From NCBI GenBank assembly GCA_947385955.1, contig CANDNA010000027.1:1-43913 (forward strand): a DNA stretch of 43,913 nucleotides, given 5' to 3'. Made by a program: the position numbers and the translations under genes. Below the pieces are notes generated by a model. That model did not search any database and was not told the DNA's origin. It saw only the letters and a program-made list of their open reading frames with translations. The DNA comes from an uncultured Clostridia bacterium. GTDB taxonomy: Bacteria; Bacillota; Clostridia; Lachnospirales; Lachnospiraceae. Shown here one piece after another: positions 1-43,913 of this stretch (position 1 is the stretch's first letter; the number at the start of each line of letters is the position of its first letter).

Positions 1-511
1 TGGTTATGTATCCGGGAACTTCCCCGGTAATCTTCCGCTTCAATGCCCCGACAACACCCTCGCAGTCAATGACGTACCTTGCTTTCTCTGTATGATTATT
101 TTCCCCGTGCAGGCTGACTTCCACAAACCCGTCCTTTTCCCTGCAGGAAAGAGCCGCCACGCCGTCCCTGACCTCCGCGCCACTCTCCTTTGCTTTCCCC
201 GCAAGCCACCCGTCAAAATAGCTGCGCCATACATTAAGCCCTTCCTGCTCGAAACGGTATTCCTTCCCTGCGTCATTTGTGAAAATCATGCCCCTGTTAT
301 CTGTCGGGGTACACATGGCGGACTCTGGCACAGTCTCCCCGAAATACTTCTTTACAAGCTCCATTGATTTCTTTATCAGCACGCCCGAACAGGACTTGTA
401 CCTGGGCATTCTGAATTTTTCCACCAGGAGAACCTTATAGCCTTTTTCCGCTAAAGCCTTGGCCGCCGTGCATCCCGCAGGCCCCGCCCCGACCACTATC
501 ACGTCATACAT
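1..511 (-). CDS. FAD-dependent oxidoreductase, geranylgeranyl reductase family (partial)
   Basis: The gene runs off the left edge of the window; 170 N-terminal residues are visible. It starts MYDVIVVGAGPAGCTAAKAL, a Rossmann dinucleotide-binding fold with the GxGxxG signature (residues 9-14). An Arg-Tyr-Lys-Ser-Cys-Ser-Gly stretch near residue 40 matches the PxxYxxCxG motif of the geranylgeranyl reductase family of flavoproteins. A second FAD-contact region with a DCEG sequence lies near the visible end. The ATG at 511 is preceded by a purine-rich AAAGGGTG site. Members of this family reduce isoprenoid double bonds or act on other substrates; the substrate here cannot be told. Confidence is high for the fold and modest for the exact activity. 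The gene points away from the iteron region on its right. Confidence 0.8.
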   Translation of the reverse strand, partial: MYDVIVVGAGPAGCTAAKALAEKGYKVLLVEKFRMPRYKSCSGVLIKKSMELVKKYFGETVPESAMCTPTDNRGMIFTNDAGKEYRFEQEGLNVWRSYFDGWLAGKAKESGAEVRDGVAALSCREKDGFVEVSLHGENNHTEKARYVIDCEGVVGALKRKITGEVPGYIT

Positions 512-723
512 CCGTATATCACCCTTTCCGCTGTTTCCTATTACTTCGGCAGAAAACCGTTCCCGCTAAAGCAAAAGCATCCACTGAATTATACCATAAA
601 AATTTTCTGTTTTTCACCCGATGGCACGAAACGACTATTTTTCGGGAATGGAAAGCAAAAAAGAGCCGTCATCCAGCCCTTTTTCCATGTTATCATTTAT
701 CCATTTAGTTTTTACCGCTTTAC

Positions 724-947
724 TCATATACGAACACGAAAACCCTTTACACTATCACGGAAACCCTTATATTATCACGAAAACTCCCAACAAGTTTCCG
801 TGATAATACAGCCAGTTTCCGTGTTTGTATATGGGTTTTGCCTGCGAGTATCGACTTTTGCGTGATAGTATGGAGTTTTGCCTGCGAGTATCCGAGTTTC
901 CGTGATAATAACCGACTTTTGCCTACGAGTATACACTATCAGGCAAA
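724..947. repeat. Phased iteron array, cluster 1
   Basis: Eleven copies of a degenerate unit (about 16 bp, consensus TTTYSCSTGMKARTAT) are visible. Forward copies begin near 795, 816, 836, 856, 876, 897 and 917, giving a spacing of 20-21 bp, i.e. two helical turns. Inverted copies lie near 727-743, 749-763 and 769-783 in the same phase, and one closes the array at 930-947. Typical units are TTTTGCGTGATAGTAT (856) and TTTTGCCTGCGAGTAT (836 and 876). Helical phasing plus a switch of orientation is what plasmid or ICE replication origins with iterons look like. No initiator gene lies within the window, so the role is inferred. No convincing gene overlaps the array. Confidence 0.75.
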
Positions 948-1149
948 AGAACCCCAGAACAAAAGTTCGCACCCTCTCTAATGTAAAAATGCCCCTAAAA
1001 GCACACGAAAATAATGTAACTTTGGAATCTATGTAGTGCCGAAAGTGCCGTGTTTACGGGCTTTGTAGGCTTTCCGTGTCCGTATCTGCCTAGGAAGGAG
1101 ACACCCTAACAAAATATGACAATATCCCCCATATTTCAACAGCATTTTT

Positions 1150-1249
1150 CTACAAACAGGCGAAACTCCAAACAAACACGGAAACTCTTATACTATCACG
1201 CAAAACTCGGATACTATCACGGAAACTGCCGACTTTTGCGTGATAGTAT
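1150..1249. repeat. Phased iteron array, cluster 2
   Basis: This second group holds the same unit as the array at 724-947. Inverted copies begin near 1150, 1169, 1190 and 1211 (19-21 bp spacing), followed by one forward copy TTTTGCGTGATAGTAT at 1234-1249. A degenerate outlier (TTCGCCTGCGAGTACC) lies near 1374-1387. The 200 bp between the two clusters hold no further unit that I can see. Open frames across here are made of the repeats themselves and are not called as genes. Confidence 0.7.
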
Positions 1250-1448
1250 AATTTTGCCCCAATCGCCATCCTATCAGCGGCATCAAAAACGCAAAAAAGA
1301 GAGGTTCACCAACCACTCCGATGAACCCCTCTACGCTCAAAATCCCTTGATTTTAAGCCATTCTTCCATACTTTCGCCTGCGAGTACCCAAATTCCTATG
1401 GCATTATTTTTTTATTGCCGCCTGTGCCGCTGTTAGATTTTGATAACT

Positions 1449-1476
1449 TTTACCCCTGGGGTAAATAATTTACCCC
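1449..1476. promoter_or_regulatory. TTTACCCC palindrome with an extra half-site
   Basis: TTTACCCC-T-GGGGTAAA (1449-1465) is a perfect 8-1-8 inverted repeat, and a third TTTACCCC follows at 1469-1476. It sits between the iterons and the 3' end of the minus-strand operon at 1495. The arrangement suggests a protein-binding site; it lacks the T-run expected of a terminator. The binding protein is unknown. Confidence 0.4.
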
Positions 1477-1494
1477 TTTTACTCCACCTAAATT

Positions 1495-2001
1495 TCAAGC
1501 AAACAAATCATAAAATATATGATAGTACTCTAACACCTCGTCTAACACGAGACTGTAGCTATCCACCTCTCGGATTATTCCAATACTATCACCTATATCT
1601 TTTTCTTTCCTTAATTCAGCAATTTCTTGAGGAATTTTAAATAATCTCTCTTTTATTTTGGGATACTCTGGTAATTTTTTTTCGATATCAACACTGTTTT
1701 TGCCCTCTAGCAACATTCGTATCTTTTTCCTACAAATCAATGAAAGCCAATCCGCTGTATCAAAAAAAGCTCTATACTCATGTCCTAACGCTTTTTTCAT
1801 ATTACTAATTTTATACTGTTTTGGATTTTCTATCTTCTTATTGCTTAATTCCATTCCATAAATTCTAATAATATGATCATACGCGTCTCTATGCTCCTTA
1901 AGTGGTTGAATAAAAATTTCTTCTCCTATTTCCTCTGCCAATAAAAGATAATGTTTTGTTAACAAATGAATTTTACTAATCTCTTTCCAATACTGATCCA
2001 T
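1495..2001 (-). CDS. Hypothetical helical cytoplasmic protein
   Basis: A 168-aa protein, predicted mostly alpha-helical, with no signal or membrane segment. An EHRDAYDHIIRI stretch near residues 36-47 (Arg-x3-Asp-His) resembles the conserved core of small HEPN-like helical proteins, but this is only a visual resemblance. It is the last gene of a tight three-gene minus-strand operon, 11 bp after a single-pass membrane protein and downstream of a four-pass membrane protein. Its AT-rich composition differs from the sugar genes further right and suggests acquisition by transfer. I do not recognise the family and assign no function. Confidence 0.65.
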   Translation of the reverse strand: MDQYWKEISKIHLLTKHYLLLAEEIGEEIFIQPLKEHRDAYDHIIRIYGMELSNKKIENPKQYKISNMKKALGHEYRAFFDTADWLSLICRKKIRMLLEGKNSVDIEKKLPEYPKIKERLFKIPQEIAELRKEKDIGDSIGIIREVDSYSLVLDEVLEYYHIFYDLFA

Positions 2002-2012
2002 TTTCTTATCTC

Positions 2013-2312
2013 CTAAGGCAAATCAATAGCATATTCTTCTTGCTTTCTTTTCTCAAAGTCTTTTTCATCAAACGCCAAGCCTTGTGCTATTCTGACCGAC
2101 CCACGATTTTTCATCTGTTCTAATGAAATTGTTTGATTTACAACATCTTCCATTCGCAAATCATTCAAGTTAGAATCTAATAACTCTTGTTCAAAAACAT
2201 AACTCAAACTCTTTTGCCCCTCATCAATCTTCGAGATATGCAACCACTGCAAAAAAGGTACAATGCCCACAAGCAAAAATATTATTACCATCATTACTAA
2301 TATTGTACTCAT
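2013..2312 (-). CDS. Small single-pass membrane protein
   Basis: A 99-aa protein starting MSTILVMMVIIFLLVG, with one N-terminal hydrophobic segment (residues 3-24) and a charged helical domain after it. The start is fixed by an ATGA overlap: the ATG at 2312 shares bases with the TGA of the upstream gene, and GGAGGT lies just before it. A longer frame upstream has no such support. Translational coupling implies that it is made with the upstream four-pass membrane protein. Family not recognised; it may be the partner or regulator of that protein. Confidence 0.65.
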   Translation of the reverse strand: MSTILVMMVIIFLLVGIVPFLQWLHISKIDEGQKSLSYVFEQELLDSNLNDLRMEDVVNQTISLEQMKNRGSVRIAQGLAFDEKDFEKRKQEEYAIDLP

Positions 2313-2776
2313 TTTTCTACCTCCACAACTCCTAATTGAAGAGTTGAGCATATAACTATTACTACGCTTGCAATTATACCGCAAATCCAAAAAACTATAT
2401 TTCCCTTAAAGTCTTCAGGATATATATACTTAAATACAATCCATATTGCGCAACATAGCCCCCATGCTACAACGCCTAATACCCCTAACCATTTTTTAAA
2501 TCCCACTATTTTGTCCGCTTCAATATAGCATTCCACCAAAGTCAATATTAGCAATGTAGCCAATATCCAAAGTACATCACCTTTAGTACACACTTTTAGG
2601 GCAAACCTTTTATCCAATGTGGTATTAGATGCCAAATATATTAAAGCTTCAATAAATATTGGAACAAATGAAATCATTACTCCTATATACCATATTATTA
2701 ATTTGAGCCAATCAAAATGCTTCCGGCTCTTCTTTTCTGTAACTTCTACACGCTGTATTTTTCCAATATACTTCAT
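2309..2776 (-). CDS. Hypothetical four-pass membrane protein
   Basis: A 155-aa protein with about four hydrophobic segments (roughly residues 24-50, 67-83, 92-116 and 127-148) and a short basic cytoplasmic N-terminus. It is the first gene of an operon of three (membrane protein, small membrane protein, helical cytoplasmic protein), all overlapping or within 11 bp. The ribosome binding site is weak (AAAGAGAC). No motif identifies a transport or enzymatic role. Two coupled membrane proteins beside a soluble helical partner, next to mobile-element signals, is a layout often met in accessory or defence cargo; that is inference only. Confidence 0.65.
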   Translation of the reverse strand: MKYIGKIQRVEVTEKKSRKHFDWLKLIIWYIGVMISFVPIFIEALIYLASNTTLDKRFALKVCTKGDVLWILATLLILTLVECYIEADKIVGFKKWLGVLGVVAWGLCCAIWIVFKYIYPEDFKGNIVFWICGIIASVVIVICSTLQLGVVEVEK

Positions 2777-3145
2777 GTCTCTTTTGGATTATAAATAATC
2801 ATTTTCTCCATTCCGTATTATATTATTCATTAAACGATAAATTGCTACGTTGACTTAAATCCGGCAAATTCCCAAAGCAATGGTGCTACAACATATAACC
2901 TTGTCCACATTTTACCCCCAATAAAATGCCTATGTCAAGGAATTCTTCTCATCATTTCCATTTTTTTGAATATCTGAAATCATATCACTGAAAAAGGCAT
3001 CTACCATTTTGTAAATGTATCGTCATTTTACGACAATATGATAATATTCATTCACAAACTATTTGTAATTTTTTATAGCTTATTTTTCCTCTTGCTATCC
3101 CGCCAAAACAGAGGTAAGCTACGATACCAAGGAAGGAGGGATTGG
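2777..3145. other. AT-rich intergenic region between diverging genes
   Basis: This 369-bp stretch separates the minus-strand operon from the small plus-strand gene at 3146. It should hold promoters for both. A GATAAT-like -10 sequence lies near 3039, close to a small inverted repeat (TCGT...ACGA, about 3019-3033). An upstream in-frame extension of the 3146 gene exists here but lacks a ribosome binding site. I see no other gene. Confidence 0.4.
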
Positions 3146-3445
3146 ATGGGAATGGAACCTGCATTGTACCAGTTGATGGGCATCCGCATGAACAGTGTCA
3201 TGAATGGCATCACAAACAGCGATGGGGAATATCAGGCGATCATTCGGAAATCGGACGAATACTCCGACAAACTGGATAAGATGGATCTGTCGAAGGAAGC
3301 CAGACTGCTGATAGACGGCTACATCAGCGAGCAGAATGCTCTCGGCTCCCGGTATGGGATGCTCGCCTACTTACTCGGCTATTCTGACTGCAAAGAGATG
3401 CTTTTGGAAAAGTGCCTTTTTGCAAAGCCGCAACAGACATCCTAA
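3146..3445 (+). CDS. Small protein of mobile-element type (DUF6809-like?)
   Basis: A 99-aa protein starting MGMEPALYQLMGIRMNSVMN, acidic and helical, with no membrane segment. The start at 3146 is chosen because GGAAGGAGGG ends 5 bp before it; a second ATG at 3152 is also possible. The sequence type (short, with a Tyr-Gly-Met-Leu-Ala-Tyr-Leu-Leu-Gly-Tyr-Ser-Asp end region) recalls small proteins that recur in clostridial conjugative elements, possibly DUF6809; that assignment is from memory and uncertain. A good terminator follows directly. Confidence 0.6.
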   Translation: MGMEPALYQLMGIRMNSVMNGITNSDGEYQAIIRKSDEYSDKLDKMDLSKEARLLIDGYISEQNALGSRYGMLAYLLGYSDCKEMLLEKCLFAKPQQTS

Positions 3446-3470
3446 GAAAGTAAAACCAAATGCATAATCA

Positions 3471-3505
3471 CGAAAAAAGGGCTTGAAATAAAGGCTCTTT
3501 TTTCG
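3471..3505 (+). terminator. Rho-independent terminator after the 3146 gene
   Basis: A 12-bp stem pairs 3471-3482 with 3494-3505, including one G-U pair and a central AAAAAA/TTTTTT tract, with an 11-base loop. It begins 25 bp after the stop codon at 3445 and could work in both directions. Confidence 0.75.
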
Positions 3506-3510
3506 TTTCC

Positions 3511-3639
3511 TCACTCGTAGTAAAACAGTAGTACCCCACTTTCCCAAATGCCACGATTTGCCCCGGTCTGCCCCACAAGTGCCGCCAATTCCCGGCTTCC
3601 CGGCGTGCTGCCGTGTCAGACGAAAAGTATCTTAATCAT
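3511..3639 (-). pseudogene. Relic starting like a low-molecular-weight phosphatase, stopped at codon 8
   Basis: A near-ideal ribosome binding site (AGGAGG) precedes ATG at 3639, and the frame reads MIKILFV then TGA (3616-3618). After the TGA the same frame continues HGSTPGSRELAALVG for 35 codons to a second TGA at 3511. The intact family reads MIKILFVCHGN at this point, so the TGA sits exactly where the active-site Cys codon (TGC or TGT) belongs. The sequence after HGS does not follow the phosphatase P-loop, so this is a truncated or fused remnant. It is best read as debris beside a mobile-element boundary. Confidence 0.5.
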
Positions 3640-3863
3640 AATAAAAATTCCTCCTGAAATGCGTTGAATTGCCGTGTTTTGGCACGTTTTACGAGGTTTG
3701 CTTTTTCGGTGGAGATTGTTAAAAATGTAACGGAAATAGCAAAACGGGGCAAAACGGGACATATTGATTCCGTCAATCGTAGTAAAAACGTAGCAGGGAT
3801 TGGGGGTTTTTACTACTGTGGGATTTTGCTAAACTCATATCAAAATAAACTAAAGTCATAACT

Positions 3864-4895
3864 CTAATCTTCTACTATATCTGTTTCTTCCTCATAATCA
3901 AATATATAGCTCGATGATTCTATTTTGAATCCACATTCCTTACATTCAAACACATTATTCATCAATTCAAACAGAATATCTAAATTCATATGTATTTCAT
4001 TTCCGCAATGAGGACAGAAAAAGGGTATTTCATCCACTTCCAATATATTAAGTGCATCTTGAAAAAATTTCCCATCCGCTGTACATGCCTGCCTTGCCAG
4101 TTTTAATACCCTGTTTATAACATTAGTCATTGGATTTACATTTATAATCCGTTCAAACATTGCCACAATCAAATCTACAGCATATGACATTACCAACGGA
4201 ACAACGCAATAATAATATCTGATAAACTCATCGATCAGTTCCTCATCTAAAAAGACAAAATTTAATTCTCCTTGTGCTGATTTTGTATAGGAATGAGTTG
4301 TTATTACATGATTAGCTTTATTCCATATTTTCTCCAGGCTCATCCTATCATTTTTATCGTACCGAAAACTAAAAAATCCATCCTGATGCGCAATATCGTA
4401 AATCTTTTCAACTTTCTCAATATATTTTTTTGCGCTGGATTTGTTTATTACTAAATCTTCTGCCTTACCCTTTGCTAGTTTATCCAACAAGTCTTCTCTT
4501 TCTACTGCCAGCCATTCAATATAGTGTAAATTATCACGTAATGGTTTTCTTAATAAGGCATACGCAACAGCAACCTTTTTCTTGGCCGCACATTCAAATG
4601 ATTCCAACATATAATGGCAAAAATCAGCCACTAACAAAAAGAATGTATGCCGATACTTTAATTCATACATTTCATCACTATAGCCATGTTTCTGCATCCA
4701 ATCAAAAATATCGCTACCTTCTTTTAAATCAACAAAGCTATGTTCCTCCTCTTTATTCTTAAAATTTATCTTTACGGAGGACAACTTCTCGCGATCTGCA
4801 TACTTTAGAAAGTTCACTAATACATCATTACAATATACTAAAAAATTATGGCTTGGACCGTATTGCGGTTCAATTTTGAATTGATCTTCTGTCAT
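3864..4895 (-). CDS. Hypothetical protein with C-terminal zinc ribbon
   Basis: A 343-aa protein, largely alpha-helical, ending in a zinc ribbon: Cys294-x2-Cys297 (CPHCG) and Cys318-x2-Cys321 (CKECG). A mid-N-terminal region reads LLRKPLRDNLHYIEWL, resembling the LLRxLxE/D core of helical DUF5677/HEPN-like proteins; this is suggestive only. There is no signal peptide. It stands alone on the minus strand in an AT-rich stretch between two relics, which points to acquisition with a mobile element. Ribosome binding before ATG 4895 is weak. The function is unknown; an RNA- or DNA-binding role would suit the ribbon. Confidence 0.65.
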   Translation of the reverse strand: MTEDQFKIEPQYGPSHNFLVYCNDVLVNFLKYADREKLSSVKINFKNKEEEHSFVDLKEGSDIFDWMQKHGYSDEMYELKYRHTFFLLVADFCHYMLESFECAAKKKVAVAYALLRKPLRDNLHYIEWLAVEREDLLDKLAKGKAEDLVINKSSAKKYIEKVEKIYDIAHQDGFFSFRYDKNDRMSLEKIWNKANHVITTHSYTKSAQGELNFVFLDEELIDEFIRYYYCVVPLVMSYAVDLIVAMFERIINVNPMTNVINRVLKLARQACTADGKFFQDALNILEVDEIPFFCPHCGNEIHMNLDILFELMNNVFECKECGFKIESSSYIFDYEEETDIVED

Positions 4896-5084
4896 ATACT
4901 TACCATAACACCCTTTTCCATTCAGTCAATTTTATTTTTCGTTCAATATTACGAAATACAGAACAGCAAATAACCTTAATCCATAACGCACTTTATTCAA
5001 AATAAGTAATTCAAAGAATTTACTCACTTGATATTTTAGTATAAATCTGCCCAATATGATATAGGGAATATAAAAAGAAAAAAC

Positions 5085-5102
5085 GCCCTGCCGAAGCAGG
5101 GC
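5085..5102 (-). terminator. Rho-independent terminator
   Basis: GCCCTGC-CGAA-GCAGGGC is a perfect 7-bp GC-rich stem with a tetraloop. On the minus strand it is followed by a T-rich run (complement of 5071-5084). It would end transcription from the IS relic and HAD operon to its right. Confidence 0.7.
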
Positions 5103-5104
5103 AC

Positions 5105-5351
5105 AAAAGCTCTCCTTATTCCGATCACCCGGAACATCTTCCGTGAGATAGACTTCTCTTCCTTGTTCTTTTCCAGTTCCTTTCTGGTGTTCTCCAAGTC
5201 CTCCATCCGGCGCAGCTCACCCGCGGCATCAAAGCAGTCAAATATGGCAGATACATAGTTCAGCAGCCGCTTTTGCGCCGCCGATTTTCTTTGCCGGTTT
5301 TACGGCCTGAATCTTATATTCCATGTCGTATTTCCGCTGTTTTTTTGCCAT
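5105..5351 (-). pseudogene. Truncated IS3-family orfA fused to unidentified coding debris
   Basis: ATG at 5351 follows GGAGG and reads MAKKQRKYDMEYKIQAVKPA, then KKIGGAKAAAEL, the helix-turn-helix start of an IS3-family OrfA transposase, before ending at TGA 5238 after 37 codons. Past the join another frame reads LLNYVSAIFDCFDAAGEL with a Glu/Lys-rich helix after it, evidently the end of an unrelated gene. The insertion sequence is therefore cut within orfA and orfB is absent. The remnant lies between a HAD gene and an AT-rich island. Confidence 0.65.
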
Positions 5352-5408
5352 TGTCAGTTGCCTCCTTACTTCTCTTTGATTATACAGCAAAGCCTTGCAT
5401 ATAAGGTG

Positions 5409-6074
5409 TCAACTAAAATGATACAACATCATTTCTTCTATCTCTTTTTGTGCCTCCAAAAGGCTCTGACATATTTTGGTACAATAAGGCCGAATATTGG
5501 GAGATGCTCTGACAATGTCCGGAACCATAACTGTCGTACATCCCGCAGCATGACCTGCCCGGATTCCATTTTCGCTGTCTTCAAACACAAAACATTCTGC
5601 CGGCCTGCAGCCAATGCGGTCTGCTGCCAAAAGGAAAATATCAGGTTCCGGTTTCCCTCTTTTGACTTCCGCTCCACTTACCACCGCCTCAAAATACCCG
5701 CGTATGCCCGCCATTTTCAGATTGGATTCCACCTGCTCTGACGCCGTACTGCTTGCCACTGCTATCCGAATATTCTTTTTGTGAAAAAAATGAAGAATTT
5801 CATGCACGCCCTGCTTCACCGGCACATGGACGGACAGCCTTTTCCTGACCCGTCCCATGCACTCATTCACAATAACTGTCCCATCGGGAACATGGTAATA
5901 TCTTTCGATTACCCTGCACATATACTGCCCGTTTGTACCGGAAACCGCACTCGCAAAGCAGGAATCCAGTTTCACGCCTCTCTCTGCGGCAATCTCCTGC
6001 CATATCTGTTGATAAATGCGCTCTGTATCAAGCAGCAGGCCGTCCATATCAAAAATTGCGCCCTTATATTCCAT
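5409..6074 (-). CDS. HAD-superfamily sugar phosphatase / beta-phosphoglucomutase-like
   Basis: A 221-aa HAD hydrolase with all four motifs: FDMDGLLLDTE (Asp9 nucleophile, Asp11), ASSTA as motif II, Lys in KRGKPEPD, and FEDSENGI carrying the acidic motif IV. A helical cap lies between motifs I and II, as in the beta-phosphoglucomutase/sugar-phosphatase subgroup. Start 6074 is supported by GAGGAGGG; it lies one base after the stop of the transporter gene, so the two are co-translated. It likely dephosphorylates or isomerises a sugar phosphate from the pathway fed by that transporter. Its last codons (MMLYHFS) run into sequence that may be the end of the neighbouring IS3 relic, so the natural C-terminus may be altered. 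Confidence 0.8.
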   Translation of the reverse strand: MEYKGAIFDMDGLLLDTERIYQQIWQEIAAERGVKLDSCFASAVSGTNGQYMCRVIERYYHVPDGTVIVNECMGRVRKRLSVHVPVKQGVHEILHFFHKKNIRIAVASSTASEQVESNLKMAGIRGYFEAVVSGAEVKRGKPEPDIFLLAADRIGCRPAECFVFEDSENGIRAGHAAGCTTVMVPDIVRASPNIRPYCTKICQSLLEAQKEIEEMMLYHFS

Positions 6075-6075
6075 C

Positions 6076-7398
6076 TTAATCCCTCCTCCGTGCCTCCAGT
6101 TCACGTGTCATTTCTCCCCGCAGGCTGTCCAGCTTATAAAAATAGGTAAGCACTGCAATCAATATACACAAAACGACCGGAATCCAGATAAAGCATATTT
6201 CAATGTATGAAAGAGCTTTTTTTGTCTGGACCGCATTGGCCACATATCCTCCATTTTTAAGAAATGCGCCAATAATAAAGCTCGTCAATCCCATTCCGCC
6301 TTTTACAAAAAATCCCTGGAACGCCGCAATCAGACCTGCCACGCTCGCATTTTTCTTATATTCCGAATAGTCGATGACATCCGGCTGCATGGCAAAGGTA
6401 ATTTCAAAAATGCCGTAAATTCCCAATCCGGTAATAACCAATCCGGTCAACAGGCATACTGCCTGATTGCGTCCGATATAAATAAGAAAATCTCCCACTA
6501 TGTACAAAATGATGCTGAAAAACATCAGACTCCTTTTGCTGTACCTTTTTTCCAAAGCAGGGAGCAATAGCAGCATCGGCAATCCGGACAGAATCCCTAA
6601 AATCCCTACAAGCGACAGCCACTCTGTCTTTCCCAGATTATACTTGAAATAATAAATGACCGTCGTACTTCTTACCACGTAAAGGGAAAAGTAAAACAAA
6701 TTCAGCAGAAACAGTATCCATGCCTGTCCGGTAAGCCCCTTGAACTCCTCCTTCAAAGAGGAATGCGTCTGACTGACAGTAGGGGGCACCACTTCCTCAG
6801 TACTCGCAAACGTCAGAAAAAAGAGAAACATCGCGACAATTCCATAGATTGTCATTGTCACAAGATACCCTCTCGCTTCATTGTTTCCACCAAAAAAGCG
6901 CACCAATGGCTCCGTAATAGTCATTACGACCGCCGTCCCGGCCATTGCGCAAACCATTCTTGTAGAAACCAGGACATCTCTTTCATGGATATCGGAAGTA
7001 AGTCTTGGCACAATTGTATTAAGCGGTATATTTACAACTGTGTATGCTGTACATAAAAGGCAGTATGTTACATATGCCCATATCAGCTTCCCGCCACTCC
7101 CAAAATCCGGAATGTAAAAAGTCAGGAACGTAAAAATCGCAAACGGCACAGCTCCCACCAAAAAATAAGGCCTCCCCTGTCCCCATTTCGTATGGGTCCG
7201 GTCTACAATCAACCCCATTCCCGTATCTGTGAGTGCATCAATAAATTTTGTCACCAACATCATTGTCCCGGCCACCGCTGCCGTAATCCCAAACACATCC
7301 GTATAAAAGACCATAAGGTAAGATGCCATCGTGCTGAAGACCAGGTTGCATCCAAGATCCCCAATTCCGTATCCTATGCGCTTTCCCCATTTTCCCAT
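6076..7398 (-). CDS. GPH-family sugar:cation symporter
   Basis: A 440-aa protein with about 12 hydrophobic segments. The N-terminus (KRIGYGIGDLGCNLVF, then DALTDTGMGLIVDRT and WGQGRPYFLVG) carries the signatures of the glycoside-pentoside-hexuronide symporter family, which couples sugar uptake to H+ or Na+. It sits between an SDR dehydrogenase and a HAD phosphatase on the same strand, so a sugar or sugar alcohol is the likely substrate. A purine-rich GGAAGGAAG precedes ATG 7398. Length and segment pattern are normal and nothing appears broken. Confidence 0.85.
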   Translation of the reverse strand: MGKWGKRIGYGIGDLGCNLVFSTMASYLMVFYTDVFGITAAVAGTMMLVTKFIDALTDTGMGLIVDRTHTKWGQGRPYFLVGAVPFAIFTFLTFYIPDFGSGGKLIWAYVTYCLLCTAYTVVNIPLNTIVPRLTSDIHERDVLVSTRMVCAMAGTAVVMTITEPLVRFFGGNNEARGYLVTMTIYGIVAMFLFFLTFASTEEVVPPTVSQTHSSLKEEFKGLTGQAWILFLLNLFYFSLYVVRSTTVIYYFKYNLGKTEWLSLVGILGILSGLPMLLLLPALEKRYSKRSLMFFSIILYIVGDFLIYIGRNQAVCLLTGLVITGLGIYGIFEITFAMQPDVIDYSEYKKNASVAGLIAAFQGFFVKGGMGLTSFIIGAFLKNGGYVANAVQTKKALSYIEICFIWIPVVLCILIAVLTYFYKLDSLRGEMTRELEARRRD

Positions 7399-7414
7399 AT
7401 CGTTCTTCCTTCCT

Positions 7415-7655
7415 CTACCAGTTCATTCCATCAATTGCAGCCTTTTCTATGGCAAGGCCAGCCCTATAACATTCCATGAATACCTGAAATCCTTCCGCAT
7501 CTTCCGCATATGGTATCACAGTCTCACCCGAAAAGCCCGACCCACGCATTCAAGTCCGAGGTCCCGCTATTTGCGTGAGACATCGCGCATGGGAATCCTG
7601 ACGATGTTGTGACCATATCAATCTCCCGATAAATCCTGCCCAACTGCTTCCCCTT
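7415..7655 (-). pseudogene. Frameshifted 3' relic of a sugar-pathway gene (Gfo/Idh/MocA-like?)
   Basis: Two adjacent frames read as one protein end. The first gives [20 protein letters not shown] and NAWVGLFG before a TGA. Shifting by one base continues [20 protein letters not shown], then a region with AGLAIEKAA, ending at TAG 7415. The AGLAIEKAA-type tail is common at the C-terminus of Gfo/Idh/MocA oxidoreductases, though the assignment is tentative. There is no start codon or upstream domain, so this is the last third of a lost gene left between the SDR and transporter genes. Confidence 0.45.
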
Positions 7656-7661
7656 TCAAAA

Positions 7662-7696
7662 GTGTCTGCCATATCTTCCTTCGAAATGGCAGACAC
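7662..7696 (-). terminator. Hairpin after the SDR gene
   Basis: An 11-bp perfect inverted repeat (GTGTCTGCCAT / ATGGCAGACAC, 13-base loop) lies about 100 bp after the SDR stop. On the minus strand it is followed by only four Ts, so it is a weak terminator or an mRNA-processing structure inside the operon. Confidence 0.4.
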
Positions 7697-7796
7697 CTGA
7701 TCCGGATGGTTTTATCATCATACATGTGACATTCCGAAACACATGTTGCGGCATACATCTTTGACAATATCACTTCTATAAATATGTCTTCCCCGC

Positions 7797-8573
7797 TTAG
7801 AAACACGTAAAAGCACCGTCAATAACGAAATCCGAACCTGTCGTAAAAGTACTTGTATCACCAGCTAAATATACGCAGATGGATTCCAGCTCCTCCGGCG
7901 TTCCCATCCTGCCAAGGGGTGCCATCGCATTCCATTTTTCAATCAGTGGAACCAGCGTCGGGGAATTCAGCGTCAGTTCTGTCCCGATATATCCCGGGCT
8001 GATGCTGTTAACGCGCACACCCCGTTTTGCCCATTCAATCGCCAGCGACTTCGTGAGCTGGATGACACCCGCCTTTGATGCGTTATATGCGCACTGCGGC
8101 TGCGGCACATTGACGATATGCGCCGACATGGATGCCGTGTTGATGATAGAACCGCCTCCATGTTCCAGCATGTATTTTCCTGCCGCAATATCTGTCAGGA
8201 AAATGCCGTTCAGGTTAATATTGATCACTTTGTTCCATTGTTCATAGGTCATTTCCTCCGCCGGGGCATTGATGCAGATACCGGCATTGTTATGGCAGAA
8301 ATCCAGCCCTCCCAGCTCCCTTACCACCTCTGCGACCATTTCATCCACCTGCTTCTCGTCGGTGCAGTCTGTGCGGAGGGCAATTACTTTCCTGCCTGTC
8401 TTTTCTGCCAGTTCCGCCGCTGTCTTTTGCGCCTCATCATAATCCAGATCCACGATCGCTACATCTGCGCCCGCTTCTGCAAACGCCTTTGCAGTACTCT
8501 TTCCAATCCCCCTCGCTGCGCCTGTTACAAATCCCTTTTTCCCGTCCAGTTTCATTTTTTCGATAATACCCAT
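7797..8573 (-). CDS. SDR-family NAD(P)-dependent oxidoreductase (sugar/sugar-alcohol dehydrogenase type)
   Basis: A 258-aa classical short-chain dehydrogenase. Visible motifs are TGAARGIG (cofactor loop, residues 17-24), HNNAG, the catalytic Ser in NTASMS, YNASK (Tyr-x3-Lys) and SPGYIGTEL. An Asp after the second strand (IVDLD) suggests NAD+ preference. The sequence resembles D-arabinitol/sorbitol- and 2-deoxygluconate-type dehydrogenases. It is the first gene of the minus-strand operon SDR - relic - GPH symporter - HAD, and is divergent from the ROK regulator across a 208-bp promoter region. It likely oxidises the polyol or sugar imported by the symporter. The ATG at 8573 follows AAGGGAG. 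Confidence 0.85.
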   Translation of the reverse strand: MGIIEKMKLDGKKGFVTGAARGIGKSTAKAFAEAGADVAIVDLDYDEAQKTAAELAEKTGRKVIALRTDCTDEKQVDEMVAEVVRELGGLDFCHNNAGICINAPAEEMTYEQWNKVININLNGIFLTDIAAGKYMLEHGGGSIINTASMSAHIVNVPQPQCAYNASKAGVIQLTKSLAIEWAKRGVRVNSISPGYIGTELTLNSPTLVPLIEKWNAMAPLGRMGTPEELESICVYLAGDTSTFTTGSDFVIDGAFTCF

Positions 8574-8598
8574 TATGTTCTCCCTTCTTGAAAGCTAT

Positions 8599-8764
8599 TT
8601 TGTAAAATCATTTATCAAATTGTGATTACATAATAGCAAGTCAATTGTTATTCGTCAATATGTATTAATTCATATAAAATCCGAATGATTTTTATAAAAA
8701 TTATCCAATAGCATCTTTTCCCTTTTTTTGATATAATATCAATTTACAAAATAATTTTACAAAT
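8599..8764. promoter_or_regulatory. Divergent promoter region with repeated TTTACAAA operator motifs
   Basis: Between the SDR and ROK genes, an ATTTTACAAA-type motif occurs three times: inverted at 8599-8609, and direct at 8742-8750 and 8755-8763. A perfect 15-bp palindrome (TTGATATAATATCAA, 8728-8742) contains a TATAAT -10 box for the ROK gene. Motifs flanking both promoters fit autoregulation and operon control by the ROK protein; binding is inferred. Confidence 0.5.
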
Positions 8765-8781
8765 TAGGAGGGAGAGAGATT

Positions 8782-9915
8782 ATGGCAAAGAGCATTACAC
8801 CGAACCAAATCAAGCAGAACAACCGCAGCCTGATCTACCATTATATCTATAAAAAAAGGAAAACCTCCCAGCAGGAAATCTCCTACGAACTGCATCTGAG
8901 CCGTCCCACTGTCACAGCCAACCTGACAGACATGGAGAATGACGGACTGATCATAAAAAATGGACTGATTAATACAGAATTTGTGGGCCGGAAAGCCGCT
9001 GCATACTCCATTGTCCCGGATTATCGTATCAGTATCGGTGTGGAAATCTTAAAAAAAGAAATTAAGATGATAGCTGTCAGCCTTTATGGAGATAAAATTG
9101 ACCGCGCTACATTTGACATTGCTTTTGAACGTAAAGAACCCTATTTTGAAACTGTATGCAAAAAAATACTGGAATTTAAAAACACGCTTGGCATCAGGGA
9201 TGAACAGATTCTTGGCATCGGCTTTGCCATGCAGGGATTGACTGCACCGGATGGACAAACGGTACTCTACGGAAAAATCCTGTCATGCACCGGGCTGTCC
9301 ATTTCAGAATTTTCCTGCCATCTTCCATATCCATGCACCTTCATTCATGATGCCGACGGCGCAGCCCTTTCAGAATTGTGGGTTTCGCCGGAACTTTCGG
9401 ATGGCTTTTATCTCTCGCTGAGCAGACATCTGGGCGCCGCCATTATCTCCAAACGCATAATCCTGTCCGGAAAACACGGCCATAACTCTACGATCGAGCA
9501 CGTACAGATGCGGCCAGGTGGCGCTAAGTGCTACTGCGGCAAACAGGGATGCATGGAAACACTGCTTTCCCTTGCGTCCCTGCTGGAGGAGAATGAAACC
9601 CTCGACGATTTCTTTCAGAATGCGAGAAAACGGGATTCCTCTGCTTCCAACCGCTGGAACCGTTTCCTTACGGATTTGGCAGATGCTGTCAATATGCTCC
9701 ACCTTATTTATGATACAAATTTTATTCTTGGCGGATATATTGCCCCTTATCTGTGTACAGATGACCTGGCTTTCCTTTATGAAAGAATACAGCAACTGAC
9801 ACCCTTTACCGAGCCTCAGGATTTTCTTCTGATCAGTAAAATGCCCCAACACAGCATCACCATTGGTGCTGCTCTTCCCTATATTCAGGAATTTTTAAAC
9901 AAGCCGGATATCTGA
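8782..9915 (+). CDS. ROK-family transcriptional regulator
   Basis: A 377-aa protein with an N-terminal winged helix-turn-helix (residues about 15-65; LSRPTVTANLTDMENDGLI) fused to a ROK sugar-kinase-like domain. The ROK zinc site CYCGKQGCME is present. The ATP-binding glycine motifs typical of ROK kinases are weak (SLSRHLGAAI), as expected for an XylR/NagC-type repressor rather than an active kinase. It is transcribed away from the SDR-transporter operon and most likely represses it until a sugar ligand binds. TAGGAGGG precedes ATG 8782. Confidence 0.85.
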   Translation: MAKSITPNQIKQNNRSLIYHYIYKKRKTSQQEISYELHLSRPTVTANLTDMENDGLIIKNGLINTEFVGRKAAAYSIVPDYRISIGVEILKKEIKMIAVSLYGDKIDRATFDIAFERKEPYFETVCKKILEFKNTLGIRDEQILGIGFAMQGLTAPDGQTVLYGKILSCTGLSISEFSCHLPYPCTFIHDADGAALSELWVSPELSDGFYLSLSRHLGAAIISKRIILSGKHGHNSTIEHVQMRPGGAKCYCGKQGCMETLLSLASLLEENETLDDFFQNARKRDSSASNRWNRFLTDLADAVNMLHLIYDTNFILGGYIAPYLCTDDLAFLYERIQQLTPFTEPQDFLLISKMPQHSITIGAALPYIQEFLNKPDI

Positions 9916-10066
9916 ACTGCACTATCTTATACATCAGAAATAAAGCCCTCTGAAGCCTCAAAACCATAGATGTCCTCTGTATTCAGATGCAGCAATGAGA
10001 AGATCACACAGTTACAGAAACACCTGGCACACAACGGCCATGCAGCTTTTTCCGGCAATGTAAAAA

Positions 10067-10477
10067 CTATTCGATTGCCCCAATCCCCATACGTTCCAGC
10101 CGTTCCAGATTCTCCCGCATAGTTTGCAGCGCCTCCGGTGAATGCCCGTTCCAGCCGGCCACCTCGCCGACAATCTTCAGGGGCGACTGTGTACGGTAAG
10201 ATTTTGTCGGATTGCCGGGAAACTTTTTGTCCGTCACATTCGGATCATCTTCAAACTCTCCCGTTGGCTCCACAACATAAATTCTCTGCCTGCCGTCCCC
10301 GGCTGCCAATTCCGCACCCCATACAGCCGCATCCAGCGTTCCCGAAAAATAAACATACTTCGCTGTCCTGTCCGCATAATTGGACAAAAACCCTTTTGTC
10401 AGGAAATCACCTGTCTTTAAATCTGCCTTCGTCCCATGAAAAAAGGAACCGGGACTAAATGTTATTTTCTCATCCAT
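10067..10477 (-). CDS. arr: NAD+-rifampin ADP-ribosyltransferase
   Basis: A 136-aa protein with the full Arr pattern: FFHGTKADLKTGDFL near the N-terminus (His-Gly-Thr), the YADRTAKYVYFSGTLDAAVW segment, YVVEPTGEFEDDPNVTDKKF, then NPTKSYRTQSPLKI. Arr enzymes transfer ADP-ribose from NAD+ to a hydroxyl of rifamycins, inactivating them. The length is normal and the conserved His, Tyr and Asp residues are present. The start is fixed at 10477 by AAGGAGG six bases upstream. It is monocistronic, faces away from the ROK gene, and has no mobile element attached, so it looks chromosomal and intrinsic. Confidence 0.92.
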   Translation of the reverse strand: MDEKITFSPGSFFHGTKADLKTGDFLTKGFLSNYADRTAKYVYFSGTLDAAVWGAELAAGDGRQRIYVVEPTGEFEDDPNVTDKKFPGNPTKSYRTQSPLKIVGEVAGWNGHSPEALQTMRENLERLERMGIGAIE

Positions 10478-10983
10478 TGAAAAACCTCCTTCCACATCGC
10501 AGGATTATATTATAGTTAAAAAAATCCGGCATATCAAGTCTGTCAGCAACGGCCATTTTGGGGTATCATAAAAATAAAGAGTTATCTCTTCATAAACTCC
10601 TGTAATTTATACACTGCCCATAAAACGTTCAAACGGGAAGTTTCCAAAACGGCCGCTGTATCCTGCAATAGGTGAAAATTATCAGACAACAATGAAGAAA
10701 TATTGTGCAAAATAATTTTTAAATTCTGATTTAATATTTGCAAATCACATGTTATTTCATATTTTTCTATTTTGTATAAAATATACTTTGGCATATTACT
10801 CAAAATCCGAAATCATCCGTATTGCCAGAGAATATAATGACCATCTTTTTTTAATCAGATTCGTAAATATTTTTCTGATTATTAACAGAATACGCACTTC
10901 TGATACTCTCTTTTTTGTGCATGAAAAGAGAGGCAGCAGACAATCCAAAGGAGTATAATGATTACGGGAAAGGAGTAAAAGAA
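10478..10983. other. AT-rich intergenic region between arr and an AraC/GyrI regulator
   Basis: This 506-bp stretch is very AT-rich. It should hold the arr promoter at the left and the AraC-type gene promoter at the right. A short inverted repeat (AATCAGA ... TCTGATT, 10852-10880) lies about 100 bp before the regulator. A 73-codon frame at 10582-10803 has no ribosome binding site and is not called. No RNA gene was recognised. Confidence 0.3.
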
Positions 10984-11832
10984 ATGGAATGGATAGAAAA
11001 ATTAAATAATGCAATTTCTTATATTGAGGAACATCTTGTAGAGGAAATAAGCTATGATGAGCTTGCACACATAGCATGCTGCTCCACATACCACTTTCAA
11101 AGAATGTTTGCCTGTATGGCAGGTATTCCGCTTTCAGAATATATCCGTCGCAGGCGGATGTCTTTAGCTGCCATTGATCTGCAAAGCGGAACTGAAAAAA
11201 TTATTGATATTGGTATGAAATATGGGTATTCTTCCCCCACAGCATTTAACAGGGCGTTTCAAAGTGTGCATGGCATAGCGCCTTCCATGGCGAAAAAAGG
11301 AGGAGCGCCTGTGAAATCGTTTCCCCCTGTCAGTTTCAAAATAGCCGTAAAAGGTGTGGAAGAACTGAATTATCGAATTGAAAAGAAAGCGGCCTTTCGT
11401 ATTGTGGGAATATCTCATCCACTGGATAAGGAAATAGAAAACAACTTCACAGCCGTACCGCAAATGTGGCAAAATGCTGCTATAAACGGCACTTTTGAAA
11501 AGATTACACCGCTTATGAACAGTCAGCCTGTGGGCGTCTTAGGGGTAAGCGTTTGCAATGACAAAGAGGAATGGCGCTATTTCATAGCGGTATCTTCGTC
11601 CGCTGATACCGACAGTTCCTTAGATGAATATGTTGTCCCCGCCTGTACATGGGCTGTCTTTTATGGAAGCGGCACAGGTATGTCCATTCAGGAATTGGAA
11701 CAGCGCATTGTAACAGAATGGCTTCCAACATCCGGCTTTGAATTTGATAATGCTCCCGATGTGGAAGTCTATCTGAATCCAGATCCGAACAATATGCAGT
11801 ATGAGGTTTGGCTGCCAATCAGAAAAGTATGA
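10984..11832 (+). CDS. AraC-family regulator with GyrI-like effector-binding domain
   Basis: A 282-aa protein. Residues 1-105 form a two-part AraC helix-turn-helix (YDELAHIACCSTYHFQRMF; DIGMKYGYSSPTAFNRAF). Residues about 125-282 form a GyrI-like/BmrR effector domain ending EVWLPIRKV, typical of regulators that sense amphipathic drugs or small molecules. ATG 10984 is chosen for its AAAGGAG site; an upstream in-frame ATG lacks one. The next gene encodes a PNPOx-like protein on the same strand 120 bp later. Regulators of this type often control transporters or detoxifying genes; the target here is unknown. Confidence 0.85.
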   Translation: MEWIEKLNNAISYIEEHLVEEISYDELAHIACCSTYHFQRMFACMAGIPLSEYIRRRRMSLAAIDLQSGTEKIIDIGMKYGYSSPTAFNRAFQSVHGIAPSMAKKGGAPVKSFPPVSFKIAVKGVEELNYRIEKKAAFRIVGISHPLDKEIENNFTAVPQMWQNAAINGTFEKITPLMNSQPVGVLGVSVCNDKEEWRYFIAVSSSADTDSSLDEYVVPACTWAVFYGSGTGMSIQELEQRIVTEWLPTSGFEFDNAPDVEVYLNPDPNNMQYEVWLPIRKV

Positions 11833-11952
11833 GATTACAATATAAATGAGCTGATGCAGTAAAATGATAACAGCCAAAAACATACCTTTATGGTATACAA
11901 ATAAATTTCTCTCTGTTAGAATAAAACCAAAAACAGAAAGGAATTTATATTG

Positions 11953-12369
11953 ATGAAAAATCCGGAACAGACAATTGGAAATTTAGTGGAAAAATCCACC
12001 ACCACGTTTATCGGTTATATAGACAAAGAAGGATTTCCCATAACAAAAGCAATGCTGAAACCAAGAGAGCGTCAGGGTATCAGGGTATTTTGGTTCAGTA
12101 CAAACACTTCGTCCAACAAGGTGAAATCCTTCCGTGAAAATCCCAGGGCCAGTATTTATTTTATTGATAAGCGCTACTATCGCGGGGTCAGTCTCACAGG
12201 GACCGTAGAAGTCCTGGAAACAAAAGAAGCAAAAGAAAGAATATGGCAGGACGGAGATACCATGTATTATAAAGGCGGTATGGAAGATCCTGATTATTGT
12301 GTTTTGAAATTTACTGCCATAAAAGGAAGATACTACAGCAATTTTCATTCAGAGGATTTTGAAATCTGA
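11953..12369 (+). CDS. Pyridoxamine 5'-phosphate oxidase-related FMN-binding protein
   Basis: A 138-aa split-barrel flavoprotein of the PNPOx-like/general stress protein 26 type. It shows the usual order: TTFIGYIDKEGFP, a conserved VFWFSTNTSSNKV, RASIYFIDKRYYRGVSLTG, then VLKFTAIKGRYYS near the end. Such proteins bind FMN or related cofactors; substrates are mostly undefined. AAAGGA precedes ATG 11953 with a long spacer, and a TTG three bases earlier is a possible alternative start. It lies downstream of an AraC/GyrI-type regulator and may be its target. Confidence 0.8.
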   Translation: MKNPEQTIGNLVEKSTTTFIGYIDKEGFPITKAMLKPRERQGIRVFWFSTNTSSNKVKSFRENPRASIYFIDKRYYRGVSLTGTVEVLETKEAKERIWQDGDTMYYKGGMEDPDYCVLKFTAIKGRYYSNFHSEDFEI

Positions 12370-12478
12370 TCACAGCCTCCGGTGACTGCTCTCACGATCA
12401 CCGGCAAAAAACTAAACACCTTTCTTCTGCCCTGCCGCAGAAAAATATCCTGCCCGAAAGGGCGGAAACACAGAATCT

Positions 12479-13045
12479 TCAACTGTCAAACAGAGAACCG
12501 GTACCACTGTGTCTGCTGCCGTCATCTTCTGTGTAAGTGTAAATAAAGCGGGGTTTTCTTGTGGTACAATGATAAAACTTCATCAGTAAATCCACGATTT
12601 CCGTACCTCTTTCTATTCCCAGACACCCCGCTAATTCCTGCTGCGCCCCGGACAGATCAAATCCATCTTCCAGATTGACTTCCTCATACTCCTCAAAAAT
12701 TTCTTCTGCAAACTCACGCAGCTCTTCTCTGTCCTGGTATGCCCACTCCCACAGGCAGTCCTTCCAACAGGGGCAATTGATAACAAATGTAAAGAAATCC
12801 GGCAGGCTGTCTGCGATTCTTCCGCACCGGCCTTCACTTCCCCAATAACCGACGGAACCATCCTCCAGCAAAATGTATTCGCTTCCGCTCTTTTCCCCGG
12901 CAAATGTTTTCCCGGAAAGATTATAACTGATATGGCCATTTTCATCCTGGGGTTTCCTGAACTCCGGAAGAATTTCCACATCGCAGACATCGCATAACAA
13001 ATCCGCCAACTCTGTATTTTCACGTAACTGTCTTATAAAATCCAT
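12479..13045 (-). CDS. SUKH (SMI1/KNR4)-like protein
   Basis: A 188-aa acidic protein. The central region YILLEDGSVGYWGSEGRCGR followed by SLPDFFTFVINC resembles the SMI1/KNR4 (SUKH) fold used by many immunity proteins and by unlinked single genes. ATG 13045 is supported by GGGAGGC; a further upstream ATG has no site. Two CxC-like cysteine pairs (CDVC, CPCW-KDC) are not in metal-binding spacing. No toxin gene is adjacent, so an immunity role is not shown. The end reads TGTGSLFDS. Confidence 0.6.
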   Translation of the reverse strand: MDFIRQLRENTELADLLCDVCDVEILPEFRKPQDENGHISYNLSGKTFAGEKSGSEYILLEDGSVGYWGSEGRCGRIADSLPDFFTFVINCPCWKDCLWEWAYQDREELREFAEEIFEEYEEVNLEDGFDLSGAQQELAGCLGIERGTEIVDLLMKFYHCTTRKPRFIYTYTEDDGSRHSGTGSLFDS

Positions 13046-13220
13046 GTAAAAAAGCCTCCCTGTATACCTTTTCATCATCAGCTTTATTATATAACATCAG
13101 CCCGATCGATAAAACAGGGTTTTCCTGCCTGCCGGTAGTCTTTGGTAATATCCGCGCCCACTGCAAAGGTATCTGTTGTGATCGCAATTCATAAGGGAGC
13201 CCGCCCCATGAGCGCCATCG

Positions 13221-15077
13221 TTACGCTCTCCCGTTCCTTTGTTCCAGATAGCGGAAGCTGTAAGCAGAGATGTGCAGATCCTTCAGCAGACAGGGTTCAC
13301 CCGTCAGCATATCAGTAAATTCACCCGGGTCATGGGGGAACGTAACGGTCTTTTCCCACTCGGTAAAGTTAAATACACCGATACTCTTCTGTCCTTCCGC
13401 ATAGCGTCCAATTGCCAGCAGACCATTATCACCGGTATCCAGAGTCCAGACGTCTGCCGCAGTTCCAAATGCAGGGGAAGTTCCCCGCAGAGCGGTTAAC
13501 GCATTCAGTCCGCAAAATACTTTCCCCTCAGGGGTTTCCAAATCATGTATATGTTCTGCCTGCTCCCATCTCAGCCTGCCCCGGTGAAGGTAACGGCTGT
13601 CACCCGCTTTTTTAGGATCGTCCTTATAACTGTAGTCATTTACCTGAGCCAGTTCGTCTCCGCTGTACAGCATGGGAATGCCGGTCTGCATAAACATCAT
13701 GGCATGTAATGTCAGATCAAGCTGTACCGCCTGCTCCATTGCTGCATGATTCTGCTCAAACCCGGCTTTTTCGATACCGCACAGGCTTGCTGTAGTACCG
13801 CAGAGCCGGGCATCGCCGCTGGTAATATCATCATTATACAGCTCTCCCCTGCTGGTACTGTTACCTGCAAATCCCTGAAAGTAATCATTCAGATACCGCT
13901 TATGGAGCACTTCATCCGTGCTGAAGTTTTGATGAAGCCACTCATAGTCCAGCCCCCAGCCAATGTCATCATGGCAGCGGAGATAATTCAGAAACACATA
14001 CTCCTTCGGCAGGGCGTTCACTGTATCCAGCTGCCTGCGGAGCAGACGGGTATCCCGCGTAGCCACAGTATGCCATGTGGTACACATAGTGGTCACATTG
14101 TACAGCAGATGGCACTCCGGTTTCTCTATGCTGCCAAAGTAAGGCACTACCTTTACCGGTTCCATAACCACCTCTCCCAGCAGTATCACGCTTGGGCAGA
14201 CAATCTCACCTATCATTCTCATCATCCGGACAATGGTATGAACCTGAGGACGGTTGCGGCAGTCAGTCCCCAGTTCTTTCCATATGTACGGTACGGCATC
14301 AATACGGATCATATCCATGCCTTTATTTGCCAGAAAAAGATAATTGTACATCATCTCATTAAACACCCGGGGATTCCGGTAATTCAAATCCCACTGGTAA
14401 GGGTAAAAAGTGGTCATAACATAGTGCCGGCAGTCATCCAGCCATGTAAAGTTTCCAGGCGCAGTGGTGGGAAATACCTGGGGTACGGTTTTCTCATACT
14501 CTGCCGGTATGGAAGGATCTGCAAAGAAGAAATACCGGCTCATATACTCCCCTTCCCCCTGACGGGCTCTTTTCGCCCATTCATGGTCCTGGCTGGTATG
14601 GTTCATGACAAAATCCATGCACAGGTTGATCCCCTTTTCATGGCAGACAGCAGCCAGCTTCTCCAAATCCTCCATTGTTCCCAAATCAGAGCGTACCTTG
14701 CAAAAATCCGCCACAGCATAACCGCCGTCACTTCGTTCAGGCACCGTATCCAGAAACGGCATCAGATGGAGAAGGTTGACTCCTGTCTGCTGGATATAGG
14801 GCAGTTTTTCCCGCAGTCCATTCAGGTTCCCGGCAAAATTATCAAGATACAGCATCATCCCCATAAGCGCATTGGACTTGTACCACTCCGGGTCTGCTTC
14901 CCTCTCCAGATCCCGTTTTTTCAAAGCAGCCGGCCTCTCCCGGTCAAATTCGCATAGTTTCCGGCACAGTTCCGCAAACATGGCTTCATTGTGATAAAGC
15001 TCCATGTACAGCCATCGCAATTCATCCATATGACGGGCCATGCGGTTTTGAAACATCGTTTTTTCTTTCTGAACCAT
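13221..15077 (-). CDS. GH13 amylosucrase-type glycosidase/transglucosidase
   Basis: A 618-aa protein with the N-terminal helical domain of amylosucrases (residues about 1-85), then a GH13 barrel. Catalytic features: DFVMNHTSQDH (region I), MDMIRIDAVPY with nucleophile Asp260, LLGEVVMEP with acid/base Glu302, and RCHDDIGW with the transition-state Asp. A small beta domain ends the protein. Amylosucrase-type enzymes act on sucrose or related disaccharides; hydrolysis or glucosyl transfer cannot be separated by eye. ATG 15077 was chosen for the AAGAGGTGG site; a GTG nine bases earlier is possible. It is 17 bp after a Cof-type HAD gene and divergent from a PTS permease, forming one disaccharide locus. 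Confidence 0.82.
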   Translation of the reverse strand: MVQKEKTMFQNRMARHMDELRWLYMELYHNEAMFAELCRKLCEFDRERPAALKKRDLEREADPEWYKSNALMGMMLYLDNFAGNLNGLREKLPYIQQTGVNLLHLMPFLDTVPERSDGGYAVADFCKVRSDLGTMEDLEKLAAVCHEKGINLCMDFVMNHTSQDHEWAKRARQGEGEYMSRYFFFADPSIPAEYEKTVPQVFPTTAPGNFTWLDDCRHYVMTTFYPYQWDLNYRNPRVFNEMMYNYLFLANKGMDMIRIDAVPYIWKELGTDCRNRPQVHTIVRMMRMIGEIVCPSVILLGEVVMEPVKVVPYFGSIEKPECHLLYNVTTMCTTWHTVATRDTRLLRRQLDTVNALPKEYVFLNYLRCHDDIGWGLDYEWLHQNFSTDEVLHKRYLNDYFQGFAGNSTSRGELYNDDITSGDARLCGTTASLCGIEKAGFEQNHAAMEQAVQLDLTLHAMMFMQTGIPMLYSGDELAQVNDYSYKDDPKKAGDSRYLHRGRLRWEQAEHIHDLETPEGKVFCGLNALTALRGTSPAFGTAADVWTLDTGDNGLLAIGRYAEGQKSIGVFNFTEWEKTVTFPHDPGEFTDMLTGEPCLLKDLHISAYSFRYLEQRNGRA

Positions 15078-15094
15078 TCTTGCCACCTCTTTCT

Positions 15095-15925
15095 TTATAT
15101 GAGCTGCAATTTTTCAAATGCACGGTAAAGGCCGTCTTCTGTCACAGGCGGGCAGACCATGTCGGCAATCTTCTGAAGAGAAGGGCTTCCATTTGCCATA
15201 CAGACACTGATTTCCACAGCCCGGAGCATCTCCAGATCGTTCATACTGTCTCCCACAGCAATTGTATCTGTCCGGGAAATACCCAGAAATTCACATAATC
15301 TTTTCACTGCCTTTCCTTTATTGAAAGCCTTGCTGGCCAGTTCTCCATTCACAATACCGCAGGCATCTTCGTCCTGAATACAGAAGTCAAATTCATCCTG
15401 CAGCATCTGCATGGGCTTTTTCAGGCGCTCTGCACCCCTGCTCATGAATGCCATCCCATAGATAGGCTCACCATCGTATTCTGACATAGGATGAATGCCC
15501 AGCTCATTTTCAATCTGAATCCGCCACCGCAATAGCTCACTGTTGGCCCTGGATTGTGCATTTTCTGCAAGAAATTCCTTAAACCCCTCATCTGTATAAC
15601 TGTGGTTTCTGCCCCCTATGGTACGGTAAACGCCGCTTTCTTTAAAGACATCCAGTACTCTGGCCTGCTGCTGCGGGGTCATCGGGCAGTCATAAACCAC
15701 CTGTCCGCCATATTCAATATAACCGCCGGCACTGGCAATCAGCCCGTCAAAGCCAAATTCCAGTACAGGAAAAAGCATCCCATAATTCCTGCCGGAGCAT
15801 AACACCACTTTGTGCCCCTTCTCTCTGGCCCGGCGTACCGCTTCAACCGCAGATGCGGGCGGAACATTTTTCCCGGGTTCAGTCAGGGTACCGTCAATAT
15901 CCAAAAAAATCAATTTCTGATCCAT
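15095..15925 (-). CDS. Cof-type HAD-IIB phosphatase
   Basis: A 276-aa HAD-IIB protein. Motifs are IFLDIDGTLT (Asp8, Asp10), LCSGRN, the Lys in FNKGKAV, and VGDSMNDLEML. The type IIB cap lies between motifs II and III. The family hydrolyses sugar phosphates and related phosphomonoesters. GGAGG before ATG 15925 fixes the start; a longer frame upstream is rejected. It leads the operon whose second gene is an amylosucrase-type GH13, and is divergent from a PTS EIIBCA. The arrangement suggests that it removes the phosphate added by the PTS, giving free disaccharide for the GH13 enzyme; this is inference. Confidence 0.82.
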   Translation of the reverse strand: MDQKLIFLDIDGTLTEPGKNVPPASAVEAVRRAREKGHKVVLCSGRNYGMLFPVLEFGFDGLIASAGGYIEYGGQVVYDCPMTPQQQARVLDVFKESGVYRTIGGRNHSYTDEGFKEFLAENAQSRANSELLRWRIQIENELGIHPMSEYDGEPIYGMAFMSRGAERLKKPMQMLQDEFDFCIQDEDACGIVNGELASKAFNKGKAVKRLCEFLGISRTDTIAVGDSMNDLEMLRAVEISVCMANGSPSLQKIADMVCPPVTEDGLYRAFEKLQLI

Positions 15926-15952
15926 ATAGCCTCCTTTTATGGTATTTTCAAT

Positions 15953-15966
15953 TGAACACGTTTTCA
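15953..15966. promoter_or_regulatory. LacI/CcpA-type operator
   Basis: TGAACACGTTTTCA (reverse TGAAAACGTGTTCA) matches the cre consensus TGWNANCGNTNWCA with one mismatch and is a near-palindrome with a central CG, as LacI-family proteins recognise. It lies 28 bp upstream of the HAD start in the divergent region, so the LacI protein encoded at 18273, or CcpA, may bind it. Confidence 0.55.
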
Positions 15967-16091
15967 TTTCGTTCATTATAAATTTCTAAAATGACTCTGT
16001 CAATGCGCCATATTTCTTTTTCTGTTTTTAACAAAACACAATTATATATTTTATGCAAATTGCCAATTTTATATTTTTTCCGGCACCTGTA

Positions 16092-16121
16092 TTGACTTTT
16101 GCCCCTCTTGCATGCTATTCT
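16092..16121 (+). promoter_or_regulatory. Promoter of the PTS gene
   Basis: TTGACT (16092-16097) and TATTCT (16116-16121) are separated by 18 bp and lie 74 bp before the PTS start codon. A GTACA...TGTAC inverted repeat (16141-16166) follows and could be a regulatory site. Confidence 0.5.
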
Positions 16122-16194
16122 CCCTTCAAGATGAACGCGAGTACATTATGTGCATTTGCATTGTACACCAAACAAAATTTTTCAGGAGGAAGCT

Positions 16195-18108
16195 ATGAAT
16201 TACGATTATGCAAAGATAGCAAAAGAAGTCATTCAGGCCGTCGGCGGATCGGAAAACATCAAGTCGGCCGCCCACTGCGCCACCCGGCTGCGCCTCATTG
16301 TCGCAGACCGCTCTCTGGCTGACGATGAAAAAGTCGGCGAAATTGATGCAGTGAAGGGTACGTTCTTTACAGCCGGACAATATCAGATCATCTTTGGCAC
16401 CGGCCATGTCAATCGGGTCTATGAACAGATTATCCGGCTTGGCATTGCAGAGACCACTGCAAGCGAAGCAAAGGAAGCAAAAATGGACGGCAAAAATCAG
16501 TTGCAAAAAGCCATCCGGACTTTTGGGGATGTATTTGTTCCCGTCATACCTGCCCTGGTGGCCACCGGTCTGTTCCTTGGTTTGAAGGGGGCCTTGCTCA
16601 ATGACAACTTTCTGGCTTTATTCGGTATGACCAATGCCGATATTCCCCATACCTTTCAGGTTCTGGTAGATGTACTCTCCGGCACCACTTTTTCTTTTCT
16701 GCCTGCTATTGTATGCTGGTCCACGTTCCGTGTATTTGGCGGTTCTCCGGTGCTTGGCCTGATCCTGGGGCTGATGCTGGTGAATGGTTCCCTGCCAAAC
16801 GCCTACTCTGTAGCAGACCCTTCCAGCGGCGTAACACCCCTTATGCTTTTTGGTTTCATCCCTATAGTGGGGTATCAGGGCAGCATCCTTCCTGCCTTTG
16901 TCGCCGGGGTAATAGGCAGTAAGCTGGAAAAGAAACTGCGAAAAACAGTTCCCGCCGTTTTCGATTTTATGATTACGCCTTTTCTGGTACTGTTTGTTAT
17001 GCTGATTCTTTCTCTGTTGGTCATCGGGCCGCTCCTTCATGCACTGGAGAATATCCTGCTGGTCATCGTAGAATATGCACTGGAACTTCCTTTTGGCATC
17101 GGCGGCCTGGTCGTAGGCTTCTTCTGGTCTATCATCACCCTCACAGGTGTCCATCATATATTCAATATGTTGGAGATCAGCCTGTTGGCCAGCACCGGCT
17201 TTAACCCTTTCAATGCCATTTTGTGTATGTGCGGCTTTTCCTCAGCCGGCGTATGTCTGGCCATCTCCATAAAAGCCAGAAAGAAAGAAATCCGCGCCAT
17301 CGGCCCCAGCGCCACCGTATCTGCCCTGCTGGGTATCGGTGAGCCTGCATTGTTCGGTGTCATCCTGCGTTATGGCATGAAGCCGTTTCTCCTCAGCTGT
17401 TCCATCAATGGCATAGCCGGCATGATCGCCATGCTGCTTGGAATGAAAGGTACCGGCAACGGCATAACTACGATTCCGGGACTGCTGCTGTACATATACT
17501 CTCCTTCTCAGCTGATGATGTATGTAATACTTGCCCTCGTTACGTTCGCTGTCGCTTTCTGCCTGTGCTGGTTCTTCGCAGTACCTCCGGAGGTCATGGA
17601 AACCGAGAGCCCCAAAGGAAGTAAGCAGGACGCAGCGGCGCCTGCACCCATATCCTTTCCCGATGTGTTGGGAGCCGTAGCCCAGGGAGCCTTTGTCCCT
17701 ATGGAGGAGATTCCCGATCCGACATTTTCCCAGGGTGTCCTGGGGGTATGCTGCGGCATCAATCCGGAGACCGGAAAAGTTTATGCCCCAATGGATGGCA
17801 AGATAGTCCAGCTCGCCGATACATTACATGCCGTCGGCATTGAGGCAGAAGGCGTAGAACTGCTCATCCATGTAGGTATTGATACTGTAGAAATGAAAGG
17901 CGAGGGGTTCAAGAGTCATATCAAAGAAGGACAGACAATAAAGAAAGGGGACCTTCTGCTGACTATGGATCTGGAAAAGATCAGGGCTGCCGGTCACCCA
18001 TCCACCATTATGGTGGCAGTCACCAATTCCGATGATCTGGCCTCTGTGGAAACCGTAGCTTCGGATCAGCTGAAGCCCGGCGACCAACTGATGCGTCTGA
18101 AAGCATAA
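16195..18108 (+). CDS. PTS sugar transporter EIIBCA (sucrose/beta-glucoside type)
   Basis: A 637-aa fused permease of the glucose PTS superfamily in B-C-A order. EIIB (residues 1-90) has the phosphorylation Cys28 in AAHCATRLRL. EIIC has about ten hydrophobic segments and the GIGEPALFGV signature. EIIA (from about residue 490) has phosphorylation site His559 in LLIHVGIDTV. It imports and phosphorylates a sugar, probably a disaccharide such as sucrose or a beta-glucoside given the neighbouring amylosucrase-type enzyme. AGGAGG fixes ATG 16195. It is followed by a hairpin and a LacI gene, and is divergent from HAD-GH13. All phosphorylation residues are intact. Confidence 0.88.
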   Translation: MNYDYAKIAKEVIQAVGGSENIKSAAHCATRLRLIVADRSLADDEKVGEIDAVKGTFFTAGQYQIIFGTGHVNRVYEQIIRLGIAETTASEAKEAKMDGKNQLQKAIRTFGDVFVPVIPALVATGLFLGLKGALLNDNFLALFGMTNADIPHTFQVLVDVLSGTTFSFLPAIVCWSTFRVFGGSPVLGLILGLMLVNGSLPNAYSVADPSSGVTPLMLFGFIPIVGYQGSILPAFVAGVIGSKLEKKLRKTVPAVFDFMITPFLVLFVMLILSLLVIGPLLHALENILLVIVEYALELPFGIGGLVVGFFWSIITLTGVHHIFNMLEISLLASTGFNPFNAILCMCGFSSAGVCLAISIKARKKEIRAIGPSATVSALLGIGEPALFGVILRYGMKPFLLSCSINGIAGMIAMLLGMKGTGNGITTIPGLLLYIYSPSQLMMYVILALVTFAVAFCLCWFFAVPPEVMETESPKGSKQDAAAPAPISFPDVLGAVAQGAFVPMEEIPDPTFSQGVLGVCCGINPETGKVYAPMDGKIVQLADTLHAVGIEAEGVELLIHVGIDTVEMKGEGFKSHIKEGQTIKKGDLLLTMDLEKIRAAGHPSTIMVAVTNSDDLASVETVASDQLKPGDQLMRLKA

Positions 18109-18175
18109 TATCCTTCATTTGTCTCTGTGCACGGTGGTATGAAACACCCATGATATAAGCCGGATTCCCGGAAAG

Positions 18176-18199
18176 AGAGCCACCCGCAAGGGTGGCTCT
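18176..18199 (+). terminator. Hairpin between the PTS and LacI genes
   Basis: AGAGCCACCC-GCAA-GGGTGGCTCT is a perfect 10-bp stem with a tetraloop. The U-tract after it is poor, so it may end only part of the PTS transcripts, letting the rest run into the LacI gene. Confidence 0.6.
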
Positions 18200-18272
18200 T
18201 CCATTCTTGACAACAGCGGCAGGCAGGAATAAAATATCCCTATGTAAGATTACAAAGAAAGGAGGGATTGCC

Positions 18273-19280
18273 GTGGTCAGTATGCAGGATATTGCCGATA
18301 AGGCAGGAGTCTCCAGAGTCACCGTTTCCAGAGTTCTCTCCAACCATCCTTCCGTCAAAGCAGAGACACGTCAAAAGGTGCTCCACTGGGTCAAAGAGCT
18401 GGATTATGAACCCAATCTTATCGCCCAAAGCCTGGCGGGAAACCGGACAAACATCATCGGCCTGCTGGTTCCGGAAATTGCCTACCCTTTTTTCAGTGAA
18501 ATTATAGAATCTGTAGAAAATCAGGCATTTTATGAAGGATACAGTGTTATTATCTGCAATACACACCGCAGCCTGGACAAAGAGAAAAATATTCTCGCCC
18601 AGCTGCGCCAGCGAAAAGTGGACGGCGTCATCGCAGTCCCGGTTTCTGCCAGACAGAGCCTGCCCGCCTATCAGCGCCTGCAGGTTCCGGCAGTGATGAT
18701 CACCAAACGGATGGAAGGATTCAGCAGCGTATATATCTCCCATTATCATGGCGGACAACAGATAGCCAAACATTTTCTGAACATGGGGTTTCAGAAAATA
18801 GGATATATCGGCCCTACCAGAGAATCTACCTCCGCCCTGAAATACGCAGGATTTCAGCAGTATTTGTCTGCCAGCCAGATAAAACTGACCGATGTGATCG
18901 AATGTCCGGCGCCGGAAAATATGAACGCAAGCCTGGTCTATAAGCTGGTAAAACAATATGCGGCAAATTCAGGGCTGCACTGTGAGGCATATCTGGCTAA
19001 TGATGACATCACCGCATGCGAAGCCATCACTGCTTTCCGGGAATTAGGCTATGCAATCCCACAGGATATTGCCATTGCCGGCTTTGACAATTCCCTGCTG
19101 GCAAAGGAAATCAACCCCAAACTTACTGCCCTTGCCCAGCCTTTGGATGAAATCGGAAAAAAATCTGTGGAAATCCTGCTGGACCAGATAAACAACAACA
19201 CAGAACCATATATGTATGAGCTGGAATCCCGCGTCATTGCCAGAGAATCTACAATCCGCTTTGTATCTGCTCCACAGTAG
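18273..19280 (+). CDS. LacI-family transcriptional regulator
   Basis: A 335-aa protein with the LacI helix-turn-helix (MQDIADKAGVSRVTVSRVLS), a hinge, and a periplasmic-binding-protein-like sensor domain (IIGLLVPEIAYPFFSEII; IAGFDNSLLAKEI). GTG 18273 is chosen as start because GGAGGG lies six bases before it; the ATG at 18282 would be 15 bases away. It is downstream of and co-directional with the PTS gene. The probable operator lies at 15953-15966 between the PTS and HAD-GH13 units, so it likely controls the whole disaccharide locus. Confidence 0.87.
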   Translation: MVSMQDIADKAGVSRVTVSRVLSNHPSVKAETRQKVLHWVKELDYEPNLIAQSLAGNRTNIIGLLVPEIAYPFFSEIIESVENQAFYEGYSVIICNTHRSLDKEKNILAQLRQRKVDGVIAVPVSARQSLPAYQRLQVPAVMITKRMEGFSSVYISHYHGGQQIAKHFLNMGFQKIGYIGPTRESTSALKYAGFQQYLSASQIKLTDVIECPAPENMNASLVYKLVKQYAANSGLHCEAYLANDDITACEAITAFRELGYAIPQDIAIAGFDNSLLAKEINPKLTALAQPLDEIGKKSVEILLDQINNNTEPYMYELESRVIARESTIRFVSAPQ

Positions 19281-19427
19281 AGAGCTGCCTGCATTCTGCC
19301 GGCAGTAAGCAGCATAGCTTTCCGTTTTACAGGCATTTATTTTTTCTGCGGCCTGACTGATACCTGATCTCATAACCTTACAGGAAAAACAGGCAGCCGC
19401 AAAGCAGCCATACACAAGAAGGGGATT

Positions 19428-20174
19428 ATGAAAGAAACAAATCATATTATATACCTGCGCAGTAAGCCGGATAATATGGAATTGATCCTTTGCCGCAATT
19501 CCGTGATCTCATACCCTCGCCACAATCATATTTCGGTCTTTACAGTCGGTCTGGTTTTATGCGGCTCAGTCTCTCTGACTGTGGGAGAGGATTCTTTTCT
19601 CTGTGAAAAAGACAGTTCTTTTGCCATTCCGCCCTATGTACCGCATATGCTTAAAGCGAAAGCCCCATACTCCTTACTGACCTTATGCATCGGTAAAAAT
19701 GCCATACACAGATGCGGTAAAGATATGCTCAAACAGAATATTCTGCATTTACTGACTTCTGTCCGTGAACTGGAGTTAACTGAAATCCAGACAGCCCGGT
19801 TGTCAGATTGTCTGGACTTTCCTGACAGCGCCCCGCTTTCCTCCCCTTCGGAATCATCAATCGATTCATTAAAAAAGCAGATTGAGCTCTGTCCTCAAAG
19901 GAAGGTAAGCATTGACGAAATGGCCCGTTCCCTGTATCTCAGCAAATACCATCTGATCAGAAGTTTTAAACAGGCAGTTGGCCTGACCCCGCATCAGTTT
20001 CAGATTCAAAACCGCATCCGCAAGGCACAACGTATGCTGAATGAGATGGACAATATCACAGAAGTGGCTCTGACCACCGGTTTCTGTGATCAAAGCCACT
20101 TCATAAAGCAATTTGAAAAATATGTGGGACTGACACCCACTGCATACAAAACTTCCTGCAGACTGCTGACATAA
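19428..20174 (+). CDS. AraC-family regulator with N-terminal cupin domain
   Basis: A 248-aa protein. The N-terminal half is an AraC-binding cupin (PRHNHISVFTVGLVLCGSV; FAIPPYVPHML) that would hold a small ligand. The C-terminal half has the two AraC helix-turn-helix motifs (SIDEMARSLYLSKYHLIRSF; ITEVALTTGFCDQSHFIKQF). AAGGGG precedes ATG 19428. It lies 147 bp after the LacI gene and converges on a cupin gene 11 bp away on the other strand. Targets are not evident. Confidence 0.82.
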   Translation: MKETNHIIYLRSKPDNMELILCRNSVISYPRHNHISVFTVGLVLCGSVSLTVGEDSFLCEKDSSFAIPPYVPHMLKAKAPYSLLTLCIGKNAIHRCGKDMLKQNILHLLTSVRELELTEIQTARLSDCLDFPDSAPLSSPSESSIDSLKKQIELCPQRKVSIDEMARSLYLSKYHLIRSFKQAVGLTPHQFQIQNRIRKAQRMLNEMDNITEVALTTGFCDQSHFIKQFEKYVGLTPTAYKTSCRLLT

Positions 20175-20185
20175 CAAAATTTCTG

Positions 20186-20581
20186 TCAGTTCAACGCAGG
20201 CATAAACTTTGCAAAAATGTACAGACCGTCCTTTCCCGCAGTCACTTCATGAGGTACATCCGCCGGCAGCAGGGAAATGACTCCCGGCTCATACTTTATT
20301 TCCGTACCGTCATGGATGCATACCCCGCTGCCGGAAATCACTTCATGGGTTTCTGACCGGGTTTTGTGAACATGATTTCCGATTTTTTTGTCCGGAGCAA
20401 TCCTGACAAGATGAAAGCTGAATTGTCCGCCGCTCTGCCGGGCAGTTATAAGATGCTTTAACTCCACTCCCTCAAAGTCAGGATGCCTGACCCACGGGAT
20501 ATCGGCAAAGGGAATCTCCTGCCCCGGCAAACTCAACCTTCCTGCATTGCTGAATCGTTCAAACAGATTTTGATGTTCCAT
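20186..20581 (-). CDS. Cupin-domain protein
   Basis: A 131-aa single-domain cupin. The first cupin motif is in GNHVHKTRSETHEVISGSG (two His and a Glu) and the second in PADVPHEVTAG. Such small cupins bind a metal and a small ligand. GGAGAG precedes ATG 20581. It is convergent with the AraC-type regulator, with 11 bp between stops, so the two may share bidirectional termination. Confidence 0.78.
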   Translation of the reverse strand: MEHQNLFERFSNAGRLSLPGQEIPFADIPWVRHPDFEGVELKHLITARQSGGQFSFHLVRIAPDKKIGNHVHKTRSETHEVISGSGVCIHDGTEIKYEPGVISLLPADVPHEVTAGKDGLYIFAKFMPALN

Positions 20582-20689
20582 TTTCCACTCTCTCCTGATT
20601 ATTTATTTGCAATGACTTGCATACTGACAGGATACAATGATTGTGAAATTTCGGATTGTATAAAATTGCTCTTTTTACGGCATATATCA

Positions 20690-21121
20690 TCAGGACGCAG
20701 GCAACGGCTCTCCATTCACCACCCAGGTTACTTTCGCATAGGTTTTCTGTAAAAAAGTTTTATAAAGTTTAAACTGCTCATCACTCAACACCCCGTCCGT
20801 TTTTATCGCTAATTCTATGAAATACTGCCCGGTTTCTTCATCATAGCTCACAGTTGCCTCCGCTGACTTGATACCCTCTTCTTCCGTTAAATCCGCCGCT
20901 GTTACCTGCCCCAGATAATTACAGTATTTCCCATATTTCTCACCTGTATCATTTTCTGTGATATCATCAATGTTTATGGATACCGTTGGTTCTTCCACAG
21001 CCGACTGGAAAATTTCTGTTTCCGTTATGATCTGCCCATCCTCCATGCCACCTGAATTTCCGCACCCGGACAGTGCCAAAACACATACCATCAGCGAAAA
21101 AAATCCTGCCCCTCTTTTCAT
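20690..21121 (-). CDS. Hypothetical lipoprotein
   Basis: A 143-aa protein with a lipoprotein signal: MKRGAGFFSLMVCVLALSGC with the lipid-attachment Cys at residue 20. The mature part is acidic and beta-rich and ends VTWVVNGEPLPAS. GGAGGAG fixes ATG 21121; an upstream in-frame extension is rejected because it lies before this site. It is 38 bp after a nitroreductase gene on the same strand, possibly in one transcript. The fold is not recognised. Confidence 0.75.
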   Translation of the reverse strand: MKRGAGFFSLMVCVLALSGCGNSGGMEDGQIITETEIFQSAVEEPTVSINIDDITENDTGEKYGKYCNYLGQVTAADLTEEEGIKSAEATVSYDEETGQYFIELAIKTDGVLSDEQFKLYKTFLQKTYAKVTWVVNGEPLPAS

Positions 21122-21159
21122 TGGCTCCTCCTCCACCATCATGATTTTCTTCCCGCTTT

Positions 21160-21828
21160 TTAAACCCATGTAAAATTTTCTGTTCCGGCGCCAAGCGCAA
21201 AATGATATTTTACCAGCCCTTTGTCTGCTCCGCTAAATATTCCGTTATCACAGCGAATGGACACCTGATCGTTCTCCCCTTCGATCCAAAACGCCTGTCT
21301 GGCCAGTGCGGTAGGAGCCAGAAGCGCGGCCTCCACACCATTTTGAAACCACTTTGGAGCCGTTCCCATATAGGAACTGACCTCTTCCGGTTTCTTCGTC
21401 TTATGAGGTGTCCCCTGGGAAGCTCCGTATCCTACAGCAATCACACCGATCACCCTGTCTCCTGCTGCCGCCTCTGACATCTTTTTTCGGTTGTAAGTGC
21501 CTCCTGCCCACCATGTATTCAGCCCCAGCGTCTGCGCATACAGCATCAGATCGGCTCCACAATATCCAAGCCTCTCATCCAGATCCGGTCCTTCACCGCC
21601 TGCCATAATAAAATAATTTCTCACCCCTTTGGCCAGAAACAGCCTGACCGCTGCCTGAAACGCACTGGTATCCTCCGTCATCAGCCTGACCGACAGATGA
21701 TCTCTTTTATTATGCGCCTCCACCCGCCTGCATAACTGCCTGACAATCTCCTCCGGAATCGGGATTTCTCTGTATTTCCGTACCGTATGCCGCCTGTTCA
21801 TGGCTTCTTTCATTGTCATATCACACAT
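21160..21828 (-). CDS. Nitroreductase-family protein (TM1586-like)
   Basis: A 222-aa FMN-binding nitroreductase. The N-terminal NRRHTVRKYREIPIPEEI is the family signature for FMN contact. The C-terminal AALLAPTALARQAFW and the Lys-Tyr-His-Phe-Ala-Leu-Gly-Ala-Gly end fit the TM1586-like subgroup, in which the two halves are fused repeats. GGAAGGGAG lies seven bases before ATG 21828. The physiological substrate is not predictable. It is followed by a lipoprotein gene. Confidence 0.8.
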   Translation of the reverse strand: MCDMTMKEAMNRRHTVRKYREIPIPEEIVRQLCRRVEAHNKRDHLSVRLMTEDTSAFQAAVRLFLAKGVRNYFIMAGGEGPDLDERLGYCGADLMLYAQTLGLNTWWAGGTYNRKKMSEAAAGDRVIGVIAVGYGASQGTPHKTKKPEEVSSYMGTAPKWFQNGVEAALLAPTALARQAFWIEGENDQVSIRCDNGIFSGADKGLVKYHFALGAGTENFTWV

Positions 21829-21887
21829 TCTTTTGCTCCCTTCCATCTGCCGTCCCGCCGTCACCGGGCTGATACGATTCCGGAACA

Positions 21888-22430
21888 TCAGAACAGCCGG
21901 GGCGGATTTCCCTTTTTCTCGACAACCTTTCTCACATAGCCTTCCCAGCGTCCTAACATTTGCAGAAATTCCTTTGATTTGAAGTAATCCGTTACAGATT
22001 GGGACAGATCAAATTCCGGCATATAGGTACCAAGAACCCCTTTTTCCAAAATCCCATCCTCCAGTACCCCCTTTTCCCTGAAAATAAGAACCGGAAGTCC
22101 CAACTGAAAAGCCATAGCAGGCTCAATCTGGCAATAAGAACTGCTTAACCAGACTCCGGACAGGTTTGTTTCCTTCTCTCCCATATCGCTTGCGGGCTTT
22201 ATGATTCCATCATTGATCACACTTCTTCTGAAAGCAACACATAACAGGCCATTGGATTCCAGCAGCAATCGCCTGATCGCCGTTAACGGTGCATCCATAT
22301 CGTAATCTGTAACTCCCAGTGTCCTGGGCTCAAATCCCCGTCCGGTCAGATATTTGGATAACTGATGGATAAATACCTGCTGCTGTTTGACATATGGCTT
22401 CGGATAACTTAAAAAAACGGAAATATTCAT
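21888..22430 (-). CDS. TIR-like domain protein
   Basis: A 180-aa single-domain protein. It begins MNISVFLSYPKPYV, like a TIR box 1 (VFxSY). A later SSYCQIEPAMAFQLGLPVLI resembles the alphaC region of TIR NADases, where a conserved Glu (here Glu103) lies before an Ala-rich helix and a strand. TIR domains cleave NAD+ or bind nucleotides in defence and signalling; activity here is not shown. GGGAGGG fixes ATG 22430. The next gene upstream encodes a small acidic protein, and the two could be a pair. There is no membrane segment and no second domain. Confidence 0.55.
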   Translation of the reverse strand: MNISVFLSYPKPYVKQQQVFIHQLSKYLTGRGFEPRTLGVTDYDMDAPLTAIRRLLLESNGLLCVAFRRSVINDGIIKPASDMGEKETNLSGVWLSSSYCQIEPAMAFQLGLPVLIFREKGVLEDGILEKGVLGTYMPEFDLSQSVTDYFKSKEFLQMLGRWEGYVRKVVEKKGNPPRLF

Positions 22431-22491
22431 ATGGATTCCCTCCCCACATAATAGATTCAGAAACCTGTTACACCTAAAAACTGAAGGATAC

Positions 22492-23043
22492 TTACTTTTG
22501 CGGATGCTGTGCCATGCCTGCTGCAATGCATCCCGAAACACGTTCAGAAAAATTCTCAGAAAAATAATTCCTCATCTGTTCTGCAACCTTTTTTCTGACA
22601 GACTGTATCTCTTCCTCTCCTGTAAAGGCAAGGGGCAAAAGAAGCAGAAAAAGCTGCCGCCCGTTTTTTAAAGACAGCAACTGTTCCACATCCTTATAAG
22701 GGATTGTCTGCACTTCCCAATGGGGCCCTGTACTCCCAACCTGTTCATCATTGATAAAATAAAGGATATCACCCGGATGAAATTCTATTTTTAAAATTTT
22801 ATCCGGCAGCATCGCCTCCAGCGTAGTGGGATGCTCCAGATATCCATCGCTTTCATCAAGGACACCTTCATAATATCCAGTAAACTGCTTCCACCAGTTT
22901 CCGGCTTCCTCTGTATACAATTCCTCCATAAGCTCAGATACAGAAATATCCTTCGATTCATCATAACCATTCGGATAGCAGCAGCCAAAATAATGGATCC
23001 AGAAATTAAGGCAGTCAACATCTTCTATACAGATTTTTTTCAT
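22492..23043 (-). CDS. Hypothetical acidic protein, immunity-like composition
   Basis: A 183-aa acidic, Trp/Tyr-rich protein. A central segment reads PGDILYFINDEQVGSTGPHW, recalling short immunity-type proteins of polymorphic toxin loci, but I cannot name the family. GGGGAG precedes ATG 23043. It lies 61 bp upstream of the TIR-like gene on the same strand. No toxin with a recognisable delivery domain is adjacent. Confidence 0.55.
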   Translation of the reverse strand: MKKICIEDVDCLNFWIHYFGCCYPNGYDESKDISVSELMEELYTEEAGNWWKQFTGYYEGVLDESDGYLEHPTTLEAMLPDKILKIEFHPGDILYFINDEQVGSTGPHWEVQTIPYKDVEQLLSLKNGRQLFLLLLPLAFTGEEEIQSVRKKVAEQMRNYFSENFSERVSGCIAAGMAQHPQK

Positions 23044-23121
23044 GATTTCTCCCCTTAATTCTCCTTAATGTTCCTTTTCTCTTTTATCATAAACCAACTG
23101 CCTGCAATCTGTAAAGCCAGT

Positions 23122-23709
23122 TTACCGTTCCAAAAGTTCCGAAAACTTTTTCCACTCCCTGTAGCTCTTTAAATCTCCATACCGGTATTCCGACTGCATA
23201 ATGTCATTTGTAATTTTCACCCAGTCAGCCTTTTCCGAAAAGCTCCAGGGACTGGTGCTTCTCTTCTCTGCATTTTTTACAGCTTTTGCAATGACAGCTT
23301 TCAGCACCGTATCCTCAAAACTCCCTTTCCCGCTTTCTTTTAAATGGGAAGTGTACGCATACAGTTCTGCCGTATCACAGTTTTGGGGATCTACCTTTGA
23401 CACATCCACCATCTTCTCTGTCACATTTCCTGAAGGATCCCATATTTTCACCTTATATACCGGGACTTGGGGGTTAAAATCCTGCGTCTTATACACAGAA
23501 ATGGACGAACCGCTTACCACATCCGCCCATGAACTGACCGTACTATCCCCGCTTCCCTGATCTGCGCCATGCAAAATAACTGCAGGGGCAGTTCCTGCCG
23601 CCTGTGCCATCTGTTCTGCAAAATTCCTTCCCGCCGCATTTCTCTTTGTCTTTTGGGTTCCATACCCTGCTGACGGATATCCTGCCGCTTCTATTCCGTG
23701 AATGCTCAT
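23122..23709 (-). CDS. Hypothetical protein related in type to DUF6033 neighbours
   Basis: A 195-aa protein starting MSIHGIEAAGYPSAGYGTQK, then KTKRNAAGRNFAEQM; no signal or membrane segment. The short Gly/Tyr-rich N-terminus followed by a soluble domain is a style shared with the DUF6033-type gene just upstream (23725), so the two may be diverged paralogues or an operon pair. GGGGAGG fixes ATG 23709; a longer frame is rejected. The function is unknown. Confidence 0.65.
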   Translation of the reverse strand: MSIHGIEAAGYPSAGYGTQKTKRNAAGRNFAEQMAQAAGTAPAVILHGADQGSGDSTVSSWADVVSGSSISVYKTQDFNPQVPVYKVKIWDPSGNVTEKMVDVSKVDPQNCDTAELYAYTSHLKESGKGSFEDTVLKAVIAKAVKNAEKRSTSPWSFSEKADWVKITNDIMQSEYRYGDLKSYREWKKFSELLER

Positions 23710-23724
23710 GTTGTCCTCCCCTTA

Positions 23725-24122
23725 TCATTTTCTTTGACTGCTGTTTCGTACAACAACTTTCTGCCGCTGTTTTTTAACCTGAGCCCGTTTTTCCAGGTAT
23801 TCTTCCAGGAGTTGTGTCTGTCTGGTTTTCTCCTCACTGGTTTTCTTAGAAGCGCCGACAATATCTTTGCTCTGTATTCCGGATCAGCTTTCATATTTTC
23901 AAAAGCTTTCCCGGATATGTTAACAGCCAGGTTGATGATAGTTCCATTCTTTGGTATCCTCTCCAGCTCAGCGTAAAACTTTTTCTTAAAAAGCTCCATT
24001 TCTTCTGCTTCCGACAAGTTCTGTAAAGTACCTGCCTTTTCCACATCGTTTGCATTCTTCGTATTTTCCTCTGGTATCACATAGTTTTGATTATATCCCC
24101 ATCCCACTCCACTGACAGACAT
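23725..24122 (-). pseudogene. DUF6033-type gene with internal deletion and frameshift
   Basis: ATG 24122 follows GGAGG and reads MSVSGVGWGYNQNYVIPEEN, then LFKKKFYAELERIPKNGTII and AVNISGKAFENMKADPEYRA, the N-terminal half of DUF6033-type proteins. After KILSAL the frame becomes Arg-rich nonsense. Switching frame gives a natural C-terminal coiled-coil, SKKTSEEKTRQTQLLEEYLE, then KRAQVKKQRQ and SQRK, ending at TGA 23725, 16 bp before the next gene. So a middle segment was deleted out of frame. If the uncorrected frame is used the protein overruns the next gene's ribosome binding site, which supports a broken gene. Confidence 0.75.
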
Positions 24123-24306
24123 TTTCCTACCTCCATTGTCCGACGCCATACCCGGACTTTCAGCTATCAATCCATTTATCGGAAAAATTGCAGAAATTTC
24201 TGACACCTGCTGTATGAATGGCTGTTTTTCCTGTATGAACTGTCTGACCGCTGCACAGGGGAATATCGGGAGTGAGCCACATGATACTGGATAGGCTACA
24301 ATAAAC

Positions 24307-24426
24307 TGGACAGATTTTTTAAGGTCATATAGTATAAAACCAATATACAAAGGAGAAATCAATATGGCCAAAACAAAACGGAGAAGAAAACCACGCAAAT
24401 ATACAGATGAATTTAAACAACAATTA
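24307..24426 (+). mobile_element. 5' fragment of an IS3-family element, cut by IS630
   Basis: AAAGGAG precedes an ATG at 24364 that reads MAKTKRRRKPRKYTDEFKQQ then L and TAG. This is the start of an IS3-type OrfA; the TAG is created at the TA where the IS630-family element begins. An AACTGGACAG-type sequence near 24303-24312 may be its terminal repeat. No IS3 continuation appears on the far side of the IS630, so the rest was already deleted or lost with the insertion. Confidence 0.65.
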
Positions 24427-25436
24427 TAGCAATCCAACAAATTATTGCACATAATTGCATGAACGAAACCACTCTGAACAATCCGGGGGACGGACAGTTG
24501 AAAATGCCTTTTCTATTGCGCCCGGTAATTCTGACGCAGTACGTACTTTTACTTTTCTCAAATATGCCTTGATCTTTGACCACATTTTTTCAATCGGGTT
24601 CAGATCCGGGCTGTAAGGTGGAAGATAAAGATATTTGATTCTTGATGCATCCAGAATCCCTTTGACCACTTTTGCATGATGGGTGCGCATATTATCCATA
24701 ATGATGACGTCATTCTCTGATAATGTCGGCAGTAAAATGTTTTCCAGATATTCTGCAAAGCGTTCCGCTGTAGTACCGCCCTGATAAACCGTATGGGCCG
24801 TCTTTCCGTTCAGACATATGGATGACAGGAGCGTGGTGCCACGCGGCGTATTTACAGGCGCACTGTCCACTGCACACTCATTGGTTTTCGAACGGGCGTA
24901 ATGCCTTGTCATATTCGTGTTGACGCCGTTTTCATTCAGAAATACCAAGTTATTTACGCCTCTCTCCGGTATATGTTTTTTCCATGCTTCCCTTTTGGCC
25001 CTGACATCGGAAACGCTCCTGCTTGCGAAGCATAGAGGGACTTCTTTTTATAAACGTATCCGGGTTTCAGGACTGTTTTGCGGACGGTTTCATCACTTAC
25101 CTGTAACCGGAGTTTTCCCGTATTTCACGGATTGTAATATCGGGCTGTTCCTGTATTAGCCGGTCGATATTGTGAATATCCGTTTGACTTAGGGCAGGTT
25201 TACGCCCGCGCAGAGAAACCCTGGTTTCCACAGAGCCGGTTTCCCGCATTCTTTTTTCCAGACGATAAACTGTGCTGGTATTTACGGAAAAGCATTCTGC
25301 CACTTCCTTTGCATTATGGGTTTTGTTCCATGCCTCGATAAGCAGTCTTCGTGCTTCATTATACAGCATAATAATCGCCTCCTGTCTCTATCATAAACCT
25401 TATGTCAAGTGAGTGCAGTATTATTTTGGATTGCTA
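24427..25436 (-). mobile_element. Decayed IS630-family insertion sequence
   Basis: The element is bounded by TA on both sides (24427-24428 and 25435-25436) and by matching ends reading TAGCAATCCAA at left and, inverted, at right. TA target choice and the internal DDE transposase fit the IS630/Tc1 superfamily. It is about 1.0 kb long. The transposase is broken and the element should not move on its own. Confidence 0.8.
24442..25369 (-). pseudogene. IS630-family transposase, multiply frameshifted
   Basis: The N-terminal 90 codons (ATG 25369) encode a helix-turn-helix (NAKEVAECFSVNTSTVYRLE) and stop at TAA after ENSGYR. The next frames supply LQVSDETVRKTVLKPGYVYK, then ERFRCQGQKGSMEKTYTGE, then GVNNLVFLNENGVNTNMTRH onward, so at least three frameshifts occurred. 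The C-terminal part has the second Asp (IMDNMRTHHAK) and the Glu (LNPIEKMW), but the first catalytic position reads VFLNEN where VFLDES is expected: the Asp is Asn. Both the frame losses and the Asp loss show a long-dead transposase. Confidence 0.8.
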
Positions 25437-25880
25437 TAGAAAGCCCACGCTTTGCAGAAGTCACCTACATGATCAAGCAATATTTTGATGATTCACTGGC
25501 TGCCGGTTTCGCCGGATAGAACCAGATGCTTACTACTCTCAGCACGATGCTACGCCGAAATGTGAAAACAGATGCCGCTATGCAGGCGGCCAGAGCTGTC
25601 AACAGGCAGACCTGACGATGATACAGAGCCCGTTCATGTCAGCGCTGCGGAAGTGAAGAAAGAAATCGGCAACGATTTTACGGCGGCGCAATCTTTGACC
25701 AAGGACATCACCCAGCAGATGTTCACTGAACTCACCAAAGGAGCGGATGTTCATACTCCGACCATCACGCCGGAAATGATTTCCGCCGCCGTTACCCAGA
25801 GTGCAGCGGGGATGGACGGTGTGCACCCCCTATGTTCGTGCAAAGGCTATCCAACTCATCTAATCCTGTCGGATTTTTCC
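25437..25880 (+). pseudogene. Unidentified coding debris right of the IS630
   Basis: Short open stretches in successive plus-strand frames look protein-coding but are interrupted: ESPRFAEVTYMIKQYFDDSL, then MLTTLSTMLRRNVKTDAAMQ, then AEVKKEIGNDFTAAQSLTKD leading into TPTITPEMISAAVTQSAAGM. Together they resemble one gene of a phage or conjugative element after several frameshifts. I could not name it. None has a ribosome binding site. Confidence 0.45.
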
Positions 25881-25890
25881 TGCCCGAACA

Positions 25891-25947
25891 TGAAACAGAC
25901 ACACAGATTTAATAGCCTATCTACATGAAGATCTGTGTGCTGTTTCA
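25891..25947 (-). terminator. Long hairpin after hsdR
   Basis: TGAAACAG and CACACAGAT pair with ATCTGTGTG and TGTTTCA (17 bp with one bulged base), with a loop of about 22 bases. It starts 4 bp after the hsdR stop codon. There is no clear T-run on the minus strand, so termination is likely but not certain. Confidence 0.5.
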
Positions 25948-25950
25948 CTG

Positions 25951-28900
25951 TTATGATGCTACAATTTGAACCGCATTCTCACGAATCTGATTGATGGTTG
26001 CCATCAATGCCGTTCTAGTCTTTGCATCAAACAGCTTGATAAAGCTGACCGTCTTATCAAATGGCGGCTTTTTGAGTTCCGAAACATTTTCCATATATCC
26101 ATTCAGCTCAATGTAATTGATAATCTTTTTTACAAAGGCAATTTGTTTCTGATTCAAAGACTGATCGTTGATAAAAGCAGAAAACGCCTGCATAGCAGCA
26201 TCGTGATCCAATTTGGCGATTTTACGAACCAGCAGGCCAAATGGCGTGTCTCCAAATTCCCGCTTGTAATCTTCTTTGCTCCCAAGTTCGCTTGTCAAAA
26301 CTTGCTCCAGCTCTTGATAATCGCCCATATCCAGCGGAATATTATGAGTCAGCTTGTATATTGCCAGCGTATTTCTGTGCTCATTGACATAGCGGTTTAC
26401 TTTGACACGATAGTCTTCAAAATCATAAGCTGCATCTAACTGGATACCTTCTTGGCTATCAGTAATCGGATCAGTAAGTTTGGTGACGATGCGTTTCTGC
26501 TCTCCGCCCCCTTCGTCCAAAAATCGGATTAAATTACAAATTTCTCTCCGCACCTTTTCAAACAATAAAATATCATTGGCGTTCCAGAAGGCATCAGTGT
26601 GGATTTCCTGAAGCAAAGGCAATTTCTCTTTGATTTGCGGAATGTTGGCCTTACGTTCCAGCAGGGTAGCCGTATCACATAGCTGTTTTTTTGCATATTT
26701 GAAAGCAGGCAACTGATCAATGTGAGCCAATATCAAACCATACATGAAATTATCGAACCGCTTGGCAAATTCATCACTTTCATCCGACTGGACAAGCGAT
26801 GCAATTTGTGTCAGTAACTCGCCTTTATCTCCTTCACTTAGTGAAAGAAAGGCATCACTCTTCTTGTATTTTTCCACATATTGTATCCGCAATTTTACAG
26901 AAATCAGCTCTTGGTTCAGTTCCGCAACTTGCTTATGGCAGGTATCAACAAGCTCATTTCTCCATTCTTGATAGTCCTCTCCGAGAAAGGCACTTTCTTG
27001 TAAAGCCATAGCAATTTTAATCCGTTTACCGAAAATATTTTCCGATAATGTCTTTGTCTCTCTGGCCTCATACCCTTCCTTATGTTCCCGGAAATATTCA
27101 AAATTTTTGCAGTAATCAAAAATCAGAAAGCGACGTTTATCCGTGCATGTTCCATCAATTTGATCCACACAGGACAATCCCTTACACAAACGGGTTCCTC
27201 GGCCAATCATCTGCCAGAATTTTGCTTTGGATCGTACCTTCTTGAAAAATACCAGATTGACGCATTCCGGCACATCAATACCCGTGTCCATCATATCTAC
27301 TGACACCGCAATATGAGGTTCCTTTTCCGGCTGTTTGAAATCATCTATAATAGTCTGGGCATAGCTATCGTCATAAATCACGCGCTGGGCGAATGAACCG
27401 TGATACTGTGGGTAAAGCTTATTAAAACGCTCCAAAATGAATTCGGCGTGGCGTTTATTCTGCGCAAAGATAATGGTTTTACCCAACCGATCTCCACCCG
27501 CGACCTTAATGCCTCGCTCCATTAAATCCTGCAACACAATATCCACGGTTGTTTCATTGAACACAAATTTATTAAGATCCGCAGATGGAATAAAGTCCGG
27601 CATCATGCCATCTTCAATGAAATCATCTTCGTAACGCTCTTTATCTTCGTCAGACAGGTCATCATAGGTAATGCCTTCATCCAAGAACTTGGTTTTGACC
27701 TCGTAATTATAGTATGGTACAAGCACATGATCTTGGTAGACTGCCGTTTCATAATCATACACATAAGTAGGGATACCGTGCTCCATCTCAAAGAAATCGT
27801 AGGTGTTCCGATCTACATCCGTTTTCGGCGTGGCAGTAAGACCAACCATCAAAGCATCGAAGTATTCAAAAATCGCCCGGTATTTTTTGAAAATACTCCG
27901 GTGACTTTCATCAATAACAATTAAATCGAAATGTGCCGGAGTAAACAACTGGCGACCATCTTTGGACTTGGTGTCGTCGATAGCATTCAAAATCGTTGGG
28001 TAGGTGGAAAACACAATCCGGGCATTCCGGTCATCCTTGTTGGAGCACAGATTACACAGAGACATATCCGGCAGATACCGCTTAAAATCATCCTTGGCCT
28101 GTTTTACCAAGGCGGTGCGGTCAGCCAGAAAAAGAATGTTGGTGATCCACTTGCCGCGGCTGAGCACATTGGTCAGGCTGGAAGCCGTCCTTGTTTTTCC
28201 CGTACCGGTGGCCATCACCAGAAGGTGTTTACGAAATCCTTGTTCAATCTGTCCGCAAACAGCTCGTATAGCCTCTTTTTGGTAGTAGCGATCTGTGATT
28301 TTATCATCAATGGGAATGCTCATCAAGTCTTGCCGTTCAGCACGGCGATTCATCAGCTTTTGTAAATCTTCCTTGCTGAACACGCCGCTGACCTTGCGCT
28401 GGGGGCCAGACTGGTTATCCCAGTAATAAGTCTCAAAGCCATTAGTGGTGAACATCATCGGACGGCGGCCAAATTTCCGTTCCAAACAATCCGCGTACAA
28501 AACTGCCTGCTTCCGCCCAATGTTAGGGTCTTTGCTGGTGCGTTTGGCTTCAATCACGGCCAGCGGAAGGCCATCCTTACCAAACAGTACATAATCGCAG
28601 TAGCCCATCTGGCCCACCACGCCAGCCATACCTTGTACAGGGTATTCCTCCTGCACATCTGCATCTGTACCTGTAAATTTCCAGCCCATAAACTTCAAAT
28701 CTACATCAATGTAACTTTTCCGTGTCTGGAACTCGGACAAATCTTCCGGCTGAAAAGAACGCTCCTGCTGATGTTTCTCTTTTTCGGCGGTATAATGAGC
28801 GGACATCTGCTCAATTTGTTTGCGCAGTGCCTCAATCTCTGCTTCTTTTTCATCCAGCAGGCTTTCCTGTTCTTTGATTTTCCGAATATCTACTGCTACT

Positions 28901-29328
28901 TTTTCAGTAGGAATCAGGCTTTCGTAAAAGGCACGCTCCTGATAATCAGTTCCATAACAATAGTCAATCCACTGGATGAACTCAAACAAGCCCTTCAATG
29001 ACGCAAGAGCATCACTGGGCTGCACGCTCCGTTCTGTATGTACTGCCAGATTACCCAACTTGATGATAAAAGGCAGTTTACCCCAAGTATTAGAATCCAC
29101 TGCGAACCGGAAGGACAGCTCATGGATAAGAGATTGCAGATTGTCCTTATGGGGCATTTTCATAGTCTTATCCGCTGTATAGACCCACTTAACCGCTAGC
29201 TCCAATGCTTTCCGGCAGCCTACTGCACACATGGCAGGAGCAGAAGCATAAATTTTCTCGGCTTCTACGCAGGCAGAGGAAAAAAGAGCATATTCTTGTT
29301 TGGTTACAAGAAAAGAAAAATTAGACAT
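25951..29328 (-). CDS. hsdR: Type I restriction endonuclease subunit R (EcoEI-like)
   Basis: A 1125-aa protein. The N-terminus is a DUF4145-type domain (about residues 1-125), then a coiled-coil. A PD-(D/E)XK nuclease follows: CDYVLFGKDGLPLAVIEAKR carries Asp and Glu-x-Lys. Next is an SF2 motor with Walker A MATGTGKTRTA, DEAH-type VIDESHRS, LTATP, and QMIGRGTRL (motif VI). A helical C-terminal domain ends it. Type I R subunits translocate DNA and cleave unmodified DNA with M2S1. AGAGGTGA precedes ATG 29328. It is the last gene of the operon, separated from hsdS by three other genes, which is unusual. Confidence 0.93.
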   Translation of the reverse strand: MSNFSFLVTKQEYALFSSACVEAEKIYASAPAMCAVGCRKALELAVKWVYTADKTMKMPHKDNLQSLIHELSFRFAVDSNTWGKLPFIIKLGNLAVHTERSVQPSDALASLKGLFEFIQWIDYCYGTDYQERAFYESLIPTEKVAVDIRKIKEQESLLDEKEAEIEALRKQIEQMSAHYTAEKEKHQQERSFQPEDLSEFQTRKSYIDVDLKFMGWKFTGTDADVQEEYPVQGMAGVVGQMGYCDYVLFGKDGLPLAVIEAKRTSKDPNIGRKQAVLYADCLERKFGRRPMMFTTNGFETYYWDNQSGPQRKVSGVFSKEDLQKLMNRRAERQDLMSIPIDDKITDRYYQKEAIRAVCGQIEQGFRKHLLVMATGTGKTRTASSLTNVLSRGKWITNILFLADRTALVKQAKDDFKRYLPDMSLCNLCSNKDDRNARIVFSTYPTILNAIDDTKSKDGRQLFTPAHFDLIVIDESHRSIFKKYRAIFEYFDALMVGLTATPKTDVDRNTYDFFEMEHGIPTYVYDYETAVYQDHVLVPYYNYEVKTKFLDEGITYDDLSDEDKERYEDDFIEDGMMPDFIPSADLNKFVFNETTVDIVLQDLMERGIKVAGGDRLGKTIIFAQNKRHAEFILERFNKLYPQYHGSFAQRVIYDDSYAQTIIDDFKQPEKEPHIAVSVDMMDTGIDVPECVNLVFFKKVRSKAKFWQMIGRGTRLCKGLSCVDQIDGTCTDKRRFLIFDYCKNFEYFREHKEGYEARETKTLSENIFGKRIKIAMALQESAFLGEDYQEWRNELVDTCHKQVAELNQELISVKLRIQYVEKYKKSDAFLSLSEGDKGELLTQIASLVQSDESDEFAKRFDNFMYGLILAHIDQLPAFKYAKKQLCDTATLLERKANIPQIKEKLPLLQEIHTDAFWNANDILLFEKVRREICNLIRFLDEGGGEQKRIVTKLTDPITDSQEGIQLDAAYDFEDYRVKVNRYVNEHRNTLAIYKLTHNIPLDMGDYQELEQVLTSELGSKEDYKREFGDTPFGLLVRKIAKLDHDAAMQAFSAFINDQSLNQKQIAFVKKIINYIELNGYMENVSELKKPPFDKTVSFIKLFDAKTRTALMATINQIRENAVQIVAS

Positions 29329-29419
29329 CAAATCACCTCTATTCTGTTTAATTTTGCAAACTTTGTATTAGCCTCGAAAAATTCTGCATTATCAGGAAAT
29401 GATTATCCAGCACATAGAA

Positions 29420-30031
29420 CTACCGATCTTGCCCATCCTTCAAGAAGAATACTTGTTTATCCCGTACCGAACTATTTAGGCTCTCTCTATGTAAACATAC
29501 AAAATAGTCTAATGTCTTTTCTTCTAGAAGTCGTTCCTGAATATATCCTTTTGTACTTCTGTTGTATTTATAACCAAACTCTTTATATAATCGTTGCTTT
29601 CCAATACGAGTTTTAAAAGCAAACATCGCTAATTTTATATGCTTTGTTTCATCATGCAACTGGAAAAATTCATTTTTTTCAATGGTTTGTGTTAAATCGT
29701 CCAAGGTGGCGTTTCCTTTGACTTCTATAACCATTATTCAGTCATTTGGTTCAACCAGAAAAAGGTCTCCGCCTAGTTGACGCCGATAAAAATTTTTCCT
29801 ACATACGATGATGTCACATTGTGGGCTTTGATGATTGGCTCAAGCAATAAAACCGGTAACAAATTCTAGCATTTGGAACCGTTCCTGGAGACATTTTTTG
29901 AGAATATTTTCTCCACATCTCCCCGTCTCAGCATGATATTTTAACTTTTCAACTATAAAATATTTGCAGAACAGAAGCTCCTCCGAATATTCCTCATATA
30001 TCTTTGTAACCTCTTCTTCCATAATAGACAT
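29420..30031 (-). pseudogene. PD-(D/E)XK-like (DUF6602-like) gene with two in-frame TGA codons
   Basis: A single frame of 204 codons is open from ATG 30031 to the stop at 29420 except for two TGA codons, at 29840-29842 (codon 64) and 29738-29740 (codon 98). Read through, it gives a coherent protein: EFVTGFIA, then SPQCDIIVCRKNFYRRQLGG, VEPND, then IMVIEVKGNATLDDL. Asp73 and Glu103-Val-Lys105 form a PD-(D/E)XK core as in DUF6602-type proteins. It lies 9 bp after a membrane-protein gene and 91 bp before hsdR. Either two nonsense mutations have hit a nuclease-like accessory gene, or the TGAs are read through; the former is much likelier, as other genes here end in TGA. Confidence 0.7.
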
Positions 30032-30040
30032 CTCACTTGC

Positions 30041-30808
30041 TTAAAATTTTTGTTTAGAAGTCTTTTTGAGCATTTGATAGCCGGCCGTTCCACTTATTTC
30101 AAGCATCGAATATTTCTTCAGCATCTTCTCTAAACTAATCCGAATTTGGACAGGGGTATAAGGAGTTAAAGCCCCCTGGTTAATGATGGACTTAGTCCAA
30201 TCTCTTTGTTGATTATAGAGGCTCAAAAACCGATTCATATCAAAATTGGGATTCTGTACCGCTATTTGTTGCACCATTGCGTTAAGCGTACTCCGATCTT
30301 CTTCCGAAACATCTTGCGGAATCATATTTCCCATAGCAGAAGTGATGTTTTGCGCTGTAACTCCTGTGCAAACATTGTTAAGATCGGCCATAATAAACTG
30401 TGATTCTATATTTGCTAAAACATTTTGTGTTATCCGAAAGGAATTCTTTTGGAATGACTTTATAAACATCTGTTGTTCCTGAATCTCTGACACATACTCA
30501 TATAGTTGATTCAGTGCTGTATAGCTGGTCGCGTCTATTTTTCGGACAAAGTAATGTTTGTACTTGTTCCAATAATCCGTATCCATCAAGGGTAGTGATT
30601 CATAGAACGCCGTTTCGTTTAATTGGCCGTCAACAATAAACGTAGAGATTTCCCTTAACCTCTCCTGGAATTCATCGATTTGGAGGACGATAAGAGAAGC
30701 TGCATCAATCTTTTTCTTCCGTTCCTGCAATATGTAAGTTGCAAGGGCAAAGCTACCTACAATAATAAGTAAAATGTTTGCCCAGTTATCTCTTATAAAC
30801 TCTAACAT
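30041..30808 (-). CDS. Membrane-anchored helical protein embedded in the type I RM operon
   Basis: A 255-aa protein with one N-terminal membrane segment (about residues 9-26, ANILLIIVGSFALATYI) followed by a basic stop-transfer and a long, mainly helical, cytoplasmic domain. There are no cysteine clusters, nucleotide motifs or nuclease motifs that I can see. It is 9 bp from the 63-aa gene upstream and 9 bp from the broken DUF6602-like gene downstream, so it is made as part of the hsd transcript. Membrane effectors of this shape occur in abortive-infection systems, but the family is not recognised. Confidence 0.75.
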   Translation of the reverse strand: MLEFIRDNWANILLIIVGSFALATYILQERKKKIDAASLIVLQIDEFQERLREISTFIVDGQLNETAFYESLPLMDTDYWNKYKHYFVRKIDATSYTALNQLYEYVSEIQEQQMFIKSFQKNSFRITQNVLANIESQFIMADLNNVCTGVTAQNITSAMGNMIPQDVSEEDRSTLNAMVQQIAVQNPNFDMNRFLSLYNQQRDWTKSIINQGALTPYTPVQIRISLEKMLKKYSMLEISGTAGYQMLKKTSKQKF

Positions 30809-30817
30809 ACTTTATAT

Positions 30818-31009
30818 TCACCTCAGATACTGGCGTAGTATTTGACTCAAAACCATAACATTTGCTGCTCCAAATAACTCCTCTGCCAACTTTTGCTGCC
30901 GTTGAGGGGATAATTTTTGCATTGATCTCATTGCCTGAATCAAATCCTGCTTTGCTTTTTTATAATCGTCTGTAGGCTCCATCCCCAGTGATAATTTGTA
31001 TTCTTCCAT
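30818..31009 (-). CDS. Small helical protein between hsdS and the membrane-protein gene
   Basis: A 63-aa protein starting MEEYKLSLGMEPTDDYKKAK with a helical, Gln/Leu-rich remainder. It lies 9 bp after the hsdS stop and 9 bp before the membrane-protein gene; the regular spacing shows a real, translated member of the operon. It has no recognised domain. It may be a partner or regulator of the membrane protein, or a small accessory subunit of the restriction complex. Confidence 0.7.
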   Translation of the reverse strand: MEEYKLSLGMEPTDDYKKAKQDLIQAMRSMQKLSPQRQQKLAEELFGAANVMVLSQILRQYLR

Positions 31010-31018
31010 TTTATCACC

Positions 31019-32131
31019 TCACCCAAAATATTTTTGCATCAATGCTTTTTTCAGCGTTTCCAGCTTTTCAAGACTTTTCTGGATTGCCAATTTTAATTTG
31101 TCAGTCTGCTTGATGAAGGCGGCGAATTGGTCCTGCTGCTCTATCGGAGGCATATACACCACAAAAGATTGTACATCTTTTTGGTTGATACTGGCTTGAT
31201 TGACCGCCTTTTTTGCTCGTTTTAAAATTTGCTGATAAATAAATTCGGAGCAAAGCAGTTTCATAATGTAGACCGGATGAAATTTATGTTCATCTATATG
31301 CAATCTCATCATATTTGACTCAAAAACCGTATTTTCTACTAAACCTTGAATCAAACCGCACTTGCCGAGATATTCAATGCTATTAACTCGATTGACAACA
31401 ATATCATTTTCATATAACGAGTATCGCTTCAGCTCTATTTCTGAACAAATTAGCCGTTTTAGTGATGAAAATTCCGACACTTTGCCATCATAAAAACTAT
31501 CTATTCGGAGAATAGGTACGCCTGTTCCATCTGATACATAATCGGACTGAGGCTTATAAAGTCCATTCTGCGGCTCGATTGTCAAAACTGATCCTAAAAT
31601 CACTTTTGGTAAGTTGTGTGGATTCGTCATTGGGTCACCAAACATCTCGATAAATCGGGATTTCACCAATTCATCCAACTTGTCCAACTGCTGGCGGCGT
31701 TTGGCGATCAAGCCACTGACCTTGTCCAGCGTTGCCACAATTTTGCGCTGTTTGTCAAGGGGTTGGAGGGGAATATGCGATTCCGTTAAATTTCCAAGTT
31801 TTATATACTTGATAACTCCACCTATGGACTGTTCACGCAAAGCTTCAACATATTTATCGAGAAAATAATATAAATATCGTACAAGTAATTTTTCTTTATT
31901 GTTACTTTCAATGATATATGTTCGCTGGTATGCATCGAATTTTCCCGAATAATATTTTACGTTTAAGTCACCATTTCCCGCAACCAAAACACATTCGCAA
32001 TCATAGCTATATGTATCTATTAAAAGAGATTCTTTAGAACAAGTAAAAAATGGATATATGCCATTATCAGACGATGCATTTGCATCCAGCTTTCCAGTTT
32101 TTATATAAGTATAATCCCCCAACCTGACCAT
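31019..32131 (-). CDS. hsdS: Type I restriction-modification specificity subunit S
   Basis: A 370-aa specificity subunit with the usual order: target recognition domain 1 (residues 1-120), a central conserved helix (PLQPLDKQRKIVATLDKVSG through LDELVKSRFIEMFGDP), recognition domain 2, and a second conserved helix (PPIEQQDQFAAFIKQTDKLK). The repeat of the PPxxxQ-xxxF/I helices is the family hallmark. The start at 32131 overlaps the hsdM stop by one base (TGATG); a GTG at 32134 is an alternative. The recognised DNA sequence cannot be read from this. Both halves are present and no inverted-repeat switch was seen near the gene. Confidence 0.92.
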   Translation of the reverse strand: MVRLGDYTYIKTGKLDANASSDNGIYPFFTCSKESLLIDTYSYDCECVLVAGNGDLNVKYYSGKFDAYQRTYIIESNNKEKLLVRYLYYFLDKYVEALREQSIGGVIKYIKLGNLTESHIPLQPLDKQRKIVATLDKVSGLIAKRRQQLDKLDELVKSRFIEMFGDPMTNPHNLPKVILGSVLTIEPQNGLYKPQSDYVSDGTGVPILRIDSFYDGKVSEFSSLKRLICSEIELKRYSLYENDIVVNRVNSIEYLGKCGLIQGLVENTVFESNMMRLHIDEHKFHPVYIMKLLCSEFIYQQILKRAKKAVNQASINQKDVQSFVVYMPPIEQQDQFAAFIKQTDKLKLAIQKSLEKLETLKKALMQKYFG

Positions 32132-33663
32132 CACAACATCCCCTCCAATTCTTCCAGCTCTACGGTAATCTCCAGCTCCAGATCGTGCATGTCTGCCATC
32201 AGTTCTGTAGTGGAAGGATACTCCACCGGCACATACTCCACCTTTTTGTACTTGTTAATGGACAAGTCATAGTCATTATCGGCAATCTCCTGCTTGGGTA
32301 CAAAAAAGCTCTGCTCGGTGCGTGGGCGACTGGCATCCTGCTCCAAATTATGAAACCGGCTGATGATGTCGGGGATATCATTGTCCGAAATCTCGCTACG
32401 CTTGTCATCCAAGCTGAAACCGTCGACCGTCATATCATAAAACCACACGTTGTCGGTACCGCCCGCACCGGTTTTGGTGAACACCAGCACCGCTGTGGAA
32501 ACACCGGCATAGGGCTTGAACACACCGGAGGGCATGGAGATCACCGCCCGGAGTTGATGATTCTCCACCAACTCCTTTCGGACGGATTTGTGTGCTCTGG
32601 AGGAACCAAACAACACGCCATCCGGTACGATGCAAGCACATTGACCACCCTTTTTCAACATCCGCAGAAATAGTGCTAGGAACAGCAGCTCAGTCTTTTT
32701 CGTGTTGGTAATAGTTTTTAAATCATCGTTGATGCTCTCAGCGTCAATGGTGCCTTTGAAAGGCGGATTTGCCAGACAAACAGTATATTTATCCCGAATT
32801 TGGTTCTGCTTGGAAACGCTGTCCTGGTAGTCAATTTCCGGGTGCGTAATAGAGTGGAGCATCAGATTCATGGCCGAAAGTCGCAGCATAGTACGATCTG
32901 TGTCAAAGCCGGTAAACATCGGGCCGGAGAAATGTTCCCACTGCTCGTTTGTCATTGTATCTTCATAATGGCTGCGGATGTACTCCGCCGATGCCACTAG
33001 AAAGCCTGATGTACCACAGGCCGGGTCACAGATTGTATCCTCTGGGGTGGGCTGCAAAAGCTCCACCATCATTTTGATGATGTGCCGGGGTGTACGGAAC
33101 TGGCCGTTTTGACCGGCAGTAGAAAGTTTCCCCAGCATATACTCGTACAGATCGCCCTGCATATCCAAATCGGAAATGTCGTGCTCATACAGGTCGTCCA
33201 AGCCTGTAATGATTTTTTGCAATACCTGCGGCGTAGGAATCAGGAACATTGCATCGCTCATATACCGGGCGAAAGCAGTATCTTTTTTGGTATCATCTTC
33301 AGAGCCATCCACGATTTCGAGCATCTCGCCCTGCTCCGTAAAATCTGGCAGATGGCCATATTTCATGTTTTTAATAGCAGGAAATACCCTCTGGGAAATC
33401 AAATCGTAAATGTTACGAGGGTCGTCATTCTTGAACTTGCTCCAGCGCATGGACTGCCCGATAGGGGACTGCGGGAAGATTTTATCCATCTTCTCGTCGC
33501 CCATATTTTCAAATTCTTCCGTCTCCAGTTCTTTTTCATCGAGAGAGCGGATGAACATCAGGTAGGTCAGCTGCTCAATTACTGTCAAAGGATTGGTAAT
33601 GCCGCCAGCCCAGATGTCCCTCCAGATTTTATCTACTCTATTTTTGATTGCGCCAGTAATCAT
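32131..33663 (-). CDS. hsdM: Type I restriction-modification DNA methyltransferase subunit M
   Basis: A 510-aa adenine-N6 methyltransferase. The N-terminal helical domain (about residues 1-165) is followed by motif I DPACGTSGF and motif IV NPPF in CLANPPFKG; these bind S-adenosylmethionine and the target adenine. The start overlaps the stop of the XRE gene (ATGA) and GGAGG is upstream, so the regulator and methylase are coupled. It methylates host DNA at the HsdS-defined site and forms M2S with it. Length and motifs are normal. Confidence 0.93.
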   Translation of the reverse strand: MITGAIKNRVDKIWRDIWAGGITNPLTVIEQLTYLMFIRSLDEKELETEEFENMGDEKMDKIFPQSPIGQSMRWSKFKNDDPRNIYDLISQRVFPAIKNMKYGHLPDFTEQGEMLEIVDGSEDDTKKDTAFARYMSDAMFLIPTPQVLQKIITGLDDLYEHDISDLDMQGDLYEYMLGKLSTAGQNGQFRTPRHIIKMMVELLQPTPEDTICDPACGTSGFLVASAEYIRSHYEDTMTNEQWEHFSGPMFTGFDTDRTMLRLSAMNLMLHSITHPEIDYQDSVSKQNQIRDKYTVCLANPPFKGTIDAESINDDLKTITNTKKTELLFLALFLRMLKKGGQCACIVPDGVLFGSSRAHKSVRKELVENHQLRAVISMPSGVFKPYAGVSTAVLVFTKTGAGGTDNVWFYDMTVDGFSLDDKRSEISDNDIPDIISRFHNLEQDASRPRTEQSFFVPKQEIADNDYDLSINKYKKVEYVPVEYPSTTELMADMHDLELEITVELEELEGML

Positions 33664-33887
33664 GCGTCTTTTCCTCCATCTTCATTATCAGGAACAAATT
33701 CCATAATATCGCCAATATTGCAGTTTAACACTTTACAGATTTTCTCCATGCTTTCCATTGAAACAGGCGCACCCTTTCCTAGACGTGCCAGAACATTGGT
33801 GCTAATGTTTGCGCGATGCATCATATCGGTTTTACTCAAATCATGATCTATCAATCGTTTCCAAAGACGATTATAGCTAATTGCCAT
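33660..33887 (-). CDS. XRE-family helix-turn-helix regulator of the hsd operon
   Basis: A 75-aa Cro/C1-type protein: SYNRLWKRLIDHDLSKTDMM, then a recognition helix in HRANISTNVLARLG, and KICKVLNCNIGDIMEF at the end. AGGAGG precedes ATG 33887; a longer frame upstream is rejected because it would run through the promoter at 33916-33944. Its stop overlaps the hsdM start. It resembles the controller proteins of restriction systems and probably represses its own promoter. Confidence 0.85.
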   Translation of the reverse strand: MAISYNRLWKRLIDHDLSKTDMMHRANISTNVLARLGKGAPVSMESMEKICKVLNCNIGDIMEFVPDNEDGGKDA

Positions 33888-33915
33888 CCTGCACCTCCTG
33901 ATATTTTTCATTTCT

Positions 33916-33944
33916 AGTATACTTGATTCCGTACTAAAAGGCAA
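33916..33944 (-). promoter_or_regulatory. Promoter and likely operator of the hsd operon
   Basis: On the minus strand TTGCCT (-35) and TATACT (-10) are 17 bp apart, about 30 bp before the XRE start codon. Arms of an imperfect palindrome, TAGTAC and GTATACTA, lie between and over the boxes, a suitable operator for the XRE protein. Confidence 0.6.
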
Positions 33945-33978
33945 ATAAAATTCACGAAATAGTGAGCTCTAAGGCTGT

Positions 33979-34010
33979 AAAAAAGGACCTAAGCTAAAAT
34001 GCTCAGGCCC
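33979..34010 (-). terminator. Rho-independent terminator after the rlmD extension
   Basis: On the minus strand a 10-bp stem (GGGCCTGAGC with GCTTAGGTCC, two G-U pairs) is followed by six Ts. It starts 10 bp after the stop at 34020, not after the TGA at 34299, so the transcript still covers the separated rlmD extension. Confidence 0.75.
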
Positions 34011-34019
34011 TAATAATGA

Positions 34020-34298
34020 TTATATCACCTGAAAATGCCTTAGTGCCTCCATAATCGCCGCTTCCTTTTCTGGCGGGCATTTTGGCACTTTTGCATCTTC
34101 CTTCTTTGACAGATTATAATTTTGTCCCACCAACCCACACTTTCGCTTTATCTGCGAAATGTATAATGAAGATACCTTCAAGCTGGTATGCTCCAACACA
34201 TACGCCTTGATCTGCTCATAGGTCGCGCCCTTCTGGAAACCGGACATATCCATGCCCTCCATCGAGAACTTCACACGAACCGTCTTTAAATCGATTTC
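34020..34298 (-). pseudogene. C-terminal extension of RlmD, separated by a TGA codon
   Basis: The sequence continues the rlmD frame directly after the TGA at 34299: EIDLKTVR, then VKFSMEGMDMSGFQKGATYE, SLYISQIKRKCGL, and PPEKEAAIMEALRHF to a stop at 34020. Many Lachnospiraceae RlmD proteins carry this extension fused to the methyltransferase. There is no ribosome binding site for separate translation. The terminator lies after it. The simplest reading is a GGA-to-TGA nonsense change after VLLSK. Confidence 0.7.
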
Positions 34299-35675
34299 TC
34301 ACTTGGAAAGCAACACAACCGTCTCCACATGCACCGTCCCGGAAAACATATCCACCATCGTCACCCGTTCCACTTCATAGCCCATTGCAAGGAATACCTC
34401 CAGGTCTCTGGCCAGGCTGGTGGGTTTGCAGGAAATATAAAGAATGCGGTCCACACCGTATGCGATGATTTTCTGCAGTGCTTTGGGATGGATACCATCT
34501 CTGGGTGGGTCCAGGATGATAAAATCGGGGGTTTCCTCAATGGTATCCAAAACTTTCAACACATCCCCGGCTATAAATTCACAGTTTTGCAGGCCGTTTC
34601 GTTTTACGTTTTCCCTGGCGGCCTCCACGGCCTCTTCCACGATTTCCACACCGATGACCTTTTTTGCCACAGGAGCCATCATCTGGGCAATCGTGCCTGT
34701 GCCGCTGTACAGATCAAACAGAATCTGATCCGGCTTGTCGTTTCCCACGTTCCCGATCAAATCTCTGGCTGTCTGATACAGCACTTCCGCACCCCGGCTG
34801 TTGGTCTGGAAAAAGGAAAACTGTGAGATTTTAAACTGAAGCCCCAGCAGTTCCTCATAGAAATACTCTTTTCCATACAGGACAATGGTCTCATCACTTT
34901 TTATCGTATCGGACACGGCATCATTTTTTGTATGCAGAATCCCTGTTATCCTGCCATGCAATGGAAGCGATAACAAAGTATCTTTCAGTGCTGACAGGTC
35001 ATGGGTTTCCTGGGTAGTGGTTACCAATGCAATCAGGATTTCTCCTGTTTTACCTGCTTTCCTGACCAGCAAATGACGAAGATATCCTGTATGGCGCAGT
35101 CTGTGATAAAAAGATATGCCCCTTTCCCGAAAATACGCCAATACTGCCTTGACGATATTCCGGTAATCTTCATCCACGATCTGACACTCGGAAACTGTCA
35201 CAATATCATAAAAACTGCCTCTTTTATGCAGTCCCAGTTCCAGTGGGCCGTCCTTTATCCCGTCTCCAAAAGAAAACTCCATTTTATTCCGGTAGCCATA
35301 TATTTGCGGGTTAGGATGAATAGGCTCCCAGCTATAAGCCCCTTTCTGTTTTTTCAATACCGGCTCCAGCAGCATCTTTACCTGCTTTTCCTTCAATGCA
35401 AGCTGTATCTCATAGGGAAGGGTCTGATAACTGCAGCCTCCGCAGGCGCCGAAATGAGGACAGGGACTTTCAGTTTCATATTCTGCCCGTTCCAGGATTT
35501 CCAGAAGCTGTCCCTCTGCCTTACCCTTTCTTGCCTTTTTTACCACAAAAGAAACCTTCTGTCCCGGCAGTCCGTTTTTCACACTGCAGACCGAACCGTC
35601 CTCACACTGCACCAGCGCTTTATTGGGAAATTTCACCTCCAGCACCCTTCCTTCCAACCGTTCACCTTTTTTCAT
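34299..35675 (-). CDS. rlmD: 23S rRNA (uracil-5-)-methyltransferase RlmD-like
   Basis: A 458-aa protein with an N-terminal TRAM/OB domain (residues about 5-60), an iron-sulphur cluster motif CPHFGACGGC with a further Cys downstream, the SAM-binding FDLYSGTGTIAQ, DPPRDG, and the catalytic Cys in YISCKPTSLARD. It methylates uridine in 23S rRNA. GGAGAGG fixes ATG 35675. The core enzyme is complete. It ends at TGA 34299 just after VETVVLLSK, whereas the frame continues for 92 more codons in the conserved extension described at 34020. Activity of the core may remain. Confidence 0.9.
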   Translation of the reverse strand: MKKGERLEGRVLEVKFPNKALVQCEDGSVCSVKNGLPGQKVSFVVKKARKGKAEGQLLEILERAEYETESPCPHFGACGGCSYQTLPYEIQLALKEKQVKMLLEPVLKKQKGAYSWEPIHPNPQIYGYRNKMEFSFGDGIKDGPLELGLHKRGSFYDIVTVSECQIVDEDYRNIVKAVLAYFRERGISFYHRLRHTGYLRHLLVRKAGKTGEILIALVTTTQETHDLSALKDTLLSLPLHGRITGILHTKNDAVSDTIKSDETIVLYGKEYFYEELLGLQFKISQFSFFQTNSRGAEVLYQTARDLIGNVGNDKPDQILFDLYSGTGTIAQMMAPVAKKVIGVEIVEEAVEAARENVKRNGLQNCEFIAGDVLKVLDTIEETPDFIILDPPRDGIHPKALQKIIAYGVDRILYISCKPTSLARDLEVFLAMGYEVERVTMVDMFSGTVHVETVVLLSK

Positions 35676-35827
35676 AATCCTCTCCTTTATCCGGTAAATC
35701 TCATTCCCATACCCAAACGGGCAGTTGTCCCTTATGGCCAACTGCCCTGTATTTCTGATCAGCACATATAACGACAGCACCCCGGAGTCGGAATTTCAAA
35801 TTCCTCCTGTTTCTGACTGCTTACCTC

Positions 35828-35856
35828 ATTCTATCATAAGCCAATGTTGCAGACAA
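35828..35856 (-). promoter_or_regulatory. Promoter of rlmD
   Basis: TTGTCT (-35) and TAGAAT (-10), 17 bp apart on the minus strand, lie about 150 bp before the start codon. The 5' leader between them and the gene shows no recognised riboswitch. Confidence 0.45.
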
Positions 35857-36120
35857 GCCATGCAGACTGTTCTCAAATCACGCAGAAACAGAAAAACCCT
35901 ATACAAACAGATTTCAGGGGTTTTAAACATTGAAACAACTACACAAATCCTGTATCATATGAGTCAGTCACTCTGCTGCCATCAGCCAAACACCCGCCTA
36001 AGGGCATCCCATGACGGCAAAGCATGCGGTCCTGACAGCATTCGCACGATATCTGACTGGCAGACGCCGCCCCATTGTCCGCATATATCCAATCAAAACC
36101 ACAGCAGGAGGTATTCTATC

Positions 36121-36330
36121 ATGGCAAATATTATCTGCGGCATCTTTTTTATCATAACAGGCATATCTGCTTTGTTGAGACCTGATGTAATCTGGAAATT
36201 AACAAAACAATGGAAATCCGCCTCTGCGTCCGGACCCACAGGACTATATTTATTAAGTATAAAACTGGGCGGCAGCATATCCATTCTGATCGGAGTTGCC
36301 GCTGTCACTCTTCCTTTTATCTGGGAATGA
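36121..36330 (+). CDS. Small membrane protein, DUF6199-like
   Basis: A 69-aa protein with two hydrophobic segments (residues 3-18 and 45-66) around a polar loop that reads PDVIWKLTKQWKS, a pattern of DUF6199-type small membrane proteins. AGGAGG precedes ATG 36121. It is monocistronic and divergent from rlmD. The function is unknown. Confidence 0.7.
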   Translation: MANIICGIFFIITGISALLRPDVIWKLTKQWKSASASGPTGLYLLSIKLGGSISILIGVAAVTLPFIWE

Positions 36331-36463
36331 TACAAAAAGAATCCTGCCCGCAGGGTTTTCCATATTTCTGTAACGGTAAAAAGTGCGCATCCACCGGAGG
36401 GTTTTCTTTCACAGAAAAATAATTTGCTTCCATGCTTTATGGCAACGGGAACTTTCCTGTGAA

Positions 36464-36571
36464 ACAATAGAAAGCACGCTGCGCTGACTTTCTATTGTCA
36501 TAAGGTTGACGACATTGCCCACATGGCAGGTGGATTTTTGTTTCACGCGTACTTCGTTCCTCTTTTGAGGA
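36464..36571. other. Intergenic region with two strong hairpins
   Basis: ACAATAGAAAG pairs with CTTTCTATTGT (36464-36498) and GTTCCTC with GAGGAAC (36554-36571, tetraloop TTTT). Neither has a T-run suitable for termination. The 343 bp between the DUF6199-like gene and the acidic membrane protein gene hold no gene; structured repeats of this sort may be recurring elements in this genome. Confidence 0.45.
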
Positions 36572-36613
36572 ACTCGTTACGACGCACTCAACAGGCTAAA
36601 GCCCATATAGCAA

Positions 36614-36641
36614 AAAACGGGATACCAGCGTATCCCGTTTT
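36614..36641 (-). terminator. Bidirectional rho-independent terminator
   Basis: AAAACGGGATAC-CAGC-GTATCCCGTTTT is a perfect 12-bp stem. With its A and T ends it works in both directions and lies 33 bp after the minus-strand gene at 36674. Confidence 0.85.
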
Positions 36642-36673
36642 CTCTCCTTGCTTTTTATTTTTCATTTTCCTGA

Positions 36674-36964
36674 TTATTCTTCTGTGGATTTTTCTTCAGA
36701 AGCTGCTTCTTTTTCTTCCTTTTCCTCTTCTTCGTCGTCATCGAAGAATTCATCGTCAAAGTCATCCTCGAACTCATCTTCAAAATCATCCAGATAGTCA
36801 GGGGTAAAATAACGGTAAATCGCATACGCTACCGCTGCCACTGCCGCTACTACCAGCAAAATCGCCACCGCCCAGCAAAGGGGTGAAATTTCCTTTTTCT
36901 CTTCCTTTTTCCCCAGCCATTCCTGAAGTTTTTTCATAGCAATGATATCCTCCAATCTATTCAT
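36674..36964 (-). CDS. Single-pass membrane protein with acidic tail
   Basis: A 96-aa protein with a cytoplasmic basic start (MNRLEDIIAMKKLQEWLGKK), one membrane segment (about residues 29-52), then a tail of about 40 residues almost wholly Asp and Glu with a few Lys. AAAGGTGG fixes ATG 36964. It lies 177 bp after the end of pcrA on the same strand. The function is unknown; acidic tails may bind basic proteins or cations. Confidence 0.75.
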   Translation of the reverse strand: MNRLEDIIAMKKLQEWLGKKEEKKEISPLCWAVAILLVVAAVAAVAYAIYRYFTPDYLDDFEDEFEDDFDDEFFDDDEEEEKEEKEAASEEKSTEE

Positions 36965-37141
36965 AAAAACCACCTTTCTTTATATAATCGGAACACGGAG
37001 TACGCTGCCATGTTCCAATCTTTTCCGATTCCAGATTTATTTTATATTATATCACCATTTTCTATTTTTTACTATAAGAAAATTTTATTTTATTTCTGTT
37101 TTGGCCAGCAGATAGCAGGATGGGGAAACAGGACTCTGCGT

Positions 37142-39508
37142 TTACAGTTTTTGCAGTTTGGCAAAGGCCGCATACATGACTTTGGTTCCTGCGCCGTCAA
37201 ATTCCACTGTCACCTGAAAATCTCTGGCTCCCTCTTCTATCTTCAAAACAGTGCCTTCTCTGTATTTGATGTGTTTTACCCGATCACCCACTTCATACTC
37301 CGGACGGCCGCCTGCAGGCGCACCTTTCGACAGGCCTCCCAGACCGGTTTCTGATCTGGTAAAAAACGGGCGGTTCTCTTTTTCTGTCCTGCGGGGCGTC
37401 ACAATGGCTTTGGGACGAAGCCGGGGATCCTGCACCGGCCTGGTAGCACCCACACCGCTCTCCAGTCTGTCAGCAGTATACGTGCTGCTTCCATAACCGC
37501 CAAAGGGCTTTTCCCGAAACCGTTTCACAGACCGGGGATCCTGAGGATATTCCTCCCATTCCCGCTTTTTGACCACTGCCGGCCTGTGATCCATCAGTTC
37601 TCCCGGAATCTCATTCAGAAAACGGCTGACCATATTGTACTGGGTTTCTCCCCGGAGCATCCTTGATCTGGCACAGGTCAGCGTCAGATCTTCTTTGGCC
37701 CTGGTGATGCCCACATAAGCCAGACGCCGCTCCTCTTCGATTTCCTCCGGATCATCCGAAGTGATGGTCATATAACTGGGAAAGATACCATCCTCCATCC
37801 CGGCCAGATATACCTGTGAAAATTCCAGTCCTTTGGCACTGTGAAGCGTCATCAGAAGCACCCGATTGTCCTCATCTGCCACCCCGTCAATGTCTGCCAC
37901 AAGAGCCACTTCCTCCAGAAACTCGCTTAAAGAGGGTTCATCATGACTGTCCTCATAAGCAATCACCTTATTCATCAACTCATCAATATTTTCAATCCGG
38001 CTTTCCGCATCCTCTTCTTCCGACTCCTCCAACGCCTTTACATAACCTGTCGTGTCAATGATGTCCTGTAAAAGCTCCTGCAGGCCATAATATTCCAGTT
38101 TTCCCCGCAGGCTCTGAATCAGCGTCACAAAGGGCTTCAGCTTAGATGCACTTTTTCCGATTGCCAAAATCTGGTCTGCCTCCCGCAGCGCATCATAAAA
38201 GCTGATCTGTCGTTCATCTGCATAATCCTGCACTCTGGCTATGGTAGCCGCGCCGACTCCCCGCTTGGGAATGTTGATAATACGTTTCACAGCCACATCG
38301 TCTTTTCCATTGTCCACGGTCTTTAAATAAGCCAGTAAATCCTTGATCTCTTTTCTGGCATAAAAGTTAACGCCGCCCACCACATGATAGGGAATCCCGG
38401 CCAGCACAAACTGTTCTTCCAGAAGCCGCGCCTGAGCATTGGTCCGGTAAAGGACCGCACACTGTCCATAATCGCTTTCGGCGGACAGTTTCTTTCGGCG
38501 GATATCTCCGGCAATAAACTGTGCCTCTTCATAAGCCGTATCAAACTGCCTGAAATGGAGAGGATTGCCGGCTCCCTTATCCGTCCACAGCGCTTTCTCT
38601 TTCCGTCCCACATTGTTGCGGATCACATGGTTGGCCGCATCCAGTACGTTCTGCGTGGAGCGGTAATTCTGTTCCAGCTTGATCACCTTTGCTTCCGGAT
38701 ACACCTTTTCAAAATCCAGGATATTCCGGATATTCGCACCACGGAATTTATAGATCGACTGATCGTCATCTCCCACCACGCACAGATTTCTGTCTTTGGC
38801 AGCCAGCAAACGGATCAGCTCAAACTGCACCGTATTGGTATCCTGATATTCGTCCACCATAATATACCGGAATCTGTTCTGATAAGATTCCAGCACATCC
38901 GGACAGGTCTGAAACAGTTCCACTGTTTTCACCAAAAGGTCATCAAAATCCAAGGCATTGTTTTTCCGCATCACCCGCTGATACTCCTGATAAACTTTGG
39001 AAATCTTTTCGGCAGTATAGTCCCCCAGGGCATTCTGTTCAAATGCAAGCGGTGAAATATACTCATTCTTAGCGGAAGAAATGGCGCCCAGAATCGTCCG
39101 CTCTTTCAGCGTCTTAGTATCAATCTGCAGACGTTTGCAGATTTCCTTCATCACTGTTTTCTGGTCATCGGTATCATATATGGTAAAATGATTGTCAAAT
39201 CCCAGTCTGTCAATGTACCGGCGCAGTATTCTGACACAAGTGGAATGAAACGTGGAAACCCAGATACTTTCCGAGCCAAAGCCCACCAGCCTGTCCACAC
39301 GCTCCCGCATCTCTCCGGCTGCTTTATTGGTAAACGTAATGGCCAGAATGTTCCAGGGATTGACACTGCAGCGCTCAATCAGGTAGGCAATCCGATGGGT
39401 CAGCACCCGTGTCTTGCCCGAACCGGCTCCCGCCAGAATCAGCACCGGGCCGTCTGTCTGGTATACGGCTTCTTTTTGCCTGTCATTTAATGTATCATAA
39501 ATACTCAT
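37142..39508 (-). CDS. pcrA: ATP-dependent DNA helicase PcrA/UvrD
   Basis: A 788-aa SF1A helicase. Visible motifs: Q-motif LNDRQKEAVYQ, Walker A ILAGAGSGKTRVL, Ia TFTNKAAGEMRERV, DEYQDTN (II), GDDDQSIYKFRGA (III), LEQNYRST (IV), VLLMTLHSAKGLEF (V) and EERRLAYVGITRA (VI). The C-terminal KMSK-less region with a Tudor-like end (VGDRVKHIKYREGTVLKI) is typical of PcrA and contacts RNA polymerase. It acts in repair and plasmid replication. GGAGAACACT precedes ATG 39508. All motifs are intact. Confidence 0.95.
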   Translation of the reverse strand: MSIYDTLNDRQKEAVYQTDGPVLILAGAGSGKTRVLTHRIAYLIERCSVNPWNILAITFTNKAAGEMRERVDRLVGFGSESIWVSTFHSTCVRILRRYIDRLGFDNHFTIYDTDDQKTVMKEICKRLQIDTKTLKERTILGAISSAKNEYISPLAFEQNALGDYTAEKISKVYQEYQRVMRKNNALDFDDLLVKTVELFQTCPDVLESYQNRFRYIMVDEYQDTNTVQFELIRLLAAKDRNLCVVGDDDQSIYKFRGANIRNILDFEKVYPEAKVIKLEQNYRSTQNVLDAANHVIRNNVGRKEKALWTDKGAGNPLHFRQFDTAYEEAQFIAGDIRRKKLSAESDYGQCAVLYRTNAQARLLEEQFVLAGIPYHVVGGVNFYARKEIKDLLAYLKTVDNGKDDVAVKRIINIPKRGVGAATIARVQDYADERQISFYDALREADQILAIGKSASKLKPFVTLIQSLRGKLEYYGLQELLQDIIDTTGYVKALEESEEEDAESRIENIDELMNKVIAYEDSHDEPSLSEFLEEVALVADIDGVADEDNRVLLMTLHSAKGLEFSQVYLAGMEDGIFPSYMTITSDDPEEIEEERRLAYVGITRAKEDLTLTCARSRMLRGETQYNMVSRFLNEIPGELMDHRPAVVKKREWEEYPQDPRSVKRFREKPFGGYGSSTYTADRLESGVGATRPVQDPRLRPKAIVTPRRTEKENRPFFTRSETGLGGLSKGAPAGGRPEYEVGDRVKHIKYREGTVLKIEEGARDFQVTVEFDGAGTKVMYAAFAKLQKL

Positions 39509-39551
39509 AGTGTTCTCCTGTTATTATGTATGGTGGATAGTAGATTCCTGA

Positions 39552-39943
39552 CGGCCTTCTCTCCGCAGTGCTTCAACAGGTAAATGCTCCGCATTCCCCT
39601 GTTGAGGGGCTTCGCCCCATAAAAACCCTCAGAACCAGGTCCGGCTGCTGGCAGCCAGACCTTCCTTTGTTTCCCTTTGCTTTCCTGGCGGCCTTCTCTC
39701 CGCAGTGCTTCAACAGGTAAATGCTCCGCATTCCCCTGTTGAGGGGCTTCGCCCCATAAAAACCCTCAGAACCAGGTCCGGCTGCTGGCAGCCAGACCTT
39801 CCTTTGTTTCCCTTTGCTTTCCTGGCGGCCTTCTCTCCGCAGTGCTTCAACAGGTAAATGCTCCGCATTCCCCTGTTGAGGGGCTTCGCCCCATAAAAAC
39901 CCTCAGAACCAGGTTTGGCTGCTGGCAGCCAGACCTGGTTCTG
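39552..39943. repeat. 137-bp tandem repeat, nearly three copies
   Basis: Copies start at 39552, 39689 and 39826, exactly 137 bp apart, and are almost identical. The third copy differs near its end (TTTGGC for TCCGGC) and stops at 39943. Each unit holds nested inverted repeats: TTCAACAGG with CCTGTTGAG, GGGGC-TTC-GCCCC, and GGCTGC-TG-GCAGCC. It fills the 521-bp gap between pcrA and the substrate-binding protein gene, which diverge. Open frames across it are periodic repeats, not genes. Nothing else is visible in the gap. Confidence 0.9.
39904..39943. promoter_or_regulatory. Large hairpin at the end of the third repeat
   Basis: CAGAACCAGGT pairs with ACCTGGTTCTG and, inside, TGGCTGC with GCAGCCA around a TG loop: about 18 pairs with single mismatches. 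Copies 1 and 2 have only the inner part. It lies 86 bp before the ABC protein start, and the -10-like TATAAT at 39990-39995 lies after it, so it could block read-through into that promoter. Confidence 0.5.
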
Positions 39944-40029
39944 ACCGTTTTCGCACTGCTCATTGTAGCACATTTTCAGGTTTTTTCAATATAATAGACT
40001 ATCAATTTTTATTTTGGAGGAATTGTTTT

Positions 40030-41046
40030 ATGAAGCAGAAGTTGATCAGTCTCCTGTTGGCGTCGGCTTTGGTGGTGTCTGCGCTTACTGGCTGCGGGAG
40101 CAAGGCAGAAAGCGGTGTCCTGAATGCCCCCGGGGAAAAGGTGGTTCTGAATGAGGTGGCACATTCTATTTTTTATGCGCCAATGTATGTGGCCATCGAA
40201 GAGGGGTATTTTGAGGAAGAAGGCATTGAGTTGGAACTGGTGACGGGATTTGGCGCGGATAAAACCATGACCGCGGTTCTTTCCGGTGAAGCGGATATCG
40301 GTTTTATGGGATCTGAAGCCTCTATTTACACATATCTGGGCGGAACAAGCGATCCTGTCGTTAATTTCGCCCAGCTTACACAACGTGCCGGCAATTTCCT
40401 CGTATCGAGGGAACCCATTGATGATTTTTCCTGGGATATGCTGAAGGGCAAAGATGTACTGGGCGGCCGGGCAGGCGGTATGCCGGAAATGGTATTTGAA
40501 TACATTCTGAGAAAACATAATATCGATCCCGCTGCAGACCTCTCCATCGACCAGAGTATTGATTTTGGTTCCACCGCCGCCGCTTTCTCCGGCGGGCAGG
40601 GAGATTTCACAGTGGAATTTGAACCTCATGCCACCTCTCTGGAAGCCAAGGGTGACGGCTATGTGGTAGCTTCCCTCGGTACGGATTCCGGTTATGTTCC
40701 CTATACGGCTTTCAGTGCAAAGAGCAGCTACATCAAAGAAAATCCGGAAACCATTCAGGCATTCACCAATGCACTGCAGAAAGGTATGGATTATGTCAAC
40801 AGCCACAGCCCGGAAGAAATCGCCAAAGTGATTCAGCCTCAGTTTGAAGAAACGGATCTGGAAACCATCACAACCATTGTTACCCGGTATGCCGAACAGG
40901 ACACCTGGGCAGATAATCTGATTTTCCAGCAGGATGCATTTACCTTACTGCAGAACATTCTGGAAGAATCCGGGGAACTGGAAAAGCGTGTTCCTTATGA
41001 AGATCTTGTCACAACAGAATTTGCAGAAAAAGCTGCAAAGCAATAA
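40030..41046 (+). CDS. ABC transporter substrate-binding lipoprotein (NMT1/SsuA-like)
   Basis: A 338-aa lipoprotein: signal MKQKLISLLLASALVVSALT ends at GC with the lipid-attached Cys22. The mature protein begins EKVVLNEVAHSIFYAPMYVA and follows the NMT1/SsuA/THI5-like fold (IEEGYFEEEGIELELV; GEADIGFMGSEASIY) that binds sulphonates, taurine, pyrimidine precursors or similar. TTGGAGG precedes ATG 40030. No permease or ATPase gene is adjacent in the window, so it is an orphan or works with a distant transporter. A strong terminator follows. Confidence 0.87.
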   Translation: MKQKLISLLLASALVVSALTGCGSKAESGVLNAPGEKVVLNEVAHSIFYAPMYVAIEEGYFEEEGIELELVTGFGADKTMTAVLSGEADIGFMGSEASIYTYLGGTSDPVVNFAQLTQRAGNFLVSREPIDDFSWDMLKGKDVLGGRAGGMPEMVFEYILRKHNIDPAADLSIDQSIDFGSTAAAFSGGQGDFTVEFEPHATSLEAKGDGYVVASLGTDSGYVPYTAFSAKSSYIKENPETIQAFTNALQKGMDYVNSHSPEEIAKVIQPQFEETDLETITTIVTRYAEQDTWADNLIFQQDAFTLLQNILEESGELEKRVPYEDLVTTEFAEKAAKQ

Positions 41047-41112
41047 CTCTTATTATCATCAGCAGATACTGCCAGAGCATATTACAAAAATAGGAATCTG
41101 GCAATTATACAG

Positions 41113-41154
41113 AAAATGCTGCAAAAATGGGATCCCACTTTTGCAGCATTTTTT
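41113..41154 (+). terminator. Rho-independent terminator after the ABC protein gene
   Basis: AAAATGCTGCAAAA pairs perfectly with TTTTGCAGCATTTT (14 bp), with TGGGATCCCA as a further inner palindrome. The T-run at 41149-41154 follows. Bidirectional function is possible for the gene ending at 41212. Confidence 0.9.
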
Positions 41155-41211
41155 ATTCATGCTAACAGAACATTCTGTCGGTTGCTTATAACCTGTTCTC
41201 TGCCTTTCCTG

Positions 41212-42555
41212 TTAAAACGTTACAGGACCGCATTCTGTATTGATCACGCAGCTGCATCCACCGATGCTGGTGCCGCATATCTGTGTGGACGCCGGTGTGG
41301 CCGCAGGGTCTCTTGCCAGCTGGGTGTTGTCGCATCTCCGGTCACGCAGCTCCCGCAGGGGATTGGGCGCGATCTCATACCGATAATCACAGCCCCGTCC
41401 TTCGATTCTCTGTACAATTACCCGATGGCTTGCTACGCTGCAGACATCCTGATTGACCACATCCTGGTACCAGTAAAATTTATCATCCGGCGGAAGCTGC
41501 AGCAGCGGTACCACATATTCCTTTTTCTGGGTATTGCCCGTTGTGGTGCGGATGATCTCACGCACATAGTCCACATTGGAACGAAGCGCCAGAATCTGAG
41601 GGAAATCGCCGCAGGGGATAACCTCCATCCAGTCTTTGTTCTCATATTTCCGGAGCAGTTCCTTTGCCTTGTGCAGATGGGCAATTTCCTGTGTCAGACA
41701 CTGTTCCCAGATGCAGCGGATCGCAGGATCACACTCAGTCAGCATACAGGAATAATACAGATAGCACTCGGTATACTCATGCATCAGCAGATCTTCCAGC
41801 CAGGTAGCATTGGTATCCTTCAGGCTTTCATACTGGCTGACATGTTCCTCCTCAATCATGCCGATTTCCTGATACAGACGACGGCCCAGATCAGATTTGT
41901 CATATAACGATGCCACATTCATATAATAATTCATGGTCTGCTGTTCGGCCGCCGTGATGATGCCCACATTCAGTTTGGTCTGTACTGTGGCTTCGCAATT
42001 CTGAATATGATGGAAAATACTGTCTTTCGGATATCTGTGCTCGGAAATGGTAGGCCGGGCCGGCATAATCTCCGTATAGCCGCCCACCAGTTTTTCCGGG
42101 CAGATACCATATTCATAATCCAGCAGGTTGGAATACCGGTACAGATGGTCAAAATCCTCCAGCAAAGCAAAATTCAGTGCATTTTTCACATTACAGTCAC
42201 TTTCCTGCTTTGCCAGTACCGAGGTCAGATCCACCGCCAACTGTTCATAACTGATGGTATGCTCCAGAATCGTTTCGTTCTTCGGCTTCAGGCAGCTGAT
42301 CCTTTTTTGCTGCTGCTGTTCACTTCTGCGCACCAGAGCCAGCTCCCGCCGCAGATCATTGTCATCACAATGTCTGGAAAAGTTTCTGGAAAACCACTGT
42401 GCTTCAAACTCTGTGCCGTTCATCAATACCACACGGCACTTGGTATAGGGATTCACTGTTTCTTTGTTATACGGACAGGGATACATGGTATTCCAGTCCA
42501 TAAACCATTTCTCAACCGGAATCGGTTTTTCGTCAAATGGGTTAAATATCTGCAT
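41212..42555 (-). CDS. Ferritin-like superfamily protein (putative)
   Basis: A 447-aa protein. The middle (residues about 120-300) is helical and rich in Glu-His pairs spaced as in four-helix diiron proteins: EDFDH (133-137), EEEHVSQYE (235-243), HEYTE (259-263) and later QEIAHLH. These could bind two iron atoms. The N-terminal part has PFDEKPIPVEKWFMDWNTMY and the C-terminal 80 residues are Cys/Thr-rich (CGTSIGGCSCVINTECG), perhaps a second metal site. I know similar proteins in clostridia only as hypothetical. There is no signal peptide. It is monocistronic. The diiron role is inference. Confidence 0.6.
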   Translation of the reverse strand: MQIFNPFDEKPIPVEKWFMDWNTMYPCPYNKETVNPYTKCRVVLMNGTEFEAQWFSRNFSRHCDDNDLRRELALVRRSEQQQQKRISCLKPKNETILEHTISYEQLAVDLTSVLAKQESDCNVKNALNFALLEDFDHLYRYSNLLDYEYGICPEKLVGGYTEIMPARPTISEHRYPKDSIFHHIQNCEATVQTKLNVGIITAAEQQTMNYYMNVASLYDKSDLGRRLYQEIGMIEEEHVSQYESLKDTNATWLEDLLMHEYTECYLYYSCMLTECDPAIRCIWEQCLTQEIAHLHKAKELLRKYENKDWMEVIPCGDFPQILALRSNVDYVREIIRTTTGNTQKKEYVVPLLQLPPDDKFYWYQDVVNQDVCSVASHRVIVQRIEGRGCDYRYEIAPNPLRELRDRRCDNTQLARDPAATPASTQICGTSIGGCSCVINTECGPVTF

Positions 42556-42659
42556 AAATCCTCCAAAATTTTCTGTTTCTTTTACTTTATGCAGATTTTT
42601 TCATACATTGCTTTTCCCAGTTTTGCAATCCCACCTGCGCCGATACTTTCCCGCTTTAT

Positions 42660-43790
42660 TTACAATGCCTTTAAATCACATGCCATTTCCCTGAGCATAT
42701 CCTCCACCTGCGGCGCATACCCCAGCCGATCAAAGGTCCCGTGGAAGATGCCTCCGTAACGGATATGACGGTTTTCCACACCATCCTCTTTGAGCTTGCG
42801 TGACAGAGCTTCGCTGCTTCCTCTCAGGAAATCATATTCTGCCGTCATCACCAGTGTTCTGGGAAGCCCGGAAAGATCTGCCAGAATCGGACTTAAATAG
42901 GGCTGTTCCAGGTCCACTCCCGACGGCACATACCACGCGGCCGCTTCCACAGATGTTTCACCAATGATACGGATCTGTGCCTCGATCAGCGGATCCTGCC
43001 CCGGATTGTCATAATCCTCTTCCTTCCAATAATAAGCGTTCTCTATATTCTCTTTCATATGTACGCCCGGATAGATCAGCGCCTCATAGGAAAGCTGTCC
43101 TTTGCCTTCTGCCTTGTCTTTTAAAGCACAGGCCAGTGTCAGATTCCCTCCGGCAGAATCCCCTGCCATACCGATCTTATGTTTTCCGATTCCCAGCTCT
43201 TCTGCATGTCCATACACCCACTTCAGACTTTCATAGCAGGCATCAAACCCTTCCGGGAACGGATGCTCCGGGCTGAGCGGATAGTCCACAGAAAATACCA
43301 CACCACCGCACAGTTGTGCCAGCAGCTTGCACTGATTTTCCACGGTTTCAATATTTCCGCCAAAATATCCGCCGCCATGAATAAAGATCAGACAGGGACG
43401 GTTTTCCTCCGCTGACAGCACTTCATACTGATACAGATAAAACGGCCTTCCATTTGCTGTCAGTTCATGCCGCATGGTACGTATCCCCACCGAACGATCA
43501 CTGCTGATCCATCCGAACTGTGCCCGCAGCACATCCAGCTTTTCCATACTCTCTGCCTGCTCCGGTCCCAGCAGATGGGTTTCATTGGCCCATAGCTGCG
43601 GATCCAGTTCCTTTCTGCGCAGGGCAAAGTCTTCCCGTGTCACATGGGCCGCTGCCGCACTTCTGGGATCCGCCTGTCCCGCTATCCGGTCTTTACAGTT
43701 ACGTACTTCCATTTCCAGTCCGTCCACTACTGTTTTTTCTGCGTTTTCCTTCAGACTGTTTAACAGTCCTGTATACTCTTCTGCTCCCAT
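42660..43790 (-). CDS. Alpha/beta-hydrolase, HSL-family esterase
   Basis: A 376-aa esterase of the hormone-sensitive lipase (HSL) group. The oxyanion motif IHGGGYFGG, nucleophile in AGDSAGGN, acid in MTAEYDFLRG, and His in FHGTFDRLG are all present. These enzymes hydrolyse short acyl esters. An N-terminal helical lid region of about 100 residues is longer than average. GGAGCAAAATAGACT precedes ATG 43790. It is likely cytoplasmic. The substrate is not evident. Confidence 0.85.
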   Translation of the reverse strand: MGAEEYTGLLNSLKENAEKTVVDGLEMEVRNCKDRIAGQADPRSAAAAHVTREDFALRRKELDPQLWANETHLLGPEQAESMEKLDVLRAQFGWISSDRSVGIRTMRHELTANGRPFYLYQYEVLSAEENRPCLIFIHGGGYFGGNIETVENQCKLLAQLCGGVVFSVDYPLSPEHPFPEGFDACYESLKWVYGHAEELGIGKHKIGMAGDSAGGNLTLACALKDKAEGKGQLSYEALIYPGVHMKENIENAYYWKEEDYDNPGQDPLIEAQIRIIGETSVEAAAWYVPSGVDLEQPYLSPILADLSGLPRTLVMTAEYDFLRGSSEALSRKLKEDGVENRHIRYGGIFHGTFDRLGYAPQVEDMLREMACDLKAL

Positions 43791-43913
43791 AGTCTATTTT
43801 GCTCCTATTCCAGTTCCGCAGATTCCCTTCTGGTACGCTCTTCTCTGTAACAGTTTCGGCCGTCTCACGCGTCCGAACCCGTTACCCGCACCATCCGGGT
43901 ATCTGCTGTTTTT
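43791..43913. other. Right edge, no recognised gene
   Basis: The 123 bp after the esterase start hold its ribosome binding site and leader. No gene can be called, and the stretch may be the end of a gene lying beyond the window. Confidence 0.3.

Follow-up and report, generated by a model that had tools for sequence, protein, structure and literature searches.

Genes embedded within type I restriction-modification (RM) operons have been described in several bacteria. PMC12255303 places DarTG2 between hsdS and hsdR in the RRDM island of enteropathogenic E. coli and calls this site a potential recombination hotspot. PMC11411939 shows that the two TgvAB genes, which lie inside a type I RM cluster on Vibrio cholerae VPI-2, constitute an anti-phage system of their own; for embedded defense genes it cites Payne and colleagues. 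A further pair, rloA and rloB, lies inside the hsd locus of Campylobacter jejuni according to PMC2928727.

The locus analyzed here resembles the DarTG2 case of PMC12255303 in that a small regulator gene heads a type I RM operon and a putative second defense unit separates hsdS from hsdR; that case concerns a toxin-antitoxin pair, whereas searches of Pfam, NCBIfam and PADLOC with our cargo proteins returned neither DarT nor DarG. As with TgvAB, two genes of unknown function stand within a type I RM operon, an anti-phage role being established for TgvAB, which is related to GmrSD (PMC11411939); searches of the same three collections with our cargo returned no such match. Genes lacking an inferred function within an hsd locus also recall RloA/RloB of PMC2928727, though the gene pair is a different one. 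The third cargo gene scores above the curated cut-off of Pfam DUF6602 (PF20247) but is broken here. Because of the DarTG2, TgvAB and RloAB precedents, the architecture belongs to a known kind, and the locus consists of unnamed protein families of putative function in a defense-cargo slot. What it adds to the precedents is two intact protein families and a survey of the slot; these two families, which have no Pfam, NCBIfam or PADLOC match above cut-off, join the genes embedded in restriction operons.

The operon lies on the minus strand of the window, the 43,913-nucleotide stretch of an uncultured Clostridia bacterium (Lachnospiraceae) that was analyzed, and its features are collected in Table 1. 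All three hsd genes are full length with their marker domains, and hsdR carries DUF4145 at its front and EcoEI_R_C at its back. Reading along the strand, the HTH_26 regulator is followed by hsdM, hsdS, orf63a, p255, the DUF6602 stretch and hsdR. The initial annotation had described genes embedded between hsdS and hsdR with 9-bp gaps, and this order was confirmed: the gaps between hsdS and orf63a, orf63a and p255, and p255 and the next ORF measure 9 bp each, all on one strand. It had also recognized no family for the 63-aa and 255-aa proteins, in agreement with Pfam and NCBIfam, which gave no match above cut-off for either, and with PADLOC-DB, in which no family reached E ≤ 1 for orf63a, p255 or either DUF6602 piece. 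Among solved structures, no relative of the cargo found by sequence was convincing, and PHROGs gave no match below E 0.019.

Table 1. Features of the type I RM operon and its embedded cargo in the window
Feature	Coordinates	Strand	Basis
HTH_26 Cro/CI-type HTH gene, possible controller, operon head	33660..33944	-	Pfam, E 8e-20
hsdM, 510 aa	32131..33663	-	N6_Mtase, E 2e-63; HsdM_N, E 2e-14
hsdS, 371 aa	31019..32134	-	Methylase_S, E 5e-21
orf63a, 63-aa helical protein, unnamed RM-linked family	30818..31009	-	ORF; no family above cut-off
p255, 255 aa, one N-terminal transmembrane-like segment, rest helical	30041..30808	-	ORF, hydrophobicity, low-confidence model
DUF6602 nuclease-like pseudogene, three in-frame stops	~29348..30031	-	holds ORFs 29840-30031 and 29420-29734
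hsdR, 1126 aa from the listed TTG, ATG directly after	25951..29331	-	DUF4145, HSDR_N, ResIII, EcoEI_R_C
Exchanged DNA segment, p255 and DUF6602	29349..30791	-	92.9% identity to L007 10018-11460

At the junction into the cargo, the TGA stop of hsdS overlaps a Shine-Dalgarno-like GAGGT leading into the next gene, and the same overlap precedes the first cargo gene in the operon of Merdimmobilis hominis (L007) and in two further p255-bearing operons (L009 and L012). A Shine-Dalgarno-like match near the stop was found in 11 of the 32 hsdS ends surveyed, so the feature is not general. The head of the M. hominis operon likewise carries a relative of the HTH_26 gene. A terminator-like hairpin (33984-34011) stands upstream of the operon, and on the operon strand the terminator scan predicted none inside the cargo; both signal scans ran near chance (10 terminators against 7.3 expected, 14 promoters against 20.1 expected). 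From this arrangement, orf63a and p255 would be transcribed together with the rest of the operon; p255 contains a promoter-like site on the same strand (30418-30390), which, together with a promoter count not above chance, was counted against such sharing. An Rfam scan of positions 25000-36000 gave no family at the gathering score.

The content of the interval between hsdS and hsdR was then compared across related genomes. An hsdR of this type (E ≤ 1e-200) occurs in 32 of 397 genomes of the family, the window's own counted, at 33 places; 30 were fetched, leaving out the window itself and two places with no upstream sequence (G249 and G175). hsdS lies on the same stretch in 24 of these 30 loci, and the others (L044, L048, L049, L050, L057 and L069) were dropped. 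Taking a slot as filled when an hsdS-hsdR gap above 200 bp holds at least one ORF of at least 50 aa, 17 of the 24 are filled, or 14 under a strict count without the untidy L053 (with an IS110-like gene), L058 and L064, and hsdS and hsdR are adjacent in the remaining 7. For this hsdR type, these figures contradict the expectation that hsdS and hsdR usually sit next to each other and, with the published cases, the suggestion that a filled interval is itself undescribed.

The 17 filled gaps contain 41 cargo ORFs of at least 50 aa, and 13 of these, from 8 loci, were scanned; they were chosen by eye and are thus not a fair sample, and the cargo sequences of L059, L060 and part of L061 lay outside the by-eye reading. 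Within this scanned set, the slot differs among relatives and holds known defense genes: an SpbK-like TIR gene (L051 3601-4455, E 4e-47), AbiH (L068, E 5e-30), the HEC-01A/B pair with a Fic protein (L070 3354-5982, E 6e-165 and 1e-101), a nucleotidyltransferase pair (L056) and an Mrr-type nuclease (L046). No defense label was obtained for the scanned cargo of L045 (DUF3990 and an unmatched protein), L063 (a DNA-methyltransferase repair domain) or L072 (no match). In a raw count, a protein with a strongly hydrophobic segment (threshold 1.8) occurs in the slot of 7 of the 24 loci. Profiles of p255 and orf63a gave no match at E ≤ 1 in the 30 other hsdR loci; the cargo of the window is one rare filling among many. 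Tyrosine-recombinase-like genes were seen by eye beside or between hsdS copies in L056, L061, L062, L067 and L068, which suggests a phase-variable hsdS in these loci.

Judged from gene content and comparison, we consider it probable that the hsdS-hsdR interval is a cargo slot for exchangeable anti-phage and other genes, in which p255 and orf63a have putative roles. Exchange of its contents would probably proceed by homologous recombination in the conserved sequences at the end of hsdS and the start of hsdR. In this genome the slot holds an intact orf63a, an intact p255 predicted to be membrane-anchored, and a DUF6602 gene inactivated by three stops. The operon would most likely express restriction together with the accessory gene of the slot, so that phages escaping restriction would meet a second protein; here this would be p255, possibly aided or regulated by orf63a, its nuclease partner having been lost. 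Our confidence was lowered because neither p255 nor orf63a occurs in the 30 other hsdR loci, and the presence of p255 in four conjugative elements and the rarity of both proteins were counted against this reading. As a practical rule, we suggest that the hsdS-hsdR gap in these Clostridia may be read as a catalog of candidate anti-phage genes.

Comparison with the M. hominis operon reveals that the cargo and the surrounding hsd genes differ in history. Outside the exchanged segment (Table 1), DNA identity falls sharply to 77.8% on the hsdM side (34355-32121) and to 77.8% on the hsdR side (29362-25833). This step is matched by the synonymous divergence, which is low in the cargo (dS 0.28 for p255 and 0.33 for DUF6602) and high in the flanking genes (1.41 for hsdM, saturated for hsdR). 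Given the identity step and the dS contrast, the simplest reading is that p255 and DUF6602 were transferred as one cassette relative to the M. hominis operon. No such step separates the window from L012 (74.2% in the p255 region, 79.5% in hsdM, 77.8% in hsdR). The surroundings of the cassette differ as well: ahead of p255 stands orf63a in the window and a Schlafen/AlbA_2 gene in M. hominis, where an extra DUF4238 gene lies between DUF6602 and hsdR. In L012 the slot consists of a frameshifted p255 between hsdS and hsdR, while that of L009 holds p255, a DUF2971 gene, a relative of orf63a, a duplicated hsdR start and a HAD gene, after which comes the full hsdR. This duplicated start of 127 aa (L009 11749-12132, ahead of the HAD gene) could be a scar of recombination at the slot edge or of cargo exchange.

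The apparent novelty of the locus is orf63a, which looks new as an RM-linked unnamed family when its relatives are compared. Searches of 348 genomes of the family and 391 of the class gave matches at E ≤ 0.01 in 2 and 8 genomes, respectively, the own genome and weak rows counted; rows from G834, G746 and G838, with E values of 0.0016-0.0086 and located in long frames or spanning 19 residues, were dropped. Five new loci in five bacterial families were obtained, and four of them lie in or at RM operons, three type I (one degraded) and one type III-like, while a contig end truncates the fifth. Their layouts vary. L092 reads hsdM, hsdS, orf63a, two short proteins and hsdR, and L094 reads hsdM, a 186-aa protein, hsdS, orf63a (about 58 aa), a 213-aa protein, a PIN gene and hsdR. 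L091 has orf63a, a weakly HipA-like gene and an hsdR-start remnant (64 residues aligned to the L092 start at 52% identity), and the type III-like operon L081 has a ResIII helicase, a 300-aa protein, orf63a and an N6_N4 methyltransferase. At the contig end (L093), the neighbors of orf63a are a serine recombinase gene and one that is RlmD-like. A sixth relative, found via p255, stands directly ahead of an hsdR start in L009. Searched alone within these loci, the window protein matches the members in L091, L092, L093 and L094 with E values of at most 9e-10 and gives no match at E 1e-3 to the L081 member, which is weak alone (E 0.001, 33% identity) and was included with that of L009 in the profile used for the class genomes. 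Most members share a signature near E-P-x-D-x-Y-x-K-A-K ... L-S/T-P ... Q-x-L-A-x-E, and the model predicts two helices at moderate confidence (mean pLDDT 76.7, from a two-row alignment). The neighbors of orf63a in L081 and L091 match the PADLOC candidate families PDC-S32 and PDC-M03A.

From this distribution, orf63a may be a small adaptor or regulator serving RM operons. A related possibility, which we regard as somewhat unlikely, is that orf63a, and perhaps p255, are accessory subunits or regulators of the RM system itself, acting for instance on the HsdR level or in membrane anchoring, rather than separate effectors. Its positions would fit such a role, since orf63a is the next gene after hsdS in the window, L092 and L094 and stands immediately ahead of an hsdR start in L009 and ahead of the methyltransferase gene in L081, and its small size is common among controllers; similar hsd operons nevertheless lack it, as the survey profiles and its rarity among genomes indicated, and Pfam recognized no DNA-binding domain in it. 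A bolder and rather doubtful proposal is that orf63a founds a new helical family of about 58-68 aa that provides a common small adaptor across different types of RM operon and could link the restriction complex to a membrane-bound or nuclease effector plugged in behind hsdS; if this were true, some type I RM operons would be modular two-stage defenses coupled by one common protein. Because the isoelectric points of the members span 5.1 to 9.1, they are unlikely to act uniformly as DNA mimics. A phage or plasmid origin of orf63a was also considered and found no support, as plasmids and phages gave no match for the queries tried and a first viral-contig scan gave none. One viral-contig match to the orf63a profile (L096, query residues 8-44) was not counted, as the gene (L096 4965-5162) encodes a small membrane protein and is surrounded by genes for phage structural proteins; an EPTDxYxKA stretch is common to this protein and orf63a.

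For p255, hydrophobicity agrees with the membrane anchor predicted by the initial annotation: the Kyte-Doolittle maximum of 2.0 occurs from residue 9 in a single N-terminal segment, and values stay at or below 0.7 from residue 41 on. The segment is followed by RKKK. By the positive-inside rule, the remainder is probably cytosolic. The structural model is of low confidence (mean pLDDT 70.9) and gave no match at E ≤ 0.001 in the PDB or among viral folds. Taken together with its position beside restriction, p255 would be a membrane-anchored accessory anti-phage protein with its N-terminal helix in the membrane and a helical domain in the cytosol. It is rare: matches came from 2 of 61 relatives, from 4 of 392 order genomes and from 4 of 397 family genomes, where one of them was weak and contained stops; the own genome and weak rows are counted. 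Distant matches in G046, G379, G456, G484 and a Cetobacterium record were dropped (25-31% identity where given), and the neighbors of the distant matches L006, L079 and L080 do not form an RM operon. A phage or plasmid origin found no support here either: phages and viral contigs gave no match, and a Cetobacterium plasmid matched at 31% over 46% of the protein.

Nine good p255 loci remain, the window counted. Four are type I slots (the window, L007, L009 and L012), and one (L008) has p255 after an AlbA_2 gene and before GIY-YIG T5orf172 and DUF3644 genes, with a type III RM pair encoded on the opposite strand at a distance of about 2 kb; the AlbA_2-p255 pair is common to L007 and L008. The other four (L003, L010, L011 and L013, with L010 and L004 being one place) lie near DUF961 and FtsK/SpoIIIE-type genes, with Pfam support for L003 only, in conjugative elements that we take to be Tn916-like. 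Homologs of p255 are thus not found mostly in RM operons. Linkage to RM genes in other species, by which the cargo was to be recognized as a defense system, held for orf63a in four of the five new loci and for p255 in the four type I slots, and failed for the four of nine p255 loci in conjugative elements. By its distribution p255 is best regarded as mobile cargo, because it occurs in these elements and beside a type III RM system. Its partners change from DUF6602 (L007) to GIY-YIG T5orf172 (L008) and DUF2971 (L009) to none (L012).

This mobility bears on whether the cargo genes are mere passengers with no RM role that hitchhiked through recombination or are remnants of a mobile element, which we hold to be quite improbable. 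The conjugative loci and the decay of some copies (p255 in L011 and L012, DUF6602 in the window) point that way; against it, p255 shows a dN/dS of 0.13-0.17 in three comparisons among the window, L007 and L008 (0.14 for the window and L007), and the conjugative copies are only 43-44% identical to that of the window, so the RM copies did not come recently from these elements.

The third gene was described by the initial annotation as PD-(D/E)XK-like, and a nuclease-like stretch is indeed present, while its 104-aa ORF is merely the C-terminal piece of a broken gene. One frame runs through the 63-aa ORF, two TGA stops, the 104-aa ORF and a TAG to the natural stop, and with X placed at the two TGA stops it matches DUF6602 (E 7e-8, 32.7 bits, cut-off 27). 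An intact relative occupies the same place in the M. hominis operon (L007:10787-11461, 93% identical over 202 residues; 40.3 bits in the profile search). Recoding of TGA was rejected, since TGA terminates five of the eight intact genes checked nearby, including hsdM, hsdS and orf63a, and is thus an ordinary stop; the third stop is a TAG. Relative to L007, the frame holds 13 missense and 32 synonymous codon changes and the three stops; under random mutation, the chance of at least three stops among the 16 non-synonymous changes is 0.07 and so not remarkable. With a dN/dS as low as 0.08, the gene seems to have been under constraint until recently. The PD-(D/E)XK label is one we presume; Pfam gives the function of DUF6602 as unknown; read by eye, neither remaining ORF carries both halves of the D...ExK motif. 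DUF6602 is not mentioned in the literature searched, which comprised almost no preprints and few subscription papers.

With its nuclease-like gene dead, this genome has no working membrane-plus-nuclease module, and the tempting pair of membrane effector and nuclease rests on a dead gene. The proposal of a single second-line, possibly abortive, module made up of all three genes, with membrane protein and nuclease acting together, is highly improbable and, provided the stops are genuine, has already been refuted for this genome: the common history of p255 and DUF6602 in the window and M. hominis, and the intact pair in the latter, speak for it, while the broken gene, the changing partners of p255 across L007, L008, L009 and L012, and orf63a standing without p255 in L081, L091, L092 and L094 speak against one fixed system.

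The wider neighborhood adds several minor observations. Close behind hsdR lies a transposase in two ORFs (24442-25369, minus strand; HTH part 25097-25369, DDE_3 part 24442-24948), so the operon has a mobile neighbor. A rifampin ADP-ribosyltransferase gene (Arr-ms, E 3e-48; 10067-10495, minus strand) is separated from the hsdR end by about 15 kb. RlmD-like rRNA uracil methyltransferase genes, so labeled by eye with Pfam support for the L093 copy only, occur in the window (34299-35780), L007 (4594-5829), L012 (69-1451) and L093 (1645-3042), the last three being 32%, 61% and 29% identical to the window copy, respectively. Their vicinity in four loci possibly marks a preferred insertion neighborhood for the hsd operon or orf63a.
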